In this document: positions 1 through 64,000 of the stretch, piece by piece
Position numbering within the stretch: position 1 is the first letter of the stretch
Layout of the letters: each line of letters starts with the position of its first letter
Source: Albidovulum denitrificans
GTDB lineage: Bacteria; Pseudomonadota; Alphaproteobacteria; Rhodobacterales; Rhodobacteraceae
DNA length: 64,000 nucleotides
Assembly: GCF_002973535.1 (NCBI RefSeq)
Contig: NZ_PVEP01000001.1
Span: forward strand, 496,001-560,000
Reading direction: 5' to 3'
Notes under the pieces: model-generated
What the model saw: the letters and a program-made list of their open reading frames with translations, nothing else
Database searches by the model: none
What the model was told of the DNA's origin: nothing
Program-made: the position numbers and the translations under genes

Positions 1-510
1 GATATTTCCGCGCTGACCCCGCAGGACCGCGTCGGCAAGGGCATGGGCTTTGTCCCGCAGGTCAACAACGTCTTCCCGTCCATGTCGGTCGAGGAAAACC
101 TTGAAATGGGCGCCTTCATCCGGCGCGACGATTTCGGCAAGACCATGGAGCAGGTCTATGACCTGTTCCCGATCCTGAAGGAAAAGCGCCGCCAGCCCGC
201 GGGCGAGCTGTCGGGCGGCCAGCGCCAGCAGGTCGCGGTGGGCCGCGCGCTGATGACCCAGCCAAAGCTTCTGATGCTGGACGAACCCACCGCCGGCGTC
301 TCCCCCATCGTCATGGATGAGCTTTTCGACCGCATCATCGAGGTGGCCCGCACCGGCATCTCCATCCTGATGGTCGAACAGAACGCAAGGCAGGCGCTTG
401 AGATCGCCGACAAGGGCTATGTCCTCGTCCAGGGCGCCAACAAATACACGGATACCGGGGAAGCGCTCTTGGCCGACCCCGAGGTCCGCCGCACCTTCCT
501 GGGGGGGTGA
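1..510 (+). CDS. livF: Branched-chain amino acid-type ABC transporter ATP-binding protein (LivF), 5' truncated by window edge
   Basis: The reading frame is open from the first base, so the 5' end, including Walker A, lies outside the window; 169 residues are visible. They include the Q-loop glutamine (visible residue 20), the signature LSGGQ (about 70-74) and a Walker B block LLMLDEP (about 90-96). The H-loop region reads MVEQN, the usual LivF form without the switch histidine. LivF hydrolyses ATP on the cytoplasmic side of an amino acid importer. The genes for two LivH/LivM-type permeases follow on the same strand, so this is the end of the ATPase part of a liv-type operon. The substrate cannot be told from sequence; amides, urea or other amino acids are possible. 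Confidence 0.93.
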   Translation, partial: DISALTPQDRVGKGMGFVPQVNNVFPSMSVEENLEMGAFIRRDDFGKTMEQVYDLFPILKEKRRQPAGELSGGQRQQVAVGRALMTQPKLLMLDEPTAGVSPIVMDELFDRIIEVARTGISILMVEQNARQALEIADKGYVLVQGANKYTDTGEALLADPEVRRTFLGG

Positions 511-511
511 G

Positions 512-1030
512 ATGAGTGGGTTTTTTCCTTCGGCGGTCCTTCTCGCCCTGCTGGCCGCGGCGCCTGCCCCGGCGCAGGAGCTTGAGATCTGCACCTGGCG
601 TCAGGTGATCCTCGGGCAGGCGCGGGACATTCCCCGGCGGGTCGATCTGGTCACCGTGATCTACCGGGCGCCCGAGGGCAGCCCCTGGGCCGGGTCGGGC
701 TTTGCCGAGGGGTCTTCCGTCGGCGATCTGGTCGTCTTTGCCTCTGATGAGATTCCGCTGGGCGAAACCATCGAAGACGGCCGGCTTTCCGCCCTGCCCT
801 TCGATCGGGATCGAATCGCCGGGCCGATCCGGGTTCTTGACGATGCAGCCATGCAGATGGGCGCCATGGGGGATGAGGGCATGATGGTCTCGCTCGGCGG
901 CCGGACCAGCAAGGTCGGGAAGCCCGACGTTTTCTCCGACACGTTCGAACCGGACGGTGCGCGGCTTTACGTCACCGGCGGCCTGGGAATTCAGCTCGAT
1001 TACAAGGGAAGCTGCCAATGGCTCGACTGA
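512..1030 (+). CDS. Small secreted protein of unknown function inside the liv operon
   Basis: This 172-residue protein starts one base after the livF stop. It begins with a clear signal peptide (hydrophobic residues about 8-17, then an APAPAQ cleavage region around residue 21). The mature part has two cysteines, near its start (ELEICTW) and near its end (GSCQW), which could form a disulfide. I recognise no domain. Its place between the ATPase and permease genes suggests co-transcription with the transporter, perhaps as a periplasmic accessory, but that is inference from position only. Codon use matches the neighbours. Confidence 0.75.
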   Translation: MSGFFPSAVLLALLAAAPAPAQELEICTWRQVILGQARDIPRRVDLVTVIYRAPEGSPWAGSGFAEGSSVGDLVVFASDEIPLGETIEDGRLSALPFDRDRIAGPIRVLDDAAMQMGAMGDEGMMVSLGGRTSKVGKPDVFSDTFEPDGARLYVTGGLGIQLDYKGSCQWLD

Positions 1031-1076
1031 CCCGCCCGCAATCCCGTCCCGACCCAGAAGCGGAGTTTCAGATCTG

Positions 1077-2087
1077 ATGGACCTTCTCAACGCGCTCGTC
1101 ACGCTTCTGAACTTCGTCGTGATCCCGGCGGCCTCCTACGGGGCGCAGCTGGCCCTTGGCGCGCTTGGCGTCACGCTGATCTACGGCATCCTGCGCTTTT
1201 CCAACTTCGCGCATGGCGACACGATGGCCTTCGGGACCGCGATGGTGATCCTCTTCACATGGTGGTTGCAGGGCATGGGCGTCCACCTTGGCCCCCTGCC
1301 GACCGCCCTTCTCGCCCTGCCCTTCGGGATCGCGGTGACCGCCGCGCTGGTCCTGTTCACCGACCGCGCCGTCTATCGCTTCTACCGACGACAGAAGGCG
1401 GCGCCGGTGATCCTTGTCATCGTCTCCATGGGCGTGATGTTCATCATGAACGGCGTCACCCGTTTCATCATCGGGGTGGAAGAGATCCGGTTCGAGGATG
1501 GTGAGCGGTTCGTCATCACGGCGGGCGAGTTCAAGAAGATGACGGGCCTGGCCGAAGGGCTGGCCTTCCGGTCCACCCAGGCCATCACCATCGTCACCGC
1601 GATCATCGTCGTGGCGGCGCTGTTCTGGTTCCTGAACCGCACCCGCACGGGCAAGTCGATGCGGGCCTTTTCGGATAATGAGGATCTGGCGCTTCTGTCG
1701 GGCATCAACCCCGAACGGGTCGTCGCCGTGACATGGATCATCGCGGCGGGCCTCGCCACCATCGCGGGCACGCTTTACGGGTTGGACAAGGCGTTCAAGG
1801 CCTTCAACTACTTTCAGCTTCTGCTGCCGATCTTCGCCTCCGCCATCGTCGGTGGCCTTGGCAGCCCGCTTGGCGCCATCGCGGGCGGCTTCCTTGTGGC
1901 CTTTTCCGAAGTCGGCTTCACCTATGCGTGGAAGAAGGTCGCGACCTATGTCCTGCCCGACAGCCTGGCCCCGGACAGCCTGTTGCAGCTGATGTCCACC
2001 GATTACAAGTTCGCGGTCTCCTTCGCGATCCTGATCATCGTCCTTCTGTTCAAGCCCACAGGCCTCTTCCAGGGGAAATCGGTATGA
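1077..2087 (+). CDS. livH: Branched-chain amino acid-type ABC transporter permease LivH
   Basis: A 336-residue, very hydrophobic protein with about eight membrane segments. It shows the LivH-type features LIYGILRFSNFAHGD near the N-terminus and a glycine-rich VGGLGSPLGAIAGG block in the C-terminal third, part of the permease-ATPase interface region. The frame is open further upstream, but ATG at 1077 is the start that gives a normal LivH N-terminus. The stop overlaps the livM start (ATGA), so the two permease subunits are probably translationally coupled. It should form the inner-membrane channel with LivM and the LivF/LivG ATPases. Confidence 0.92.
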   Translation: MDLLNALVTLLNFVVIPAASYGAQLALGALGVTLIYGILRFSNFAHGDTMAFGTAMVILFTWWLQGMGVHLGPLPTALLALPFGIAVTAALVLFTDRAVYRFYRRQKAAPVILVIVSMGVMFIMNGVTRFIIGVEEIRFEDGERFVITAGEFKKMTGLAEGLAFRSTQAITIVTAIIVVAALFWFLNRTRTGKSMRAFSDNEDLALLSGINPERVVAVTWIIAAGLATIAGTLYGLDKAFKAFNYFQLLLPIFASAIVGGLGSPLGAIAGGFLVAFSEVGFTYAWKKVATYVLPDSLAPDSLLQLMSTDYKFAVSFAILIIVLLFKPTGLFQGKSV

Positions 2088-3406
2088 GCAATCAGCTGCG
2101 CAACATCCTTCTTTTCGGCTTTGTCGGGCTTTTGATCGTGCTGGAAGGCACGACGACGATGGGCGGTCTTTTCGGCGGCAGTTGGAACACCGCGCTCGGC
2201 ATCCTGAACATGGGGCTGATCTCTGCCATCCTCGCGCTTGGCGTGAACATGCAATGGGGCTATGCGGGGCTTTTCAACGTCGGTGTGGTGGGCTTCGTGG
2301 CGCTTGGCGGGCTGGCGCCGGTCCTGATCGCCACCCCGCCGGTGGCGGCTGTGTGGACCGCGGGGGGCGCGTTCCGCATCCTTTTCGCGCTGGCCTTCGG
2401 GGCGGCGGTGATCGGCGCGGCGATTTTCCTCAACAAGCGGATGCGCGGCAAGGCCAGGGCGCTGGCCATGCTTGCGCTCTTGATCGCGGGGTTCTTCCTC
2501 TTCCGCGCCATCTTCGACCCGGCGGTGACCCTTGTCGAAGGCTATCAGCCCGCGACCCATTCCAATATCGGCGGGCTGGGCCTGCCGGTCCTGCTCGCCT
2601 GGCCGGTGGGCGGGCTCTTCGCCGCAGGCGCCGCCTGGATCATCGGCAAGACCGCGCTTGGCCTGCGCTCCGACTACCTCGCCATCGCGACGCTGGGGAT
2701 TGCCGAAATCATCATCGCGGTGATGAAGAACGAGGACTGGCTGGCGCGCGGCGTGAAGAACGTGATCGGCATCCCGCGCCCGGTCCCCTATGAGGTCGAC
2801 CTGCAACAAAGCGCGGGGTTCGTCGAGTTCGCGGAGCGCTTCGGCTCCGATCCCGTCACCGCCTCGACCGTGGTGGTAAAGCTGCTTTACGCGCTTCTTT
2901 TCGTCGCGGTGCTGGCGATCATCATGTGGGCGGCGCAGCTGGCGCTGAACTCCCCCTGGGGCCGGATGATGCGCGCCATCCGCGACAATGAGACGGCGGC
3001 AGAGGCGATGGGCAAGAACGTCACCCGCCGCCACCTTCAGATCTTCATCATCGGGTCCGCCATCTGCGGCCTTGCGGGTGCGATGATCGTGACGCTCGAC
3101 AGCCAGCTGACACCCGGCACCTACAACCCGCTGCGCTTCACCTTCCTTGTCTGGGTCATGGTGATCGTCGGCGGATCGGGCAACAACTGGGGCGCGATCC
3201 TGGGCGGGTTCCTGATCTGGTTCCTGTGGATCAAGGTCGAACCCTGGGGCAACCAGCTGATGCAGCTTGTGACCTACGGCATGGCCGACGGCGCGCTGAA
3301 ACGGCACCTTCTGGACAGCGCCGCGCATATGCGCCTGCTGACGATGGGGCTGGTGCTGCTTCTGGTGCTGCGGTTCAGCCCACGGGGCCTTATTCCCGAG
3401 AAGTAA
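2084..3406 (+). CDS. livM: Branched-chain amino acid-type ABC transporter permease LivM
   Basis: The 440-residue second permease of the importer. It starts at ATG 2084, overlapping the livH stop by four bases. Family features are LGLRSDYLAIATLGIAEII and, near the C-terminus, VMVIVGGSGNNWGAILGG. It is longer than many LivM proteins because of an extra hydrophobic loop region around residues 85-170. The 3' end overlaps the convergent ArnT-like gene by 17 bp (3390-3406). No hairpin terminator is visible at the junction. Confidence 0.92.
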   Translation: MSNQLRNILLFGFVGLLIVLEGTTTMGGLFGGSWNTALGILNMGLISAILALGVNMQWGYAGLFNVGVVGFVALGGLAPVLIATPPVAAVWTAGGAFRILFALAFGAAVIGAAIFLNKRMRGKARALAMLALLIAGFFLFRAIFDPAVTLVEGYQPATHSNIGGLGLPVLLAWPVGGLFAAGAAWIIGKTALGLRSDYLAIATLGIAEIIIAVMKNEDWLARGVKNVIGIPRPVPYEVDLQQSAGFVEFAERFGSDPVTASTVVVKLLYALLFVAVLAIIMWAAQLALNSPWGRMMRAIRDNETAAEAMGKNVTRRHLQIFIIGSAICGLAGAMIVTLDSQLTPGTYNPLRFTFLVWVMVIVGGSGNNWGAILGGFLIWFLWIKVEPWGNQLMQLVTYGMADGALKRHLLDSAAHMRLLTMGLVLLLVLRFSPRGLIPEK

Positions 3407-4970
3407 GGGCCGAGGCGGGCCAGAAGCCGTACTCGATGCGGTTGTAACGCTCTGTTTCCGCCGGGGCGATGTCCAGCGCCTTGACCGGGCCAAAGATCAA
3501 CCCGTCGGGATGGGCGCTGGCCCAGTCCGTCAGCGCCGCCGCATCGGCGGGCGTGGCAACCGGCGCCGTCAACCGCGCGGCAAAGTTGAATTCGGCGTTA
3601 TAGGGCATGCCGGTGACCGCCAGCCCGCCGGCCTCTGCCGCCGACAGCCGCGCGGCGATGGCGCGGCCGTCATAGCCACCGCGCAACCCCGTCGCCGCGA
3701 TCAGCGCGTGTAGCGCCACGACAAGCCCGATACCGGCCACCGCGAAACCGCCCATGCCGGGCGTGATCCAGCTGATCGCCGCCAGCACGAAGGCCAGAAG
3801 CGCCACGCCGAAGACCGCGATCCGTGGCACCAGAAGGCCCGCATCGCCGCTGGCCGGGATCAGGCCCACCGCATAACCGATCAGGGCAAGGCCCAGCACG
3901 ATCAGCGCGGCGGGCGCGTATTGGCGGGCGTGGATCTGCAACCGCTCCATCCCGAAGGAGCGGGCGAAAAGCAGCGCCATGGCGGGGTATTCCGGCAAAA
4001 GGTAATGCGCCTGCTTGCCGGAGATGAGCGAGAACAACACCAGCCCCGACAGCGCCCAGATCAGGCAAAGCCTTGCGGGCCGGCTGTCACGCACTGCGGC
4101 CACCAGCGCGGGCCAGACGGCAAGCGACCAGCCCCAGGGGAAGAGCAGCACCGGCAGCAGCGCCGCCAGGAACCAGATGGGCCGGTCATGCGCCATCCCG
4201 CCAGCGACCCGCGCGGCGGACTGGGTCCAGAGAAGCTCCTCCCGATAGGCGGGTGTCCCGCCGATGACGGCAGGCACCAGCCAGACGGCGACCAGCACCA
4301 ACCCGACCACCAGCGACAAAAGCCCGCCTTTCGCCATCGCCCCCACGCTGGGCGGGTTCGGCGCCCAGAAGCGCAGCGTCAGGAACGGAACAGCCAGGTG
4401 GACAAGGATCACCGGCCCCTTGGCATAGGTCCCAAGCGCCAGGAACAGCCCGAACAGCGCCCAGTCGATCATCCGGTCGGCGCCCAGCCCGATCCGCCAC
4501 AGCGCCCAGATGCCCCCCAGCACCGCGACCGTCAGCATGCTGTCGAACATCGTCGCGCTGCCATAGATGGCAAAGACCGAAAATCCCGCCATCGCCAGCG
4601 CCGCGCGCCCGCCGACACCCCGGTCGATGGGCCAGAACATCCGCGCCAGCGCCCCCGTCACCCCCACCGCGACCAGCGCGAAGGCGGGCGCCACCAGCCG
4701 GGCGGCAAATTCGTTCACCCCCGTCCCCAGCCAGACAAGGTTGATAAGCCAGAAAAGAAGCGGCGGCTTGTGGGTGTAAAGGTCGAAGTTCCGCGTCAGA
4801 TGCGCCAGATCGCCGGTCAGGTGCATCTCCCACGCGACGTCGAGATAGCGCGTCTCGTCAATCGGCAGCAGCGGAACGGAAACGATGTGAAGCAACACGA
4901 GAAGTGCGAAGACGACAAGCGTCAGGGGCAATGCGATACGAATCGAACCGTCCTCCCAGGGAACCGTCAC
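3390..4970 (-). CDS. ArnT-like membrane glycosyltransferase (GT39/GT83 type)
   Basis: A 526-residue polytopic membrane protein of the ArnT/dolichyl-mannosyltransferase superfamily. Residues about 36-75 contain the acidic DETRYLDVAWEM motif in the first periplasmic loop, followed by THKPPLLFWL, as in 4-amino-4-deoxy-L-arabinose transferases. About 12 hydrophobic segments follow. Such enzymes move a sugar from an undecaprenyl carrier to lipid A or to proteins on the periplasmic side. No L-Ara4N synthesis genes lie nearby, so the sugar is unknown. The longest start is GTG at 4970. Its 3' end overlaps livM. Confidence 0.85.
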   Translation of the reverse strand: MTVPWEDGSIRIALPLTLVVFALLVLLHIVSVPLLPIDETRYLDVAWEMHLTGDLAHLTRNFDLYTHKPPLLFWLINLVWLGTGVNEFAARLVAPAFALVAVGVTGALARMFWPIDRGVGGRAALAMAGFSVFAIYGSATMFDSMLTVAVLGGIWALWRIGLGADRMIDWALFGLFLALGTYAKGPVILVHLAVPFLTLRFWAPNPPSVGAMAKGGLLSLVVGLVLVAVWLVPAVIGGTPAYREELLWTQSAARVAGGMAHDRPIWFLAALLPVLLFPWGWSLAVWPALVAAVRDSRPARLCLIWALSGLVLFSLISGKQAHYLLPEYPAMALLFARSFGMERLQIHARQYAPAALIVLGLALIGYAVGLIPASGDAGLLVPRIAVFGVALLAFVLAAISWITPGMGGFAVAGIGLVVALHALIAATGLRGGYDGRAIAARLSAAEAGGLAVTGMPYNAEFNFAARLTAPVATPADAAALTDWASAHPDGLIFGPVKALDIAPAETERYNRIEYGFWPASALTSRE

Positions 4971-5181
4971 GGGGTTGGACCCGTGCTACCCGATCGGCTT
5001 GGCCGGGTCCACGTTTCGCACCGCCCCCGGCCCGCGCGGCGCGGCGCATTTCACGACAATTGCGCTGGGTCACCGCCCAAAAGCGACATCATCTGTCGAA
5101 AACCGATGCTCACCCACCCGCAGCCTTTGTAAACATCGGCGCGAAACAGATGCCCGAACAAGGCGCAGCCGGAGGTCACTT

Positions 5182-7605
5182 ATGAAATCGCATGCACAGG
5201 TCGTCGTCATCGGGGGCGGCGTCGTCGGATGCTCCGTCCTCTACCACCTGACGAAATACGGCTGGAAAGACGTGATGCTGATCGAACGCTCGGTCCTTAC
5301 CTCCGGCTCCACCTGGCACGCGGCGGGCGGGTTCCACACGCTGAACGGCGACACCAACATGGCCGCGCTTCAGGGCTACACGATCGGGCTTTACAAGGAG
5401 CTTGAGGCGATCACCGGCATGAATTGCGGGTTGCACCACGTCGGCGGCATCACGCTGGCCGACAATCAGGCCCGGTTCGAGATGCTGAAGGCCGAACGCG
5501 CCAAGCACCGCTACATGGGCCTGCATACCGAGGTGCTTGGCCCCGATGAGATCCGCGATTTCACCTATGGTCAGGTCAACCTCGACGGCATCATCGGCGC
5601 GCTTTACGATCCGCTGGACGGCCATCTCGACCCGTCCGGCACCACGCAGGCCTATGCCAAGGCGGCCAGGATGGGCGGCGCGGAGATCGTCGAACACAAC
5701 CGCGTGCTGGAAACCAACCCCCGCCCCGACGGCACATGGGATGTGGTGACCGAACAGGGGACCGTCCACGCCGAACATATCGTCAACGCCGGCGGTCTCT
5801 GGGCGCGCGAGGTGGGCGCGATGGCGGGCGTCTACCTGCCGCTTCTGCCGATGGCGCACCAGTACCTTGTCACCGATGACGTGCCGGAGATCGTTGAGAT
5901 CCTGAAATCCGGCAAGGAATTCCCGCATGTCATGGACCCCGGCGGCGAAAGCTATCTGCGCCAGGAGGGCCGTGGCTTCTGCATCGGCTTTTACGAAAAA
6001 CCGTGTGAGCCTTGGGCCGTCGATGGCACGCCCTGGACTTTCGGCCACGAACTGCTGCCCGATGAGCTGGACAAGATCGAGGACAGCGTCACCTTCGCCT
6101 ATGCCCGCTTCCCCGCGCTGCAAAAGGCGGGCGTGAAAAGCGTGATCCACGGCCCCTTCACCTTTGCCCCCGACGGCAACCCGCTGATGGGTCCGGTGCC
6201 GGGCCTGCGCAACTACTGGTCGGCCTGCGCGGTCATGGCCGGGTTCAGCCAGGGCGGCGGCATGGGCAAGTCGCTGGCGGAATGGATGATCCATGGCGAG
6301 ACAGAGGTCGACCCGCGCGGCTTTGACGTCGCGCGCTTCGGCAAGTGGACCAGCCCCGGCTACACCGTCCCGAAGGTGATCGAGAACTACCAGATGCGGT
6401 TCTCGGTCAGCTACCCGAACGAGGAACGCCCCGCCGCCCGCCCCTTCCGCACCACGCCGATGTACGACATCTTCGACGGCATGGGCGCGGTCTGGGGCCA
6501 ACAATACGGACTTGAGGTCGCGAACTACTTCGCCCTGCCGGGCGAGTCGCGCTATGAAACGCCCTCCTTCAAACGCTCGAACGCATGGGAGGCGACGGCG
6601 CGTGAGGTCCGCGCGGTGCGCGAGGCGGTCGGCATCAACGAGGTGCAGAACTTCGGCAAGTTCCGCGTGACGGGGCCGAATGCACGCGCCTGGCTCGACC
6701 GGATCATGGCGGGCGCGATCCCGAAGCCGGGGCGGCTGTCGCTGACCCCGATGCTTAGCCCTAAGGGCAAGATCATCGGCGATTTCACCGTCACCTGCCT
6801 CAGCGAGACGGAATTCCGCATCACCGGCAGCTACGGCGCGCAGGATCAGCACCTGCGCTGGTTCGAGGCCAACCTTGACGATGGCGTGACCGTCGAAAAC
6901 CTCTCTGACCGGATCACCGGCTTTCAGATCGCAGGCCCCCGCGCCCGCGACCTTCTGGCCAGCGTCACCCGCGCAGACGTTTCCGCTGAGGCGTTCAAGT
7001 TCATGGATGCGAAACAGATCACGGTCGGGATGGTCGATTGTCTCGTCCAGCGCGTCAGTTACACCGGCGATCTTGGGTATGAGATCTATTGCGACTTCAT
7101 GAAGCAGCGCGCGCTCTGGAACGCGCTCTGGCCCGCCGGGCAGGAGTTCGGCCTGAAACCCTTCGGGATGCGGGCGATGATGTCGCTGCGTCTGGACAAG
7201 CTCTTCGGGTCCTGGGCGCGGGAATTCAGCCCCGACTACTTCCCCGGCGAAACCGGCATCGACCGCTTCATCCGCTGGAACAAGGCGGCCGACTGGATCG
7301 GCAAGGCGCCCGCGATGAAGGAAAAGGCCGAAGGCCCGGCGCGCGTCAGCTGCGCCTTCGTCGTCGATGCGACGGACGCCGATGTGGTCGCCTATGAGCC
7401 GATCTGGATCGGTGACAAGGTCGTGGGCTTCTGCACCTCGGGCGGGTATTCGCACTGGACCGGCAAGTCCATCGCCATGGGCTTCCTGCCCGCCGACCTG
7501 GCCGACACCCGCGATGTGGAGATCGAGATCCTTGGCGAACGGCGCAAGGCGACGCGGATCGACGGCCCGCTTTGGGACGCCGACGGGGCGCGGATGCGGG
7601 GCTGA
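5182..7605 (+). CDS. FAD-dependent dimethylglycine/sarcosine dehydrogenase-type protein with GcvT domain
   Basis: An 807-residue two-part protein. The N-terminal half is a DAO-type FAD oxidoreductase: a GGGVVG nucleotide-binding loop at residues 11-16 and the motif STWHAAG with His46, which in dimethylglycine dehydrogenases carries covalently bound FAD. The C-terminal half (from about residue 430) resembles the aminomethyltransferase/GcvT fold, which binds tetrahydrofolate. The expected reaction is oxidative N-demethylation of a methylated amine, with the one-carbon unit passed to folate. ATG 5182 is preceded by GGAGGT at 5171. The frame is open upstream, but that part is not protein-like. 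The true substrate is not fixed by sequence. It stands alone, with no sox or gcv genes beside it. Confidence 0.88.
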   Translation: MKSHAQVVVIGGGVVGCSVLYHLTKYGWKDVMLIERSVLTSGSTWHAAGGFHTLNGDTNMAALQGYTIGLYKELEAITGMNCGLHHVGGITLADNQARFEMLKAERAKHRYMGLHTEVLGPDEIRDFTYGQVNLDGIIGALYDPLDGHLDPSGTTQAYAKAARMGGAEIVEHNRVLETNPRPDGTWDVVTEQGTVHAEHIVNAGGLWAREVGAMAGVYLPLLPMAHQYLVTDDVPEIVEILKSGKEFPHVMDPGGESYLRQEGRGFCIGFYEKPCEPWAVDGTPWTFGHELLPDELDKIEDSVTFAYARFPALQKAGVKSVIHGPFTFAPDGNPLMGPVPGLRNYWSACAVMAGFSQGGGMGKSLAEWMIHGETEVDPRGFDVARFGKWTSPGYTVPKVIENYQMRFSVSYPNEERPAARPFRTTPMYDIFDGMGAVWGQQYGLEVANYFALPGESRYETPSFKRSNAWEATAREVRAVREAVGINEVQNFGKFRVTGPNARAWLDRIMAGAIPKPGRLSLTPMLSPKGKIIGDFTVTCLSETEFRITGSYGAQDQHLRWFEANLDDGVTVENLSDRITGFQIAGPRARDLLASVTRADVSAEAFKFMDAKQITVGMVDCLVQRVSYTGDLGYEIYCDFMKQRALWNALWPAGQEFGLKPFGMRAMMSLRLDKLFGSWAREFSPDYFPGETGIDRFIRWNKAADWIGKAPAMKEKAEGPARVSCAFVVDATDADVVAYEPIWIGDKVVGFCTSGGYSHWTGKSIAMGFLPADLADTRDVEIEILGERRKATRIDGPLWDADGARMRG

Positions 7606-7680
7606 TCCCGGCCCCTTGCCGGAAAGCGGGGGGCGGAGGATACTGGCGGGGCAGACCCGTCAGGCAGAAAGACCCGTGAT

Positions 7681-8277
7681 ATGGAAGAGGTGCTGATCCT
7701 CATCCCCGCCGCCGGGGCATCGTCCCGGATGCGGGGGGCGGACAAGCTGATGCAGGATGTGGGCGGCGAACCGGCGCTGCGCCGGGCCGCCCGGATCGCG
7801 CGCGCAACCGGCGCGCGGGTCGTGGTGACGCTGCCCGAGGGCGGCCCCCACGCCACCGCCCGGCGCGCGGGCCTTCAGGGCCTTGACGTGCAGGCGATCA
7901 CGGTGGCCGACGCGCATGAAGGGATGGCGGCCTCGCTGCGCGCGGGCGTCGCCTGGGCGCAGTCCGTGCCGGGGCTGATGGTGATGCTGCCCGACATGCC
8001 GGGCATCGGGACCGAGGACCTGACCACCCTTCTCGCGGCCTTCGACACCGACCCCACGCGGCCCGTCCGCGCGGCAGCCGAGGACGGGACACCCGGCCAC
8101 CCGGTCATCTTCCCGCGCCGCCTTTACCCCGAAATCGCTGTCCTGACCGGCGATGTCGGCGGGCGCGCGCTTTTGCAAGGGGAAGAGGTGCGCGTGGTCA
8201 TGCGCCCTGGCCAGCGCGCGATATGCGATCTGGACTCGCCGGAGGATTGGGAGAACTGGCGAGGGGGCGGGGCCTGA
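7681..8277 (+). CDS. MobA/MocA-like NTP transferase (molybdenum cofactor cytidylyltransferase family)
   Basis: A 198-residue nucleotidyltransferase. The N-terminus carries the nucleotide-binding PAAGASSRMRGADKL loop (residues about 9-23), and MLPDMPG (about 102-108) fits the metal-binding aspartate. DGTPGHPVIFP further on is typical of the MocA branch, which attaches CMP (or GMP) to molybdopterin before insertion into hydroxylases. It could also serve xanthine-dehydrogenase maturation, but no such gene is in the window. It ends directly beside the convergent Hint gene. Confidence 0.82.
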   Translation: MEEVLILIPAAGASSRMRGADKLMQDVGGEPALRRAARIARATGARVVVTLPEGGPHATARRAGLQGLDVQAITVADAHEGMAASLRAGVAWAQSVPGLMVMLPDMPGIGTEDLTTLLAAFDTDPTRPVRAAAEDGTPGHPVIFPRRLYPEIAVLTGDVGGRALLQGEEVRVVMRPGQRAICDLDSPEDWENWRGGGA

Positions 8278-8922
8278 TCAGGCCGCCGCGCTCAGCCCCG
8301 CCATATCGGCACAGTGCCGCGCCGGTCCGCCGTAAGAGACAAGCCCCGCCGGGCGCGCAAGTTCCGGGAAGATCGTCAGGATCTCACGCAGCTGGGCCGA
8401 GTGGACACCGGCCAGCGCATCGGCATCGGGCAGGAAGCTTTCGCTCCACGCGCCTTCGGAACAGATCACCTCATGCGCGTCGAACATCAGGTGGTAATAG
8501 ATCACGCCGCCTTGGCCTGCGACGGCAATCCCGTCACGCGCCGTCAGCGAAATCGCAGGGACCAGCACCTCCCCGCCGCCTTCGGGGGCGCGGATCAGCA
8601 TCCGGTGCTGCGGGCTGACGGTCAGGTCGGCCGAGGGCAGCAGCCCGTCCAGTGCACCGGCGGCGATGGTCACGGGGCGCAGTTCGGGAAAGTCGGTCAG
8701 GGTCTCTTCGGTGAATTCGCGCGCGCCGATCCAGCGGATCGGGCGATAGCCGTGATCGCGGGTCAACACGCGGTCGCCGACGCGCAGATCCTCGACCGCG
8801 ACGGCACCGCGATCGGTCGCGATACGGCAGCCCGCGACAAAACAAGGCGTGTAAGGCGCCTTGCCGGTATTTGTTTTCCTACGAATGGTCATCCCCACCG
8901 AACCGTCGCACCCGGAACACAT
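8278..8922 (-). CDS. Hint (hedgehog/intein) domain-containing protein
   Basis: A 214-residue protein. The segment starting CFVAGCRIATDRGAVAVEDL, with GDRVLTRDHGYRPIRWIG after it, is the start of a Hint_2-type module, with Cys as the expected self-processing nucleophile. The C-terminal half holds the histidine-containing HEVICSEGAW block. Start choice: ATG 8922 is preceded by GGTGGAG about 6 nt upstream; ATG 8946 is possible but has no Shine-Dalgarno sequence. Only about 35 residues precede the Hint cysteine, so there is no large extein. A second Hint gene lies 215 bp away on the same strand. The biological role of these short stand-alone Hint proteins is not known to me. Confidence 0.8.
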   Translation of the reverse strand: MCSGCDGSVGMTIRRKTNTGKAPYTPCFVAGCRIATDRGAVAVEDLRVGDRVLTRDHGYRPIRWIGAREFTEETLTDFPELRPVTIAAGALDGLLPSADLTVSPQHRMLIRAPEGGGEVLVPAISLTARDGIAVAGQGGVIYYHLMFDAHEVICSEGAWSESFLPDADALAGVHSAQLREILTIFPELARPAGLVSYGGPARHCADMAGLSAAA

Positions 8923-8940
8923 CACAAACTCCACCAACAG

Positions 8941-8956
8941 TGCCATTTTTATGGCA
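8941..8956. repeat. Perfect inverted repeat in the leader of the first Hint gene
   Basis: TGCCAT-tttt-ATGGCA, a 6-bp perfect inverted repeat, lies 19-34 bp upstream of the preferred start of the Hint gene. A TATAAG hexamer on the minus strand lies a little further upstream and could be part of a promoter. The repeat may be an operator or a small RNA hairpin; nothing more can be said. Confidence 0.3.
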
Positions 8957-9136
8957 GCACGGCGGGTCTTATAGAAAGGAATTCTGGCGCGATTAGGGAT
9001 GCATGAAGGCAGCCGGTGACCGGAAAGTCACAGTGATATGGCGACAGCACAGATTTTTCGGAACTTTACCCCGAATTCACGACTTTTTTGCCCCACCGCC
9101 TTCCCATCCCCCATGCCTGAGAGAATCACCAAACCA

Positions 9137-9694
9137 CTAGTGGATGGGTCCTGTAGGTTGCGGACCGCACAACTTGTAGTTGGGGGAAAGCGCCGGAAAA
9201 ATCTCCCCCAGCTCATTGCGCTGCGCGTTCCCAAGACCGTTGAGGGAGATGTCGGCAGGCTGAAACAGCTCACACCAGCAGCCGTTCGCCAGCACCATTT
9301 CATGCTCGGCGCACATCGCATGGATATAGGTCACGCCCAGCATCGGAACGCTCTGAACGGTGCGGTTGTTGACCAGATGTTTCGCCGCGACCAGCGCGAG
9401 GTGGTCGGCGAAACAAAGCGCGGTGCGGTCGCTTTCGACAAGGATGCGCTGGTTGGGCGCGACCATCATGTCGGTGGCGGGCAGCCCGTCGCCAAGGCTG
9501 CCCCGGCGCAGAAGGACCGGGCGCAGGTGCGGCGCGGCTTGCAGCGCGGCATAATCGACGGTGCGGCGGTCGGTCCAGATGATCCGGCGCAACCCGTTGT
9601 CGCGGGTGATGACGGTATCGCCGGGGCGCAGGTCCTCGGCCATGACGGGGCCACGCGGGGTGGCGATCGGCGTTCCGGGGGTAAAGCAGGTCAC
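9137..9694 (-). CDS. Short Hint (hedgehog/intein) domain-containing protein
   Basis: A 185-residue protein that is almost only a Hint_2 module: CFTPGTPIATPRGPVMAEDL at residues 3-22, then GDTVITRDNGLRRIIW, with a histidine-rich end block (HAMCAEHEMVLANG). The nucleophile cysteine is residue 3, so nothing meaningful precedes it. The only start in frame is GTG at 9694; it overlaps the stop of a possible upstream ORF (GTGA), which suggests either coupling or a larger ancestral protein. In secreted Rhodobacteraceae proteins such modules often follow calcium-binding repeats; those are absent here. Confidence 0.75.
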   Translation of the reverse strand: MTCFTPGTPIATPRGPVMAEDLRPGDTVITRDNGLRRIIWTDRRTVDYAALQAAPHLRPVLLRRGSLGDGLPATDMMVAPNQRILVESDRTALCFADHLALVAAKHLVNNRTVQSVPMLGVTYIHAMCAEHEMVLANGCWCELFQPADISLNGLGNAQRNELGEIFPALSPNYKLCGPQPTGPIH

Positions 9695-10035
9695 GCGGAG
9701 ATGCCCCCCATCCGCGCGGGGGCGGCATTCGTCAGGGCGGCGCCCGCGCGCATCGCATCGGGACGGCAGCCCCCGCCGATGCTGGCGCGCGAAGCGCCGC
9801 CCTTGCCCGCGGCGGGTCCGGCGGCTGCGCCAAGGGGCGCGGGCCGCCGAGGGCCGTCGGGTGATCTCTCAAGCGCGGTCCCGCAGGATCGCGGGGGGCT
9901 GATCGCGCCCCCGTCTGGCAGTGTCGTGCCGGCGGTGTCCCCCACCATGGCGTTACCCTCGCGCGGACCCAGGGCCCGCGTCTTCCTGTCCCCTGTCTGG
10001 CGGTTGCTGACAGGGTCCCCACCCCACACGGTCAC
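9691..10035 (-). CDS. Possible small ORF upstream of the second Hint gene (doubtful)
   Basis: A 114-codon GTG-initiated frame that ends in a GTGA overlap with the Hint gene start. Third codon positions are mostly G or C, as in neighbouring genes, which is the only positive sign. The translation is rich in G, A, P and R, has several codons rare here (AGA, AGG, CGA), no hydrophobic core and no domain I recognise. It could be a decayed N-terminal part of the Hint protein or a chance frame. Confidence 0.2.
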   Translation of the reverse strand: MTVWGGDPVSNRQTGDRKTRALGPREGNAMVGDTAGTTLPDGGAISPPRSCGTALERSPDGPRRPAPLGAAAGPAAGKGGASRASIGGGCRPDAMRAGAALTNAAPARMGGISA

Positions 10036-10368
10036 CGCCGGTTCGTGGGCAAAGCTTAACGCCGCCGGGGGACGGACCCCAAGCGAAACGGCGGGGAATG
10101 TGACGGAATTATGTCGAAGAGGGGAAAGACGGGCGTTCCCGACCCGGCGACAATCTTTCGGAAATCGGCGCGGTATCCGCCTTGCCGGACGGAATCAGGC
10201 GGTGATTGGCGCCACCCGCTCACCAATCCGCCCATCCCCGCGCGAACTGCTGCGGAAATTGTGGCAGGACTATGGCGGCGGCGGCCCGATGCGCGAAGGG
10301 CATCAATCCCCCACCACGGCCGCCTTTGTTGCCAATCCGAACGCCAACCCCGCCCTCGAATCGCGCGA
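10036..10368. other. Intergenic stretch downstream of hflX with no recognised feature
   Basis: About 330 bp between the hflX stop and the doubtful ORF. Frames crossing it are arginine-rich antisense shadows of the hflX end. There is one isolated TTAAC at about 10057, no clear hairpin with a T-run, and no tRNA-like fold. I see nothing I can name here. Confidence 0.5.
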
Positions 10369-11652
10369 TCAGAGCGCCTCGAACGCCGCCTTCTGCCGCG
10401 CCGTCCAGAGAAGCGAGAGGCGAAAGCCATCCTCCTCCGGCCGCTCATCGGTCACCACGCCCGCCTCATGCAGCCAGGCGCGGCGGCGCCCGTCGCTGAA
10501 CGGGACAAAGACCTCTGCCGCGACCCGCTCGGCGTCCAGCGCCTGCCCCATCGCGGCCAGCAGCGCCCCGATGCCTTCGCCCGTCAGGGCAGACACCGCA
10601 TGGATGCCGGGCGTCCGCGCGTCCTGCACCAGAAGCGCTGCGCGGGTGTCGGGTGACAGAAGGTCGATCTTGTTCCAGACCTCGAAGATCGGCACGTCCT
10701 CATCGACGCCGAGGCTTTCAAGGATGTCGCCCACATCGGCCGCCTGTTCCTCGGTCTCCGGGTGGGCGATGTCGCGGACATGCAGGATCAGGTCGGCCTC
10801 AAGCACCTCTTCCAGCGTGGCGCGGAAGGCGGCGACAAGCTGTGTCGGCAGGTCGGAGATGAAGCCCACCGTGTCCGACAGGATCACCTTGCGCCCGGAC
10901 GGCAGCACCACCCCGCGCATGGTCGGGTCGAGCGTGGCGAAAAGCATGTCCTTGGCCAGAACCTCGGCCCCGGTCATGCGGTTGAAAAGCGTCGATTTGC
11001 CCGCGTTGGTATAGCCCACCAGCGCCACCACCGGGAACGGCACCTTGCGCCGCGCCGCGCGGTGCAACTCGCGCGTCTTGACGACCTTGGCAAGCTGGCG
11101 GCGGATCTTGACCACCTCTTCGTCGATGGCGCGGCGGTCGGCCTCGATCTGCGTCTCGCCGGGGCCGCCGACAAAGCCAAGGCCACCGCGCTGGCGTTCA
11201 AGGTGGGTCCAGGCCCGCACCAGCCGGGTGCGCTGATAGGACAGCGCCGCAAGCTCTACCTGCAACACGCCTTCCCGCGTTCGCGCCCGGTCGGCGAAGA
11301 TCTCAAGGATCAGCCCCGTGCGGTCCAGAAGCTTGACGCCCCAGTCCTTTTCCAGATTGCGCTGCTGGACCGGCCCCACCGGCCCGTCGACCAGTACAAG
11401 GTCAACCCCGGCGGCCTCAAAGCGCGCGGCCAGTTCGGCGACCTTGCCCGACCCGAAAAGCGTCGCGGGCGTGATCTTCGGCAGGCGCACGACCTCAGCC
11501 CCCACGACCTCAAGATCCGGCAGGGCGGCGGCCAGCGCCACCGCTTCCTCCAGCGCAAGCTCGGGCGCATGGCGGGCGGACCCGCTGCCCCGGTCGGGGT
11601 GCAGGACATAGGCCCGTGTCGGGCCTTTCTTGACGGAAGTCGCCTCGGTCAG
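10369..11652 (-). CDS. hflX: Ribosome-splitting GTPase HflX
   Basis: 427 residues if translation begins at CTG 11652, close to the usual HflX length. G1 is GYTNAGKS (about 213-220), G3 DTVGF (about 260-264), G4 NKID (about 327-330); the HflX-specific GGPGETQIE lies just before the G domain. The first conventional start is GTG 11541, but that would delete the conserved N-terminal segment RAYVLHPD and the following 20 residues, which are in frame and protein-like. Between the upstream in-frame stop and that segment there is no ATG, GTG or TTG; CTG 11652 overlaps the hfq stop (CTGA) just as ATGA would. HflX binds 50S subunits and recycles stalled ribosomes. Last gene of the ntr-trk-hfq string. 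Confidence 0.9.
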
Positions 11653-11882
11653 TCTTCGCCCTCATAGAGCGAGATCGGCTGGCCCGGCATGATCGTCGAG
11701 ATCGCATGCTTGTAGACAAGCTGCGACTGCCCATCCCGGCGCAGAAGGACGCAGAAATTGTCAAACCAGGTGATCACCCCCTGAAGCTTGACACCGTTGA
11801 TGAGGAAGATCGTCACGGGAACCTTCGCCTTGCGGACGTGGTTCAGAAAAGCATCCTGCAAATTCTGTTTGTCGGCAGCCAT
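11649..11882 (-). CDS. hfq: RNA chaperone Hfq
   Basis: A 77-residue Hfq with both Sm motifs: [12 protein letters not shown] near the N-terminus and the YKHAIST block (KH motif) that forms the proximal RNA-binding face. It acts as a hexamer matching small RNAs to mRNAs. In Rhodobacter capsulatus the homologue was first described as NrfA, needed for nitrogen-fixation gene expression, which fits its place downstream of the ntr genes. ATG 11882 is used; the open frame upstream is not Hfq-like. The stop overlaps the proposed hflX start. Confidence 0.97.
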
Positions 11883-12022
11883 TCTCTTTGTCGCCTTTGT
11901 TCTTATGTCGCGCTTCATGGACGCTTCTCGGCGCTGCACCGGAAGCTTGGCCCAAGTATGCGGAAGTTTTGGGGAACTTCCACCCCAAAAACCGCGCGCC
12001 CGGCGGAGCGGCGCCAACCGGG

Positions 12023-13537
12023 TCAGTTGCGCCAGAATTCGGGGTTGAGAAGCGCGATGATGGCCAGCGTTTCAAGCCGCCCAAGGACCATCGCCACCAC
12101 CGCGATGGCGCGCGCGGCGGTGTCCAGTTCCGCCCAGGACAGGGGCTGCGCCGCCGTCACCGCCGCCAGCGGGCCGGTGGTGGACAGGGCCGCGACCGAG
12201 AAGATCGTCGAGGCTTCGAAATTCAGCCCCGTCAGCGACAGCGCCAGCATCGTCACCGCGATCGACAGCGCGAAGAGCATGAAGAAGATCCAGGCGATCT
12301 GCGCCCCCCGGCGGCGCAACTGCCGCGCCTGCGCCCCGGCGCCGCCAATGGAATTGGGGTGGACCAGACGCTCGATCTCGCGCTCGCCATGGCGGTAAAG
12401 CGCGTAGACCCGCAAGAGTTTCACCCCGCCCGCCGTGGTCGCAACCCCGCCGCCGATCACCGCCAGACCGGCCAGGATCAGGCCCGGCGTCGCCAGCCCC
12501 GACCAGGCGCGCGCCTCGGCCCAGTCGGCGCTTTCAAAGCCGGTGGTGGTCAGGAAGGAAAGGACCGTGAAGACCGTCCCCCACAGCGCGCGGATGGCGG
12601 CGACGGTGTCCTTGACCTCATTCACCTCAAGCGCGCCGACCCAGTGGCGCAGGAAGAGAAGCGCAGGCACCAGCGTGACCAGAAGCGTCGCCATGCGCAG
12701 TTCCGGGTCCTCGATCAGCGCGCGGCCGGTGACGACGGCGCGGCCGCTGGGATAAAGCCGCCGCGACAGGGCGAAGATCAGGAAGAGGAAGATCAGAAAT
12801 TCCCCCGCCAGTCCCGATCCGGTCTGCCCGAAGCCCCCCGTCGGCGAAATGCCCGAGGTGGCGAGCGTGGACATCGCGTGGCAGGCCGCGACCAGGGGCC
12901 GGTCGCCCGCGATCAGTAGCGCCACCCAAAGGATCAGCGTCAGCCCGGCATAGGCGGGAAAAAGCGTCACGAAATAGCGTTTCAGCCGCCCCGAGGGGTC
13001 GCTGGCCGGTCCGCCCGCCCCCGCCACCACCGCGCCCTGCCCGGCCTGCGCGCCCGACAGGACCTCAAACCCGCCAAGGTTCATCGGCGCCAGAACCGAA
13101 ATCGCCGTCAAGAGGACGAAAAAGCCGCCCATCCAGCCCACCAGAGCGCGCCACAGATGCAGGCTGCCCGACAGGCGTTCGGGAACGTAAAGCGTGGCCC
13201 CGGTGGTGGTGAAGGAGGACACCATTTCCCACCACGCATTGAAGAGCGTCGTGTCGATCACCGCCTCGCGGAACGGGACCGCGAAGAGAAGCGGCAACAG
13301 CGTATAGGCCCCGACCAGCGCCAGAAGCTGATTGCGCGGCCCGCGCGAGGGTCGGTTGGCCGCCGTCGCGACCGCCAGGAGGACGGCCAGCAGAAAGAAC
13401 AGCGTGCCGCCGTAAAAGAAGATGCGCGAGACGAAATAGTTGCGGACCACGAAGGCATGGGCCGCAGGCACATACATCGCCAGCGACCCGACCCCCATCA
13501 GGATCACGAAGAACGGAAGCTGAAGGAGCCGGGTCAT
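12023..13537 (-). CDS. trkH: Trk potassium uptake system membrane subunit TrkH/TrkG
   Basis: A 504-residue membrane protein of the SKT potassium transporter family, with about ten transmembrane segments and pore-loop sequences such as [10 protein letters not shown] (about 109-118), [12 protein letters not shown] and [12 protein letters not shown]; the repeated TTTG/TSG motifs are selectivity-filter type. It forms the K+ path, gated by TrkA. The trkA stop lies three bases before its start, so the two are cotranscribed. A gap of about 140 bp separates it from hfq. Confidence 0.95.
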
Positions 13538-13540
13538 CGG

Positions 13541-14917
13541 TCAGAAGAAGTCGATGGAGACCTGGAGCAAGCGCTCCACCTCCGGCACGTCGCCGGTCAT
13601 GGCGAAGAGAAGGATCACGTCGCCCTCTTCGACCTTGGTGTCGCCGGTCGGCTTCACCACCTTGTCGCCCTTCATCAGCGCCCCCATCAGCACGCCTTCG
13701 GGAAACTCGATATCGCGGATCAGGCGGCCGGTGATGGGCGAGGTGCCAAGGACCTGCGCCTCGATCACCTCGGCCTCGGCATCGCCGATGGAATAGATCG
13801 CGCGCACCCGTCCGTGGCGGATATGGCGCAGGATCGAGGACACGGTCGTGGCGCGCGGGTTGATATAGGCGTCGATGTCCAAGGCCCCCATCAGCGGCAC
13901 CAGCGTCGGGTCGTTGACAAGCGAGATGGCCATCGCGCAGCCCGCCTGCTTGGCGCGAACGGCGGCAAGGATATTGGTCTTGTCGTCGTCGGTGACGGCC
14001 AGAACCGCGTCGGCGCGGTCGATATTCGCCTCATTCAGGATCTCGATATCCATGCCGTCGCCGTTCAGAACGATGGTGCGTTCCAGCGCATCGGCGGCCT
14101 CTTCCGCGTTGGCGCGATCCCTCTCGATGATCTTGGCGCGGATACGATCGGTACGCTTTTCCAGCGCGCGGGCGACCGCGAGGCCGACATTGCCACCGCC
14201 GATGATGACGATACGTTCCTGCTTTTTCGTGTCCTTGCCGAAGATGTCGAGCGTGCGGTTCACGTCCTCCACATGCGAACAGACATAGATCTGGTCGCCC
14301 GCGAAAAGCTGATCGCCCGGATCGGGCGCGAAAAGCCGCCCTTCGCGCCGGATGCCGACGACGAGGGCGCGCAGCGTGGAAAAGAGGTCGGTCAACTGTC
14401 GCAGCGGCGTGTTCAGGACCGGGCAATCCTCATCCAGCGCCACGCCCAGAAGCTGCACCCGCCCGTTCATGAAGCTTTCGGTGTCGAAGGTCGAGGGCGC
14501 GGCCAGACGTTGCAACGCGGCCTCGGCCACCTCGCGTTCAGGGCTGATGACCACGTCGATGGGCAGGTGATCGCGGCGGTAAAGGTCGGAATAGATCGCA
14601 TCCGTATAGGACTGCGCCCTGAGCCGGGCGATCTTGCGGGTGATGCCGAAGATCGAATGGGCCACCTGACAGGTGACCATGTTCACCTCATCCGAATGGG
14701 TGGCGGCGATGATCATGTCGGCATCCCGCGCGCCTGCCCGGTCAAGAATGTCGGGGTAGGACGCGAACCCCGCCACCCCCTGCACGTCCAGCGTTTCGGT
14801 CGCGCGTCGGACAAGGTCGGCGTTCTTGTCCACCACGGTGACGTCGTTGCGCTCGCCTGCGAGGTGACGCGCGATCTGCCAGCCGACCTGACCCGCGCCG
14901 CAGATGATGACCTTCAT
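13541..14917 (-). CDS. trkA: Trk potassium transporter regulatory subunit TrkA
   Basis: A 458-residue cytoplasmic protein with two RCK (NAD-binding plus TrkA_C) units: the first Rossmann loop is CGAGQVGWQIA at residues about 6-16, the second IIGGGNVGLAVA near residue 230. It binds nucleotides and gates TrkH. ATG 14917 is preceded by a GGGGAGAG ribosome-binding stretch; the frame is open upstream but the extra residues (W/R/P-rich) are not TrkA-like. The association with ntrYX is typical of alphaproteobacteria. Confidence 0.96.
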   Translation of the reverse strand: MKVIICGAGQVGWQIARHLAGERNDVTVVDKNADLVRRATETLDVQGVAGFASYPDILDRAGARDADMIIAATHSDEVNMVTCQVAHSIFGITRKIARLRAQSYTDAIYSDLYRRDHLPIDVVISPEREVAEAALQRLAAPSTFDTESFMNGRVQLLGVALDEDCPVLNTPLRQLTDLFSTLRALVVGIRREGRLFAPDPGDQLFAGDQIYVCSHVEDVNRTLDIFGKDTKKQERIVIIGGGNVGLAVARALEKRTDRIRAKIIERDRANAEEAADALERTIVLNGDGMDIEILNEANIDRADAVLAVTDDDKTNILAAVRAKQAGCAMAISLVNDPTLVPLMGALDIDAYINPRATTVSSILRHIRHGRVRAIYSIGDAEAEVIEAQVLGTSPITGRLIRDIEFPEGVLMGALMKGDKVVKPTGDTKVEEGDVILLFAMTGDVPEVERLLQVSIDFF

Positions 14918-14972
14918 GCCGTCTCTCCCCTCGAAGGATGCCGCCTTTGATACGCATGAGGGCCGGACGGGG

Positions 14973-15632
14973 TCAATGCGGCGCCGTTGCGATTGCGGCC
15001 GCGATGCTCCGCGCCCCGCGCAGCAGCAGCCAGAGCGCGAAGGCCGTTTCGGCCACAAGCGGCACCAGATAGGCGGGCTGAACGCTGGCCAGCGCGGCGG
15101 GCGCCAGCAGATGCACCGCGCCGCCCGCAAGGTAGATCAGACCCGACAGCCCCAGCGCCCCGCCAAGCGGGTTCGGCAGCGCGTTCTCGCGCAGGAAGAT
15201 CGCGGCCATCAGCAGGTTGCAGATGCCGAAAAAGGCAAGGCCGATGTCATAGCCAAGCGCGCGCAGGTCCAACGCCACCTCGACGCCCGGCAGATCGGCC
15301 CCGGCCAGCATCAGGGCGGCGGCGGTGACGATCATGTTGGCGGCGATGACGGCGGTCTGGATCAGGCGAAAGACCATGGCGCCAAGCGCCGCGGCGGGCG
15401 CGAGGGGGCGCAACGCCAAGTAAAGCAGCACCGCGACCCCGGCATCGCAAAGCGCCATCAAGAGATCGGCCCCCATCGCCAGACGGTAAAGCCCCGCGCC
15501 CTCGCGGACAGCCGTGGCCGTGGTCATGCCGCCACGCGCCAAACCCTCGCCCCAGACGCCCGCGACGATGATGACAAGGTAAAGCAGACCCGCCAGCCGG
15601 GCCTGCGCCGGGATGAAGGGGGATACGCTCAC
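14973..15632 (-). CDS. DUF4386 family membrane protein
   Basis: A 219-residue protein with about six transmembrane segments and the RLAGLLYLVIIVAGVWGE N-terminal segment of the DUF4386 family. The function of the family is not known. It starts with GTG 15632 overlapping the ntrX stop (GTGA), so it is probably translated by coupling to ntrX. It sits between ntrX and trkA, which more often are direct neighbours, so it may be a lineage-specific insertion into the operon. Confidence 0.8.
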   Translation of the reverse strand: MSVSPFIPAQARLAGLLYLVIIVAGVWGEGLARGGMTTATAVREGAGLYRLAMGADLLMALCDAGVAVLLYLALRPLAPAAALGAMVFRLIQTAVIAANMIVTAAALMLAGADLPGVEVALDLRALGYDIGLAFFGICNLLMAAIFLRENALPNPLGGALGLSGLIYLAGGAVHLLAPAALASVQPAYLVPLVAETAFALWLLLRGARSIAAAIATAPH

Positions 15633-17044
15633 GCGTCGGCCTCCTCATCCTCCTCTTCCAGATGGGCGACCCGCGCGCCGGATTTCGACGTGGTCACGAC
15701 CCCCAGCGATTTCAGCTTGCGGTGCAGGGCCGAGCGTTCCATGCCGACGAAGGTCGCCGTCCGGCTGATATTGCCGCCGAAACGGTTGATCTGGGTCAGC
15801 AGGTATTCGCGTTCGAAAAGCTCGCGCGCCTCGCGCAGCGGCAGCGTGGCAAGGCCGCCCGACAGGACGATCCGCCCTTCCTCGGCCGGGCTTTCGCTTT
15901 GGCCCGGCAGTTCGCGCGCCTCGATCGGGCCGGTGCCTTCGCCAAGGATCAGCACCCGTTCGATCACGTTGCGCAACTGGCGGATATTGCCGGGCCAGGA
16001 CATGGTCTGCATCAGCGCATCGGCCTCTTCGCTGAGGTCGCGCAGCGGCAGGCCCTGGCTGCGGTTGAAGCCCTCGACGAAATAGCGCGCCAGTTCGGGA
16101 ATATCCTCACGCCGTTCTTCAAGCGACGGCACCGCGATGGGAACGACGTTCAGCCGGTCGTAAAGCTCTTGCCGGAAGCGCCCGGCGGCGATCTCTGCCC
16201 TCAGATCGCGGGTGGTGGAGGAAATGACCCGCAGATCGACCCGCACCTTGTCGGTGCCGTTCACGCGGGAAAACTGCTGTTCGGTCAGCACGCGCAGGAT
16301 CTTCGACTGGGTGCCAAGCGGCATGTCCGCGACTTCATCGAAATAGACGATACCGCCATGGGCCTGTTCCAGAAGGCCCTTTTCGACGCCGCGTTCCGGG
16401 GTCTCACGGCCGAACAGCACCTCTTCCATCCGCTCCGGCTCGACCGAGGCCGAGGACACGGTGACAAACGGCCCGCCCGCGCGGTTCGACTGCTGGTGGA
16501 TGAAGCGCGCCGCCACCTCCTTGCCCGATCCCGGCTGCCCGGTCAGCATCACCCGCCCGTTCGATTTCGTCACCTTGTCAAGCTGCGCCTTCAGCGTTCG
16601 GAAGCTGTGCGACGAGCCGATCATTTCCGACGAAGTCACATCGCCCCGGCGCAGTTGCGAATTCTCGCGGCGCAGGCGCGAGGTTTCCATCGCGCGGCTG
16701 ATGACGACGGTCAACTGGTCGATATTGAAGGGCTTTTCGATGAAATCATAAGCGCCCTGCTTGATCGCCGCGACCGCGATCTCGATATTCCCGTGGCCGG
16801 AGATGATGATGATCGGGATGTCCGGGTTGTCGCGCTTGACGGTCTTGAGGATGTCGATCCCGTCCATCCGGCTGTCCTTCAGCCAGATATCGAGGATCAT
16901 CAGCGCCGGTGGCTCGGCGTTGATCTCGGCCATGCATTCGTCGGAGTTCGACGCGAGACGGGTCGAAAACCCCTCATCCTGAAGGATGTCCGAGATCAGT
17001 TCCCGGATGTCCCGTTCATCGTCCACGATCAGAATATCACTCAT
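15629..17044 (-). CDS. ntrX: Response regulator NtrX
   Basis: A 471-residue NtrC-family regulator. The receiver domain is at 1-120 with the phosphoacceptor Asp52. It is followed by an AAA+ domain (Walker A TGQPGSGKE, Walker B GGIVYFDEVAD) and a C-terminal Fis-type helix-turn-helix (GGNISRTATFVGMERSALHRKLK). The sigma-54 contact loop GAFTGA is absent: the corresponding stretch after LFG reads RETPERGVEKG. This suggests action as a sigma-70-type activator or repressor. Partner of the upstream sensor NtrY; start and stop overlap (ATGA). NtrYX is linked to nitrogen, redox and envelope control in alphaproteobacteria. Confidence 0.95.
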   Translation of the reverse strand: MSDILIVDDERDIRELISDILQDEGFSTRLASNSDECMAEINAEPPALMILDIWLKDSRMDGIDILKTVKRDNPDIPIIIISGHGNIEIAVAAIKQGAYDFIEKPFNIDQLTVVISRAMETSRLRRENSQLRRGDVTSSEMIGSSHSFRTLKAQLDKVTKSNGRVMLTGQPGSGKEVAARFIHQQSNRAGGPFVTVSSASVEPERMEEVLFGRETPERGVEKGLLEQAHGGIVYFDEVADMPLGTQSKILRVLTEQQFSRVNGTDKVRVDLRVISSTTRDLRAEIAAGRFRQELYDRLNVVPIAVPSLEERREDIPELARYFVEGFNRSQGLPLRDLSEEADALMQTMSWPGNIRQLRNVIERVLILGEGTGPIEARELPGQSESPAEEGRIVLSGGLATLPLREARELFEREYLLTQINRFGGNISRTATFVGMERSALHRKLKSLGVVTTSKSGARVAHLEEEDEEADA

Positions 17045-19317
17045 GCCTCACCTCCGGCCATGTCTGGCGCTTTCTCTTTCACTCCACGGCCCGACCGCGC
17101 CCTTGGCAGGCGAATCTCGGCCATCGCGCCCCTGTGGGCGCCTTCCTCAAAACTTTCGGCATCCGTCAGGATCAGGGTGCCGCCATGTTCCTCGATGATC
17201 TTCTTGACGATGGAGAGGCCAAGCCCCGTCCCCTTTTCGCGCGTCGTCACATAAGGCTCAAACAGGCGCGCGCGGTCTTCGGGCAGGCCGATGCCGTTGT
17301 CGGCGATGCTTATCTCGATCAGTTCGTCATTGGCCTGCATCGCCACCCGAACCTGCGGGGCATAGCCGTCCGGCGCGCCCTTTTCCTTCAGCGATTCAAT
17401 CGCTTCGCCCGCGTTCTTGATAAGGTTCGTGACCGCCTGGGAAATCATCGTGGCGTCGAATTCGGCGATCACCGGCGCGTCGGGCAGCGTGGCCCGGATC
17501 GCCGCGCCATGCACGCTGCCCTCTTGCAAGGTGACGGCGTCGCGGACCAGCTTGGTCATGTCATGTTCGCGCCGGTCGGGCTCCGGCATCCGGGCGAATT
17601 TCGAGAACTCATCGACGATGCGGCGCAGATCGCCGGTCTGGCGGACGATGACGCCGGTCATCTGGTCCAGCGACTCGGCATCCTCATCGCCCAGCACCTT
17701 GGTAAACTTGCGCTTGATCCGTTCGGCGGAAAGCTGGATCGGCGTCAGCGGGTTCTTGATCTCATGCGCGATGCGGCGCGCGACATCGCCCCATGCGGCC
17801 ATCCGCTGCGCGCTGACAAGGTCGGTGACATCGTCAAAGGCAACCACATAGCCCTCAAGCTTGCCGTTCGCGTTGCGCCGGATCGCCATGCGCACCAGCA
17901 GGCTTTCCAGCCGCCCGCCACGGGTCAGCTTGATTTCTTCCTGCGCGACCTCGCCCACGCCGTCACGCAACTTGCCGAACAGACCGGAGAATTCCGGCAC
18001 CACGGCGTCAAGCGGCCGGTCATGGCTTTGCTCTTCGCCCAGTTGCAACAGCCGGGCCGCTGCGCGGTTGATGAAATCGACATCGCCCTCGGCATCCAGA
18101 CCGATCACGCCGGAGGTGACCGAGGACAGCACCGAATCGAAAAGCCGCCGCCGCCGTTCGGTCGCCCGGTGACTGTCGACCAGCGCCTGCCGCTGGGTGT
18201 TGAGCTGCCGGGTCATCTGGTTGAACATGCGCCCCAGCATGGCGATTTCATCATCGCCCTGCTCTTCGATAACCTGAACCTCAAGATCGCCCGCGCCGAC
18301 CCTTTGCGCCGCCCCCGCCAGCCGCCCGATCGGCCGAGACAGCCGTTCGGCGAACCAAAGCCCCATCCAGATCGCCGCCAGCACCAAAAGGAGCGCAAAG
18401 CCCAGATAGACAAGGCCGAATTCGAACAGCACCCGCCCGCGCGAGGATTCGAGCTGCTGGTAAAGGCCCACCGTCTCGCGCGTGTTGTCGAGAAGGCTGA
18501 GGATTTCCCCGTCCACGTTGCGGCTGACGTAAAGATAGCGGTCGACATAGGCGGGCAGCGCGACAAGGGCGCGGAATTCGTTGTTGGGCCAATCCTCGAT
18601 CAGCACCGTCTCACCGGCATTGGCGCGGGCGATCTCATCCTCGGTCGGTTGCTCGAAGTTGAAAAGGTAGCTGCGTTCGCCGCGCGCCTTCAATTCGCCG
18701 GTGCCGTCGATGACATAAGCCTCGCGCAGGCCGCGCTGGATCTGCGCCTGCCCTTGCGTCAGGATCTGCCGCAAGTCGGCGTCCGAGATAAAGAAATCCC
18801 GCCGCTTGGCCGCTTCGAGGTAATTGGCCAGCGCCTCGGTATCGGCGGCAAGGTCGTGGCGGTGTTCGTCCTGATAGGCCTCCGCCGCCTGAAGCGAGGT
18901 GCCGACGACGCTGCGCACCCGGTCGGAAAACCAGCCCTCAAGCCCGATATTCACCGTCATGCCGGCAAAGATCGCGACCAGCACGGCGGGAACCAGCGCG
19001 ATCCCGGCAAACACCCCCGTCAGCCGCAGGTGCAGCCGCGACCCGGCCGATTTCGCCCGCCGCGCGGCGATCATCTGCGCCAGCCGCGACAGCACCATCG
19101 CGCCAAGGAAGAGGAAATAGACGAGGTCGGCCAACAGGATCAGCCGGAGCGAGGAGGAATTCGCGCCCTGCCCGGAAGGCCCGAGAACGATGTAGGTCGC
19201 CAAAGCCAGAAGCGGGCCAAGGACCACAAGGCTCAGCGTCAGGAGGTTCTGGAAACGCCTCTGCCGCCGCAGCCGGGTCAGCCGCTCCCATGTTGCCGTG
19301 CGTGCAATCTCCTGCAC
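17041..19317 (-). CDS. ntrY: Membrane sensor histidine kinase NtrY
   Basis: 758 residues from GTG 19317. Several N-terminal transmembrane segments, a periplasmic/sensor part, a HAMP segment, a PAS-like domain, then the HisKA box IAHEIKNPLTP (His518) and the HATPase_c motifs (NLIKNAGEAI, DNGIGL, GTGLGLSIVKK). It should phosphorylate NtrX. Start choice: GTG 19317 has AGGGG a few bases upstream; the frame is open for 64 more codons, but those give a charged, non-family sequence that crosses most of the gap to ntrC. The last four bases overlap ntrX. Confidence 0.94.
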   Translation of the reverse strand: MQEIARTATWERLTRLRRQRRFQNLLTLSLVVLGPLLALATYIVLGPSGQGANSSSLRLILLADLVYFLFLGAMVLSRLAQMIAARRAKSAGSRLHLRLTGVFAGIALVPAVLVAIFAGMTVNIGLEGWFSDRVRSVVGTSLQAAEAYQDEHRHDLAADTEALANYLEAAKRRDFFISDADLRQILTQGQAQIQRGLREAYVIDGTGELKARGERSYLFNFEQPTEDEIARANAGETVLIEDWPNNEFRALVALPAYVDRYLYVSRNVDGEILSLLDNTRETVGLYQQLESSRGRVLFEFGLVYLGFALLLVLAAIWMGLWFAERLSRPIGRLAGAAQRVGAGDLEVQVIEEQGDDEIAMLGRMFNQMTRQLNTQRQALVDSHRATERRRRLFDSVLSSVTSGVIGLDAEGDVDFINRAAARLLQLGEEQSHDRPLDAVVPEFSGLFGKLRDGVGEVAQEEIKLTRGGRLESLLVRMAIRRNANGKLEGYVVAFDDVTDLVSAQRMAAWGDVARRIAHEIKNPLTPIQLSAERIKRKFTKVLGDEDAESLDQMTGVIVRQTGDLRRIVDEFSKFARMPEPDRREHDMTKLVRDAVTLQEGSVHGAAIRATLPDAPVIAEFDATMISQAVTNLIKNAGEAIESLKEKGAPDGYAPQVRVAMQANDELIEISIADNGIGLPEDRARLFEPYVTTREKGTGLGLSIVKKIIEEHGGTLILTDAESFEEGAHRGAMAEIRLPRARSGRGVKEKAPDMAGGEA

Positions 19318-19415
19318 CGCTCGCCCCTGATTTCTGCCGCATCGCTGCGGCGACCGCCTCTGTTCATGGTCCTTGCACCGGATGAGACCGATGGGCCACG
19401 GGTTGTGTTGCGGTT

Positions 19416-20786
19416 TTACATCAATTTGCGGCGGCGTGTCACGCGGATATCGAGGTCGGTGATCTTCTTGCGCAAGGTATTGCGGTTGATGCCCAGAAGA
19501 TCGGCGCATTTGGCCTGATTGCCGCCCGTGGCATCCAGCGCGATCTCGATCAGCGGAAGCTCCATTTCCTTCAGGATACGGTCGTAAAGACCCGGCGGCG
19601 GCAGGCTGTCGCCATGCAGGTCGAAATAGCGCTTCAGATGCCGCCCGATCGAGGCGGAAAGCCGCTCACCCTCCTCGGACGCACCGACGCGGGGCGGCTC
19701 ATTGGGCATCGCGCCAAGGGCGGCGGCGACCTCGGCCTTGCTGATTTCCGGCTCGATCGCGGTCACGATCAGGCGGCGCAGCGTGTTTTCAAGCTGGCGC
19801 ACATTGCCGGGCCAACGATAGCCGCGCACCAGCGCCATGGCCTCGGGCGACAACCTGCGCGCGGGCGCCCCGTCGCGTTCGGCGCGGGCCAGGAAATGTT
19901 CGGCCAGAAGCGGAATGTCCTCCACCCGGTCGCGGAGCGCGGGCACGTCGATCGTCACGCCGCCGAGGCGGTAGAACAGGTCCTTGCGAAACAGCCCCGC
20001 CTCCATCTTGCGCGACAGATCATCCTGCGATGTGGCGATGATGCGCGGCGCGTTCGCGGGCAGCGCATCCAGCATCCGCACGATCCGACCTTGGGTTTCC
20101 GCGTCGAAATCGCCGACCTCGTCAAAGACCAGCGTGCCGCCGCGCGCCCGCGCCAGAAGGGCCGCAGGCCCGTCGATCCCCTGAAGATCGCCCGCCTGCG
20201 CGGTGACATAGGGCGTGGTCCGGCGGTCGGAAAAATCATGGATCGCGCGCGCGACCAGCGACTTTCCGGTCCCCGATTCGCCCGAGACGAGTACCGCGAG
20301 GTCGGTGTTCATCACCCGCGCCACCAGCCGGTAAAGCGCCTGCATCGCAGGCGTGCGGCCGACCAGCGGCAGATCCTCGGCCGCCGCGCGCTGCGGCGTA
20401 TCCGGCGCGGGCGTGGCACGGCGTTTCTGCGTCAGCGCGCGGGACGCGCGTTTCATCAGGTCGGGGAGGTCGAAGGGTTTCGGCAGATAGTCGAACGCCT
20501 CCGCCTCGGCCGCCTGGATCGCGGTCATGATCGTGTTCTGGGCCGAGATTACGATCACCGGCAGGCCGGGCCGTTCCTTCGCGATCAGCGGCAGCGCCTC
20601 AAGCCCGTTGCCGTCGGGCATGATGACGTCGGAAATCACCAGATCGCCCTTCCCCTCCTCGACCCAGCGCATCAGCGTGACCATGGAAGAGGTCGCATGG
20701 ACCTTGCAGCCCGCCCGCGTCAGCGCCTGCGTCAGAACGGTGCGGATCGTGCGGTCGTCATCGGCGACAAGTACGGTACCGTCCAT
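19416..20786 (-). CDS. ntrC: Nitrogen regulator NtrC, Rhodobacter type lacking GAFTGA
   Basis: A 456-residue response regulator: receiver domain with Asp53, AAA+ domain with Walker A GESGTGKS (169-176) and Walker [11 protein letters not shown] (217-226), and a C-terminal Fis helix-turn-helix ([21 protein letters not shown]). The GAFTGA loop that touches sigma-54 is missing; the region between the two Walker motifs is shortened to [20 protein letters not shown]. This is the known state of R. capsulatus NtrC, which activates with sigma-70 RNA polymerase. ATG 20786 follows AAGGAGAG. It lies 12 bp behind ntrB. Confidence 0.96.
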
Positions 20787-20798
20787 GCCAAGCTCTCC

Positions 20799-21866
20799 TT
20801 ACGGTTTCGGCGCCACGGGCAGTGACATGCGGAAGGTGGTGCGCCCCGGAACGGAATCGACCGAGATCCAGCCCTGATGATCGGCAACGATCTTGGAGAC
20901 GAGCGCGAGGCCAAGGCCGGTCCCGTTTTCCCGCCCCGACACGAAGGGGTCGAAGATGTCGCCGACCATCTCGGGCGGGATGCCCGGCCCGTCATCGGTG
21001 ATCTCTATCTGAAGCGGCAGCCGTGTGCCGCTGCCATCGACGCGGCGCAGCCGCAGCGTGGCGTCATAGAAGGTACGCAGACGGATCGTGCCGGGCCGGT
21101 CGCCCGCCGCCTCGGCCGCGTTCTTCAGAAGGTTCAGGACCACCTGCAACAGTTGATCCGCATCGCCCAGCGTGGCGGGCAGCGAGGGGTCGTAATCCTC
21201 AAGGATCGTCATCCGCGCGGCAAACCCCAAAAGGGCGGAGCGGCGGGCGCGGTCCAGCACATCGTGGATATTCACCGGCTTTTGTTCCGGCGGACGCAGG
21301 TTGCCGAACTGCTCCACCTGCTCAAGCAGTTTCACGATCCGCCGGGTTTCCTCGACGATCAGGTCGGCCAGCTCCACATCTTCCGACGCGAGGTTCATCG
21401 ACAAAAGCTGCGCCGCGCCGGTGATGCCCGCGAGCGGGTTCTTGATCTCATGCGCCAGCATCTCGGCCATGCCGATGGCGGATCGCGCGGCGGTCTTCAT
21501 CCCCTGCCCGCGCCCCATCCGGTCGGCGAACTCGCGCGGCGAGATCAGAAGGAGGATGACGCCTTCGCGGTCGGCCAAAGGCGCCGCCTGAAGGTTGCAG
21601 ATCACCGGGGCGCGGTCGCCGGTGCCGACGTCGACCTCATTGATGTAAAGCGTCGAATGGTTGGCGCGGACCCGTTCGAAGACCTGTTCCAGCGGCGCGT
21701 CGACCGCCAGCCTGTCAAAGACCGGCTGCCCGCGCAGCATCTTTTCCGAGGTGTTCAGGAACTGCTCCGCAGCGGGGTTAAGGTCGATCAGCCGGTCCTC
21801 CGGGTCGATCAGGATCGCCGGAACCGGGAGAGAGGCCCAGAGGATATCGGCGGCGGGCAAGCTCAT
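20799..21866 (-). CDS. ntrB: Nitrogen regulation sensor histidine kinase NtrB (GlnL)
   Basis: A 355-residue soluble kinase without membrane segments. N-terminal PAS domain (VPAILIDPEDRLIDLNPAAE), HisKA box MLAHEIKNPLAG with His139, and HATPase_c motifs (LNLLKNAAEAA, DDGPGIPPE, GTGLGLALVSKI). NtrB phosphorylates NtrC under nitrogen limitation and is switched by PII. Its start overlaps the dusB stop (ATGA), which links expression of this kinase to the tRNA-modification gene upstream. Confidence 0.96.
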   Translation of the reverse strand: MSLPAADILWASLPVPAILIDPEDRLIDLNPAAEQFLNTSEKMLRGQPVFDRLAVDAPLEQVFERVRANHSTLYINEVDVGTGDRAPVICNLQAAPLADREGVILLLISPREFADRMGRGQGMKTAARSAIGMAEMLAHEIKNPLAGITGAAQLLSMNLASEDVELADLIVEETRRIVKLLEQVEQFGNLRPPEQKPVNIHDVLDRARRSALLGFAARMTILEDYDPSLPATLGDADQLLQVVLNLLKNAAEAAGDRPGTIRLRTFYDATLRLRRVDGSGTRLPLQIEITDDGPGIPPEMVGDIFDPFVSGRENGTGLGLALVSKIVADHQGWISVDSVPGRTTFRMSLPVAPKP

Positions 21867-22858
21867 GCGGCGGCCCGTTCGGCGGGGCCGTCATAGGCGG
21901 CGGCGATCAGGGACAGGACCTCTGCCGGGGAGGTCTCGGTCATCATCCGGGCGCGAAAGCGCGGGTCGATCCCGGCCTCATCGGCGTACCAGCCCAGATG
22001 CTTGCGCGCGATCCTGACGCCAAGATCCCTGCCATAGAACGTCAGCATCGCGTCGTAATGCGTTGAAATAACGTCTCGAACGTCAATCGCCTGCAACATC
22101 CCGCGCGGGCAGGCCCCGGCCAGCTCCGCCGCAATCGTCGCCAGCCGCCAGGGCGCGCCCTGTGCCCCGCGTCCGACCATGACGCCACCCGCGCCCGAAG
22201 CCGCCAGCGCCGTCCGGGCGCTGCCCGCATCGACGATATCGCCGTTCGCGATGACCGGAATGCCGACCGCCGCGCGCACCGCGCGGATCGCGCCCCAATC
22301 GGCGCTGCCCTTGTAGAACTGCTGCCGGGTGCGGCCGTGGACGGTGATCATCCGCACCCCCGCCGCCTCGGCCCGCCGCGCCAGGTCGGGGGCGTTCAGA
22401 CAGTCCGCATCCCAGCCCAGACGGCATTTCAGCGTCACCGGCACATCGACCGCGCCCACCACCGCGTCAATCAGGCGCAACGCATGGTCCGGGTCGCGCA
22501 TCAGCGCCGAACCGGACAGCCCGCCCGTCACCTTCTTGGCCGGGCAGCCCATGTTGATGTCGATGATCCGCGCGCCCATGTCGGCCACGACGCGCGCCGC
22601 CTCGGCCATCGGCGCGGCCTCACGCCCGGCAAGCTGGACCGAGGTCATGGTGCCATCCGACAACCCCAGATCGGTGCGCGCCTTGGCCCGGACCGAAGGT
22701 TTCGCGGTCAGCAACTCACCCGAGGCGACCATCTCGGACACCACCAGCCCGGCACCGAACCCGGCCACCAGACGGCGGAACGGCAGGTCGGTGATCCCCG
22801 CCATCGGCGCCAGGAACACCGGCGGGTCGAGTTCGATCTGTCCAAGACGCAAAGCCAA
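21863..22858 (-). CDS. dusB: tRNA-dihydrouridine synthase DusB (NifR3)
   Basis: A 331-residue FMN-dependent TIM-barrel enzyme that reduces uridines in tRNA. It shows LAPMAGITDLPFRRL at the N-terminus, the catalytic Cys105 in NMGCPAKK, and HGRTRQQFYKG. In R. capsulatus this gene is called nifR3 and is cotranscribed with ntrBC, as the overlap here also suggests. Start: an in-frame stop lies just upstream and only TTG codons (22858, or 22852) are available; TTG 22858 has AAGGA 7 nt upstream. First gene of the long minus-strand cluster. Confidence 0.96.
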   Translation of the reverse strand: MALRLGQIELDPPVFLAPMAGITDLPFRRLVAGFGAGLVVSEMVASGELLTAKPSVRAKARTDLGLSDGTMTSVQLAGREAAPMAEAARVVADMGARIIDINMGCPAKKVTGGLSGSALMRDPDHALRLIDAVVGAVDVPVTLKCRLGWDADCLNAPDLARRAEAAGVRMITVHGRTRQQFYKGSADWGAIRAVRAAVGIPVIANGDIVDAGSARTALAASGAGGVMVGRGAQGAPWRLATIAAELAGACPRGMLQAIDVRDVISTHYDAMLTFYGRDLGVRIARKHLGWYADEAGIDPRFRARMMTETSPAEVLSLIAAAYDGPAERAAA

Positions 22859-22870
22859 CGCCTAATCCTT

Positions 22871-22882
22871 GTGCAATTGCAC
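22871..22882. promoter_or_regulatory. Palindrome next to the dusB ribosome-binding site
   Basis: GTGCAATTGCAC, a perfect 12-bp palindrome, directly abuts the AAGGA ribosome-binding site of dusB. It could be an operator at the promoter of the dusB-ntrBC cluster, or a hairpin in its leader. It does not match the classic NtrC site, which has outward TGCACC/GGTGCA halves 5 bp apart. Confidence 0.35.
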
Positions 22883-22953
22883 CTCAGGTAATCGGCGCAT
22901 CATGGATAGGCAATCCAACCCGCCCTGAAAAGGCGCGAGATTCCAGAACTGCA

Positions 22954-22973
22954 CATTTTTTGCGCAAAAAATG
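22954..22973. promoter_or_regulatory. 20-bp palindrome with A/T runs in the dusB-ispDF divergent region
   Basis: CATTTTTTGCGCAAAAAATG reads the same on both strands. Runs of six T and six A stand out in this GC-rich sequence. It lies midway between the divergent dusB and ispDF starts, where promoters for both must lie, so a binding site for a dimeric regulator is likely; a terminator is unlikely because no gene ends here. Confidence 0.45.
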
Positions 22974-23062
22974 CGCCTTGCTGCGGCTTCTTCCGTCATT
23001 GCCCCCCGCATCGGGGCAGGTTAGAGCGGGGACACGCCCATCCCGCAGGGGCCGGAGAGGAC

Positions 23063-24199
23063 ATGCCGAGCAAAGAGACAGCCGTCGTGATCGTGGCCGC
23101 GGGCCGTGGCAGCCGCGCGGGCGACGGGCTGCCAAAGCAGTGGCGCGACCTCGCCGGGCGGCCGATCCTGGCGCGCACCGTCGCCGCCTTCGCGGGCTTT
23201 CGCCGCATCGTCGTGGTGCTGCATCCCGACGACATGGCCGATGGCTTGCGGCTGTTTCAAGGCAGCGTGACGCTGGTCGCGGGCGGGCCGACGCGCTGCG
23301 CCTCTGTCAGGAACGCACTGGAAGCACTTGATCCCGAAACGATTTCCCGTGTCCTGATCCATGACGGCGCGCGCCCCCTGATCTCAGCCGCGGTGATCGG
23401 GCGGGTGCTGGAGGCGCTTGACACCCACCCCGCCGCCGCCCCCGCGCTGCCCATTGCCGACGCGCTCTGGAGCGGGACGGACGGTCGCGTGACCGGCCTG
23501 ACGCCGCGCGACGGGCTGTACCGCGCCCAGACCCCGCAGGGATTTCACCTGACGCCGATCCTGACCGCCCACCACGCCTTCGCGGGCGACGCCAAGGACG
23601 ATGTGGAGATTGCGCTGGCCGCAGGGCTTGACGTTGCCATCGTCGAGGGCGAGGAGGAGAATATCAAGATCACCTGGCCCGACGATTTCGCGCGGGCCGA
23701 ACGCATCGCAAAGGGCCGCATGGACATTCGCACGGGCAACGGCTTTGACGTTCACGCCTTCACGGCGGGCGATCACGTCATGCTTTGCGGCGTGAAGGTG
23801 CCGCATGAAAAGGCGCTTCTGGGCCATTCGGACGCCGATGTGGGCATGCACGCGCTGACCGACGCGATCTATGGCGCGCTGGCCGAGGGCGACATCGGGC
23901 GCCACTTCCCGCCGTCCGAGCCGGAATGGAAGGGCGCTGAAAGCCATATCTTCCTGACCCATGCCATCGGGCTGGCCCGGCAGAAGGGGTTCGATCTGTC
24001 CAATGCCGATGTGACGCTGATCTGCGAACGCCCGAAGATCGGCCCGCATGCCTTTGATATGGTGATGGAATTGGCGCGCATCATGGGCGTTGACGCGACC
24101 CGCGTCAGCGTCAAGGCGACGACCTCGGAACGGCTGGGTTTCACCGGGCGCGAGGAAGGGATCGCGGCGATGGCCACTGTCACCTTGGTGAAAGCATGA
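23063..24199 (+). CDS. ispDF: Bifunctional isoprenoid biosynthesis enzyme IspD/IspF
   Basis: A 378-residue fusion. Residues 1-219 are IspD (2-C-methyl-D-erythritol 4-phosphate cytidylyltransferase) with the CTP-binding [19 protein letters not shown] loop. Residues 220-378 are IspF (2,4-cyclodiphosphate synthase) starting [14 protein letters not shown], with metal ligands in GFDVH and [10 protein letters not shown]. It supplies steps 3 and 5 of the MEP pathway. The fusion is common in alphaproteobacteria. The stop overlaps the pgpA start (ATGA). Confidence 0.97.
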
Positions 24200-24699
24200 C
24201 CCTGCCCCGCCTCATCGCCAGCGTCTTCGGCATCGGCCACCTGCGCCCCGCGCCGGGGACCTGGGGCTCGGCCGCGGCCATCGTGCTTGGCGTCGCCATC
24301 GACCACCTGCTTGGCTTCCCCGCGCTTGTCGTCGCAACGCTGATCGTCATCCCTCTGGGCTATTGGGCGACCGCTGGGGCGGTGGCGGACAGCGAGGACA
24401 AGGACCCCTCCTGGATCGTGATCGACGAGGTGGCGGGCCAGTGGATCGCGCTCATCTTTCCCGCCTTCGCCTTCTGGTGGCGCGGGACCGAGGACTGGTG
24501 GCTGATCGCCTATCCCGGCTGGCTTGGCGCCTTCATCTTTTTCCGCCTCTTCGACATCTGGAAACCCGGCCCCGTCGGCCGCGCCGACCGGCGTCACACG
24601 GCCGCCGGCACGATGGAGGACGACCTTTGGGCCGGACTTTTCGCCGGGATCGCGACCGTGATCGCCGCCGGGATCGCCCACGGGATCCTGATGCGATGA
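24196..24699 (+). CDS. pgpA: Phosphatidylglycerophosphatase A
   Basis: A 167-residue inner-membrane enzyme that dephosphorylates phosphatidylglycerophosphate to phosphatidylglycerol. Features: [17 protein letters not shown] near the N-terminus and a conserved acidic [16 protein letters not shown] block (about 74-89), with several hydrophobic segments. Overlaps both ispDF (ATGA) and the CinA-type gene (ATGA), forming a tightly coupled three-gene operon. Confidence 0.93.
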
Positions 24700-25175
24700 C
24701 GCTGGCCAATCGTCTTCTGCGTGCCGCGACGAAGGCGGAGGTGAAGATCGCCACGGCGGAAAGCTGCACCGGCGGGATGATCGCCGCCGCGATCACGGAT
24801 ATTGCCGGGTCCTCCGCCGTCTTCGACCGGGGCTTCGTGACCTATTCCAACGCCGCCAAACAGGCGATGCTGGGGGTGCGAACCGATACGTTGGCCCAGC
24901 ACGGCGCCGTCAGCGAAGAGGTCGCGCATGAGATGGCCGAGGGCGCGCTGGCGCGCTCCGACACCGGGCTGGCGGTCGCCGTCACCGGCATCGCAGGCCC
25001 CGGCGGGTCGGAGTTCAAGCCCGAAGGCCGGGTCTGCTTCGCCCTCGCCCGCACGGGCCAGCCGACGCATGTCGAAACGCTGGAATTCGGCGCCATCGGC
25101 CGCGCCAATGTCCGCCGCGCGACGGTGGAGAAGGCGCTGACCCTGATGCTTCAGGCGCTGGGGACCGCGCCGTAA
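24696..25175 (+). CDS. CinA C-terminal domain protein (nicotinamide-nucleotide amidase PncC-like)
   Basis: A 159-residue protein equal to the C-terminal CinA domain alone. Motifs: TAESCTGGMIAAAITDIAGSS, FVTYSNAAK and VTGIAGPGG. The family deamidates nicotinamide mononucleotide to nicotinate mononucleotide in NAD recycling. The start ATG 24696 overlaps the pgpA stop; the longer open frame upstream is a pgpA shadow. The 3' end overlaps the convergent RatA-like gene by 25 bp. Confidence 0.92.
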   Translation: MTLANRLLRAATKAEVKIATAESCTGGMIAAAITDIAGSSAVFDRGFVTYSNAAKQAMLGVRTDTLAQHGAVSEEVAHEMAEGALARSDTGLAVAVTGIAGPGGSEFKPEGRVCFALARTGQPTHVETLEFGAIGRANVRRATVEKALTLMLQALGTAP

Positions 25176-25615
25176 AGCTGGGCCGCCCGCGCTTCGAACG
25201 CGCGGACCACGCGGCGCATCGCCTCATCGAAGACGACGCCGATGATCTTTTGCAGGATGGCGTTCCTGAACTCGAAATCGACGAAGAAGGTGACCGAGCA
25301 TCCCCCCTCTGCCCGATCCGCGAAGGACCAGTTGGAGCGCATGTATTTGAACGGCCCGTCAAGATATTCGGTGTCGATCTTCATCGCCTTCGGCCAGAGC
25401 GTGACGCGGCTGCCGAACCGTTCGCGGAAGACCTTGAAGGAGATCATCAGATCGGCCTTCATCACCTCCGACCCGTCGGGCTGCGGCGTGACAGAGCGGA
25501 TGCGCGCCGCCGCCGTCCAGGGCAGGAATTCGGGGTAGCGCTGCACATCGGCGACCAGATCGTACATCTGGCGCGCGGTATAGGGCAGCGGGCGGGTTTC
25601 TGAATGCGTCGGCAT
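25151..25615 (-). CDS. COQ10/RatA-like START-domain protein (type II toxin-antitoxin RatA family by name)
   Basis: A 154-residue START-like lipid-binding protein: TRPLPYTARQMYDLVADVQRYPEFLPW at the N-terminus, and the FEFRNAILQKIIGVVFDEA helix near the C-terminus. Members are thought to carry ubiquinone (COQ10) in alphaproteobacteria; the RatA toxin label comes from E. coli and no antitoxin partner is beside it. ATG 25615 is preceded by GAAGAA. Convergent with, and overlapping, the CinA-type gene; divergent from hpt. Confidence 0.85.
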   Translation of the reverse strand: MPTHSETRPLPYTARQMYDLVADVQRYPEFLPWTAAARIRSVTPQPDGSEVMKADLMISFKVFRERFGSRVTLWPKAMKIDTEYLDGPFKYMRSNWSFADRAEGGCSVTFFVDFEFRNAILQKIIGVVFDEAMRRVVRAFEARAAQLYGAVPSA

Positions 25616-25678
25616 GGCTTCTTCGGTGACTTCCTGTCCCGGTGTCGCTAAATGGGGACGGTAAATCAAGGGGCGGCC

Positions 25679-26239
25679 ATGCCACAGAGACCTTATGTCA
25701 TAGACGAGATGATCTCCGCCAAGGCCATCGCCGCGCGGGTCGAGGCGCTGGCGAAAGAGATCACGCGGGCCTTCCGCGACACCGACAAGCTGGTCGTGGT
25801 GGGCCTTCTGCGCGGCTCTTTCGTCTTTATCGCCGACCTCGTGCGCGAGATCGACCTGCCGGTCGAGGTCGATTTCCTTGAGGCGTCCTCATACGGCGAT
25901 GCGATGGAGACCAGCCGCGAGGTGCGCATCCTCAAGGACCTCCGCGGCGAGATCGCGGGCCGCGACGTGCTGGTGGTCGAGGATATCGTCGATACCGGCT
26001 TTACGCTGCATCACGTCGTCAACCTCTTGAAAAGCCGGGGGCCGAAGCGGCTTGAGGTCTGCGCGCTGCTCGACAAGCCGTCACGGCGCGAGGTTCCGAT
26101 CAAGGCGACCTGGACCGGGTTCGAGATCCCGGACGAATTCGTCGTGGGCTATGGCATCGACTTTGCGCAGCGCAACCGCAACCTGCCCCATATCGGCAAG
26201 GTCCGCTTCACGGATACGCCAACGGATACGGGCGCGTGA
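25679..26239 (+). CDS. hpt: Hypoxanthine phosphoribosyltransferase
   Basis: A 186-residue purine salvage enzyme that makes IMP from hypoxanthine and PRPP. The PRPP-binding motif [14 protein letters not shown] (about 98-111) and [11 protein letters not shown] (about 40-50) are typical. ATG 25679 has AAGGGG upstream; an earlier ATG in frame at 25652 would overlap the divergent gene's promoter region. The TGA overlaps the ATG of the small membrane protein gene behind it. Confidence 0.95.
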
Positions 26240-26424
26240 TGGATCGGCTGCTGTTGCGCATGGCCGGGTGGGCGCGCAATCCGCCCTCCGGGCGCCGGGT
26301 GGTGTTCTTTCTGGCCGTGCTGGCGATCTGCCTTGCCGTCGCCGCGCTGAACTGGGCCGGGTGGTGGCCCGAGGCGCTGACGCTTCAGAAAACGCGCCCG
26401 CCGAGGGTTCAGGTCACGCCCTGA
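26239..26424 (+). CDS. Small single-pass membrane protein of unknown function
   Basis: A 61-residue protein with one hydrophobic segment (about residues 21-42, FFLAVLAICLAVAALNWAGWW), an arginine-rich N-terminus that should stay in the cytoplasm, and a basic proline-rich tail. ATG 26239 shares a base with the hpt stop (TGATG), so translation is probably coupled to hpt; a GTG one codon earlier is also possible. The function is unknown. Its end overlaps the convergent LysR gene by 16 bp. Confidence 0.7.
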   Translation: MDRLLLRMAGWARNPPSGRRVVFFLAVLAICLAVAALNWAGWWPEALTLQKTRPPRVQVTP

Positions 26425-27278
26425 GCGCCCTGAAGCCGTGGCGCCATCGCGGCCAGCGCATCGCTAAGCGCGCGGCGCAGTTCGGCGATGCGCGGGACGG
26501 TGGCAAGGTCGGCATGGCTGGCGACCCAGATCGGCACCGAGGCGGGTTCGACCTCCTCCCCCGCGCGTTCAAGGCGCGGGTCCTCATCGCCGAGGAAGGC
26601 GGGCAGGATCGCGGTGCCTAGCCCCCCGGCCGCCATTTCGCGCAGCACCGGGAAACTGTCCGCGACCGCGATCAGCCGCGCCGGGTCGACATGCGCCGCA
26701 AGCCAGCGCGCGGGACCGGCGCGCCCGATCGGCCCCGACATGCCCAGCCAGTCGCGCCCCTCGGCCCCCACCGCGCGGAAGGCGGCGAACCCCAGCCGCG
26801 CCGGGCAGTCACCGCTGAGGTCATCGGGCAGGCGCGGCGTCGGGCGCACGGCGATCTCCGCATGGGTACGGGCAAGGTCGAGATGGGCGTTGGAACACAA
26901 AAGCTCCACCCGCAGGTCGGGCGCGGTCCGGCGCAGATGCCCCAGCACCTCGGGCATGACGTAAAGGCAGAACGTATCGGTCGAGGTCACGCGCACCTCG
27001 CCCGACAGTGGCGCGCGCACCCCCTGCACCATGCGCCGCACCGATTGCACGGCTTCCTCCACCTCGCGCGTGGCGGCGATGATGCGGCCAAGGTCGGGCG
27101 GAACGTCGTAGCCCTGCGGCCCCTTTTCGAAAAGCGACAGCTCCGCCGCCGCCTCGAACGCCGCGATCCGGCGCAGGACGGTGGCATGGTTCACCCCCAG
27201 CCGCCGCGCCGCACCGCTGACGCTGCCCTCCTCGGCAACGGCGAGGACGTAGCGCAGGTCATCCCAGTTGTCGCGCAT
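26409..27278 (-). CDS. LysR-family transcriptional regulator
   Basis: A 289-residue regulator. The N-terminal winged helix-turn-helix covers residues about 4-62 (WDDLRYVLAVAEEGSVSGAARRLG, then HATVLRRIAAFE), and the rest is a periplasmic-binding-protein-like effector domain. ATG 27278 follows AAAGGAAGG; the open frame upstream is not protein-like. It is divergent from cytochrome c' across 177 bp, so it may control the cytochrome genes, as LysR regulators often act on the divergent neighbour. The effector is unknown. Confidence 0.88.
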   Translation of the reverse strand: MRDNWDDLRYVLAVAEEGSVSGAARRLGVNHATVLRRIAAFEAAAELSLFEKGPQGYDVPPDLGRIIAATREVEEAVQSVRRMVQGVRAPLSGEVRVTSTDTFCLYVMPEVLGHLRRTAPDLRVELLCSNAHLDLARTHAEIAVRPTPRLPDDLSGDCPARLGFAAFRAVGAEGRDWLGMSGPIGRAGPARWLAAHVDPARLIAVADSFPVLREMAAGGLGTAILPAFLGDEDPRLERAGEEVEPASVPIWVASHADLATVPRIAELRRALSDALAAMAPRLQGAQGVT

Positions 27279-27360
27279 GGCCTTCCTTTCGGTCACATTC
27301 GCGTTATCCGTGTAGCCCGAAGGCCCGGTTTCACGCTGAAAACGGGCCGGAAGGCCGCGT

Positions 27361-27376
27361 TGTGACATTTCGCACA
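27361..27376. promoter_or_regulatory. CRP/FNR-type dyad between LysR gene and cytochrome c' gene
   Basis: TGTGACATTTCGCACA: the halves TGTGA and (G)CACA are 6 bp apart, one mismatch from a CRP-type TGTGA-N6-TCACA site. It lies about 80 bp upstream of the cytochrome c' start. It might be read by a CRP/FNR-family or the LysR protein; this is only a pattern match. Confidence 0.35.
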
Positions 27377-27455
27377 GACCTACTGCAAAAATGGCGGATA
27401 GTCATCCATAAAGGCACAGGTACTCTGACCCCGAACCCACACCAAGGAGGCCACC

Positions 27456-27926
27456 ATGCTAAGACATCTGACCACCGCCGCCGCCGTCACGCTCGCCCTT
27501 GCGGGCGGGGCCGGGATCGCGACCGCGCAGGACGGGCCGTTCGAAATGCAGATCGCCGCGCGTCAGGGCATCATGGCCTATCGCGCCCTGCAACTCGGCA
27601 CGCTGGGCGCGATGGCCAAGGGCGAGGTGGACTATGACGCGGCGGCCGCGCAGAAGGCTGCCGACAACCTGATGGCCTCGGTCGCGCTTGACGGCTCGAT
27701 GCTCTGGCCGCAGGGATCGGACAATGAGGCCAACCCGAAGTCCGAAGCGCTGCCCGCGATCTGGGCCGACGGGTCCGACATCGGGGCCAAGGGCAAGGCG
27801 ATGGTCGATGCCGCGACCGCGATGCAGGCGGCGGCAGGGACCGGGCTTGACGGTCTGAAGACCGCGATGGGCGAGGTCGGCGGCGCCTGCGGCGGCTGCC
27901 ACAAGGCCTTCCGGGTCCCGCAGTAA
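27456..27926 (+). CDS. cycP: Cytochrome c' (class II c-type cytochrome)
   Basis: A 156-residue periplasmic cytochrome. A signal peptide ends at ATAQDG (about residue 24). The mature protein is helical, with a single haem site CGGCH near the C-terminus (residues about 146-150), the class II arrangement. Cytochrome c' binds NO and CO and protects against nitrosative stress in Rhodobacter relatives. ATG 27456 follows a strong AAGGAGG. The diheme cytochrome gene follows 9 bp later. Confidence 0.9.
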   Translation: MLRHLTTAAAVTLALAGGAGIATAQDGPFEMQIAARQGIMAYRALQLGTLGAMAKGEVDYDAAAAQKAADNLMASVALDGSMLWPQGSDNEANPKSEALPAIWADGSDIGAKGKAMVDAATAMQAAAGTGLDGLKTAMGEVGGACGGCHKAFRVPQ

Positions 27927-27935
27927 GGCCGGGCC

Positions 27936-28832
27936 ATGCGACTGGCATCGGTGATAAAGGGCGGCGTGGCGATCGCCGCACTGGGGGTAATCGTGGCCTG
28001 GGTCGTGACCCGGCCCGATCCCCTGCCCGACGATGCCTTCGCGGGCCTGACCCCGGATGTGGCACATGGCGAGCAGGTCTTCTGGGCCGCTGGCTGCGCC
28101 TCCTGCCACGCGGCGGAGAATGCCGAGGGCGAGGCCAAGCTGGTGCTGAGCGGCGGCATGGCCTTCGCCTCGCCCTTCGGGACGTTCTATGCCCCCAACA
28201 TCTCCTCCGATCCCGACCACGGGATCGGAAGCTGGTCGATGCAGGACCTTGGCAATGCGATGATGCGCGGGGTGTCCCCGTCGGGCCAGCACCTCTATCC
28301 GGCCTTTCCCTATGTCAGCTACGCCAAGGCCGAAACGCAGGACATCGCGGACCTTTACGCCTTTCTCCAGACGGTCCCGGCGGATGCGACGCCGTCGAGG
28401 CCGCATGACATGCCCTTCCCCTTCAACATCCGCCGCGCCATGGGCGGGTGGAAATTCCTGTTCTTCGACACCGACTGGGTCCTGACCGGCGATCTGACGC
28501 CGGAAGAGACGCGCGGGCGCTATCTGGTCGAGGCGCTGGGGCATTGCGGCGAATGCCACACGCCACGGAACGCGCTTGGCGCGATGGACCGGACGCGCTG
28601 GCTGGCGGGCGGACCGACGCCGGATGGCAAGGGCAAGTTCCCCAACATCACGCCCGCCGCGCTCGACTGGTCGAAAGCCGACATCATCGAATACCTCACC
28701 TCGGGCTTCACGCCGGATTATGACAGCGCCGGGGGGCATATGGCGCTGGTGGTGCAGAACACCGCGAAACTGCCGGAAACGGACCGCGCCGCCATCGTCG
28801 CCTACCTGAAGAAGGTGCCGCCGGTCGAGTGA
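27936..28832 (+). CDS. Diheme c-type cytochrome
   Basis: A 298-residue protein with an N-terminal hydrophobic anchor or signal (residues about 8-25) and two class I haem sites, CASCH near residue 54 and CGECH near residue 205. It resembles the diheme cytochrome subunits that take electrons from membrane dehydrogenases (gluconate, alcohol or nicotinate type), but no dehydrogenase gene is adjacent. Its position right behind cytochrome c' suggests a shared transcript and possibly electron exchange between the two. Confidence 0.82.
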   Translation: MRLASVIKGGVAIAALGVIVAWVVTRPDPLPDDAFAGLTPDVAHGEQVFWAAGCASCHAAENAEGEAKLVLSGGMAFASPFGTFYAPNISSDPDHGIGSWSMQDLGNAMMRGVSPSGQHLYPAFPYVSYAKAETQDIADLYAFLQTVPADATPSRPHDMPFPFNIRRAMGGWKFLFFDTDWVLTGDLTPEETRGRYLVEALGHCGECHTPRNALGAMDRTRWLAGGPTPDGKGKFPNITPAALDWSKADIIEYLTSGFTPDYDSAGGHMALVVQNTAKLPETDRAAIVAYLKKVPPVE

Positions 28833-28990
28833 TCGGGATATAGACGCGCGCCCATGGATTGCGGGTTTTCTGCCGGGGCAACGCAATATATTCGGCCTTT
28901 GGAGCGTTAAATTGGCGCGTGCCCCTTGAAATACGGCCGCCAAAGTCCGATCAAATAAGCAAAATCAAAAACGAATCCATGAGGCAAGTG

Positions 28991-29896
28991 ATGCAGATTT
29001 CGTCCGCGAAACCCCTTTTCCTGTCCGCGTTGGCCCTCGCCTGCGCGCCCGTCAGCCTTTCCGCGCAGTCGATGGGTGCCGGATCGGCGATCCACGGCAC
29101 GGTGGAGCTTGAATATTCCGACGACGGCACCAATGACATGGCGCTGCTTTACGGTGACGCCGATGCCTCCTTCTCCTTCAACGGCGGCGGTGAGGGCATG
29201 GGCTTTGACGCCGGTGTCACCGCCTATCTGGGTGAGGGCGGCAGCAGCGAGACCGCCGTTTTCGGCGCGCTGACCTATACCACGAGCTATGGCAAGTTCA
29301 GCTTCGGCCTGCCGCGCAACGCCTCCTCCGGCATGTCGCGGATGCCGGTGATCGGCGGGACGCAGGCGCTCGGTTCGCTCCAGAAGGCCTGGCTCGGCGA
29401 CCTGCCGCTGACCAATTACCTCGCCAATGACGACTATTTCGCAGGCGTCCGCTATGACGGCGACTATGGCGCGGTGAAGACGGCGCTTTCGTTCCATCAC
29501 ACCAAGACCGACGTGAATTTCGCCGATCTCGCGGTGAAATATGACAGCGGTTTCTTCTTCGCCAATGGCTCGCTTCAGTATTTCAACGGCAATGGCGGGG
29601 CCGAGGCGACGGTGTTTCATGGCGAGGCCGGGGCCGCGACCGATTTCTATGACGCGGGCATCGGCGTGACCAGCGGCGACAAGCTGATCCCCGACGCCTG
29701 GCAGGCCTGGGCGAGCTTCCGCCCGATCGACCAGCTGGGCGTCAGCGCCACGATGCTGGACCCCGACGGCTCTGCCGCGATCTGGGGGCTGAGCGCGAAA
29801 TACGGCTTCATGCAGGGCGGCTACGTCCAGGGCGGCGTCAGCGACACCAAGAACGCCGATGCGCTGTGGGACGTGTCGGTCGGCTTCAGCTTCTGA
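28991..29896 (+). CDS. Outer-membrane porin-like protein
   Basis: A 301-residue protein with a signal peptide (hydrophobic core FLSALALACAPVSLSA, cleavage near residue 26). The mature part has alternating beta-strand patterns, many Gly/Tyr/Asp residues and a C-terminal phenylalanine (SVGFSF), as required for outer-membrane barrel assembly. ATG 28991 is preceded by GAGG; ATG 28979 is an in-frame alternative. The preceding 158 bp are AT-rich for this genome and probably hold its promoter. Pore specificity is unknown. Confidence 0.75.
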   Translation: MQISSAKPLFLSALALACAPVSLSAQSMGAGSAIHGTVELEYSDDGTNDMALLYGDADASFSFNGGGEGMGFDAGVTAYLGEGGSSETAVFGALTYTTSYGKFSFGLPRNASSGMSRMPVIGGTQALGSLQKAWLGDLPLTNYLANDDYFAGVRYDGDYGAVKTALSFHHTKTDVNFADLAVKYDSGFFFANGSLQYFNGNGGAEATVFHGEAGAATDFYDAGIGVTSGDKLIPDAWQAWASFRPIDQLGVSATMLDPDGSAAIWGLSAKYGFMQGGYVQGGVSDTKNADALWDVSVGFSF

Positions 29897-30140
29897 TCGG
29901 TAGACCATGGCCCGGAACAAGGGGCCTTGGCCCCGCCGGGCCAGCGGCCAACCGCCCCCAAGGGCAATTGCACCCCGCGCGAATGAGCAGCGCAAGGCGC
30001 CGCCGCGCATCGCTGGGCCACCCCCAGGCCCGGCGATTGGCTGATGCCCCGCAAAACACCGATGTCGGAGGCACCTGGCTGGCATAAATCGCGATGCAGC
30101 AAGGTCGGATCGCCGCGCCGTGGCCCGGCGCCGCCCCCCC

Positions 30141-31091
30141 TCAGGCGCGGCCCAGCTTCTCCAGCCGCGCCGCGCGCAGCCGGGCGAAATCGTCGCCCGC
30201 ATGATAGGACGACCGCGTCAGCGGCGTGGCCGAAACCATCAGGAACCCCTTGCCATAGGCGGCCGTCTCATAGGCCTTGAACTCCTCCGGCGTCACGAAA
30301 CGGTCGACGCGGTGATGCTTCGGCGTCGGTTGCAGATATTGCCCGATGGTCAGGAAATCGACATCGGCCGAGCGCATGTCATCCATCACCTGCCGCACCT
30401 GCTGTGCTTCTTCCCCCAGCCCGACCATGATGCCCGATTTGGTGAACATCGCCGGGTCAAGCTCTTTCACCCGCTGCAAGAGCCGTAGCGAGTGGAAATA
30501 GCGCGCGCCGGGGCGGACGGTGGGATAAAGGCCGGGGACCGTTTCAAGGTTGTGGTTGAACACGTCGGGGCGCGCCTCGACCACCTTTTCCAGCGCGGCG
30601 GGGGCGCATTTCAGAAAGTCGGGCGTCAGAATCTCGATCGTCGTGTCGGGCGCGCGGTGGCGGACGGCGCGGATCGTCTGGGCGAAATGCTCCGCCCCGC
30701 CATCGTCAAGGTCGTCGCGATCGACCGAGGTGATGACCACATGCTTGAGGCCAAGCGTCTCGACCGCATGGGCGACGCGGCCCGGCTCGAACACATCAAG
30801 CGCATCGGGCCGCCCGGTCGCGACGTTGCAGAAGGAACAGCCGCGGGTGCAGATCTCGCCCATGATCATCATGGTGGCGTGACCCTGGCTCCAGCATTCG
30901 CCGACATTGGGGCAGCCCGCCTCTTCGCAGACCGTCACCAGCCTGTTCGATTTCAGGATGTCGCGCGTCGCCTTGTAACCGGCCGAGGTCGGCGCCTTGA
31001 CCCGGATCCAGTCGGGCTTTTTCGGCTGCGCCTGATCGGGGCGGCGGGCCTTTTCGGGATGGCGCCCTTCGGGCAGTTTGAGGTCACGCAC
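30141..31091 (-). CDS. lipA: Lipoyl synthase
   Basis: A 316-residue radical-SAM enzyme that inserts two sulfurs into octanoyl chains on the lipoyl domains of 2-oxoacid dehydrogenases. The auxiliary cluster ligands are Cys55, Cys60 and Cys66 ([12 protein letters not shown]); the radical-SAM ligands are Cys81, Cys85 and Cys88 (CTRGCSFC). The C-terminus has [11 protein letters not shown], which includes the conserved arginine-serine pair. The start is GTG 31091 after an AGGGGGA stretch. The 244 bp between porin and lipA stops hold only a short GGGGCC/GGCCCC dyad. Confidence 0.97.
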
Positions 31092-31207
31092 GGGTTTTTC
31101 CCCCTAAACTTCCATTTCCCCCTCAAATAGGCTTATTCTGAGGCCGACGCAACGCGGGCGGCAGATGCCGGTCGGGGCGTCCTGTACACATCGGAGTCAC
31201 GAGTTTC

Positions 31208-31891
31208 ATGTCAAAGATCATGTTCGCCGAGTTCATCGGCACCTTCATCCTTGTCTTCTTCGGCGTCGGATCGGCCGTCCTGATGGGCGACGAGATCGGC
31301 ATGCACGGGATCGCGGCGGCCTTCGGCCTGTCGATCATCGCCGCCGCCTACGGCATTGGCGCCATCTCGGGCGCGCATCTCAACCCCGCGGTATCGCTGG
31401 GCTTTCTTGCCTCGGGCCAGATGACCGGCGCGCAATTCGCCCGCCATGCGGCCGCGCAGGTCGTCGGCGCCATCGTGGGCGCGCTGGTGATCTACATCAT
31501 CGCAAGCGGGCGCGCGGGCTATGACATCGCCACCAACGGGCTGGGCCAGAACGGCTATGGCGCGGGCTATCTCGGCGAATACGGGCTGGGCGCGGCGCTG
31601 ACCTTCGAATTCGTCGCGACCTTCGTTTTCGTCACCGTGATCCTTGGCGCCACGGGGCCGGGCAGCGTGCCGGGCTTTGCAGGCCTTGCCATCGGCTTCA
31701 CGCTGATGGGCATCCACCTTGTCGGTATCAACGTGACCGGCGTGTCGGTGAACCCGGCGCGCTCCATCGGGCCTGCGATCTTCGTCGGCGGCAAGGCGCT
31801 GGCCGATCTCTGGGTCTTCATCGTGGCGCCGCTGGCGGGCGGCGTGCTGGCCGGGGTGCTGCATGCGGCGGGGCTGACGCGGGCCGACTGA
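31208..31891 (+). CDS. aqpZ: Aquaporin Z-type water channel
   Basis: A 227-residue MIP-family channel with six membrane helices and the two half-helix NPA motifs: Asn59 (HLNPAVS) and Asn182 (VNPARS), with the selectivity-filter Arg185. The rest matches the water-specific AqpZ branch rather than glycerol facilitators (no D-loop acidic NPARD). It stands alone between lipA (divergent) and the DUF6456 gene (convergent), with a terminator hairpin behind it. Confidence 0.95.
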   Translation: MSKIMFAEFIGTFILVFFGVGSAVLMGDEIGMHGIAAAFGLSIIAAAYGIGAISGAHLNPAVSLGFLASGQMTGAQFARHAAAQVVGAIVGALVIYIIASGRAGYDIATNGLGQNGYGAGYLGEYGLGAALTFEFVATFVFVTVILGATGPGSVPGFAGLAIGFTLMGIHLVGINVTGVSVNPARSIGPAIFVGGKALADLWVFIVAPLAGGVLAGVLHAAGLTRAD

Positions 31892-31908
31892 CCCCGCCAC
31901 GAGGTACG

Positions 31909-31935
31909 AAGGGGCGGTGCGATGCGCCGCCCCTT
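31909..31935. terminator. Bidirectional hairpin terminator between aqpZ and DUF6456 gene
   Basis: AAGGGGCGGTGC-gat-GCGCCGCCCCTT: a 12-bp stem with one G-T wobble and a 3-nt loop, ending in short A/T flanks. It sits 17 bp behind the aqpZ stop and 7 bp behind the convergent gene's stop, so it can serve both. Confidence 0.75.
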
Positions 31936-31942
31936 TCGCATG

Positions 31943-33058
31943 TCAGCCGATCAGCGGCGCGCGGCCGCCGTTGATGTCGTCATAATGCCGCTTCAGCCGC
32001 AGCAGCGCGATGCGCAGCACGATCTTGCCCGACCGCGCCGACCAGCCAAGGCGCTTTTCCGCCGCCTCCAGCCCTTCGAGGAAACAGCAGCAGCGCAGCA
32101 CCATGTCGCCAAGGCCGGGACCAAGGTCGCGCAACGCCGCCGCCACCCGTTCGCGCGCGCGGGCCGATCCGCCGCCGATGCCGCCATCAGGCGCGAAACT
32201 GCCCCGGTCCCCGGCGGTCAGGAACCTTTCCCAGTTCTGCGCGATGCGCGGCCCCATCTGCGCCAGTTCGAAATCCTCGCGCAACCGTTCGCCCGCCGCC
32301 ACAAGGTCGGGTGCCAGAAAGACCTTGCCGTCCTTGTCCTTGCGCCGCGCCAGCAGCGACAGCGGGCTTTCGGCGATGTTGAAGCGAACACGGCGCGGCT
32401 GATCCGCGCCCTCTTCCATCACCTCACGCTCCCCCCATTCGCGGTGCTGGGCGGCGAAGAAGGACGGTGCCTCGGCAAAGCCCGCGCCCGTCGTATCCGC
32501 CTGCTCCTCCAAGAGCCGTTTCAGCGCCGCGCGCCCGGCCGAGGTGATGCGGTAGGTCGTGACCCGGCCCGCCTGCTCCACCGCGATCCAGTCGTTCAGC
32601 GCGAAGGCCTGCGCGACCTCGCGGTCGACGACGGCGATGCGGACCTCGCCCTTCAGAACGGCGGCCTTGTCAAGCTCCTGCGCGACGGCAAGGATGGCGC
32701 CCGTCTCGCAAAGCCGCCGCAGGATGCGGCGCGCCTCGCGGTTGACGGTGGCCTCATCGGTCAGGCGGCCCTTGCGGTGGCGGATCGGTGCGGTCATTTC
32801 AGTGGTTTCCTGTGCGTGGGAAGGGGTGTGGGTGCGGCCGGTGGCAGCCCGGCCAAGGGCAGTCAGGGCATCGTCGACAAGCGGATCGTCGCGCCGGTTT
32901 TCGCAGGCGCGGATCCGTCGCAGCACGGTCGAGGCATGGCAGCCCTCTTCGCGGGCAATGGCGCGGATCGACTTGCCGTCCTCGATATGGCTGAGGTAGA
33001 GCCGCGTATTCTGCGGAAGCCAGGCGGGCATCCCGCCGTCGCGTTCTGGTCCGTTCAT
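31943..33058 (-). CDS. Helix-turn-helix plus DUF6456 regulator, candidate GafA (gene transfer agent activator)
   Basis: A 371-residue protein. Residues about 15-55 form a Trp-repressor/sigma-like helix-turn-helix (GKSIRAIAREEGCHASTVLRRI). A middle charged part follows, and the C-terminal half (about 215-365) is the DUF6456 domain with RRVRFNIAESPLSLLARRKDKDG and EKRLGWSARSGKIVLRIALLRL. In Rhodobacterales this architecture fits GafA, the direct activator of gene transfer agent genes in R. capsulatus; I make that link by memory of the family, not by search. Its upstream region carries a CtrA-type TTAA-N7-TTAAC site 22 bp before the start, which fits because GafA lies in the CtrA circuit. No GTA structural genes are in the window. 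Confidence 0.75.
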   Translation of the reverse strand: MNGPERDGGMPAWLPQNTRLYLSHIEDGKSIRAIAREEGCHASTVLRRIRACENRRDDPLVDDALTALGRAATGRTHTPSHAQETTEMTAPIRHRKGRLTDEATVNREARRILRRLCETGAILAVAQELDKAAVLKGEVRIAVVDREVAQAFALNDWIAVEQAGRVTTYRITSAGRAALKRLLEEQADTTGAGFAEAPSFFAAQHREWGEREVMEEGADQPRRVRFNIAESPLSLLARRKDKDGKVFLAPDLVAAGERLREDFELAQMGPRIAQNWERFLTAGDRGSFAPDGGIGGGSARARERVAAALRDLGPGLGDMVLRCCCFLEGLEAAEKRLGWSARSGKIVLRIALLRLKRHYDDINGGRAPLIG

Positions 33059-33080
33059 GAGTCCCCCAAGACTGCGACGC

Positions 33081-33150
33081 TTAACGTCGCCTTAACAACG
33101 AGACGCAACCGTGAATTGTATTCGTTACCCGTTCGTTAAAGCGGCGTTAC
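33081..33150. promoter_or_regulatory. Phased array of CtrA-type half-sites
   Basis: TTAA-N7-TTAAC at 33081-33096 matches the CtrA full site. TTAC-N7-TTAA-N7-TTAC at 33125-33150 adds three more half-sites. The five half-sites start at 33081, 33092, 33125, 33136 and 33147, all separated by multiples of 11 bp, so they lie on one face of the helix. They sit between the divergent DUF6456 and DUF6477 genes and could control both. Confidence 0.7.
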
Positions 33151-33270
33151 AGAGGCAGAATCAGAGGATTTTTCTAAAATTTTTGCAGTATACCGCGCGC
33201 ATTTCGGCAACATCGCGCAACACAGGCGCGCCCGGCCTCATCTTTCGGTTGCAATCAGCCGGAGACGACC

Positions 33271-33561
33271 ATGACCGACCTTCTCGCCCTCGTATCGAAC
33301 CTGCGCCGCCCCAAGCTTCTGATCCGGGCCGCGCGCGCGGGTGCCATGGGCTATAACCGCAACCGCGACCTGAAGCGGGTGATGCGGCTGGCCGAGCCCC
33401 CCTCGCCCGAACGCGCGCTGAACGCGCTGATCGCCGCCGAGGCGGAGATCGAGGAGGTGCGCCGCCAGGGTCAGGCGACCTACAGCTTCGCCCGCCATAT
33501 CGAGATCCTGATCGCGATGATCGGCGAGGCGCGGCTTCTGCCCCGTCCGCAGGGCGCCTGA
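33271..33561 (+). CDS. DUF6477 family protein
   Basis: A 96-residue, basic, helical protein: LVSNLRRPKLLIRAARAGAMGYNR near the N-terminus and a C-terminal helix RHIEILIAMIGEARLL. It matches what I know of the Rhodobacteraceae DUF6477 family, whose function is not known. ATG 33271 has GGAG upstream. It is divergent from the GafA-like gene and shares its CtrA-type promoter region, so it may belong to the same regulon. A strong terminator follows. Confidence 0.8.
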   Translation: MTDLLALVSNLRRPKLLIRAARAGAMGYNRNRDLKRVMRLAEPPSPERALNALIAAEAEIEEVRRQGQATYSFARHIEILIAMIGEARLLPRPQGA

Positions 33562-33567
33562 AACGGC

Positions 33568-33598
33568 GAAGGGCCGCGCCTTTCGGCGACGGCCCTTC
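33568..33598. terminator. Hairpin terminator between DUF6477 and mttB-like genes
   Basis: Stem GAAGGGCCG / CGGCCCTTC (9 bp) extended by CGCC-tttc-GGCG with one bulged A. It starts 7 bp after the DUF6477 stop and lies 22 bp from the convergent mttB-like stop, so it can end both transcripts. The T-run is short. Confidence 0.75.
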
Positions 33599-33619
33599 CC
33601 TTGTCCGTGGCTTCTGGCC

Positions 33620-35158
33620 TTACATGAAGGCGTCAGGCATCGAGGCTTTCTTTTTCGCGACGTAGTCGTTCAGCGCCTCTTCGATCGCGGGGTCGATCGC
33701 GGGCTTCTGATAGTCGTTCAGAAGCTTCGTCACGCGGTTGCGGGCCAGCGCGATGGTGTCGCGCGCGCCTTCCTCTTCCCAGGTCTCGTAGGGCTTGTAG
33801 TCCAGCAGCTCGGTACGCCAGAAGGCGGTCTTGAAATTCGCCTGGGTATGGGCGCAGCCAAGGTAATGGCCGCCCGGCCCCACCTCGCGGATCGCGTCCA
33901 TCGCCTGACCGTTGTCGGAGATGTCGATGCCCTTGGCGAGGCCATGCAACACGCCCAGCTGGTCGGCATCCATCACGAATTTCTCGAACGAGGACACAAG
34001 GCCCCCTTCCAGCCAGCCGCAGGAATGGAGCATGAAGTTCACCCCCGCCAGAAGCCCCATGTTCAGCGAGTTCGAGCTTTCATAGGCCGCCTGCGCGTCC
34101 GGCACCTTGGACCCGGTGAAGCCGCCCGCGGAGCGGTAGGGCAGGCCCAGCCGCCGCGCCAGTTGCCCCGCGCCATAGGTGATAAGCGACGCCTCGGGCG
34201 TGCCGAAGGTCGGCGCGCCGGAGTTCATGTCGATGGAGGTCACGAAGGCGCCGAAGATCACCGGGGCGCCCTTGCGGATCAACTGGCTGTAGGCCACGCC
34301 CGCCAGCACCTCGGCCAGAACCTGCGTCAGCGTCCCCGCGACCGTCACCGGCGCCATCGCGCCACCGACGATGAAGGGAGAGATGATCGCCGCCTGGTTG
34401 GCCCTGGCATAGACCTCAAGCGCGCCCATCATGATGCCGTCGAAGGTCAGCGGCGAGTTGATGTTGATGAGCGAGGTCATCACCGTGCGGTCGTTCAGCC
34501 CGCCAAAGAGGATGTCCGACATCTCGACCGAATCCTGCGCGCGGACGGGTTCGGTCACGGACCCCATATAGGGCTTGTCCGACAGCGTCATATGCGCCAG
34601 CAGCATGTCGAGGTGGCGCTTGTTCACCGGCACGTCGGTCGGCTCACAGACCGTGCCGCCGGAATGGTGCAGCCATTTCGACATATAGGCGAGCTTCACG
34701 AACTTGTGGAAGTCGTCGATCGTGGCATAGCGCCGCCCGCCATCGGCATCGCGCACGAAGGGCGGCCCGTAGACCGGGGCGAGGACAAGGTTGCGCCCGC
34801 CGACCGTCACCGAACGTTCGGGGTTGCGCGCGTGCTGGACATAGGATGAGGGCGCGGTCTTGCACAGTTCGCGCGCAAGGCCCTTGGGCAGGCGCACCCG
34901 TTCGCCGCGCACATCGGCCCCGGCCTCTTTCCAGCGCGCCAGCGCCTCGGGGTTTTCGACGAAGTTGACGCCGATCTCTTCCAGCACCGTTTCGGCATTC
35001 GCCTCGATGATGGACAGCGCCTCATCGTTGAGGACCTCGAAGTTCGGGATGTTGCGCTCGATGTATTTCGCGACCTCGATCCGAACGGCCGTGCGTTCGG
35101 CCCGCCGCGCCGCGCCACCGCCACCCCTTGCCCTGCGGCCTTCCGCCCCTTCGCTCAT
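33620..35158 (-). CDS. MttB-family methyltransferase without pyrrolysine
   Basis: A 512-residue member of the trimethylamine methyltransferase (MttB) superfamily. Typical sections: ALSIIEANAETVLEEIGVNF near the N-terminus, LAPVYGPPFVRDADGGRRY and SGGTVCEPTDVP in the middle, and EVGPGGHYLGCAHTQANF in the C-terminal third. There is no in-frame amber codon, so it is the non-pyrrolysine type; such homologues use quaternary amines such as glycine betaine with a corrinoid protein. No corrinoid protein gene is near. Start: ATG 35158 with AGGAG 9 nt upstream; ATG 35167 is directly adjacent to AGGAG and less likely. Confidence 0.88.
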   Translation of the reverse strand: MSEGAEGRRARGGGGAARRAERTAVRIEVAKYIERNIPNFEVLNDEALSIIEANAETVLEEIGVNFVENPEALARWKEAGADVRGERVRLPKGLARELCKTAPSSYVQHARNPERSVTVGGRNLVLAPVYGPPFVRDADGGRRYATIDDFHKFVKLAYMSKWLHHSGGTVCEPTDVPVNKRHLDMLLAHMTLSDKPYMGSVTEPVRAQDSVEMSDILFGGLNDRTVMTSLININSPLTFDGIMMGALEVYARANQAAIISPFIVGGAMAPVTVAGTLTQVLAEVLAGVAYSQLIRKGAPVIFGAFVTSIDMNSGAPTFGTPEASLITYGAGQLARRLGLPYRSAGGFTGSKVPDAQAAYESSNSLNMGLLAGVNFMLHSCGWLEGGLVSSFEKFVMDADQLGVLHGLAKGIDISDNGQAMDAIREVGPGGHYLGCAHTQANFKTAFWRTELLDYKPYETWEEEGARDTIALARNRVTKLLNDYQKPAIDPAIEEALNDYVAKKKASMPDAFM

Positions 35159-35264
35159 CTTTCGCATCTCCTGATGTCGCTGATCTGAGCATCTTTTACC
35201 CCCAACCGAAGGGCTTCGGTTGCGGGATACGTCATCTGGCGCGAGAAAACGACATTCCACGCCC

Positions 35265-36056
35265 TCAGGCGGCCACGGCGACCGGGTTCGGGCGGAAGGT
35301 ATCGACCCGGCACTCGGTGCCGTCGAAGGTGCAGAAGCTGCCCGGCGACACTGCCAGCCAGTCCTCTCCGCTTTCCAGCGGTTCGGAGACGACCGCCCTG
35401 CCCCCGCGGCTGGCCGACCAGCGGTGATAAAGCGTCGGCGCGTGATCGTCGGTCGCGTAGCGCACCGCATAAAGGCGCGCGCCGTCGGAAAAGGCGGCCG
35501 TCATGCGGACATGGGGTGCTGCACCCTTTTGCCGCGACAGCCCTTCCAGCCGCGCCGTCGCACGTTCCAGCGCGCCTTTCGGATCGCCCTCAAGCCCCTC
35601 GGCCAGCGCCAGCAGGAACAGCGCCTCGCTATCCGTGGCGCCCTTGCGATGGGCATAAAGCGCGTCGGGGATCAGCATGTCGGCATCGCGGCGAAAGCGG
35701 TCATAGCCGCCGATCTGGCCATTGTGCATGAAGCTCCACCGCCCGACCGCGAAGGGATGGCAGTTGTTGCGGCTGGTGGCCGTTCCGGTGGAGGCGCGGA
35801 CATGGGCGAGGAAGAGGCGTGAGCGGACCTGAGCGGTCAGCGATTTCAGGTTCGGGTCCGACCAGGCGGGCAGGATGTCGCAGAACAGGCCCGGCTCGGC
35901 CCTCTCGCCATACCAGGCGATGCCGAAGCCATCGGCATTGGTGGCCGATTTGCATTCGGTGGCGCACTGGCTTTGATGGATCAGCGAATGGCCGGGGCGG
36001 CTGACGATGTCTTCAAGAAAGATCGGTTCCCCGATATAGGCCGCCCATCTGCACAT
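35265..36056 (-). CDS. Class II glutamine amidotransferase (EgtC/YafJ-like)
   Basis: A 263-residue N-terminal-nucleophile amidohydrolase. Catalytic Cys2 is exposed after Met removal (MCRWAAYIGEP). HVRASTGTATSRNNCHPF and FMHNGQIGGYD are the glutamine-binding blocks. Without a fused synthase domain it resembles YafJ and the ergothioneine enzyme EgtC, but no egtB or egtD is nearby. The gene directly abuts the DUF6356 gene upstream (zero gap), indicating one transcript. Confidence 0.87.
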   Translation of the reverse strand: MCRWAAYIGEPIFLEDIVSRPGHSLIHQSQCATECKSATNADGFGIAWYGERAEPGLFCDILPAWSDPNLKSLTAQVRSRLFLAHVRASTGTATSRNNCHPFAVGRWSFMHNGQIGGYDRFRRDADMLIPDALYAHRKGATDSEALFLLALAEGLEGDPKGALERATARLEGLSRQKGAAPHVRMTAAFSDGARLYAVRYATDDHAPTLYHRWSASRGGRAVVSEPLESGEDWLAVSPGSFCTFDGTECRVDTFRPNPVAVAA

Positions 36057-36263
36057 TCACTTGCCTCGGTTATGGGTCCGCGCGTAAAGCCGCGCCACGA
36101 TGCCGCTTGCCGTCTTTTCGAAGGCAAAGGGAAAGATTGCGTGAATGGCGGCGGCAAAGGCCGCCCCGAAAAGCGCAAGCGAGAACTTCGCCGCAAAAGC
36201 CGCGTGTTCAAGATAGCTTTCGTCGACGCTGGCGGGATGGTCGGTGAAAAGTCTGGCGATCAT
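36057..36263 (-). CDS. DUF6356 family small protein
   Basis: A 68-residue protein starting MIARLFTDHPASVDESYLEHA, with a hydrophobic helix (FAAKFSLALFGAAFAAAIHAIFPF, about 22-45) that probably inserts into the membrane. I recognise the DUF6356 pattern (TDHPASVDESY...H); the function is unknown. ATG 36263 follows a GGGAGACC stretch. It shares a transcript with the amidotransferase gene that starts at the base after its stop. Confidence 0.78.
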   Translation of the reverse strand: MIARLFTDHPASVDESYLEHAAFAAKFSLALFGAAFAAAIHAIFPFAFEKTASGIVARLYARTHNRGK

Positions 36264-36377
36264 GGTGGTCTCCCTTGTCCTTGGCGGGAAACCTAGCGCG
36301 GTCTGCATGGGATCGGATCACGTTCTTATCTGCTCTTGCCCTTGATATGTGGAAAACTTCCCGCGATAAAGAGGAAT

Positions 36378-36836
36378 ATGGAGAAGATCGACACATTCGA
36401 TGCAAAGATCCTGCGCCTGATCCAGGCCGACGCGGCCCTGCCGCTGGATGAGATCGGGGACAAGGTCGGCCTGTCGCGCAACGCCGTCTGGCGGCGGATC
36501 AAGGCGATGGAGGCAAACGGCACGATCACCGGGCGCGCGGCGCTTCTGGACCCGGCCAAGCTGGGCCTTGGCCTGACCGTCTTCATGATGATCCGCACCG
36601 ACCGTCACGCGCCCGACTGGCTGGAACGCTTTGCGAAGGTGACGCGCGACATGCCCGAGATCCTTGGCGCCTACCGGATGACCGGCGAGCTTGACTACCT
36701 GATCCGCGCCCGCGTGGCCGATGTGAAGGATTACGACCGGCTTTATCAGGCCATCGTCAGCCGCATCGAACTGGCCGATGTCTCGGCCAGTTTCGTGATG
36801 GAAGAGATCAAGGAAACGACCGTTCTGCCGGTTTAA
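36378..36836 (+). CDS. Lrp/AsnC-family transcriptional regulator
   Basis: A 152-residue regulator. The N-terminal helix-turn-helix (DTFDAKILRLIQADAALPLDEIG, then SRNAVWRRIKAMEANG) is followed by a RAM/ligand-binding domain (ILGAYRMTGELDYLIRARVADVKDYDRLY). ATG 36378 has AGAGGAAT upstream. Such proteins sense amino acids. It is divergent from the DUF6356 gene. Its TAA stop is directly joined to an 87-bp palindromic repeat. Confidence 0.92.
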   Translation: MEKIDTFDAKILRLIQADAALPLDEIGDKVGLSRNAVWRRIKAMEANGTITGRAALLDPAKLGLGLTVFMMIRTDRHAPDWLERFAKVTRDMPEILGAYRMTGELDYLIRARVADVKDYDRLYQAIVSRIELADVSASFVMEEIKETTVLPV

Positions 36837-36923
36837 AGCGTTTCGGGTTTTCGCTGAGAAAGTAAGTATCAGAATTTGAACGAAATAAGTTCAAATTCTG
36901 AGTCAGTGTAAACCCGAAATGCT
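36837..36923. repeat. 87-bp nested palindromic element, copy 1
   Basis: Outer arms AGCGTTTCGGGTTT / AAACCCGAAATGCT (one G-T), inner perfect 11-bp arms AGAATTTGAAC / GTTCAAATTCT around a 7-nt loop. It begins at the base after the Lrp stop and contains the stop codon of the convergent glycosyltransferase gene. A second copy at 61814-61900 in opposite orientation has the same length and seven transitions. It may act as a two-sided transcription terminator, but its long conserved unpaired parts suggest a mobile or REP-like origin. Confidence 0.85.
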
Positions 36924-38042
36924 ATGGCGCCCCGCCGCGATGCAGTCCTGATAGAACGCCGCATAGGTCGCGTGGACCTTGTCCGGCTCGAACCGGTCCT
37001 CAAGGCTGCGGGCGCGGGCCGCGGCGCCCAGGCGCGCGCGCAAGGCCTCGTCACCCGCGATCCCCAGCACCGCGCCGGTCAGCCCGTCGATATCGCCCAC
37101 CGGCAGCAGCCGGCCGATTCCCTCATCGACCAGTTCCTTGACCCCGCCACAATCGGTGGCGATCACCGGCAGGCCCGCGCGCATCGCCTCGACGATGGAA
37201 ATCGGCAGCGCCTCCCAGCGCGAGGTCAGAAGGTAGATGTCCGCGGCGGCGAGGTAGTCCGGCACGTTGCGCACCGGGCCGGGAAAGCGGAAATGGCGCG
37301 CGACGCCCGCCTCTTCGGCCCAGGCCTGCACCTCGCCCGTCAGCGGCCCCTGCCCGGCGACGCAGAAGATCAGGTCCGGGCGGGTTGCCACGGCCGCCTT
37401 CGCCACCGCGATCATATGGTCGATCCCCTTCTGCCGGTCCAGCCGCGACAGGCTAAGGCAGATGGTCCCCTCCCCGCCTTGCAGGATCTCCGCCCGCAGC
37501 GCCGCGACACGGGCCGGATCGGGGGCGGGCTGATGCGCGATGCCAAGGCCAAGCTGGCGCGCGCGCTCCGGCTTCACGCCGCGATCGACCAGCGCCGCCA
37601 GCGTCGTCTTGCTGGGCGACAGCACCCAGTCGGCCGAAAAGCGCGCGATCCGCGCCACCTCATCCACGCGCGTGGGTTCAGCGCCGTGATGGGTCATCAC
37701 ATGCGGAATGCCCAGCCCCATGGCGGCGAGCCGGGTCACCAGCGCCGGGGCCGTCTCATGCGAATGGATCAGGTCGATGTCGGACCGTTTCAGGATCGCG
37801 CGCAACTGCCGCGCGACCGCCGCAAGCCCGATCATACGCCGGACGGTCGATCCGCCCTCTTGCGACACCCGCGTCAGGTCGAGCGGCTGGTAATCCATCC
37901 CCGCCACGTCCTCAAGCCAGTCGCCCCCCGCACCGCAGAGCGTGACCCGATGCCCCTGCCCGCGCAGATAGTCCGTCAGGTCGAGGATATGGCGCTGAAT
38001 CCCGCCCGAACGGAAATTGGTGTTGATCTGGAGAATGCGCAT
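36903..38042 (-). CDS. Glycosyltransferase family 4 (GT-B fold)
   Basis: A 379-residue transferase. N-terminal FRSGGIQRHILDLTDYLRGQGH is the GT4 acceptor-side start; the C-terminal donor domain has the E(x7)E motif in SRWEALPISIVEAMRAGLPVIATDCGG. It should move a sugar from a nucleotide donor in cytoplasmic glycan synthesis. It is first of a group of genes for glycan or nucleotide-sugar work. The last residues (SISGLH) and the stop lie inside the palindromic repeat, so the natural C-terminus may have been changed by the repeat. Confidence 0.9.
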   Translation of the reverse strand: MRILQINTNFRSGGIQRHILDLTDYLRGQGHRVTLCGAGGDWLEDVAGMDYQPLDLTRVSQEGGSTVRRMIGLAAVARQLRAILKRSDIDLIHSHETAPALVTRLAAMGLGIPHVMTHHGAEPTRVDEVARIARFSADWVLSPSKTTLAALVDRGVKPERARQLGLGIAHQPAPDPARVAALRAEILQGGEGTICLSLSRLDRQKGIDHMIAVAKAAVATRPDLIFCVAGQGPLTGEVQAWAEEAGVARHFRFPGPVRNVPDYLAAADIYLLTSRWEALPISIVEAMRAGLPVIATDCGGVKELVDEGIGRLLPVGDIDGLTGAVLGIAGDEALRARLGAAARARSLEDRFEPDKVHATYAAFYQDCIAAGRHSISGLH

Positions 38043-38145
38043 CGAACCAACGGACTCCTCGGGCGAAAGCCCGGTCGGGCTGCCTTGACTAGAATTTGCC
38101 TGCCCTTATAGACCGAATTGGGGCGCGATGAAGGGGAAGGCCGAC

Positions 38146-38922
38146 ATGATTGGCGCGCAAGTCTCCGGCTTGGTCCGGGCCGTTGCAACAAAGCTGCTGC
38201 CCGAGGATCTGCGGAAGTGGATCCGCAAGCAGCAGCGGCATTACAAGCTTCAGTCCGTTCCCGTCGGCACGGTCAATTTCGGCGGATTGCGCCGATTGAC
38301 CCCGATCAGCCCCATATTCGGCATCGACCGCGACCTGATTTCGGTCGAACGCTTCTATATCGAGGACTTCCTGAAGTCGCACGAAGCCGACATCAAGGGC
38401 CGCGTGCTTGAGATGGGGGAACCGCTTTACACCACCAAATTCGGTGGCGCGAAAGTCACGCAGAGCGACGTGATGAATTATGTCGAGGGTAACCCCAAGG
38501 CGACAATCGTGGCCGATCTGACGGATTGTCTGCATGTACCGGACAACACCTTCGACTGTATCGTCATCACCCAGACGCTTCAGATGATCTTCGAGATCGA
38601 CAAGGCCATCGCCAACCTGCACCGCATCCTCAAACCCGGCGGCGTCGTCCTGGCCACCTCGCACGGGATCACCAAGGTGGCGCGGCGCGAAGGGGTCGAT
38701 GATTGGGGCGAATACTGGCATTTCACCACGCAATCGAGCAAACGGCTCTTCGGCGACGTCTTCGGCCGCCCGAATATCGAGGTGATGTCCTACGGCAATA
38801 TCCTGACCACCATCGCCTCGCTTCACGGCCTGTCGGCGAGTGAGCTTGATCCCGTCGAACTTGCCGAGAACGACCCGGATTATGAGCTTCTTGTGATGGT
38901 CCGCGCGGTCAAGCGCACCTAG
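38146..38922 (+). CDS. SAM-dependent methyltransferase (class I)
   Basis: A 258-residue protein. The C-terminal two thirds hold a Methyltransf_11-like core: VADLTDCLHVPDNTFDCIVITQTLQMIF and LHRILKPGGVVLATSHG (motif with KPGG). The glycine-rich SAM loop is weak (RVLEMGEP instead of the usual DxGxGxG), so binding should be checked. Start: ATG 38146 has AAGGGGAAGG upstream; ATG 38128 is an in-frame alternative. Divergent from the GT4 gene, upstream of asnB; probable target is a sugar or lipid-linked glycan. Confidence 0.78.
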   Translation: MIGAQVSGLVRAVATKLLPEDLRKWIRKQQRHYKLQSVPVGTVNFGGLRRLTPISPIFGIDRDLISVERFYIEDFLKSHEADIKGRVLEMGEPLYTTKFGGAKVTQSDVMNYVEGNPKATIVADLTDCLHVPDNTFDCIVITQTLQMIFEIDKAIANLHRILKPGGVVLATSHGITKVARREGVDDWGEYWHFTTQSSKRLFGDVFGRPNIEVMSYGNILTTIASLHGLSASELDPVELAENDPDYELLVMVRAVKRT

Positions 38923-39053
38923 GCATGCCCCGCAAATCCTGCTAGCCTCGCTTCCGCGATAATTGACGGATTCTCGCCAGACATAGCCGCTGCGGCGGAT
39001 CGGAATGTTCGTCCGGGTTGAAGCACCGCTTCCGCCCGGCCGTCTTCATTCGA

Positions 39054-39078
39054 CTGGAAAAACCGGGTGTTTTTCCAG
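39054..39078. promoter_or_regulatory. Hairpin in the asnB leader
   Basis: CTGGAAAAAC-cgggt-GTTTTTCCAG, a perfect 10-bp stem with a 5-nt loop, 43 bp upstream of asnB. No T-run follows, so it is not a classical terminator; it may be a regulator site or a leader RNA hairpin. The 199-bp gap between the methyltransferase and asnB holds no gene. Confidence 0.45.
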
Positions 39079-39121
39079 CCGGAGTGGTTTGGCGTGACCG
39101 TCCTGAACGGGGTGGATTGGT

Positions 39122-41074
39122 ATGTGCGGCATTTTCGGCGTCGTTGAGTTCAGGGGCGGCACCGTAGACAAGTCATTGATCCGGCAAAGCGCCGAAACCC
39201 AGACCCATCGCGGGCCGGATTCCATCGGGGTCTTCTCCGCCGATGGTGTCGGACTTGGACACAATCGCCTGTCCCTCGTCGATCTGTCCGAACGCGCGAA
39301 CCAACCCTTTCTGGACGAAACCGGCCGCTACGCGCTGGTCTTCAACGGCGAGATCTACAATTTCCACGAGTTGAAGGCAGAGCTTGAGGGGGAAGGCCAG
39401 ACCTTCCGCACCACCTCGGACACCGAGGTGCTGCTGTATCTGCTGCTGCGGCAAGGGGCCGAGGTGGCGCTGCCAAAGCTGAACGGCATGTTCGCCTTCG
39501 CGCTGGTGGATCTGAAAACCCGGCAGGTCACGATGGCCCGCGACCGGTTCGGGATGAAACCGCTGCATTACCATGCAACCGCCGACCGGCTGATCTTCGC
39601 CTCCGAAACCGCCGCCTTCGGCCCCTGGATGGAGATGCGCCCCCATGCCGGGACCGTCGCCGCCTATCTGATGAACTTCGGCGGCCCGACCCGCGGCGTG
39701 ACGTTCTTTGACGGCATCTACCAGCTTGGACCGGGAGAGGTGATGACCGCCGCCCCCGGTCAGGCCCCCGACATCCGCCCCTTCTTCGCGCTGACCGATT
39801 TCATCGACGACGGCGAATACGACCGCCTTCTGGGCCGTTCGGAAACCGAAATCGTGGATGAGTTCGAGGCGCTGATGACCGACTCGATCCGCCTTCACGC
39901 CTTTGCCGACGCCCGCGTCGGCGCCTTCTGTTCCGGCGGGGTCGATTCCTCGCTGATCGTGGCGCTGGCCAGCCGCAGCAACAGCGCCATTGAACTCTTT
40001 CACGCCAATGTCGTCGGCAGCTGGAGCGAGGTCGAGGCCGCCCGCGCCCTTGCCCGACACCTGAAGCTTGAACTCAACGCCGTGGACGTGGTCGAACAGG
40101 ATTTCGTCACCTCCATCCCGCGCGTCATGCGTCATTACGGCTATCCCTTCACCTATCACCCCAATTGCGGCCCCCTGATGATGATCGCGGGGCTCGCGCG
40201 CGATACCGGGGTCAAGGGGCTTCTGTCGGGGGAAGGGTCGGACGAGATGTTCCTGGGCTACCCCTGGCTTGGCCGCAAGCGGATCACCGATGCCTGGGAC
40301 CGGATGCGCGACGGGCTGGCGGGGGCCGTCCGGCGCATCCCGGCGGTCGGCACGATCCTTCTGCCCGAACAGCAGTTGAACGCGATGAAGGTGCGCAACA
40401 TCCTGAACGGGCGCGAGATGCTGGACGACCTCAACAAGGTCTCTGACGCGCTCAGCCACAGTCGCGCCGCCGCGCGCGATCCCCGAATGCGCTGGACGCT
40501 GGATTACATGCACCACCACCTGCGCACGCTTTTGCACCGTAACGACACGATGGGCATGGCCGCCAGCATCGAGGCGCGCTTTCCGTTCCTGGAAAACCGC
40601 ATCGCGCATTTCGCCGTCAACCTGCCCGCGCGCCACAAGCTGAAATTCTCGCCCTTCACGCTGGAAAAGGCGCATCCCTTCATCCGCGACAAATGGGTCG
40701 TGCGCGAGGTGGCGGACCGCTACATCCCCCGCGACCTCAGCCAGCGGATCAAGATCGGCTTCTGGACCACGGTGTTTCAGCGTCTCGACATTTCCGAACG
40801 CTATTTCGCCACCTCCGGCCTTGGCGACATGCTGTCGCTGTCGCGGCGGCAGTTTTCGGACCTCGTGGCCGAGGCGTCACCTACCTTCCGGCTGAAGCTC
40901 CTGCATCTCGACGTCTGGCAGCGCATCTGCGTCGAGCGGCAGGAAGAGGCGGCACCGGCAGCGCTCCTCTCTGATCACGTCCGCATCCTGACCGAAAGCG
41001 AGGCCCGCAGCACACGCCGCGCCGGGGCAAAGAAAAAGGGCGGAGCGGCCCAATTGCCCTCCGCCCCGGTCTGA
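39122..41074 (+). CDS. asnB: Asparagine synthetase B (glutamine-hydrolysing) family protein
   Basis: A 650-residue two-domain enzyme. Residues 2-about 210 are a class II amidotransferase (MCGIFGVVEF with nucleophile Cys2; RGPDS; NGEIYNF). Residues about 240-600 are the ATP-pyrophosphatase synthase with the P-loop CSGGVDSS near 270 and SGEGSDEMFLGY. It transfers glutamine ammonia to aspartate or another carboxylate. Within glycan clusters AsnB homologues often amidate uronic acids, so asparagine need not be the product here. The C-terminal tail is short and basic. Confidence 0.9.
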   Translation: MCGIFGVVEFRGGTVDKSLIRQSAETQTHRGPDSIGVFSADGVGLGHNRLSLVDLSERANQPFLDETGRYALVFNGEIYNFHELKAELEGEGQTFRTTSDTEVLLYLLLRQGAEVALPKLNGMFAFALVDLKTRQVTMARDRFGMKPLHYHATADRLIFASETAAFGPWMEMRPHAGTVAAYLMNFGGPTRGVTFFDGIYQLGPGEVMTAAPGQAPDIRPFFALTDFIDDGEYDRLLGRSETEIVDEFEALMTDSIRLHAFADARVGAFCSGGVDSSLIVALASRSNSAIELFHANVVGSWSEVEAARALARHLKLELNAVDVVEQDFVTSIPRVMRHYGYPFTYHPNCGPLMMIAGLARDTGVKGLLSGEGSDEMFLGYPWLGRKRITDAWDRMRDGLAGAVRRIPAVGTILLPEQQLNAMKVRNILNGREMLDDLNKVSDALSHSRAAARDPRMRWTLDYMHHHLRTLLHRNDTMGMAASIEARFPFLENRIAHFAVNLPARHKLKFSPFTLEKAHPFIRDKWVVREVADRYIPRDLSQRIKIGFWTTVFQRLDISERYFATSGLGDMLSLSRRQFSDLVAEASPTFRLKLLHLDVWQRICVERQEEAAPAALLSDHVRILTESEARSTRRAGAKKKGGAAQLPSAPV

Positions 41075-41103
41075 TCTCGTCAGATCGGCTCGTCTGCCCC
41101 GGA

Positions 41104-41814
41104 TCACTTGATCGCGAAGAACCCCTCGAAGCAGAGCGATTTCTGTACCGTCGTGATATCGACGAAGCCCGCGCGCTTCATCATGTCGATATTGCCCTGG
41201 GTCGAGAAGGGTTCAAGGATGCCCTTCAGGCTGCGGGTCTTCATCACGATCTCTTCGCAATCGAACCCGTTGCGCAGTTTGAAATCGGCGTAAAGCTGGG
41301 TGAGGATGTCCTGAAACCGCGCATCCGGCGCGCGGACCTTTTCGAACATCACGAAGGCGCCGCCCCAGTTCAGCGACTGGTAGATACGGTCGATCAACTG
41401 CTGGCGGTCGCGCGGCGGTATGAACTGGATCGTGTAATAGGACACGATCATGTCGGCCGGTTCGTACTCGAAAAGCCGCGCATCGTCATGCAGAAGCTGG
41501 ATGTTCTTGACGTCGGCGCAGTGCTGCTTTGCCGTCTCCACCATCTCCGCCACCGGGTCGATACCGATCCAGCGCGCGCCGGGCTTGGTCTTGTTGTGAA
41601 CCGCGAGCTTCTTCAGCAACTCGCCGGTGGAGGTCCCGATCTCGTAACACACGCTGTTATCGGACACGAAGAAATCGCTGAGCTGGCAGACAATGTCATG
41701 CCCCTCGGCGTAAAGCGGCACCGATTGCTTGATATGCTCGACGAAGGTCTCCGAGGTCTTGCCGGCAAAGCTCCAGCCCGCGTTCTCGGCCTCGATATTA
41801 TGTCCAACACCCAT
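41104..41814 (-). CDS. CmoA-like SAM-dependent methyltransferase
   Basis: A 236-residue methyltransferase. It follows CmoA along its length: FVEHIKQSVPLYAEGHDIVCQ, YEIGTSTGELL (SAM loop, with E in place of D), YTIQFIPPRDRQQLIDRIYQSLN, WGGAFVMFEKV and the final CFEGFFAIK. CmoA makes carboxy-SAM for tRNA wobble uridine modification together with CmoB. No cmoB is in the window and it is embedded among sugar genes, so a simple SAM methyltransferase role is possible. Same strand as, and 79 bp behind, manC. Confidence 0.78.
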   Translation of the reverse strand: MGVGHNIEAENAGWSFAGKTSETFVEHIKQSVPLYAEGHDIVCQLSDFFVSDNSVCYEIGTSTGELLKKLAVHNKTKPGARWIGIDPVAEMVETAKQHCADVKNIQLLHDDARLFEYEPADMIVSYYTIQFIPPRDRQQLIDRIYQSLNWGGAFVMFEKVRAPDARFQDILTQLYADFKLRNGFDCEEIVMKTRSLKGILEPFSTQGNIDMMKRAGFVDITTVQKSLCFEGFFAIK

Positions 41815-41893
41815 GTCTCACTCCTTTGTTTCCTGTGCCGTCCTCGCGGCCAAAGTCCTTATCGAAATTCATCGTCCAATTGGCCGGGCGCGC

Positions 41894-43288
41894 TCAGCGC
41901 CCGAACTGATCCTCAAGCCTGATTATATCATCTTCCTCAAGATAGGTCCCGGTCTGCACTTCGATGATCTCAAGCGGGATGCGCCCCGGATTGGCCAGCC
42001 GGTGAACGGCGCCGATCGGGATATAGACGCTTTCATTCTCGTGGCAGGTCTTGACCACCTCGTCGATGGTGATCTCCGCCGTGCCGCGCACCACGACCCA
42101 GTGTTCCGCGCGGTGGTGGTGCTTTTGCAGCGACAGTTTCGCCCCCGGCGTCACCACGATCCGCTTGACCCGGAAGCGGTCGCCCAGATCCGTGGTCTGA
42201 TGCCAGCCCCAGGGCCGGTGATTGCGGATATGTTCGACCGCCTCGACCCGCGCCTGCCCCTTCAGCGCACCGACAAGGCCTTTCACCTCCTGCGCATAGT
42301 CACGCCGCGTCACAAGGATCGCGTCGGGTGTTTCCACGATGGCCAGCCCCTCGACGCCCACGGCGGCGACAAGGCGGCCCTCGGAATGGATCAGGTTGTC
42401 CTTCGCGTCATAGGCGACCCCGTCACCCCGGATCGCGTTGCCGCCGCCATCCTTGGGCGATTCCGCCCAGACCGCGTCCCAGTCACCCACGTCCGACCAG
42501 TGAAAGCGCCCCGGCGCCACGCGCGCCTCGGTCGCGCCTTCCATGAAGCCGTGATCGAAAGAAATCGCACGGATCTCGCCAAAGCGCGGCCCCGGCACCT
42601 CCATCCCCAGATCGGTTTTCATCGCCGCCACCGCGTCGCGAACCGCCGCGACCGTCTCCGGCTCTGCCGCCCCGACCGTATCCAGCAGCCACCCGGCGCG
42701 GAAACAGAAAATCCCCGCATTCCAGAGCCAGCCTTCGTCCAGAAGCGCCGCCGCCCGCCCCGCGTCCGGCTTTTCCACGAAACGCGCGACCGGCGCGGTG
42801 CCACCGTCGTCCATGGCGCCCGGCTTGATATAGCCCAGCCCCGTCTCCGGCCCCTCCGGCACCACGCCGATGACCGCGACCCCCGACCGGCGCACCGATC
42901 CGGCGGCGACCCGCACCGCGTCATGAAACGCGGCGACATCGGCGATCAGGTGGTCCGAGGGCATGACGGCGACCAGCGTATCGGGATCGTCCTTCGCGGC
43001 GACCCCGGCGGCCAGCAGCACCGCCGCCAGCGTATCGCGCCGCTCCGGCTCGATCACCACGCGGGCGTTCGGGGCCACGGCGGCGGTCTGGTCGCGGATC
43101 GTGAAGCGGACCGGGTGGGCGCCGATCACGACCGGCGCGGCGAAGCCCTTGGCCAGCACCCGGCGCAGCGTCGATTGCAGCATCGTCTCCGCGCCAAGGA
43201 TCGGCAGAAGCGGCTTGGCCATGCCTTCGCGCGACACCGGCCAAAGCCGCGTGCCGGTCCCGCCGCAAAGGATCACGGGAAGGATCAT
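41894..43288 (-). CDS. manC: Mannose-1-phosphate guanylyltransferase / mannose-6-phosphate isomerase
   Basis: A 464-residue type II bifunctional enzyme (AlgA/ManC/CpsB family). N-terminal guanylyltransferase signature LCGGTGTRLWPVSRE (residues about 7-21); FVEKPDAGRAAALL in the middle; and a C-terminal cupin isomerase (PWGWHQTTDLGDRFRVKRI, SLQKHHHRAEHW) with its metal-binding histidines. It makes GDP-mannose. ATG 43288 is used, with AGGA upstream; a GTG at 43306 is also in frame. It is divergent from the phosphomannomutase gene, so together they supply GDP-mannose for glycans. Confidence 0.95.
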   Translation of the reverse strand: MILPVILCGGTGTRLWPVSREGMAKPLLPILGAETMLQSTLRRVLAKGFAAPVVIGAHPVRFTIRDQTAAVAPNARVVIEPERRDTLAAVLLAAGVAAKDDPDTLVAVMPSDHLIADVAAFHDAVRVAAGSVRRSGVAVIGVVPEGPETGLGYIKPGAMDDGGTAPVARFVEKPDAGRAAALLDEGWLWNAGIFCFRAGWLLDTVGAAEPETVAAVRDAVAAMKTDLGMEVPGPRFGEIRAISFDHGFMEGATEARVAPGRFHWSDVGDWDAVWAESPKDGGGNAIRGDGVAYDAKDNLIHSEGRLVAAVGVEGLAIVETPDAILVTRRDYAQEVKGLVGALKGQARVEAVEHIRNHRPWGWHQTTDLGDRFRVKRIVVTPGAKLSLQKHHHRAEHWVVVRGTAEITIDEVVKTCHENESVYIPIGAVHRLANPGRIPLEIIEVQTGTYLEEDDIIRLEDQFGR

Positions 43289-43595
43289 GTCCGTCTGTCC
43301 TGTCACGTCGTCGTCCGTGTCCTTCGTCCCGCGCGCCCTGGCGGCGGATCATCGTCACATCAAGCGGTTAGGGTCCCGGCGACAACCTCAAATCGCCGCG
43401 ATCAAATCTATCCCGGATTCCCTCGATAGGCGAGATTTCCCGGACCGTCCCGCCCAATCCGACACGTTTCGGCAACAATCACCGGCGGGGTTTCCCTTTC
43501 GGCCCGCCCCGCCGCCAATCGGGGCGCCCTGCGGCTTGCCTCGGCGCCGGAATTCGCCCAATCGTTGCGCCAGCAAAGCGCAGAAAGGAAAGCCC
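43289..43595. other. Divergent promoter region between manC and phosphomannomutase gene
   Basis: About 307 bp. Promoters for both genes should lie here, but I find no convincing paired -35/-10 hexamers. AAAGGAA at 43584-43590 is the ribosome-binding site of the phosphomannomutase gene. No other gene or hairpin is recognised. Confidence 0.5.
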
Positions 43596-44975
43596 CTGCC
43601 CGAGGCCCCGAAATTCGGCACCAGCGGCCTGCGCGGGCGGGTCTGCGACCTGACCGATCCGCTTTGCGCGGGCTATGTCCGCGCGTTTCTGACAGCCATC
43701 CCGCATGACGGGCGGCTGATGATCGGACGTGACCTGCGCCCCTCATCCACCCGCATTGCCGCCACCGTCGCCGATACCGCCGCCGGACTTGGCCTGACCG
43801 TCCTCGATTGTGGCGAGGTGCCGACGCCCGCGCTGGCGCTGGCCGCCATGACGGCGGCGGCGCCCGCGGTCATGGTCACCGGCAGCCACATCCCCGCCGA
43901 CCGCAACGGGCTGAAGTTCTACACCGCGACGGGGGAGATCACGAAGGCCGATGAGGCCGCGATCCTCGCCGGGTTTCGCGAAGCCCCGCCGGGCGCGACC
44001 GCACGGCCCGAGGTTACCCCCGCCGCCCGCCACACCTATGCGGCGCGCTATACCCGCGCCTATGGCGCCGCGCTGTCGGGCCTTTCGGTCGGCCTCTATC
44101 AACACAGTTCCGTCGCCCGCGATCTGCTGGCTGAGGTTCTGGCAGCCCTTGGCGCCAAGGTCACGCCGCTCGGCCGGTCGGATCACTTCGTGCCGCTGGA
44201 TACCGAGGCGGTCAGCGCCGAGACCCGCAAGACGCTGGCCGACTGGGCGGCGAAGGGCGGCTATGACGCCATCCTCTCCACCGACGGCGATGCCGACCGC
44301 CCCTTGGTCACCGACGCGACCGGCCGCGTGATCCCCGGCGATGTCATCGGCACCCTGACCGCGATGGCACTGGGGGCGGAGACCGTCGTCACGCCCGTCT
44401 CCTCTAACACGATGATCGAGGCCACGGGCGCCTTCGCCACGACCCTGCGCACAAGGATCGGCTCCCCCTTCGTCATCGCGGGGATGGAGGCGCAGCCGGA
44501 AAGCGCGAAAACCGTGGGGTTCGAGGCCAATGGCGGCGTCCTGCTGGGCTTCACCGCCCAAGGCCCCGCCGGTCCCCTGCCGCCCCTGATGACCCGCGAC
44601 GCCTTCCTGCCCATCATCGCCACGCTGGCCGAGGTCGCGCGTCAGGGCAAACCGCTGAGCCAGCTTATCGCCGCCCTCCCCGCCCGCCACACCGCCTCCG
44701 ACCGGCTGGAGAACGTCCCGACCGACTGGTCGCACGCCTTCGTCGCGGGCCTTTCCGACGATGCGGCCCGCCGCGCGGCCTTTTTCGGCGCGACCGAAAC
44801 CGCCACCGACCGCACCGACGGGTTGCGCATCAGCTTTGCGGACGGCACCATCCTTCACCTGCGCCCCTCCGGCAACGCGCCGGAACTGCGCTGCTACGCC
44901 GAGGCCGGCGATGCACCGGCCGCCACCGCGCTGGTCGCCGACACCCTGGCCCGTATCGCCGCCCTTCGCACCTGA
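43596..44975 (+). CDS. Phosphomannomutase (PMM/PGM family), apparent CTG start
   Basis: A 459-residue phosphohexomutase that converts mannose-6-P and mannose-1-P for GDP-mannose. Motifs: PKFGTSGLRG at residues 5-14, active-site VTGSHIPADRNGLK, the metal loop STDGDADRP, and the C-terminal phosphate-binding RPSGNAPELR. The metal loop reads DGDAD as expected. No ATG, GTG or TTG lies in frame between far-upstream non-protein sequence and PKFGTSG; CTG 43596 has AAAGGAA 5 nt upstream and is the best start. The DUF4202 gene follows after 14 bp. Confidence 0.9.
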   Translation: MPEAPKFGTSGLRGRVCDLTDPLCAGYVRAFLTAIPHDGRLMIGRDLRPSSTRIAATVADTAAGLGLTVLDCGEVPTPALALAAMTAAAPAVMVTGSHIPADRNGLKFYTATGEITKADEAAILAGFREAPPGATARPEVTPAARHTYAARYTRAYGAALSGLSVGLYQHSSVARDLLAEVLAALGAKVTPLGRSDHFVPLDTEAVSAETRKTLADWAAKGGYDAILSTDGDADRPLVTDATGRVIPGDVIGTLTAMALGAETVVTPVSSNTMIEATGAFATTLRTRIGSPFVIAGMEAQPESAKTVGFEANGGVLLGFTAQGPAGPLPPLMTRDAFLPIIATLAEVARQGKPLSQLIAALPARHTASDRLENVPTDWSHAFVAGLSDDAARRAAFFGATETATDRTDGLRISFADGTILHLRPSGNAPELRCYAEAGDAPAATALVADTLARIAALRT

Positions 44976-44989
44976 CCGGGAGACAGACC

Positions 44990-45550
44990 ATGACCCGCCT
45001 CGACACCGTCCTGACCGCCATCGACCAGGCCAACGCCGCCGACCCGGACCAAAGCGAAGGCGCACCCGCCGCGCTGCTTTACGGCCAGCGGATGACCGGG
45101 GAACTCGCCCGCCTGCACCCGGACGCGCCGGACATCCTGAAGATCGCCGCGCGGGGCCAGCATATCGAACGCTGGACCTCGCCCCGCAACGCCTATCCCG
45201 AGGGGCGCGAGGGCTACCTGACCTGGCGCCGCGACCTTGGCGCCTTTCACGCCCGCCGCGTGGGGGAGATCATGGCCGCCGCCGGATACGATGCCGACAG
45301 CGTCGATCAGGTCGGCCGCATGATCCGCAAGGAAGGGATCAAGCGCGACGATCTGGTGCAGGCGCTTGAGGATGTGATCTGCTTCACCTTCCTGCGCTGG
45401 TACTTCGCCCCCTTCGCGACCGACCGCGACCCGGCCGAGCTTGAGCGCATCGTCGCCCGCACCGCGCGCAAGATGTCGCCCGAGGCCCGCGCCCGCGCTC
45501 TGACCGAATTCGACCTGCCCGAACCCTTCGCCGCCGCCTTCCGCGCCTGA
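44990..45550 (+). CDS. DUF4202 domain-containing protein
   Basis: A 186-residue cytoplasmic protein that I recognise as DUF4202: HIERWTSPRNAYPEGREGYLTWRRDLGAFHA and RMIRKEGIKRD with conserved His and Arg residues. Arrangement of histidines and acidic residues (HIERW, FHARRVGEIM, LEDVICFTFLR) suggests an HD-like helical metal enzyme, but the function is not known. Close spacing behind phosphomannomutase suggests a shared transcript. GGGAGA precedes the ATG. Confidence 0.85.
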   Translation: MTRLDTVLTAIDQANAADPDQSEGAPAALLYGQRMTGELARLHPDAPDILKIAARGQHIERWTSPRNAYPEGREGYLTWRRDLGAFHARRVGEIMAAAGYDADSVDQVGRMIRKEGIKRDDLVQALEDVICFTFLRWYFAPFATDRDPAELERIVARTARKMSPEARARALTEFDLPEPFAAAFRA

Positions 45551-45713
45551 GTCTGCAACCATCGCGCTTGCCGCAACTGCAACATGCCCGCCAACCCGTT
45601 TCGGCATGGGCATTTGTGCCGGGTCCGGCCCCGGAAATGTTGCCGGAATGACTCTAATCACGCGGTTCTGATCGGCCGCTGTTGAGCGGATCGAAATCTG
45701 CCCTCAGAATCTC

Positions 45714-45742
45714 TTGACGGTGACCGGCTCCGGCCATATCTG
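45714..45742 (+). promoter_or_regulatory. Predicted sigma-70-type promoter for the 53-residue gene
   Basis: TTGACG at 45714-45719 and TATCTG at 45737-45742, spaced by 17 bp, with the start codon 92 bp downstream. It is the best -35/-10 pair in the 283-bp gap behind the DUF4202 gene. Pattern match only. Confidence 0.45.
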
Positions 45743-45833
45743 CGCCGCGCCAAAGCCACCGTGGTGAGTGAGCATGGCCTGAGGACAGGCGCGTAATTGC
45801 GGCCCCGAGGGGTCGTTGGGAAGGAACGGGAAG

Positions 45834-45995
45834 ATGGAAACGCCGAAGCAGATGGGTTCGAACGACATGCCCGAGCGTGAGGGTGTCTCGGCACAGCGCC
45901 AGCAGGGCGACCGCCAGGACACACCCCGGCGCGAGGGCAAGAAACCCTCCGATCAGATGCAGGCCACGCAGATCACCGACTGGGCCTCGATCTAG
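45834..45995 (+). CDS. Small hydrophilic protein, 53 residues, unknown
   Basis: An ORF from ATG 45834 to TAG 45995 with AAGGAA 8 nt upstream. The product is very polar, rich in Gln, Asp, Arg and Lys, with no cysteine and no membrane segment (METPKQMGSNDMPEREG at the start, ITDWASI at the end), so it is probably disordered. A promoter-like pair lies upstream. The stop is a rare TAG for this window. Function unknown; it may be a stress-type small protein. Confidence 0.5.
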   Translation: METPKQMGSNDMPEREGVSAQRQQGDRQDTPRREGKKPSDQMQATQITDWASI

Positions 45996-46052
45996 ACCTT
46001 TTCGACCGGCCGGGCAGGCATTAGCATCGGCGTTCCGCAACAGGACGCCGAC

Positions 46053-46388
46053 ATGCCCCGCCCGGTCTCTGACATCCCCAATCTCGGCCCCGCCTCCGAG
46101 GACGGTTTCGCGCGGGCCGGTATCCATTCAGCCGAGGAGTTGATCGCGCTTGGCCCGGACGCGGCCTATCTGCGCCTTATGCGCGCAGGCACGAAACCGC
46201 ATTTCATCGGCTATTACGCGCTTGTCATGGGCTTGCAGGGCCGCCCCTGGAACGACTGCCGGGGCGCGGAAAAGCAGGCCCTGCGCAAACGCTTCGACGC
46301 GCTGAAGGCCAGCCTTGGCGGCAACGACAAGGGCCGCCTCCGGCTGGAAGCGGCCCTTGATGAAATCGGTGTGGGCGTGCGCCGGTAG
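46053..46388 (+). CDS. TfoX/Sxy C-terminal domain-like protein
   Basis: A 111-residue protein. DIPNLGPASEDGFARAGIHSAEELIALGPDAAYLRL matches the C-terminal helix-hairpin-helix-like domain of TfoX/Sxy competence proteins; the N-terminal TfoX domain is missing. Stand-alone versions are frequent in alphaproteobacteria and their role is unclear. The 3' end carries a hairpin (46329-46358) inside the coding sequence; the convergent ndk gene ends 6 bp away. Confidence 0.82.
   Translation: MPRPVSDIPNLGPASEDGFARAGIHSAEELIALGPDAAYLRLMRAGTKPHFIGYYALVMGLQGRPWNDCRGAEKQALRKRFDALKASLGGNDKGRLRLEAALDEIGVGVRR
46329..46358 (-). terminator. Intragenic hairpin, possible ndk terminator
   Basis: Perfect 9-bp arms AAGGGCCGC / GCGGCCCTT around a 12-nt loop. 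They lie inside the end of the TfoX-like gene, 36 bp behind the ndk stop on the minus strand. Its sequence resembles the two terminators at 31909 and 33568, but no clear T-run follows on the minus strand. Confidence 0.4.
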
Positions 46389-46394
46389 GGTGAA

Positions 46395-46817
46395 TTACCC
46401 GACCAGTTCGAGGCCCGAGAAGAAATAGGCGATCTCGACCGCGGCGGTTTCCGGCGCGTCGGAACCGTGGACGGAGTTCTCGCCGACCGAGAGGGCGAAT
46501 TCCTTGCGGATCGTACCTTCGTCGGCATTGGCCGGGTTGGTCGCGCCCATCACTTCGCGGTTCTTCGCGATGGCGTTCTCACCCTCCAGCACCTGCACCA
46601 CAACCGGCTCGGAGGCCATGAATTCGCACAGCTCGCCGTAGAAGGGACGCTCCTTGTGGACCTCATAGAACTTGCCGGCCTGCTCCATCGACAGCTTGAT
46701 GCGCTTCTGCGCGACGATGCGAAGGCCCGCTTCCTCGAACTTGGCGTTGATCTTGCCGGTCAGGTTGCGACGGGTCGCGTCGGGTTTGATGATGGAAAGC
46801 GTGCGTTCGGTCGCCAT
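46395..46817 (-). CDS. ndk: Nucleoside diphosphate kinase
   Basis: A 140-residue complete Ndk that transfers the terminal phosphate of ATP to other nucleoside diphosphates. The phosphohistidine is His117 in [18 protein letters not shown] at residues 9-18 and the [11 protein letters not shown] segment are also typical. Its start is divergent from the ABC-F gene over 245 bp that carry a hairpin repeat element. Confidence 0.98.
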
Positions 46818-46941
46818 GTCTTCGTGCCTTTTCTCAGGGGCCGGAGCGCCCGGCCGAATTCGATTGCGCGCCTGCTAGCATGGCGGCGCCGGATTGAAAA
46901 GACGGCACGGGGCTCGGCGGGGACGGAGCGGGGCGCTGCCC

Positions 46942-47009
46942 GTCGTCCATTGGGCTTGAACCAATGGCGCCCAATGAACGACCCCGGAGTATTGTCACAA
47001 CGAAGAAGC
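46942..47009. repeat. Hairpin plus CCCCGGAGTATT intergenic element, copy 1
   Basis: Inverted repeat GTCGTCCATTGGGC (46942-46955) / GCCCAATGAACGAC (46969-46982), one mismatch in 14, followed immediately by CCCCGGAGTATTGTC and AACGAAGAAGC (46982-47009). An alternative inner pair CCATTGG/CCAATGG overlaps it. A related block follows a different hairpin at 60629-60699 before ksgA. It lies in the leader or promoter of the ABC-F gene. Confidence 0.6.
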
Positions 47010-47062
47010 CGCAGGCGCGGGGCCGCTTTCGCAAGCGGGCGCGGTCTGCTAAGGCGCTTGCC

Positions 47063-48904
47063 ATGCTACGGATCAGTGACATCACCTATTCGGTCGAGGG
47101 GCGGCCCCTTTTCGAGGGCGCCTCGGCAACCATTCCCACCGGCCACAAGGTCGGTCTTGTCGGCGCGAACGGCGCGGGCAAGACAACGCTCTTCCGGCTG
47201 ATCCGGGGCGAACTGGCGCTGGAAGGCGGCGCGATCACGCTGCCCCAACGCGCGAAGATCGGCGGCGTGGCGCAGGAGGTGCCGTCGTCCTCCGTCTCGC
47301 TGCTCGACACGGTTCTGGCCGCCGATGAGGAGCGCGCCGCGCTGATGGCCGAGGCCGATCACGCGACCGATCCGCACCGGATCGCCGAGATCCAGCACCG
47401 GCTGGCCGATATCGACGCCTGGTCGGCAGAGGCGCGGGCATCGTCGATCCTCAAGGGCTTGGGCTTCGATCTTGAGGATCAGCTGCGCCCCTGTTCGGAT
47501 TTTTCGGGCGGCTGGCGGATGCGGGTGGCGCTGGCGGGGGTGCTGTTTGCCCAGCCCGACTATCTGCTTCTGGACGAACCGACCAACTATCTGGACCTTG
47601 AAGGGGCGCTGTGGCTGGAAAGCTATCTGGCGAAATACCCCCATACGGTCATCATCATCAGCCACGATCGCGGCCTTCTGAACCGCGCCGTGGGCGGCAT
47701 CCTGCATCTGGAGAACCGCAAGCTGACCTACTGGACCGGGCCTTACGACCAGTTCGCGCGCCAGCGTGCCGAACAGCGCGCGGTGCAGGCGGCGGAGGCC
47801 AAGAAGCAGGCGGCGCGGCGGGCGCATCTGCAAAGCTTCGTCGACCGCTTCAAGGCCAAGGCGTCGAAGGCCGTCCAGGCGCAGAGCCGCGTGAAGATGC
47901 TGGAGAAGATGACGCCGATCCTGGCGCCGGAAGAGGCGAAGAAGGTCGTCTTCACCTTCCCCGAGCCGGAGCAACTCTCGCCGCCGATCATCACCATGGA
48001 GGGCGCCTCGGTCGGCTATGACGGGCCGCCGGTCCTGCGGCGGCTTTCCCTGCGGATCGACCAGGACGACCGGATCGCGCTTCTGGGTCGCAATGGCGAG
48101 GGGAAATCGACGCTGTCGAAGCTTCTGGCGGGGAAACTGCCCGCGGCGGGGGGGGAGATCACGCGCTCCTCGAAGCTGCGGATCGGCTATTTCGCCCAGC
48201 ATCAGGTCGATGAGCTGCATACGGACGAGACGCCCTTGCAGCATATCCTGCGCATGCGGCCGAACGAAGGCCAGCCGAAGCTGCGCGCGCGGCTGGCGGG
48301 GTTCGGGCTTGGCGCCGATCAGGCCGATACCGTCGTCGCGCGGCTGTCGGGCGGGCAGAAGGCGCGGCTCTCGCTCCTGCTGGCGACGCTCGATGCGCCG
48401 CATCTGCTGATCCTTGACGAACCGACCAACCACCTTGACATCGAAAGCCGCGAGGCGCTGGTGGAGGCGCTGACCGAATATTCCGGCGCGGTGATCCTTG
48501 TCAGCCACGACATGCACCTTCTGGGGCTGGTCGCGGACCGGCTCTGGCTGGTCAAGGGCGGGGCGGTCGCGCCCTATCAGGGCGATCTGGAGAGCTACCG
48601 GAAGGAATTGCTGGCGGGCGACGACGCCGAAAAGCAGGCCAAGCCGAAACCGAAGGCCGAGCGCCCGTCCCGCGACGCCATCCTGGCCCTGCGCGCCGAG
48701 GTGCGCAAATGCGAGGAGCGGCTGGCGAAGCTGAACGACATGCGCGACAAGCTGGCGGTGAAACTGGCGCGGCCGGAGCTTTACGACAGCCCCGGTGAGG
48801 CGGTCGTCTGGCAGAAGAAATACGCCGAGGTTATGGAAGGGCTGGACCGGGCCGAGGACCTTTGGATCAAGGCGGCGGAAAAGCTTGAGGCAGCAGAGGT
48901 TTAG
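47063..48904 (+). CDS. ABC-F family ATPase (ribosome-associated, Uup/EttA type)
   Basis: A 613-residue soluble protein with two ATPase domains and no membrane part. First domain: Walker A GANGAGKTT, signature FSGGWRMRVAL, Walker B LLLDEPTNYLD. Second: GRNGEGKST, LSGGQKARLSL, LILDEPTNHLD. A linker helix region (about 230-290, rich in Ala/Lys/Arg) and a C-terminal charged coiled coil (about 550-610) resemble Uup. These proteins act in the ribosomal E site or in related RNA-protein complexes. ATG 47063 gives the normal N-terminus; the longer open frame is not conserved-looking. Confidence 0.93.
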   Translation: MLRISDITYSVEGRPLFEGASATIPTGHKVGLVGANGAGKTTLFRLIRGELALEGGAITLPQRAKIGGVAQEVPSSSVSLLDTVLAADEERAALMAEADHATDPHRIAEIQHRLADIDAWSAEARASSILKGLGFDLEDQLRPCSDFSGGWRMRVALAGVLFAQPDYLLLDEPTNYLDLEGALWLESYLAKYPHTVIIISHDRGLLNRAVGGILHLENRKLTYWTGPYDQFARQRAEQRAVQAAEAKKQAARRAHLQSFVDRFKAKASKAVQAQSRVKMLEKMTPILAPEEAKKVVFTFPEPEQLSPPIITMEGASVGYDGPPVLRRLSLRIDQDDRIALLGRNGEGKSTLSKLLAGKLPAAGGEITRSSKLRIGYFAQHQVDELHTDETPLQHILRMRPNEGQPKLRARLAGFGLGADQADTVVARLSGGQKARLSLLLATLDAPHLLILDEPTNHLDIESREALVEALTEYSGAVILVSHDMHLLGLVADRLWLVKGGAVAPYQGDLESYRKELLAGDDAEKQAKPKPKAERPSRDAILALRAEVRKCEERLAKLNDMRDKLAVKLARPELYDSPGEAVVWQKKYAEVMEGLDRAEDLWIKAAEKLEAAEV

Positions 48905-48907
48905 GAC

Positions 48908-49522
48908 GTGGAGCTACAGTTCTACATCACCTCTTTCGCGACCCTTTTCGTGGTCATCGACCCGCCGGGGCTGGTGCCGCTTTTCATCGCGCTGACGCAA
49001 GGCATGGACGACGCGCATCGCCGTCGACTGGCGCTGCGCGCCTGTGTGATCGGCGGCATCCTCCTGACGCTTTTCGGGCTGTTCGGGGAACAGCTTCTGG
49101 GCTTCATCGGCATCACCATGCCCGCCTTCCGCATCGCGGGCGGTATCCTGCTGTTCCTGACCGCGCTTGACATGCTGTTCGAACGCCGGACCCAGCGGCG
49201 CGAGGGGCAGCATGCCGATCCGAACCATGACCCTTCCGTCTTTCCCCTTGCCACGCCGCTGATCGCGGGACCCGGTGCCATCGCGACGATGATCCTGCTG
49301 ATGGGCCAGACCGGCGGCGACTGGCGCGGCGCGGTGTCGGTGCTGGGGCTTCTGGCCGGGATGCTGGTCGTGACTTTCCTCTTCCTCCTCGCCTCGCCGC
49401 CGATCGAGCGGCTTTTGGGGCGCACCGGGACGGTGGTCATCACGCGGCTTCTGGGGATGCTGCTGGCCGCGCTGTCGGTGCAATTCGTGATCGATGGCGT
49501 CAAGGGAACGGGGCTGATCTGA
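48908..49522 (+). CDS. MarC family membrane protein
   Basis: A 204-residue protein with six hydrophobic segments. Motifs of the MarC/UPF0056 family: FVVIDPPGLVPLFIALT at the N-terminus and PLATPLIAGPGAIATMILLMG in the middle, the two repeat halves. The transported substrate, if any, is not known; the earlier link to antibiotic resistance is not supported for the family. The start is GTG 48908, three bases behind the ABC-F stop; the stop overlaps the protease gene (TGATG). Confidence 0.92.
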   Translation: MELQFYITSFATLFVVIDPPGLVPLFIALTQGMDDAHRRRLALRACVIGGILLTLFGLFGEQLLGFIGITMPAFRIAGGILLFLTALDMLFERRTQRREGQHADPNHDPSVFPLATPLIAGPGAIATMILLMGQTGGDWRGAVSVLGLLAGMLVVTFLFLLASPPIERLLGRTGTVVITRLLGMLLAALSVQFVIDGVKGTGLI

Positions 49523-50097
49523 TGGACAGCGGCGACCTGCCCCGTTTCGCCTATCTCGTCCTCCTCCTGATTGCGGTCGGCGGCTATGTCCTTGTCGAAA
49601 GCCGCAAGAACCTGGGCCGCACGCTGCATCAGGCGGCGATCTGGGGGGTGATCTTCCTTGGGGCGGTCGCCATCGCCGGGCTCTGGCCCGCGATCCAGCG
49701 CGCGACGGGGCGGGCAGAGCCGGTGATGACCGCCGCCGGGATCGAGGTTCCGGTGGCCCCGGACGGGCATTTCTACGTCACCGCTCTGGTCAACGGGGCG
49801 AAGGTGCGCTTTGTCGTCGATACCGGCGCCTCGACCATCGTGCTGACGCAAGGCGACGCGCGGCGCGCGGGGTTCGACACCGATGCGCTGGTCTTCCTCG
49901 GCTCTGCCCGGACGGCGAATGGCACCGTCAGCATCGCGCCCGTGAAGATCGACAGCTTCGATCTGGCCGGACAGGTAGACCGCAACGTCGCGGCCTCGAT
50001 CAACGGCGGCAGACTGGACACCTCGCTTCTGGGGATGAGCTATCTGAGCGAATATCAGGTGACGCTCAGCCGCGATCTTCTGATCCTGAAGCGTTAG
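49522..50097 (+). CDS. Membrane-anchored retropepsin-like aspartic protease (TIGR02281 type)
   Basis: A 191-residue protein. Two hydrophobic segments (about 10-26 and 39-57) anchor it, followed by a single aspartic-protease domain: VRFVVDTGASTIVLT with the catalytic DTGA, and LLGMSYLSEYQVTLSRDLLIL at the end. Like retropepsins it should work as a dimer, probably on the periplasmic side. Substrate unknown. Start overlaps the marC stop by one base; its stop overlaps the convergent gene by four bases. Confidence 0.88.
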   Translation: MDSGDLPRFAYLVLLLIAVGGYVLVESRKNLGRTLHQAAIWGVIFLGAVAIAGLWPAIQRATGRAEPVMTAAGIEVPVAPDGHFYVTALVNGAKVRFVVDTGASTIVLTQGDARRAGFDTDALVFLGSARTANGTVSIAPVKIDSFDLAGQVDRNVAASINGGRLDTSLLGMSYLSEYQVTLSRDLLILKR

Positions 50098-51653
50098 CCG
50101 CCCACGACAGGCAGCACCCGTCCGATCATGTAGCTGCCATTGCTGTAGACCGGCGTGACGCAGCCCCCCGCCTGCCCCCAGCCGTCCTTCAGCCGGAACA
50201 CCGCGTAATCCGCGCCAAGGGTCGCGTTCGCCGCGCAGTCGCCCCGGAAGAACTCCAGCCGCGCCCGGATCAGCCCGTACCAGCGCACAAGGTCGGCCTT
50301 CGCCGTCGGGATATACTTGAAGTTCACGATGAACCCCCGCCCGCTGAGCCGTTCAAGCCCGCCGGGAAACGGATCGCCCTCCATGATCGTGCCGCGGCCC
50401 ACGGGTTCCACCAGGATCGCGTCCTCAGGCGCGGTGTTCTCGCGCACCCAGTCCAGCACACCGCGCTGGTCGGGGGTCAGGGCCGACAGCATCCGCGTCG
50501 CGGCGGGATGGTCCTTCACCATCAGTTCAAGGTTCGTCAGCGCCTTTGGCGTCACCAGCAGGACCGAGGCCAGCACCGCCAGAACGCCAAGCCGCCGCGC
50601 GACCGCATTGTCGGCCAGCCCGAACAGCAATTGCGCCGCAAGAAGGAGGGACAGCAGGTAGATCAGCCCCTCGGGCCTGAGCAGGTAGAACTGCGCGAAG
50701 CGGAAGCTGCCGTTGTCGGCCATATAGACCGCAAGCGCGGCCAGCACATAGAGGTTCAGCCCGATCAGCCAGCGCCCCGTGGCCCGGTCGGGGAAGCGGT
50801 CGCGCAGGGCCACCAGCCCCGCCAGAAGCAGAAGATGCGCGCAAAGCCCCGGCAGCCAGTCCTTGATGAAGCCGGTGATCCCGTCGATCAGGGGGGCGAC
50901 GTGGAACAGCACCGAATAGCGCGCGTAGATCTGGTCCAGCGTCATGTCGAGGCCGGAGGTATCGACCGAAACCCCGATCCGTTCGCGCAGGAGGATGATG
51001 AAGACCGGCAGGATCAGGACGAAGAACAAAAGCCCGTGGCGCAACGCCCCCGCCAGCCTGCCGCCTTTCAGGAGATAGAGGACAAGGAAGGCCAGCGCCC
51101 AGAAGCCGCCGACGAGGAAATGCATATAGGTGGCAAGGGCCGCCAGCACCATCGCGACTGCCCAGCGCCCCCGCAGGCCCGCAGCAAGGCCGAACAGGAC
51201 CGCGACATAGGCGAAGCCCTTGGCCTCCACCGTTTCGAACAGCCATTCGTTGCCCAGAATCCCCTGACGGCGCAGGAAGACCAGAAGGCCCAGCGCCAGT
51301 TCCGCCAAGCGCAGCCCGATCCCTTGCGCCACAGCGGCAACGCCAAGCGATGAGGCGATCCAAAGGACCAGCGCCAGCACCGTCTTGGCCCCTTCGAAAC
51401 CCAGCCAATCGACCGTCTTGCCGATCAGCAGGAAGGGCAAGAGACGACCGTAGGAGTTGTCGAAAACCGCGTGATGATCGGTGAAGGCGTCGGGCCGGGC
51501 GAAGCGGTAGGAGAGGTCGAAGTAGTTGATTTCGTTTCCCGACCACTGCACCGGCCACATCGACGGCCCGATGAGGATCGCCGCCATCAGCGCCAGCCAC
51601 CAGAATCCGCGCCCCAGCGCAAGCGCGCCGAGACGGTCCATCAACGCGCCCAT
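50094..51653 (-). CDS. Large polytopic membrane protein of unknown function
   Basis: A 519-residue protein with about 10-12 membrane segments and a soluble C-terminal part (about 390-519) that includes DWVRENTAPEDAILVEPVG and a FRLKDGW motif. The layout recalls GT-C glycosyltransferase-like or DUF6798-type proteins, where the C-terminal domain is periplasmic, but I cannot assign a family. ATG 51653 has a GGGGGG stretch upstream; the frame is open 17 more codons. It stands behind holC on the same strand. Confidence 0.7.
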   Translation of the reverse strand: MGALMDRLGALALGRGFWWLALMAAILIGPSMWPVQWSGNEINYFDLSYRFARPDAFTDHHAVFDNSYGRLLPFLLIGKTVDWLGFEGAKTVLALVLWIASSLGVAAVAQGIGLRLAELALGLLVFLRRQGILGNEWLFETVEAKGFAYVAVLFGLAAGLRGRWAVAMVLAALATYMHFLVGGFWALAFLVLYLLKGGRLAGALRHGLLFFVLILPVFIILLRERIGVSVDTSGLDMTLDQIYARYSVLFHVAPLIDGITGFIKDWLPGLCAHLLLLAGLVALRDRFPDRATGRWLIGLNLYVLAALAVYMADNGSFRFAQFYLLRPEGLIYLLSLLLAAQLLFGLADNAVARRLGVLAVLASVLLVTPKALTNLELMVKDHPAATRMLSALTPDQRGVLDWVRENTAPEDAILVEPVGRGTIMEGDPFPGGLERLSGRGFIVNFKYIPTAKADLVRWYGLIRARLEFFRGDCAANATLGADYAVFRLKDGWGQAGGCVTPVYSNGSYMIGRVLPVVGG

Positions 51654-51774
51654 CGACGCCCCCCCGGCGTGGCGGCACAGACGCTCGCTCAACCCATGCC
51701 GCATTCCCGGTCCGTCTCCAGTTCCGTAACGTCAGCACAGGCTACCGCGCCCGCGCAGCCGGGGCAACCGCGCC

Positions 51775-52239
51775 TCAGCCGCCGCTTTCGGCCTTCTTCT
51801 GCCAGCGCCCGCTTTCCTCGGACCAGTATTGCGCCGCGATCCCGGCGCCGGTCAGCACCTTCCACTGGTCCCGCGCGGTCTGGACGGCGGCGGGATCGTT
51901 GCCATCGAAGATCACGCAAATCCGTTCCAGCCCCGCGCATTCGGCCGGGTCCACCCCGGCCCCGTCGATCGACATCAGGCACTGCGCGGCATTCGGCATC
52001 TCACGCCCGGTGGTCAGCAGCACGGGCTGCGCGGCATCATGCGCGCCCCCGGCAAGGCCATGGGGCAGGAACCCCTCCTCCGGCCCGGCCCAAAGCCGCT
52101 GGTCAAGCCAGTCCATCCGCCCCTTGTCCACCCCCCGCACGACGACATGCCACCCGGCCTCAAGCGACCGGGTCAGCAGCATCGGCAGCGTCGCCTCCAT
52201 GGGCGAGCGCGTCAGGTGGTAGAAAAGCGCGTTGGGCAT
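51775..52239 (-). CDS. holC: DNA polymerase III subunit chi
   Basis: A 154-residue HolC: YHLTRSPMEATLPMLLTRSLEAGWHVVV at the N-terminus, then LWAGPEEGFLPHG and QPVLLTTGREMPNAAQCLMSIDG. Chi links the clamp loader to SSB at the replication fork. It starts 14 bp behind the pepA stop; the pepA-holC pair is common in proteobacteria. The longer frame upstream is a pepA shadow. Confidence 0.93.
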   Translation of the reverse strand: MPNALFYHLTRSPMEATLPMLLTRSLEAGWHVVVRGVDKGRMDWLDQRLWAGPEEGFLPHGLAGGAHDAAQPVLLTTGREMPNAAQCLMSIDGAGVDPAECAGLERICVIFDGNDPAAVQTARDQWKVLTGAGIAAQYWSEESGRWQKKAESGG

Positions 52240-52253
52240 CGGCGGTCCCCCGG

Positions 52254-53723
52254 TCACCCTTCCAAGGTATCCGCGATCAGCCGGTTCAGAGCCATCACGC
52301 CCCAGCCGGTCGCCCCCTTCGGCGCCAGCGCGGTTTCCGACGGCGGCAGCGCCACACCCGCGATGTCGAGGTGAATCCACGGCATCCCGTCCTGGATGAA
52401 CCGCTTCAGGAACTGTGCCGCGGTGATCGACCCGGCGGGGCGGCCGCCGACGTTCTTCATGTCGGCGATGCGGGATTTCAGCATCTTGTCATAGGCCGGT
52501 CCCATCGGCATCCGCCAGGCGCCCTCCCCCTCGGCCCCGGCCGCCTTCAGGAAGGCGTTGCAAAGCTTGTCGTCATTGGAAAAGACCCCGGCATTCTCAT
52601 GCCCCAGCCCGATGATGATCGCCCCGGTCAGGGTGGCAAGGTTGATGACGCCGGTGGGGTTGAAACGGTCCTGCGCGTACCAAAGCACATCGGCCAGCAC
52701 CAGCCGCCCCTCGGCATCGGTGTTGATGACCTCGATCGTGTCGCCCTTCATCGAGGTCACGACATCGCCCGGCCGCTGCGCGCGCCCGTCCGGCATGTTC
52801 TCTACCAGTCCGACAAGGCCGACGACGTTGGCCTTCGCCTTGCGCAACGCCAGCGTGCGCATGACACCCGCGACGACGCCCGCGCCGCCCATGTCCATCG
52901 TCATCTCCTCCATCCCGCCCGCAGGCTTGATGGAGATGCCGCCGGTGTCGAAGACCACGCCCTTGCCGACGAGGGCAAAGGGCGCATCGCCCTTCCTGCC
53001 GCCCATCCACTGCATGACGACCACCTTCGAGGGGCTTTCCGACCCCTGCCCCACGCCCAGAAGCGCGCCCATGCCAAGCTTTTCCAGATCGGCCTCTTCC
53101 AGCACCTCGACCTTCAGGCCGAGCTTCGTCATCTCTTTCAGCCTTGCGGCGAATTCGGTCGTGGTCAGGACGTTGGCGGGTTCGTTGACCAGATCGCGGG
53201 TGAAACAGACGCCCTCGGCCAGCGCAAGCGCGGTGGCGGCCTCGGCCCCGGCCGCCTCGGGATCGGTGGCAAGGATCACCGCCTCGCCGCGCGCGGTCTT
53301 GTCGCCGGTCTTGTGCGCGGTGAAGTCATAGGCGCGCAAGGTCAGCCCCAGCGCGATCTCCGCCAGCCGCTTCTGCCCCTCGGCCAGAACCGTGACGCCG
53401 GCCTCCCCCATCGCCTTGCCGATGGTGGCGCCGGCCTTGCGCGCCTGCTCCACATCGGCCCGGCGCGGCAGCTTCACCAGATGCAGCGCCTCGGCCTTCA
53501 ATCCGGCGGGCCAGGCAAGGTCCATCCCTTCGCCCGGTTTCAGCTTGGCCCAGCCCTCGCCCGCCATCGCCCGCCCGATCGCGCCGCGGCTGAGACGATC
53601 AAGCCTGCGTGACAGGCGCCCGATCCGACCCTCTTCGGGCAGCAGTACGGCAATCCGCCCCTCGGCTGCGGTCAGCGTATCGGCCTCATCCTTCGCGAAA
53701 CGGATCGGTAAAAGCGCGCTCAT
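52254..53723 (-). CDS. pepA: Leucyl aminopeptidase (M17, PepA)
   Basis: A 489-residue cytoplasmic aminopeptidase. The M17 signature NTDAEGRLVLADVL with its metal ligands, the lysine loop ALVGKGVVFDTGGISIKP, and MTMDMGGAGVVAG are all present. It removes N-terminal residues from peptides using two metal ions. ATG 53723 has GGAGGA upstream. Divergent from lptF across 125 bp, as in many proteobacteria, and cotranscribed with holC. Confidence 0.96.
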   Translation of the reverse strand: MSALLPIRFAKDEADTLTAAEGRIAVLLPEEGRIGRLSRRLDRLSRGAIGRAMAGEGWAKLKPGEGMDLAWPAGLKAEALHLVKLPRRADVEQARKAGATIGKAMGEAGVTVLAEGQKRLAEIALGLTLRAYDFTAHKTGDKTARGEAVILATDPEAAGAEAATALALAEGVCFTRDLVNEPANVLTTTEFAARLKEMTKLGLKVEVLEEADLEKLGMGALLGVGQGSESPSKVVVMQWMGGRKGDAPFALVGKGVVFDTGGISIKPAGGMEEMTMDMGGAGVVAGVMRTLALRKAKANVVGLVGLVENMPDGRAQRPGDVVTSMKGDTIEVINTDAEGRLVLADVLWYAQDRFNPTGVINLATLTGAIIIGLGHENAGVFSNDDKLCNAFLKAAGAEGEGAWRMPMGPAYDKMLKSRIADMKNVGGRPAGSITAAQFLKRFIQDGMPWIHLDIAGVALPPSETALAPKGATGWGVMALNRLIADTLEG

Positions 53724-53848
53724 GTGGTCCTCCGGCATCGTTTGGCCGGACCCTAGCCCCGCCTGCCCCGGTTTGCCAGATATGAGTTTTCCCGCGCGCG
53801 GGCTTGGGTTAGGAAGGGCCAGAGCAGAACGATAACGAAAGGCCGAAC

Positions 53849-54979
53849 GTGTCCAGATTCGACAGATACATGCTGTCGCAGCTTCTGATGCTGTTCGGGT
53901 TCTTCGCCCTGATCCTTGTCTCGGTCTATTGGGTCAACCGGGCGGTGCTGCTCTTCGACCAGTTGATCGCCGATGGCCAGTCGGCCTGGGTTTTCCTCGA
54001 ATTCACCGCGCTGACACTGCCGAACGTGATCCGCCTTGTCCTGCCGATGGCGGCCTTCGTCGCGGCCGTCTATGTCACCAACCGCCTGTCGTCGGACAGC
54101 GAACTGGTGGTGATGCAGGCGACCGGGTTTTCGCCCTTCCGCCTCGCCCGCCCGGTGCTTTACTTCGGCGCGGTCGTGGGGGTGATGATGGCGGTCCTCG
54201 TCCATCTCCTCGTCCCCGCCAGCCGCGCCACGCTGGCCGAGCGGCAAAGCGAGATCGCCGCCGATGTCACGGCGCGCTTTCTGGTCGAAGGGTCCTTTGT
54301 CCACCCGGTCTCGGGCCTGACACTTTACATCCGCGCCATCACGCCGCTGGGGGAGTTGCAGGACATCTTCCTGTCCGACGGGCGCGACCCGCGGCAAAAG
54401 ACGATCTACACCGCCGAACGCGCGCTTCTGGTGCGCAGCGAGGGCGGGCCGAAACTGGTGATGTTCGATGGCATGGCGCAGACCCTGACGACGGCCAGCG
54501 ACCGGCTGGCCGTGACGCGCTTTGCCAATTCCTCCTATGACATCGGCGCGCTGATCGGCCCCGGACGGGCGGGCCGCATCGGCCCGGATGAGATGCTGAC
54601 AGCCTCGCTCCTCTTTCCCGACCCCGAGGTCGTCGCGCGGTTGAAGACCACGCCCGAGGTACTGAAATTCGCCGGCCATGAACGCATCAGCCAGATGTTC
54701 CTGCCGCTGGTCGCCGGGCTGATCGGGTTTTCCGCGCTGCTCATGGGCGGGTTCAGCCGCTTTGGCCTCTGGCGTCAGATCGCGGCGGCAAGCGTGCTGC
54801 TGATCGTCGTGCAGCTTCTGGTCAACGCGGCGGCGAGTGCGGTCAAGCAAAGCCCCGGCCTCTGGCCTGCCGTCTACCTGCCCGAAGTCGCGGGGTTTCT
54901 TCTGTCGGTCATCATGCTGGCGCTGGCCGGGCGGCGCAAGCGCGTGCGGCCCGCGACGGGACTGGCGGTGCCGTCATGA
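53849..54979 (+). CDS. lptF: LPS export permease LptF
   Basis: A 376-residue YjgP/YjgQ permease: membrane helices at both ends with a periplasmic beta-jellyroll between (about 125-260). N-terminal FDRYMLSQLLMLFGFFALIL and SSDSELVVMQATGFSP are the family marks. With LptG and LptB it extracts lipopolysaccharide from the inner membrane. The start is GTG 53849 after AAAGG. The stop overlaps the lptG start (ATGA). First gene of the outer-membrane assembly operon. Confidence 0.95.
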   Translation: MSRFDRYMLSQLLMLFGFFALILVSVYWVNRAVLLFDQLIADGQSAWVFLEFTALTLPNVIRLVLPMAAFVAAVYVTNRLSSDSELVVMQATGFSPFRLARPVLYFGAVVGVMMAVLVHLLVPASRATLAERQSEIAADVTARFLVEGSFVHPVSGLTLYIRAITPLGELQDIFLSDGRDPRQKTIYTAERALLVRSEGGPKLVMFDGMAQTLTTASDRLAVTRFANSSYDIGALIGPGRAGRIGPDEMLTASLLFPDPEVVARLKTTPEVLKFAGHERISQMFLPLVAGLIGFSALLMGGFSRFGLWRQIAAASVLLIVVQLLVNAAASAVKQSPGLWPAVYLPEVAGFLLSVIMLALAGRRKRVRPATGLAVPS

Positions 54980-56073
54980 CGCTGTCCTTCTACCTCGCGC
55001 GGCGCTTCGTGACGATGTTTCTGATCGTCTTCGCCGGGTTCTTCGCCATCCTCTACCTGATCGACATGGTCGAACAGGTACGCCGCTTCGCCTCGGCCGA
55101 CATAGGTCTTGGCAAGACGGCGGAACTGGCGCTTCTGAACGTGCCAGCCACGCTTTACCGCATCCTGCCCCTGATCGTGATCCTGTCGGCCATCGCGCTT
55201 TTCCTCGCGCTGGCGCGATCCTCGGAACTGGTGGTGATCCGCGCCGCCGGGCGTTCCGCCCTCAGGATGCTGGCGGCGCCCTTGCTGGCGGCCTTCGTGA
55301 TCGGCGGTTTCGCGGTGGCGGTCCTGAACCCCGTCGTCGCCGGAACCTCGAAACGGTATGAGGAACTGTCGAACCGCTACCGTCTGGGGGCGGACAATGT
55401 CCTTTCGGTTTCCGGCGAGGGCATCTGGCTGCGTCAGGGGGGCGAGGACGGGCAGACCGTGATCCACGCCGCGCGTACCAATGGCGACGGCACCACGTTC
55501 CAGAACGTCACCTTCATCACCTTCGCCCCCGAAAGCGGCCCCATGAAGCGCATCGACGCGCGCGAGGCGACCCTGGAAGCGGGAGGCTGGACGATCCTCG
55601 GCGCGAAGGAATGGAGTTTCGGCAGCGACACCAACCCCGAACGCGACGCGCGGCAGGCGGAAATGCTGCACCTGACCTCGGACCTCACCCCCGACCAGAT
55701 CCGCGACAGTTTCGGAACCCCGGCCTCGATCCCGATCTGGCAATTGCCCGCCTTCATCGACGGGCTGGAAAAGGCGGGTTTTTCGGCGCGCAAACACCTC
55801 GTCTGGTTCCAGATGGAACTGGCCCTGCCACTTCTGATGGCGGCAATGGTGCTGATCGCGGCGGGCTTCACCATGCGCCATGCGCGGTCCGGCCGCACCG
55901 GGACGATGGTCCTTCTGGCGGTCACCTCGGGCTTTGCGATCTTTCTGCTGCGCAACTTCGCGCAGGTGCTGGGCGAGGCCGGGCAAATTCCCGTCGCCGC
56001 CGCGGCGTGGAGCCCGCCGGTCGCGGCGATCCTTCTCGCGCTCAGCCTCGTGCTGCATCTGGAGGATGGCTGA
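54976..56073 (+). CDS. lptG: LPS export permease LptG
   Basis: A 365-residue partner of LptF with the same fold: ARRFVTMFLIVFAGFFAILYLIDMVEQ at the N-terminus and ARSSELVVIRAAGRS in the coupling-helix region; C-terminal membrane helices follow the periplasmic domain. Overlaps lptF (ATGA) and lptD (TGATG), so the three should be made in fixed proportion. Confidence 0.95.
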   Translation: MTLSFYLARRFVTMFLIVFAGFFAILYLIDMVEQVRRFASADIGLGKTAELALLNVPATLYRILPLIVILSAIALFLALARSSELVVIRAAGRSALRMLAAPLLAAFVIGGFAVAVLNPVVAGTSKRYEELSNRYRLGADNVLSVSGEGIWLRQGGEDGQTVIHAARTNGDGTTFQNVTFITFAPESGPMKRIDAREATLEAGGWTILGAKEWSFGSDTNPERDARQAEMLHLTSDLTPDQIRDSFGTPASIPIWQLPAFIDGLEKAGFSARKHLVWFQMELALPLLMAAMVLIAAGFTMRHARSGRTGTMVLLAVTSGFAIFLLRNFAQVLGEAGQIPVAAAAWSPPVAAILLALSLVLHLEDG

Positions 56074-58220
56074 TGCGCCATGGCCTTTACGCCCTTTTCG
56101 CCGCCGCGCTGATCGGCCTCGCCACGCCCCGCGCGGGCCATGCGCAGGATCAGGCGACGCTGGTCGCCGACCGGGTCTTTCTGACCGGCGACAACCTTCT
56201 GACCGCCGAGGGCGCGGTCGAGGCGTTCTACAAGGACGCCCGCGTCAAGGCCGCGCGCATCGTCTATGACGCCCGCACCGAAACGCTCGACATCGCCGGG
56301 CCGATCACCCTGACGGATGCCAGCGGCACCGTCATCCTTGCCGACAGCGCGCACCTGTCGCGCGATCTGCAAAACGGACTGCTGAAAAGCGCCCGCATGG
56401 TCATGGATCAGCAGCTTCAGCTGGCCGCGCTGGAGATCAGCCGCATCGACGGGCGCTATACCCGGATGGACAAGGTCGTCGCCTCCTCCTGTCAGGTCTG
56501 CCCGTCGAACCCGGTGCCGCTCTGGGAAATCCGCGCCCGCCGTGTCGTCCATGACCAGCTGGAGCGGCAGATCTATTTCGACCACGCCCAGTTCCGCATC
56601 GCGGGGGTTCCGGTCTTCTACCTGCCGCGCCTCAGGATGCCGGACCCGACGCTGAAACGCGCGACAGGCTTCCTTCAGCCCGAGGTGCGGACGACCTCGG
56701 AACTCGGCCCCGGCCTGAAGCTTCCCTATTTCATCGCGCTTGGCGATCACCGCGACCTGACGGTGACGCCCTATGCCTCCACCACCCGCACCCGGACGCT
56801 GGGCCTGCGCTACCGGCAGGCCTTTGCGACCGGCACGATCGAGGCGAACGGCGCGCTCTCGGACGACGACATCCGCCCCGGCAAGACGCGCGGGTATCTG
56901 TTCCTTGACGGCACATTCGCCCTGCCCCGCGATTTCAAGCTGGGGATCGACCTTCAGACGGTCAGCGATCCGGCCTATCTGCTTGATTACGGCGTCACCG
57001 ATACCGACTGGCTGACAAGCGGCGTGTCGGTCGAACGCGCGCGGCGCAACGAATATGCCGCCATCGGCGTGTACCACCACCGCTCTCTCCGCCCCGGCGA
57101 CGACAACGCGACGCTTCCCAACCTCGCCACCGATCTTGAGTTCGAGCGCCGCTTTTCCCCCCGTTATCTGGGCGGCGAAGGGCGGCTGTCGTTCCAGTTG
57201 CACGGCCACCGCCGGTCTTCCACGCTTGCCTTCGATGCCAATGGCGACGGCATCGTCGATGGCCGCGACGTCAGCCGCGCCACGCTGAGCCTTGGCTGGC
57301 ACAAATCCTGGGTGATGCCGAACGGCATGGTCTTCAGCGGCGCCACGGACCTGACGGCCGATGTCTACTCCATCTCGCAGGACGTCACCTTCCCCGGATC
57401 GGTGACGCGCTTTCTGCCGCAGGCAGCGGTGGAGCTGCGCTGGCCCTGGGTCCGCAGTTCCGGGAACGGCGCTTCGCAGGTGATCGAGCCTGTGGTGCAG
57501 TTGGTCCTCGCCCCCGACCGGCTTCATGCAGTCCCCAATGAGGACAGCACCGTCGCGACGCTGGACGAAGGCAACCTGTTCTCCTTCTCGCGTTTCCCCG
57601 GCGCCGACGGGCGCGAGCTGGGCAACCGGCTGAACATCGGCCTTGGCTGGACGCGCTATGACCCTGCGGGCTGGTCGCTGGGCGTGACCGGCGGGCGCGT
57701 CTTCCGGGCGCGCGATCTGGGCCAGTTCACCCCCGGCTCGGGCCTTGACGGACGTTCCTCTGACTGGCTGGTGTCGGCGCAGGTGCAGACCGATGGCGGG
57801 CTGTCGGTGCAAAACCGCGTTCTGTTCGACAACGGCTTCGACGTCAGCCGGAATGAGCTGAACTTCGGCCTGGTGACCGACCGCTATTCGGTCGATGCGG
57901 GCTATCTCTGGATGGTCGCCGACCCCGCCGAGGGCCGCCCGACCGCAACGTCCGAACTTGTGCTGGACGCCGGATGGGACATGGCGAACAACTGGCGCGG
58001 ACAGTTGGCGGGGCGCTATGACTTCAACAGCCAGCGCGCCGCGCGGGCCGAGTTCGGCCTGAGTTATCTCAGCGAATGCGTGGCGGTCGATCTTTCCCTC
58101 TCGCGTCGCTTCACTTCCTCGACTAGTGTGGCGGCGAGTACGGATTTCAACCTCTCCGTCTCGCTGGTGGGTTTCGGCGCGGGAACGGGCGGGTCAGCCC
58201 GCAAAAGCTGCGCCCGATAA
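56073..58220 (+). CDS. lptD: LPS assembly outer-membrane protein LptD
   Basis: A 715-residue outer-membrane protein. Signal peptide to about residue 24 (HAQDQ). An OstA-type jellyroll domain (VADRVFLTGDNLLTAEGAVEAFYKDARVKA) is followed by the large beta-barrel with family marks such as FLQPEVRTTSELGPGLKLPYF. It has a CxxC (Cys140 and Cys143) in the N-terminal part and cysteines near the C-terminus (SECVAVD, KSCAR), fitting the disulfides needed for function. With LptE it inserts LPS into the outer leaflet. Followed by surA, its chaperone. Confidence 0.95.
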   Translation: MRHGLYALFAAALIGLATPRAGHAQDQATLVADRVFLTGDNLLTAEGAVEAFYKDARVKAARIVYDARTETLDIAGPITLTDASGTVILADSAHLSRDLQNGLLKSARMVMDQQLQLAALEISRIDGRYTRMDKVVASSCQVCPSNPVPLWEIRARRVVHDQLERQIYFDHAQFRIAGVPVFYLPRLRMPDPTLKRATGFLQPEVRTTSELGPGLKLPYFIALGDHRDLTVTPYASTTRTRTLGLRYRQAFATGTIEANGALSDDDIRPGKTRGYLFLDGTFALPRDFKLGIDLQTVSDPAYLLDYGVTDTDWLTSGVSVERARRNEYAAIGVYHHRSLRPGDDNATLPNLATDLEFERRFSPRYLGGEGRLSFQLHGHRRSSTLAFDANGDGIVDGRDVSRATLSLGWHKSWVMPNGMVFSGATDLTADVYSISQDVTFPGSVTRFLPQAAVELRWPWVRSSGNGASQVIEPVVQLVLAPDRLHAVPNEDSTVATLDEGNLFSFSRFPGADGRELGNRLNIGLGWTRYDPAGWSLGVTGGRVFRARDLGQFTPGSGLDGRSSDWLVSAQVQTDGGLSVQNRVLFDNGFDVSRNELNFGLVTDRYSVDAGYLWMVADPAEGRPTATSELVLDAGWDMANNWRGQLAGRYDFNSQRAARAEFGLSYLSECVAVDLSLSRRFTSSTSVAASTDFNLSVSLVGFGAGTGGSARKSCAR

Positions 58221-58295
58221 ACCCGGACAGCGGCGCTGAGGAGCAAGAGCGGGGCCAGGCCCCAGAAAAGTAAAGAGCAGACGGACCGGACCAAG

Positions 58296-59627
58296 ATGCG
58301 TTTCACTTCCCTTCTTCCCGCCGCCCTTGTCGCGCTGAGCGCGCTTGGCACGACCGTTCAGGCGCAGGGCAACCGTTTCGCCCCCGTGGTCACGGTCAAC
58401 AACCGCGCCATCACCGGCTATGAGCTGGACCAGCGGGTCCGCTTCCTGAAGATCCTCGGCGCGCCGGGCGATGTGGTGGCGCAGGCGAAAGAGGCGCTGA
58501 TCGAGGACCGGCTGCGCATCGACGCGGCCGAGGCGGCGGGCATTCGCCTCAGCGATCAGCAGGTCGCCGCCGGGATGGAGGAATTCGCGGGCCGCGCCAA
58601 CCTGTCGACCGAGCAGTTCCTGCAAATCGTCGCCCAGGCCGGGGTAGAGCCCGAAACCTTCCGCGACTTCGTCCGCGCAGGCCTTGCCTGGCGCGAACTC
58701 GCGCGGGCGAAATTCGGCCCCAAAGTGTCGCTCTCCAACGCCGATGTGGATCGCGCCCTGTCGATCCCGGCGGGCCGGGGCGCGGGGCCGCGTGTCCTGA
58801 TTTCCGAGATTCTGATCCCCTATTCGCCCGGCAGCCTGACCGAAAAGCAGATGCTGGCCGACGATCTTGTGGCCAGGATCGGATCGGAAGGCGCCTTTGC
58901 CGCCGCCGCGCGCGCCCATTCCGCCGCGCCCTCGCGCAGTCAGGGCGGCCAGATCGGCTGGATCCCGGTCACCAACCTGCCGCCGCAGGTACGCCAGATC
59001 GTCGGTCAGATGCATGCCGGTCAGGTCAGCCCGCCGATCCAGCTTGGCAATGCCATCGCGATCGTGCGGCTGCGCGGCGCCAATCAGGGCGGCGACATCA
59101 AGCCGGGCGACATCACCGTCGATTTCGCCCAGTTCCTGATCCCCGGCGGCCGCTCTGCCGAGGCGCTGGCCGAAGCCGCGCGCATCCGGGGTGAGGTCGA
59201 TACCTGCGACGATCTCTACCGCGTCGCCAAGGGCCTGCCCGAAGGCCAGCTGACACGCGAGACGCTGCCCCAGACCCGCCTACCCGGCGATATCGCCCGC
59301 GAACTGGCGCCGATGGACGATAACGAGGTTTCCACCGGCCTGACGCGGGGCAATGCACTGGTGTTCCTGATGCTTTGCAAGCGCTCGGCGACCGAGGCGC
59401 TGGACGCGGCGAAACTGACCGCCGCCGCCAAGGCCGAAAGTGCCGGGGCCGCGGTGGCGGTCACCGAAAACGGCGCGACCCCGCCCGCGATCGACCCCGA
59501 CATGACCTTCGCCATCGGCCCGACGCCCGCACAGGTCCGCGACGAGCTGACCAACCAGCGGCTTGGCCAACTGGCCGAAAGCTATATGCAGGACCTCAAG
59601 GCGAACGCCATCATCCGCACGCCATAG
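58296..59627 (+). CDS. surA: Periplasmic chaperone/peptidyl-prolyl isomerase SurA-like
   Basis: A 443-residue periplasmic protein. Signal peptide (cleavage near QAQG, residue 24), a SurA N-terminal helical domain (VVTVNNRAITGYELDQRVRFL), and one parvulin-type PPIC domain (about 165-275, with QGGQIGWIPVTNLPPQV). The C-terminal part is variable. It escorts outer-membrane proteins such as LptD. Located between lptD and pdxA exactly as in E. coli. ATG 58296 has AAAGAG upstream. Confidence 0.92.
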   Translation: MRFTSLLPAALVALSALGTTVQAQGNRFAPVVTVNNRAITGYELDQRVRFLKILGAPGDVVAQAKEALIEDRLRIDAAEAAGIRLSDQQVAAGMEEFAGRANLSTEQFLQIVAQAGVEPETFRDFVRAGLAWRELARAKFGPKVSLSNADVDRALSIPAGRGAGPRVLISEILIPYSPGSLTEKQMLADDLVARIGSEGAFAAAARAHSAAPSRSQGGQIGWIPVTNLPPQVRQIVGQMHAGQVSPPIQLGNAIAIVRLRGANQGGDIKPGDITVDFAQFLIPGGRSAEALAEAARIRGEVDTCDDLYRVAKGLPEGQLTRETLPQTRLPGDIARELAPMDDNEVSTGLTRGNALVFLMLCKRSATEALDAAKLTAAAKAESAGAAVAVTENGATPPAIDPDMTFAIGPTPAQVRDELTNQRLGQLAESYMQDLKANAIIRTP

Positions 59628-59637
59628 GCGCAAGACG

Positions 59638-60615
59638 ATGCCCGACCGCCCCATCGCGCTCAGCTGCGGCGAGCCTTCCGGCATCGGCCCGGAGATCGCC
59701 GCCCGCGCCCGTGCGAAACTTGGCGCAAGCCTGCCTTTCTTCTGGATCGGCGACCCTTCGCACCTGCCGCAGGGGACCGCGCATAAGGTGATCTCCAGCC
59801 CCGCCGAGGCGATGGCGGTCCCGGCCGCGATGCTGCCGGTCCTGCGTCACGACTTCCCCGCCGCCGCCCAGCCCGGCCGCCCCACGCCGGAAAACGCCGC
59901 GAGCGTGATTGCCGCCATCGAACGCGGCGTATCGCTGGTGATGCGGGGCGAGGCATCGGCCCTTTGCACGGCGCCGATCAACAAGAAGGCGCTGAAAGAC
60001 GGCGCGGGCTTCGCCTTTCCCGGCCATACCGAATTCCTTGCCCATCTGGCGGGTGTCGACCGGGTGGTGATGATGCTGGCCTGCGACGCGCTGAAGGTGG
60101 TGCCGGTCACGATCCATATTCCCATCTCCGAGGTGCCGCGCGCCCTGACCGCGGACCTTCTGACCGACACGATCCGCATCACGCATGAGGGCTTGCGCCG
60201 CGACTATGGCCTGACCGCCCCGCGCCTGGCCGTCGCCGGGCTGAACCCCCATGCGGGCGAAGGCGGCGCGATGGGCGATGACGAGGCGCGGCTGATCGCC
60301 CCGGTCATCGCGCGGCTGCGGGACGAGGGGCTGGCGATCACCGGCCCGCTGCCCGCCGACACGATGTTCCACCCCGCCGCCCGCGCCCGCTATGACGCGG
60401 CGATCTGCATGTATCACGATCAGGCGCTGATCCCGATTAAGACGCTGGATTTCGCGGGCGGGGTCAACGTCACGCTGGGCCTGCCCTTCATCCGCACCTC
60501 GCCCGATCACGGCACCGCCTTCGACATCGCGGGCCAGGGCAAGGCTGACCCGTCCAGCCTGATCGCCGCCCTGCGGATGGCGCGCGAGATGGCCGCCGCG
60601 CGGGCCTCGGCATGA
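59638..60615 (+). CDS. pdxA: 4-hydroxythreonine-4-phosphate dehydrogenase
   Basis: A 325-residue enzyme of pyridoxal phosphate synthesis that oxidises 4-phosphohydroxy-L-threonine with NAD. Metal ligands fit His160 (TIHIPISEVP), His205 (LNPHAGEGG) and His260 (MYHDQALIPIK); GEPSGIGPEI is the N-terminal mark. ATG 59638 starts 10 bp after the surA stop. A hairpin plus repeat block separates it from ksgA. Confidence 0.96.
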   Translation: MPDRPIALSCGEPSGIGPEIAARARAKLGASLPFFWIGDPSHLPQGTAHKVISSPAEAMAVPAAMLPVLRHDFPAAAQPGRPTPENAASVIAAIERGVSLVMRGEASALCTAPINKKALKDGAGFAFPGHTEFLAHLAGVDRVVMMLACDALKVVPVTIHIPISEVPRALTADLLTDTIRITHEGLRRDYGLTAPRLAVAGLNPHAGEGGAMGDDEARLIAPVIARLRDEGLAITGPLPADTMFHPAARARYDAAICMYHDQALIPIKTLDFAGGVNVTLGLPFIRTSPDHGTAFDIAGQGKADPSSLIAALRMAREMAAARASA

Positions 60616-60628
60616 GGTGCGGGAGGAT

Positions 60629-60699
60629 GGGCGCGGACGGGGGCCGCCTGCCCCCGCGCCCTGCGGGCTCCCCCGGGAGTATTTCGGCAACGAAGAAGC
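60629..60699. repeat. Hairpin plus CCCCGGGAGTATT intergenic element, copy 2
   Basis: GGGCGCGG...GGGC (60629-60644) pairs with GCCC...CCGCGCCC (60650-60661), with a 4-nt bulge. A few bases on comes CCCCGGGAGTATTTCGGC and AACGAAGAAGC (60671-60699), nearly the same as the block at 46982-47009. It lies between pdxA and ksgA and ends 11 bp before the ksgA start. Confidence 0.6.
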
Positions 60700-60710
60700 A
60701 GGGGGCGTGA

Positions 60711-61559
60711 ATGGCGACGATCGACGGCTTGCCGCCCCTGCGCGAGGTGATCGCGGCGCACGGGCTTTCGGCGAAGAAATCGCTGGGGCAGAACTTTCTG
60801 CTGGACCTGAACCTGACGGCGAAGATCGCGCGGCTGGCGGGGGACCTGTCGGCCTCGGACGTGCTTGAGGTCGGCCCCGGCCCCGGCGGTCTGACGCGCG
60901 GCCTTCTGGCCGAGGGCGCGCGGCGGGTGCTGGCGGTGGAAAAGGACGCCCGCTGCCTGCCCGCGCTGGAGGAGATCGCGGCCGCCTGGCCGGGGCGGCT
61001 TGAGATCATCAACGGCGACGCGCTGGCGGTCGATCCGCTGGCGCATCTGACGCCGCCGATCCGTATCGTGGCGAACCTGCCCTACAATGTCGGGACCGAG
61101 CTTCTGGTGCGCTGGCTGACGCCAAAGACCTGGCCGCCGGTCTGGGACAGCCTGACCCTGATGTTTCAGCGCGAGGTAGCGGAGCGGATCGTGGCCAAGC
61201 CCGGCGACGGCGCCTATGGCCGCCTTGCGATCCTTGCCCAGTGGCGCAGCGACCCCGCCATCGCCCTGACCCTGCCGCCCGAGGCCTTCACCCCGCCGCC
61301 GAAGGTGCATTCCTCGGTCGTGCATCTGAAGGCTCTGCCCGCGCCGCGCTATCCGGCCGATGCCGCGACGCTGAACCGCATCGTCGCGGCCGGGTTCAAC
61401 CAGCGCCGCAAGATGCTGCGGTCAAGCCTGAAGGGGCTGGCGCCGGATATGGCGGCGGTGCTTGAGGCGGCCGGGATCGCGCCCACCGCGCGGGCCGAGG
61501 AGATCGGGCTTGAGGGCTGGTGCCGACTGGCGCGGATGATCGCGGGCGGTGAGGGATAG
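60711..61559 (+). CDS. rsmA: 16S rRNA dimethyladenosine transferase KsgA/RsmA
   Basis: A 282-residue methyltransferase that dimethylates the two adjacent adenosines near the 3' end of 16S r[14 protein letters not shown] (residues about 20-30) is the family start; [17 protein letters not shown] is the SAM loop; [11 protein letters not shown] is the catalytic NLPY motif. The C-terminal [12 protein letters not shown] helix is also typical. Last gene of the lpt-surA-pdxA operon. Confidence 0.97.
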
Positions 61560-61608
61560 GAGCCGGGCCGGTGAGGCGCGGGGCGGGCAAGGCGGTGAAG
61601 GCAGCAGC

Positions 61609-61671
61609 GTCCCGGACTTGATCCGGGACCTCTTCTTACCGGTGACGGAGGTCCCGGATCGGGTCCGGGAC
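61609..61671. repeat. Pair of REP-like palindromes
   Basis: GTCCCGGA-cttga-TCCGGGAC (61609-61629) and GTCCCGGA-tcggg-TCCGGGAC (61651-61671), two copies with perfect 8-bp arms and 5-nt loops, 21 bp apart. GTCCCGGA palindromes of this sort are common dispersed intergenic repeats in alphaproteobacteria. They lie 50 bp behind ksgA. Confidence 0.75.
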
Positions 61672-61753
61672 GGCAAGGAACAGGTGTTCCCGTTCTCGTC
61701 CACCGCCGCCGTTACCGGCAGGACCAAAAGGGAACGGGGCTGCGACGGCCACG

Positions 61754-61788
61754 AAAAGGCCCCGTCCCTTGCGGGATCGGGGCCTTTT
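61754..61788. terminator. Bidirectional rho-independent terminator between rsmA and DUF4167 gene
   Basis: AAAAGGCCCCG / CGGGGCCTTTT, a perfect 11-bp stem, with a further TCCC/GGGA pair inside. An A-run on one side and T-run on the other make it work in both directions. It serves the plus-strand operon ending with rsmA and, past the palindromic repeat, the minus-strand DUF4167 gene. Confidence 0.85.
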
Positions 61789-61813
61789 GTCGTCAGGCTT
61801 TTGCGCGCCTTAT

Positions 61814-61900
61814 AGCATTTCGGGTTTACACTGACTCAGAATTCGAACCTGTTTCGTTCGAATTCTGATACTTACTTTCTCAACGGAAACCCGAAATGCT
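61814..61900. repeat. 87-bp nested palindromic element, copy 2 (inverted relative to copy 1)
   Basis: Outer arms AGCATTTCGGGTTT / AAACCCGAAATGCT are perfect; inner arms AGAATTCGAAC / GTTCGAATTCT are perfect, 11 bp, around a 7-nt loop. It begins at the base after the DUF4167 TAA stop, like copy 1 after the Lrp stop. Compared with copy 1 the inner stem has T-A changed to C-G on both arms, so pairing is kept. Confidence 0.85.
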
Positions 61901-62629
61901 TTAGTCTTCCGTCGCGACCGGCGCGGGGGCGGCTTCGCCCTCACCCTCGGGCTTCGCCTTGGGCTTGCGCGGGCGGCGTTGAGCGGGTTTGCGGGCCGGT
62001 TTTTCCTCGGCCGCAGCGGCCTCGGCAGCCGGGGCGGCGCTTTCGGCCTGCGACAGGTCCGGCATCATGCTGGCGCGCGGGGCCGCGTCCATCCGCGCCT
62101 CGGGCGTGTCGACAAGGCCGGGGCCGTCATCCTCGGCCCGCGTCTCATCAGGCGTGTCGGCGGGCGTATCGGCGCGGCGCTGATCCTCGGCGCGGGGACC
62201 GCGCTGATCCTCGCCCCGACGGCGGTTCTGCTGGTTGCGCTCGCCGCCCTGACGCTCCCCCCCCTGACGGTCGCCCCGGTCATCGCCGCCATGGCCGTTG
62301 GCCTGAGCGTTCTGACCGTTGCCGCCCTGATGGCCGCCGTTATTGTCGCCATTCTGCTGTTGCTGCTGCTGGCGGCTTTCCTGCTCGCGCAGCGCCTCAC
62401 CCAGCATGCGGGTGTAATATTCGGCGTGCTGGAGGAAGTTCTGTTCCGCCACGCGGTCGCTGCCAAGCTGCGCGTCACGGGCCAGTGCCAGGTACTTGTC
62501 AATGATCTGCTGCGGCGTGCCGCGGACCTTGCCTTCGGGGCCGGAGCTGTCGAAGACGCGGTTGACGATGTTGCCAAGCGAACGCTGCCGGTTCGACTTC
62601 GACCGCGAGCGGTTTTTCGATGATCTCAT
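61901..62629 (-). CDS. DUF4167 domain-containing protein
   Basis: A 242-residue protein. Residues 1-about 85 form the conserved DUF4167 domain (KNRSRSKSNRQRSLGNIVNRVFDSSGPEGKVRGTP, then a helical AEYYTRMLGEA). The rest is low complexity: a Gln/Asn/Gly-rich stretch at about 85-135 and an Ala/Pro/Lys-rich tail. The basic N-terminus suggests nucleic-acid contact. The function is unknown; the family is confined to alphaproteobacteria. The 253 bp upstream, to prmC, show nothing I recognise beyond a likely promoter region. Confidence 0.9.
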   Translation of the reverse strand: MRSSKNRSRSKSNRQRSLGNIVNRVFDSSGPEGKVRGTPQQIIDKYLALARDAQLGSDRVAEQNFLQHAEYYTRMLGEALREQESRQQQQQQNGDNNGGHQGGNGQNAQANGHGGDDRGDRQGGERQGGERNQQNRRRGEDQRGPRAEDQRRADTPADTPDETRAEDDGPGLVDTPEARMDAAPRASMMPDLSQAESAAPAAEAAAAEEKPARKPAQRRPRKPKAKPEGEGEAAPAPVATED

Positions 62630-62882
62630 CTGTTGTCGTTAATCCAGGTCAATCGGATGGATGAGCCTTGCCCCGATACACGACCTCACCTGGGTAATCC
62701 GGGGGGATCGTCACGTCTATCGAGCTGGGCGAGACAGTGGGGCGTTCCCGAAAGGGCCACCCTCACTGGCTTCCTGTTTGCATGTTCGGCGCGCGGGGGC
62801 AAGCAGTTTTTGCCTGTTTTTCGCGGTTTGGGCCTCTATGTGCCGAAATTCGCGCGATTGGGCCGGAAAGGTCACAGCCTGG

Positions 62883-63737
62883 TCAGGCCGCGCCGCAGCC
62901 CCCGCCCTCAGGCCAGCGGGCAAGGATCACCCGGTCGCGGGTGTCGAGGTCCGGGCGCACCTCGACCTTTTCGAAGCCCGCCGCCGTCAGAAGACCCGTG
63001 ACCGCGGCCGCCTGCGTCGGCCCGATCTCAAGCCCCAGCCGCCCGCCGGGCATCAGCCGCGCGCCCGCCCCGGCGGCGATGGCGCGATAGGCGTCAAGCC
63101 CGTCACCGCCCGGTGTCAGCGCCGCGCGGGGTTCCCAGTCGCGCACCTCGGGGGAGAGGCCCGCCATCTCGTCTTCCGCGACATAGGGCGGGTTCGACAG
63201 GATCAGGTCGAACTTGCCCGAAATCCCCGCGAACCAGTCGGCCTGCCGGAAGCGCGCGCGTTGGGTAAGGCCCATCGCCTCGGCATTCCCTGCCGCTATG
63301 GCCAGCGCGGCGGCGGATTGGTCGGTGCCGGTGCCGGTCGCGAAGGGCATCGCCGCGAGGCAGGAGAGAAGGATGCAACCGGTGCCGGTGCCGAGGTCGA
63401 GCATCTTGACGAAGGGCCGTTCCAGCGCGGCGGCGACGAGGATCTCGGTCTCTGGCCGCGGGTCGAGCGTGTCGGCGGTGACGCGGAAGGTACGGCCGAA
63501 GAATTGCCGCTGGCCGGTGATCTGGCTGACCGGGCGGCGGGCGATCCGGTCTGCAATGGCGGCGTCGAAGGCAGCGGCTTGCGTGGGGTCGAGCGCATCG
63601 GGCAGGTGCAGGCTGACGCGGTCGGGCGCGATGCCCATCGCGAAGGCCAGCAACCGGCGCGCGTCGCGCGGCGCGTCGGGGATCGCGGCGGTGGTCAGGC
63701 GCGCGATGGCCGCGCGCAGCGCCTCGGCCGCCGTCAT
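62883..63737 (-). CDS. prmC: Release factor glutamine methyltransferase PrmC (HemK)
   Basis: A 284-residue enzyme that methylates the GGQ glutamine of release factors. N-terminal helical domain, SAM loop DLGTGTGCI (about 114-122) and the catalytic NPPY at 182-185 ([11 protein letters not shown]); RPETEIL near 94-100 is also typical. The start overlaps the prfA stop (ATGA), the usual prfA-prmC pair, so the enzyme is made with its substrate. Confidence 0.96.
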
Positions 63738-64000
63738 GCCTCCATCTCGGCGAGCTTGGCCGCCTGATCATGTGCGACCAGCGCGTCGATGACCTCGGTC
63801 AGGTCGCCCGCCATGACCTGAGGCAGCGCATAAAGCGTCAGGTTGATCCGATGATCGGTCATCCGGCCTTGCGGAAAGTTGTAGGTGCGGATGCGTTCGG
63901 AACGGTCGCCGGAACCGACCTGCGCCTTGCGGTCGGCGGCGCGTTCGCTGTCGGCCTTCAGCCGTTCGAGATCGTAAAGCCGGGCGCGCAGCACGGCCAT
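63734..64000 (-). CDS. prfA: Peptide chain release factor 1, C-terminal part (cut by window edge)
   Basis: The last 88 residues of RF1. [25 protein letters not shown] is the class I release factor signature following the GGQ domain, and the C-terminal helix is present. The stop codons, anticodon-like motif and GGQ lie outside the window. The Met at the edge is internal ([12 protein letters not shown]) and not the start. RF1 ends translation at UAA and UAG. Confidence 0.95.

Follow-up and report, generated by a model that had tools for sequence, protein, structure and literature searches.

Background

IS630 reportedly favours CTAG targets, to judge from the title of a 1991 article by Tenzen and Ohtsubo that is cited in PMC2170065. 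ISY100, of the same family, is described as inserting almost only at TA dinucleotides, which are duplicated (PMC2170065). RUP, from Streptococcus pneumoniae, is given as a 107-bp element present in 108 copies, linked to IS630-Spn1 and targeted to TA (PMC2229807, PMC3049150). RUP, BOX and SPRITE are described as over-represented between convergent pneumococcal genes, and BOX as supplying an annotated gene with its stop codon in 36 cases (PMC3049150). MITEPlu5 is reported as a 123-bp element with a strong hairpin, hundreds of copies, a TA duplication and IS630-type ends, and as related to ERIC (PMC6267812), whose orientation is said to affect its effect on transcripts (PMC2229807). Finally, MITEPsy1 of Pseudomonas syringae is described as a 100-nt MITE with six copies, a CTAG or YTAA target, a 4-bp duplication and ends like those of ISPsy2, which is listed as 'IS5?' (PMC3189936).

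The window analysed here (64,000 nucleotides of Albidovulum denitrificans, referred to as the host) carries two copies of a repeat, 89 bp long, that is very probably a MITE, a DNA transposon without an enzyme of its own, of the IS630/Tc1-mariner type. This reading follows from its inverted ends, the duplication of TA within a YTAR target, the dispersal of its copies, the existence of element-free orthologous sites and the presence, in another genome of the family, of an IS630-family insertion sequence with similar ends and the same target. As far as ISY100 and IS630 are described in the sources used, the element resembles them in its TA target and duplication and its CTAG-like preference, and its ends are similar to those of an IS630-family element in another genome of the family. 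It differs from insertion sequences of this type in being 89 bp long and devoid of a transposase gene, and no autonomous partner of its own subfamily was found in the host or in 22 genomes of the genus. By analogy it is best read as a member of the class of RUP and ERIC/MITEPlu5. It is comparable to RUP, as the latter is described, in size, copy number, IS630 link, TA target and convergent placement; however, no sequence relation is shown, the proposed partner of RUP resides in the same genome, and the exact placement at stop codons seen here is not part of the RUP description consulted. ERIC and MITEPlu5 differ from it in sequence and host class, and the present element is known from sequence alone. 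BOX is modular, and insertion at the TA of a stop codon does not figure in the portion of its description used here. MITEPsy1, on its partial description, resembles the element in size and target but not in its 4-bp duplication, ISPsy2-like ends and six copies. The element is apparently an orphan IS630-family MITE forming a new family of a known kind. Its association with stop codons is unusually strong, and in the host species it shows an unexplained bias of orientation. Rfam gave no match at gathering scores across the window and none at E ≤ 1 around copy 1. Among the open-access papers listed for Rhodobacteraceae MITEs, Roseobacter REPs, Rhodobacter IS630 elements or MITEs and stop-codon regeneration, no title or abstract opening describes it. 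A repeat family with no match in Rfam or among these papers thus acquires a concrete identity, together with a rule of insertion and a probable autonomous relative.

Two copies in the window

Copy 1 (36837-36923, forward strand) and copy 2 (61814-61900, reverse strand) are 87 bp long each and differ at seven positions (4, 15, 18, 41, 50, 52 and 57), all transitions, exactly as the initial annotation had described them. At positions 41 and 57, one copy has T-A where the other has C-G. Both the outer arms, of 14 bp, and the inner arms are paired in each copy, and the sense strands are predicted to fold at -43.9 and -40.9 kcal/mol (z of -11.0 and -8.2). The 87-bp unit delimited in the initial annotation is exact as a repeat, but one more base belongs to each end, giving an element of 89 bp bounded by TA.

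Copy 1 (A + 87 bp + A) therefore extends over 36836..36924 on the forward strand, a delimitation based on the flank consensus YTA-[A..A]-TAR over 93 genome copies and on element-free sites at the loci of other copies in relatives. The left TA of its target duplication (36834..36835) forms, with element base 36836, the TAA stop codon of a gene for an AsnC/Lrp-type regulator (36336-36836, Pfam AsnC_trans_reg). On the right, TG at 36925..36926 is read as a decayed TA, since the flank is ATGG here, whereas 67 of the 93 copies have ATAG or ATAA. Within the element, the left outer arm AGCGTTTCGGGTTT (36837..36850, forward strand), interpreted as the outer portion of the terminal repeat on the left, pairs with the right outer arm AAACCCGAAATGCT (36910..36923). 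Between them lies an inner hairpin with a 13-bp stem and a 7-nt loop (36869..36901). This hairpin is absent from two short copies of 43 bp elsewhere in the genome (L155 on C3 and L157 on C1), which have lost the linker as well and retain the outer arms with short inner parts. An open reading frame for a glycosyltransferase (Pfam Glycos_transf_1) runs on the reverse strand from 38042 to 36903 and ends inside copy 1, at a TGA in 36905-36903.

Copy 2 (locus L038) extends over 61813..61901 on the reverse strand. The local sequence places its left TA at 61902..61903, where, together with base 61901 of the element, it makes up the TAA stop of a DUF4167 gene (61901-62629), and its right TA at 61811..61812, giving a reconstructed target CTAA.

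Copy number and boundaries

Searching the host genome (4,107,985 bases or 4.11 Mb, 23 contigs) for the core GAGAAAGTAAGTATCAGAATT with at most three mismatches identified 93 places, against none for the reversed control. A search with the full unit returned at least 41 near-full-length copies, the best 40 of 110 candidates being scored. Matches to the arms added 12 diverged or shortened copies, and all 93 core-pattern copies and these 12 were fetched and inspected. The total is therefore at least 105; the initial annotation had named a genome-wide total of only two as an observation against its reading. Terminal repeats were found at 109 and 103 places; among the first 100 listed, the 12 places or pairs inspected because they lay outside the 93 copies were all small elements.

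The flanks define the boundaries. On the left, a pyrimidine occupies position -4 in 85 of the 93 copies, and T (85), A (86) and A (87) come next; on the right the succession is A (79), T (85), A (83) and then G or A (91), and no comparable conservation is observed further out. The unit thus reads Y-TA-[A-87-A]-TA-R, an 89-bp element with TA duplicated within a YTAR target, and TA is preserved on both sides in 66 of 93 copies. Elements of the IS5 type follow a 4-bp duplication rule. A 4-bp YTAR duplication of this kind was rejected, as the right flank usually reads ATAR and not YTAR, so that only TA is duplicated. An outer stem extending through the flanks was also rejected, since the Y and R that border the element show no covariation: the combinations in 66 copies are C/G 24, T/G 22, C/A 13, G/G 3, A/G 3 and T/A 1. 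The element is short and noncoding, has terminal inverted repeats (the 14-bp outer arms), is dispersed in 93 + 12 copies and shows both a target-site duplication and orthologous sites that lack it.

Two inverted copies about 1.1 kb apart surround a single Rhodanese-domain gene (L022:313-1587), an arrangement resembling a composite unit. Some complete copies are separated by 1.1-1.4 kb, and no transposase is found among the five genes enclosed by three such pairs (Rhodanese, HNH, Glyoxalase, PRA-CH and one without Pfam match).

Element-free orthologous sites

The flanks of 18 loci were joined without the element and the first 15 (3,885 nt) were searched against the host genome and 21 other genomes of the genus. 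This returned 30 loci, two of them in the host and 28 in other species. At 12 of these 28 (L124-L127, L129-L131, L134, L145 and L147-L149), TA stands precisely at the reconstructed junction and the element is absent. They correspond to three host loci: L104 ten times (nine reading TA|GG), L034 once (L148) and L074 once (L125). The cleanest is L148, which reads GGCTA|GGCAA at the L034 locus (TTCCGGCTA|GGCAAGGGCC) and is the sole alignment free of gaps across the junction in the stretch shown. The other 16 have no TA at the junction, mostly owing to indels or other stop codons: L120, L132 and L143 (stop-codon loci L074, L079 and L023) carry CTAG beside a small alignment gap, two relatives (L121 and L123) have TGA at the L078 locus, and the remainder show indels or no TA. 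The presence or absence of the 87-bp form thus differs between species. This is an indirect sign that it may be mobile, as are, for a 109-bp form, four relatives of 99-100% identity with different flanks in genome G228 (see below).

An old insertion shared with genome G009 at the L009 locus was considered and rejected, the insert of about 86 bp found there being unlike the element. The L104 copy (contig C11, near 71911) precedes a called gene by about 20 bp. It sits at a TAGGATC motif that most of the element-free relatives retain; by its position, this insertion may possibly have altered the leader or promoter of the downstream gene.

Ends shared with an IS630-family insertion sequence

Genome G228, from another genus, carries four relatives of the element, 109 bp long (three identical, one at 99%), in four unrelated contexts with the same TA arrangement. 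It also contains 111 matches to DDE_3, the IS630 transposase domain. Those inspected (L253, L257 and L261-L276) come from at least two IS630-type elements, and their abundance looks like a recent burst of insertion sequences. The boundaries of one such insertion sequence of 1051 bp were mapped on seven copies. Its ends are YTA-A|AGCGTTTCGACATTAACCTGAGACAT and GATTCAGGTTCAAGCCGAAACGCT|T-TAG; it starts YTA-A|AGCGTTTCG...TGAGACA and finishes GATTCA...CGAAACGCT|T-TAG. The flanks YTAA and TTAG occur at 14 loci, with the full 1051 bp at 13 of them and the ends of two neighbouring copies paired at the fourteenth. The YTAR flanks of the small element thus recur at all 14 loci inspected. The open reading frames match DDE_3 (E 2.4e-28) and, below the curated cut-off, HTH_Tnp_Tc3_2. 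The 87-bp consensus agrees with one end of this insertion sequence at 17 of 26 positions and with the other at 19 of 24 (36 of 50 in sum), while 20,000 shuffles gave at most 25 of 50 with the host consensus or 26 of 50 with that of the relatives.

The 17 of 26 identities concern the left end, where the outer arm (compare AGCGTTTCGGGTTT with AGCGTTTCG) is followed by the left linker (36851..36868 in copy 1, forward strand). The initial annotation had remarked that a terminator role alone would leave this unpaired, conserved segment unexplained. An account of the segment can now be offered: its beginning is read as the inner part of an IS630-like left terminal repeat (TGAGA, compared with TGAGACA). 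In the relatives, sequence diversity is 0.42 in the left linker and 0.07-0.11 in the arms.

DDE_3 has no match in the host genome, in a search that was positive in three of 14 control genomes, and an autonomous copy in the same genome was accordingly rejected. In the genus, six DDE_3 loci from four of 22 genomes were found and none has these arms; one of them, in G009, begins TAAAGCCATTTGCATTTAATCTGAGACAT and has related but different ends. Since no DDE_3 element in the host or the genus matches the arms, the link to IS630 rests on the partner from the other genus. The ends are shared with the DDE_3 element of G228 and with no element of the host genome. The inner terminal sequence of this candidate partner differs from that of the element. 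Moreover, DDE_3 is present in four of nine element-bearing genomes and absent from five, so the presence of the element does not track that of the enzyme. Given that no IS630-family transposase was found in the host, its copies are probably immobile now and decaying, and may be fossils.

Distribution in relatives

Of the 21 other genomes searched in the genus, eight gave BLAST matches to the element; none of 39 more distant genomes did. Pattern searches matched Defluviimonas aestuarii (now Albidovulum aestuarii; Paracoccaceae, Rhodobacterales), Defluviimonas sp. WL0050 and two MAGs. Copy counts in relatives are minimal values, with up to 14 copies scored per genome in addition to the pattern-search places. 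Two pairs of copies, L203/L224 and L184/L207, are apparently orthologous between species by the lengths of neighbouring genes; the members of the first are nearly identical, and those of the second differ by symmetric replacements in the arms of one species.

A covariance model built on 41 copies from other species gave matches at E ≤ 0.001 in 31 of the 295 genomes searched in the family, or 30 of 294 by genus; 29 of 293 genomes of other genera are among them. In a class-wide draw, three of 289 genomes matched at E ≤ 0.0001, one of them from another family. Eighteen of the 29 matches in other genera were inspected (L229-L246, 18 genera), and they have an architecture in common but not a sequence. 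Their arms begin with AGCGTTTCG or a near variant, most have TTGA.../GATTCA-like linkers around the inner hairpin, and the inner hairpins differ. TA is found on both sides in 13 of the 18. The orientation given to some of them is arbitrary because the model is nearly palindromic. Lengths of 87, about 98 and 109 bp recur among them. These steps of about 11 bp correspond to roughly one turn of the DNA helix, which might mean that the relative phase of the two ends matters.

Conservation of the palindrome

The exchange of T-A for C-G at positions 41/57 had been taken in the initial annotation as a compensatory change indicating selection on an RNA or cruciform fold. In 90 of the 93 host copies this pair is C-G 54 times, C·A 27 times, T·G five times, T-A three times and A·A once, and the two positions are not associated (Fisher p = 1.0, on 88 of the 89 aligned copies). 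The apparent compensation is the coincidence of two independent polymorphisms in the window pair. The annotation had itself named many copies with uncompensated arm changes as an observation against it, and such changes are what this pair shows. One compensatory change between two copies of a palindrome is therefore weak evidence for selection on RNA.

In the host alignment as a whole (89 of 93 copies; L042, L086, L094 and L117, shifted by indels, are omitted), the covariation score is 0.052 compared with 0.048 in shuffled alignments (four of 500 as high), and both sides have changed in six pairs compared with 2.8 (five of 500 as high). The excess is thus slight. Departures at pairs with a Watson-Crick consensus are G·U in 45 cases and A·C in 77, or 38 and 40 without pairs 41/57 and 1/87; the figures in relatives are 36 and 42. 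Selection on RNA should favour G·U, and in this respect the copies within the genome give no indication that an RNA fold is selected. Three pairs (4/84, 17/71 and 18/70) have a G·U consensus in the host, which excludes them from this count, and they do speak for selection on RNA.

Comparison between species gives a different picture. In the 41 aligned copies from other species (the 87-bp rows among 47), both sides have changed in 10 pairs compared with 4.8 in shuffled alignments, and the covariation score, 0.090 compared with 0.068, derives chiefly from the inner stem; none of 500 shuffles was as high on either measure. Relatedness alone can exceed shuffles in such a test, and controls with slid pairing gave 5-11 both-side-changed pairs and a score of at most 0.073. 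Pairs 33/65, 35/63 and 37/61 of the inner helix covary across species. In the 18 elements of other genera, both arms differ from those of the host, yet 12-14 of the 14 outer positions pair. A middle helix (16-21/67-72) was considered and rejected, as it is poorly paired in relatives. The palindromy is therefore conserved between species while the sequence changes. The statement in the initial annotation that this is a real palindrome rather than a simple repeat holds; the particular evidence that it gave for a selected fold, the change at 41/57, is not supported.

Symmetry of transposon ends, templated mutation of a hairpin or selection on structure could each be sufficient to conserve the palindrome. 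The second of these, in which compensated arm changes arise by template switching in a quasi-palindrome during replication and not by selection, is compatible with the element being a MITE, and we hold it to be a serious possibility, though somewhat short of an even one. In one host copy (L101:1482-1568) the inner loop is inverted with respect to the other copies, which suggests hairpin-mediated inversion or template switching. Symmetric replacements of two pairs distinguish L207 (AAAAG/CTTTT) from L184 (ATCAG/CTGAT), seemingly at the same locus, and L203 and L224 carry CTGGATTC/GAATCCAG. However, these events are inseparable here from selection on the symmetry of transposon ends or on structure.

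Stop codons, gene context and orientation

Genes were called with a simple codon-usage caller trained on the 64-kb window and not retrained for the relatives. On these calls, 61 of the 93 host copies start exactly after the in-frame stop codon of an upstream gene in sense. By comparison, six of the 27 non-coding YTAR sites of the window are stop codons (p = 1e-4; 10 more YTAR sites are coding), a baseline taken from one 64-kb window and the same simple caller. Stop codons are thus struck more often than the availability of YTAR predicts. The copies lie between convergent genes in 56 cases, in sense in tandem pairs in 30, between divergent genes in four and in antisense in tandem pairs in two, one copy having no called downstream gene. 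The convergent share, 56 of 92, exceeds that of neighbouring gene pairs in the window (12 of 58, p = 2e-6), and the upstream gene is in sense for 87 of 93 copies.

Where the right flank is TAR, the codon present before insertion was TAR, already a stop, and the first A of the element makes it TAA. An element that starts with A consequently leaves the upstream protein unchanged after sense insertion at a TAR stop. In reverse orientation, the frame reads TAT AGC ATT TCG GGT TTA CAC TGA, that is seven codons before a stop. This -21 arrangement is observed for the right-hand gene in seven of 56 convergent copies, including copy 1, where seven codons separate the insertion site from the stop of the glycosyltransferase frame.

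These observations are consistent with the following scheme for a MITE. An IS630-family transposase, itself inferred, would once have cut and pasted the element in trans into the TA of YTAR. In this G+C-rich genome such sites are few, and some of the non-coding ones are the TAG or TAA of stop codons. Sense insertion would turn the TAR stop into TAA with the same upstream protein, antisense insertion would add seven codons before the TGA inside the element, and selection against harm would leave copies at the 3' ends of genes, mostly in sense. Such a transposon would be nearly harmless, as it rebuilds the stop codon that it strikes, making gene ends safe landing sites. For annotation, it means that the last base of many host stop codons and some C-terminal tails of seven codons derive from the element.

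In tandem pairs the host copies are oriented 30:2 in favour of sense (p = 2.5e-7). The bias persists away from stop codons (15:2, p = 0.002), where it is unaccounted for by stop regeneration. In the relatives the tandem ratio is 13:10, which differs from that of the host (p = 0.002), and 45 rows show 14 sense and seven antisense stop contacts (two L225 rows, a single ambiguous element read both ways, are excluded). In the host, folding of the sense strand is more favourable than that of the antisense strand by about 6 kcal/mol (in 80 of 89 copies), and in relatives by about 1 kcal/mol (27 of 41), which links orientation and fold in the host species.

It could be proposed that the MITE was inserted by transposition and that its sense copies were then kept in the host species for a benefit at 3' ends. 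The 15:2 bias, the difference in orientation between host and relatives and the larger fold asymmetry in the host argue for this. On the other side, no sign of pairing constraint is found within the copies, the bias may result from selection against harm rather than for benefit, and the gene calls come from the simple caller mentioned above; we regard such co-option as unlikely. A more specific form would be a lineage of MITEs adapted to gene 3' ends, which homes to stop codons and restores them with its first base. Copies would be retained in the host species almost exclusively in sense because the hairpin, once transcribed, affects the message upstream, and the host would thereby have some hundred 3' ends of uniform structure. 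This appears to us equally doubtful.

Less probable still, and in our judgement decidedly improbable, is that the repeat is primarily a selected RNA, a sense-strand hairpin at the 3' ends of messages that terminates transcription or protects the message and whose compensatory changes are selected. The strength of the fold (z -11.0), its sense asymmetry, the predominance of sense copies downstream of genes, the three G·U-consensus pairs and the cross-species covariation of the inner stem would all agree with it. So would a terminator-like feature of both window copies on the antisense strand of the element, the A+T-rich inner hairpin followed by TACTTACTTT, which terminator prediction calls at both; the sites called altogether number one at copy 1 (0.6 in shuffled sequence) and four at copy 2 (0.9). 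However, pair 41/57 does not covary, departures from pairing show no preference for G·U, neither window copy has a T-run after its outer stem, the orientation bias is weak in relatives and the element is absent at orthologous loci. About 20 bp away from copy 2 there is also a GC-rich stem that carries T-tails on either strand. The hairpins are the symmetry of a transposon and no demonstrated regulatory RNA. A palindrome of the REP/REPIN type mobilised by a RAYT (Y1) transposase, suggested by an extragenic palindrome in about 100 copies 3' of genes, is extremely improbable given the TA duplication, the IS630-type ends and the lack of any Y1_Tnp match in the genome, in a search positive in five of 14 control genomes.

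The stem next to copy 2 (61754-61788) lies between rsmA and the element and consists of AAAAGGCCCCG...CGGGGCCTTTT with AAAA and TTTT flanks. From its sequence it looks like an ordinary bidirectional intrinsic terminator.
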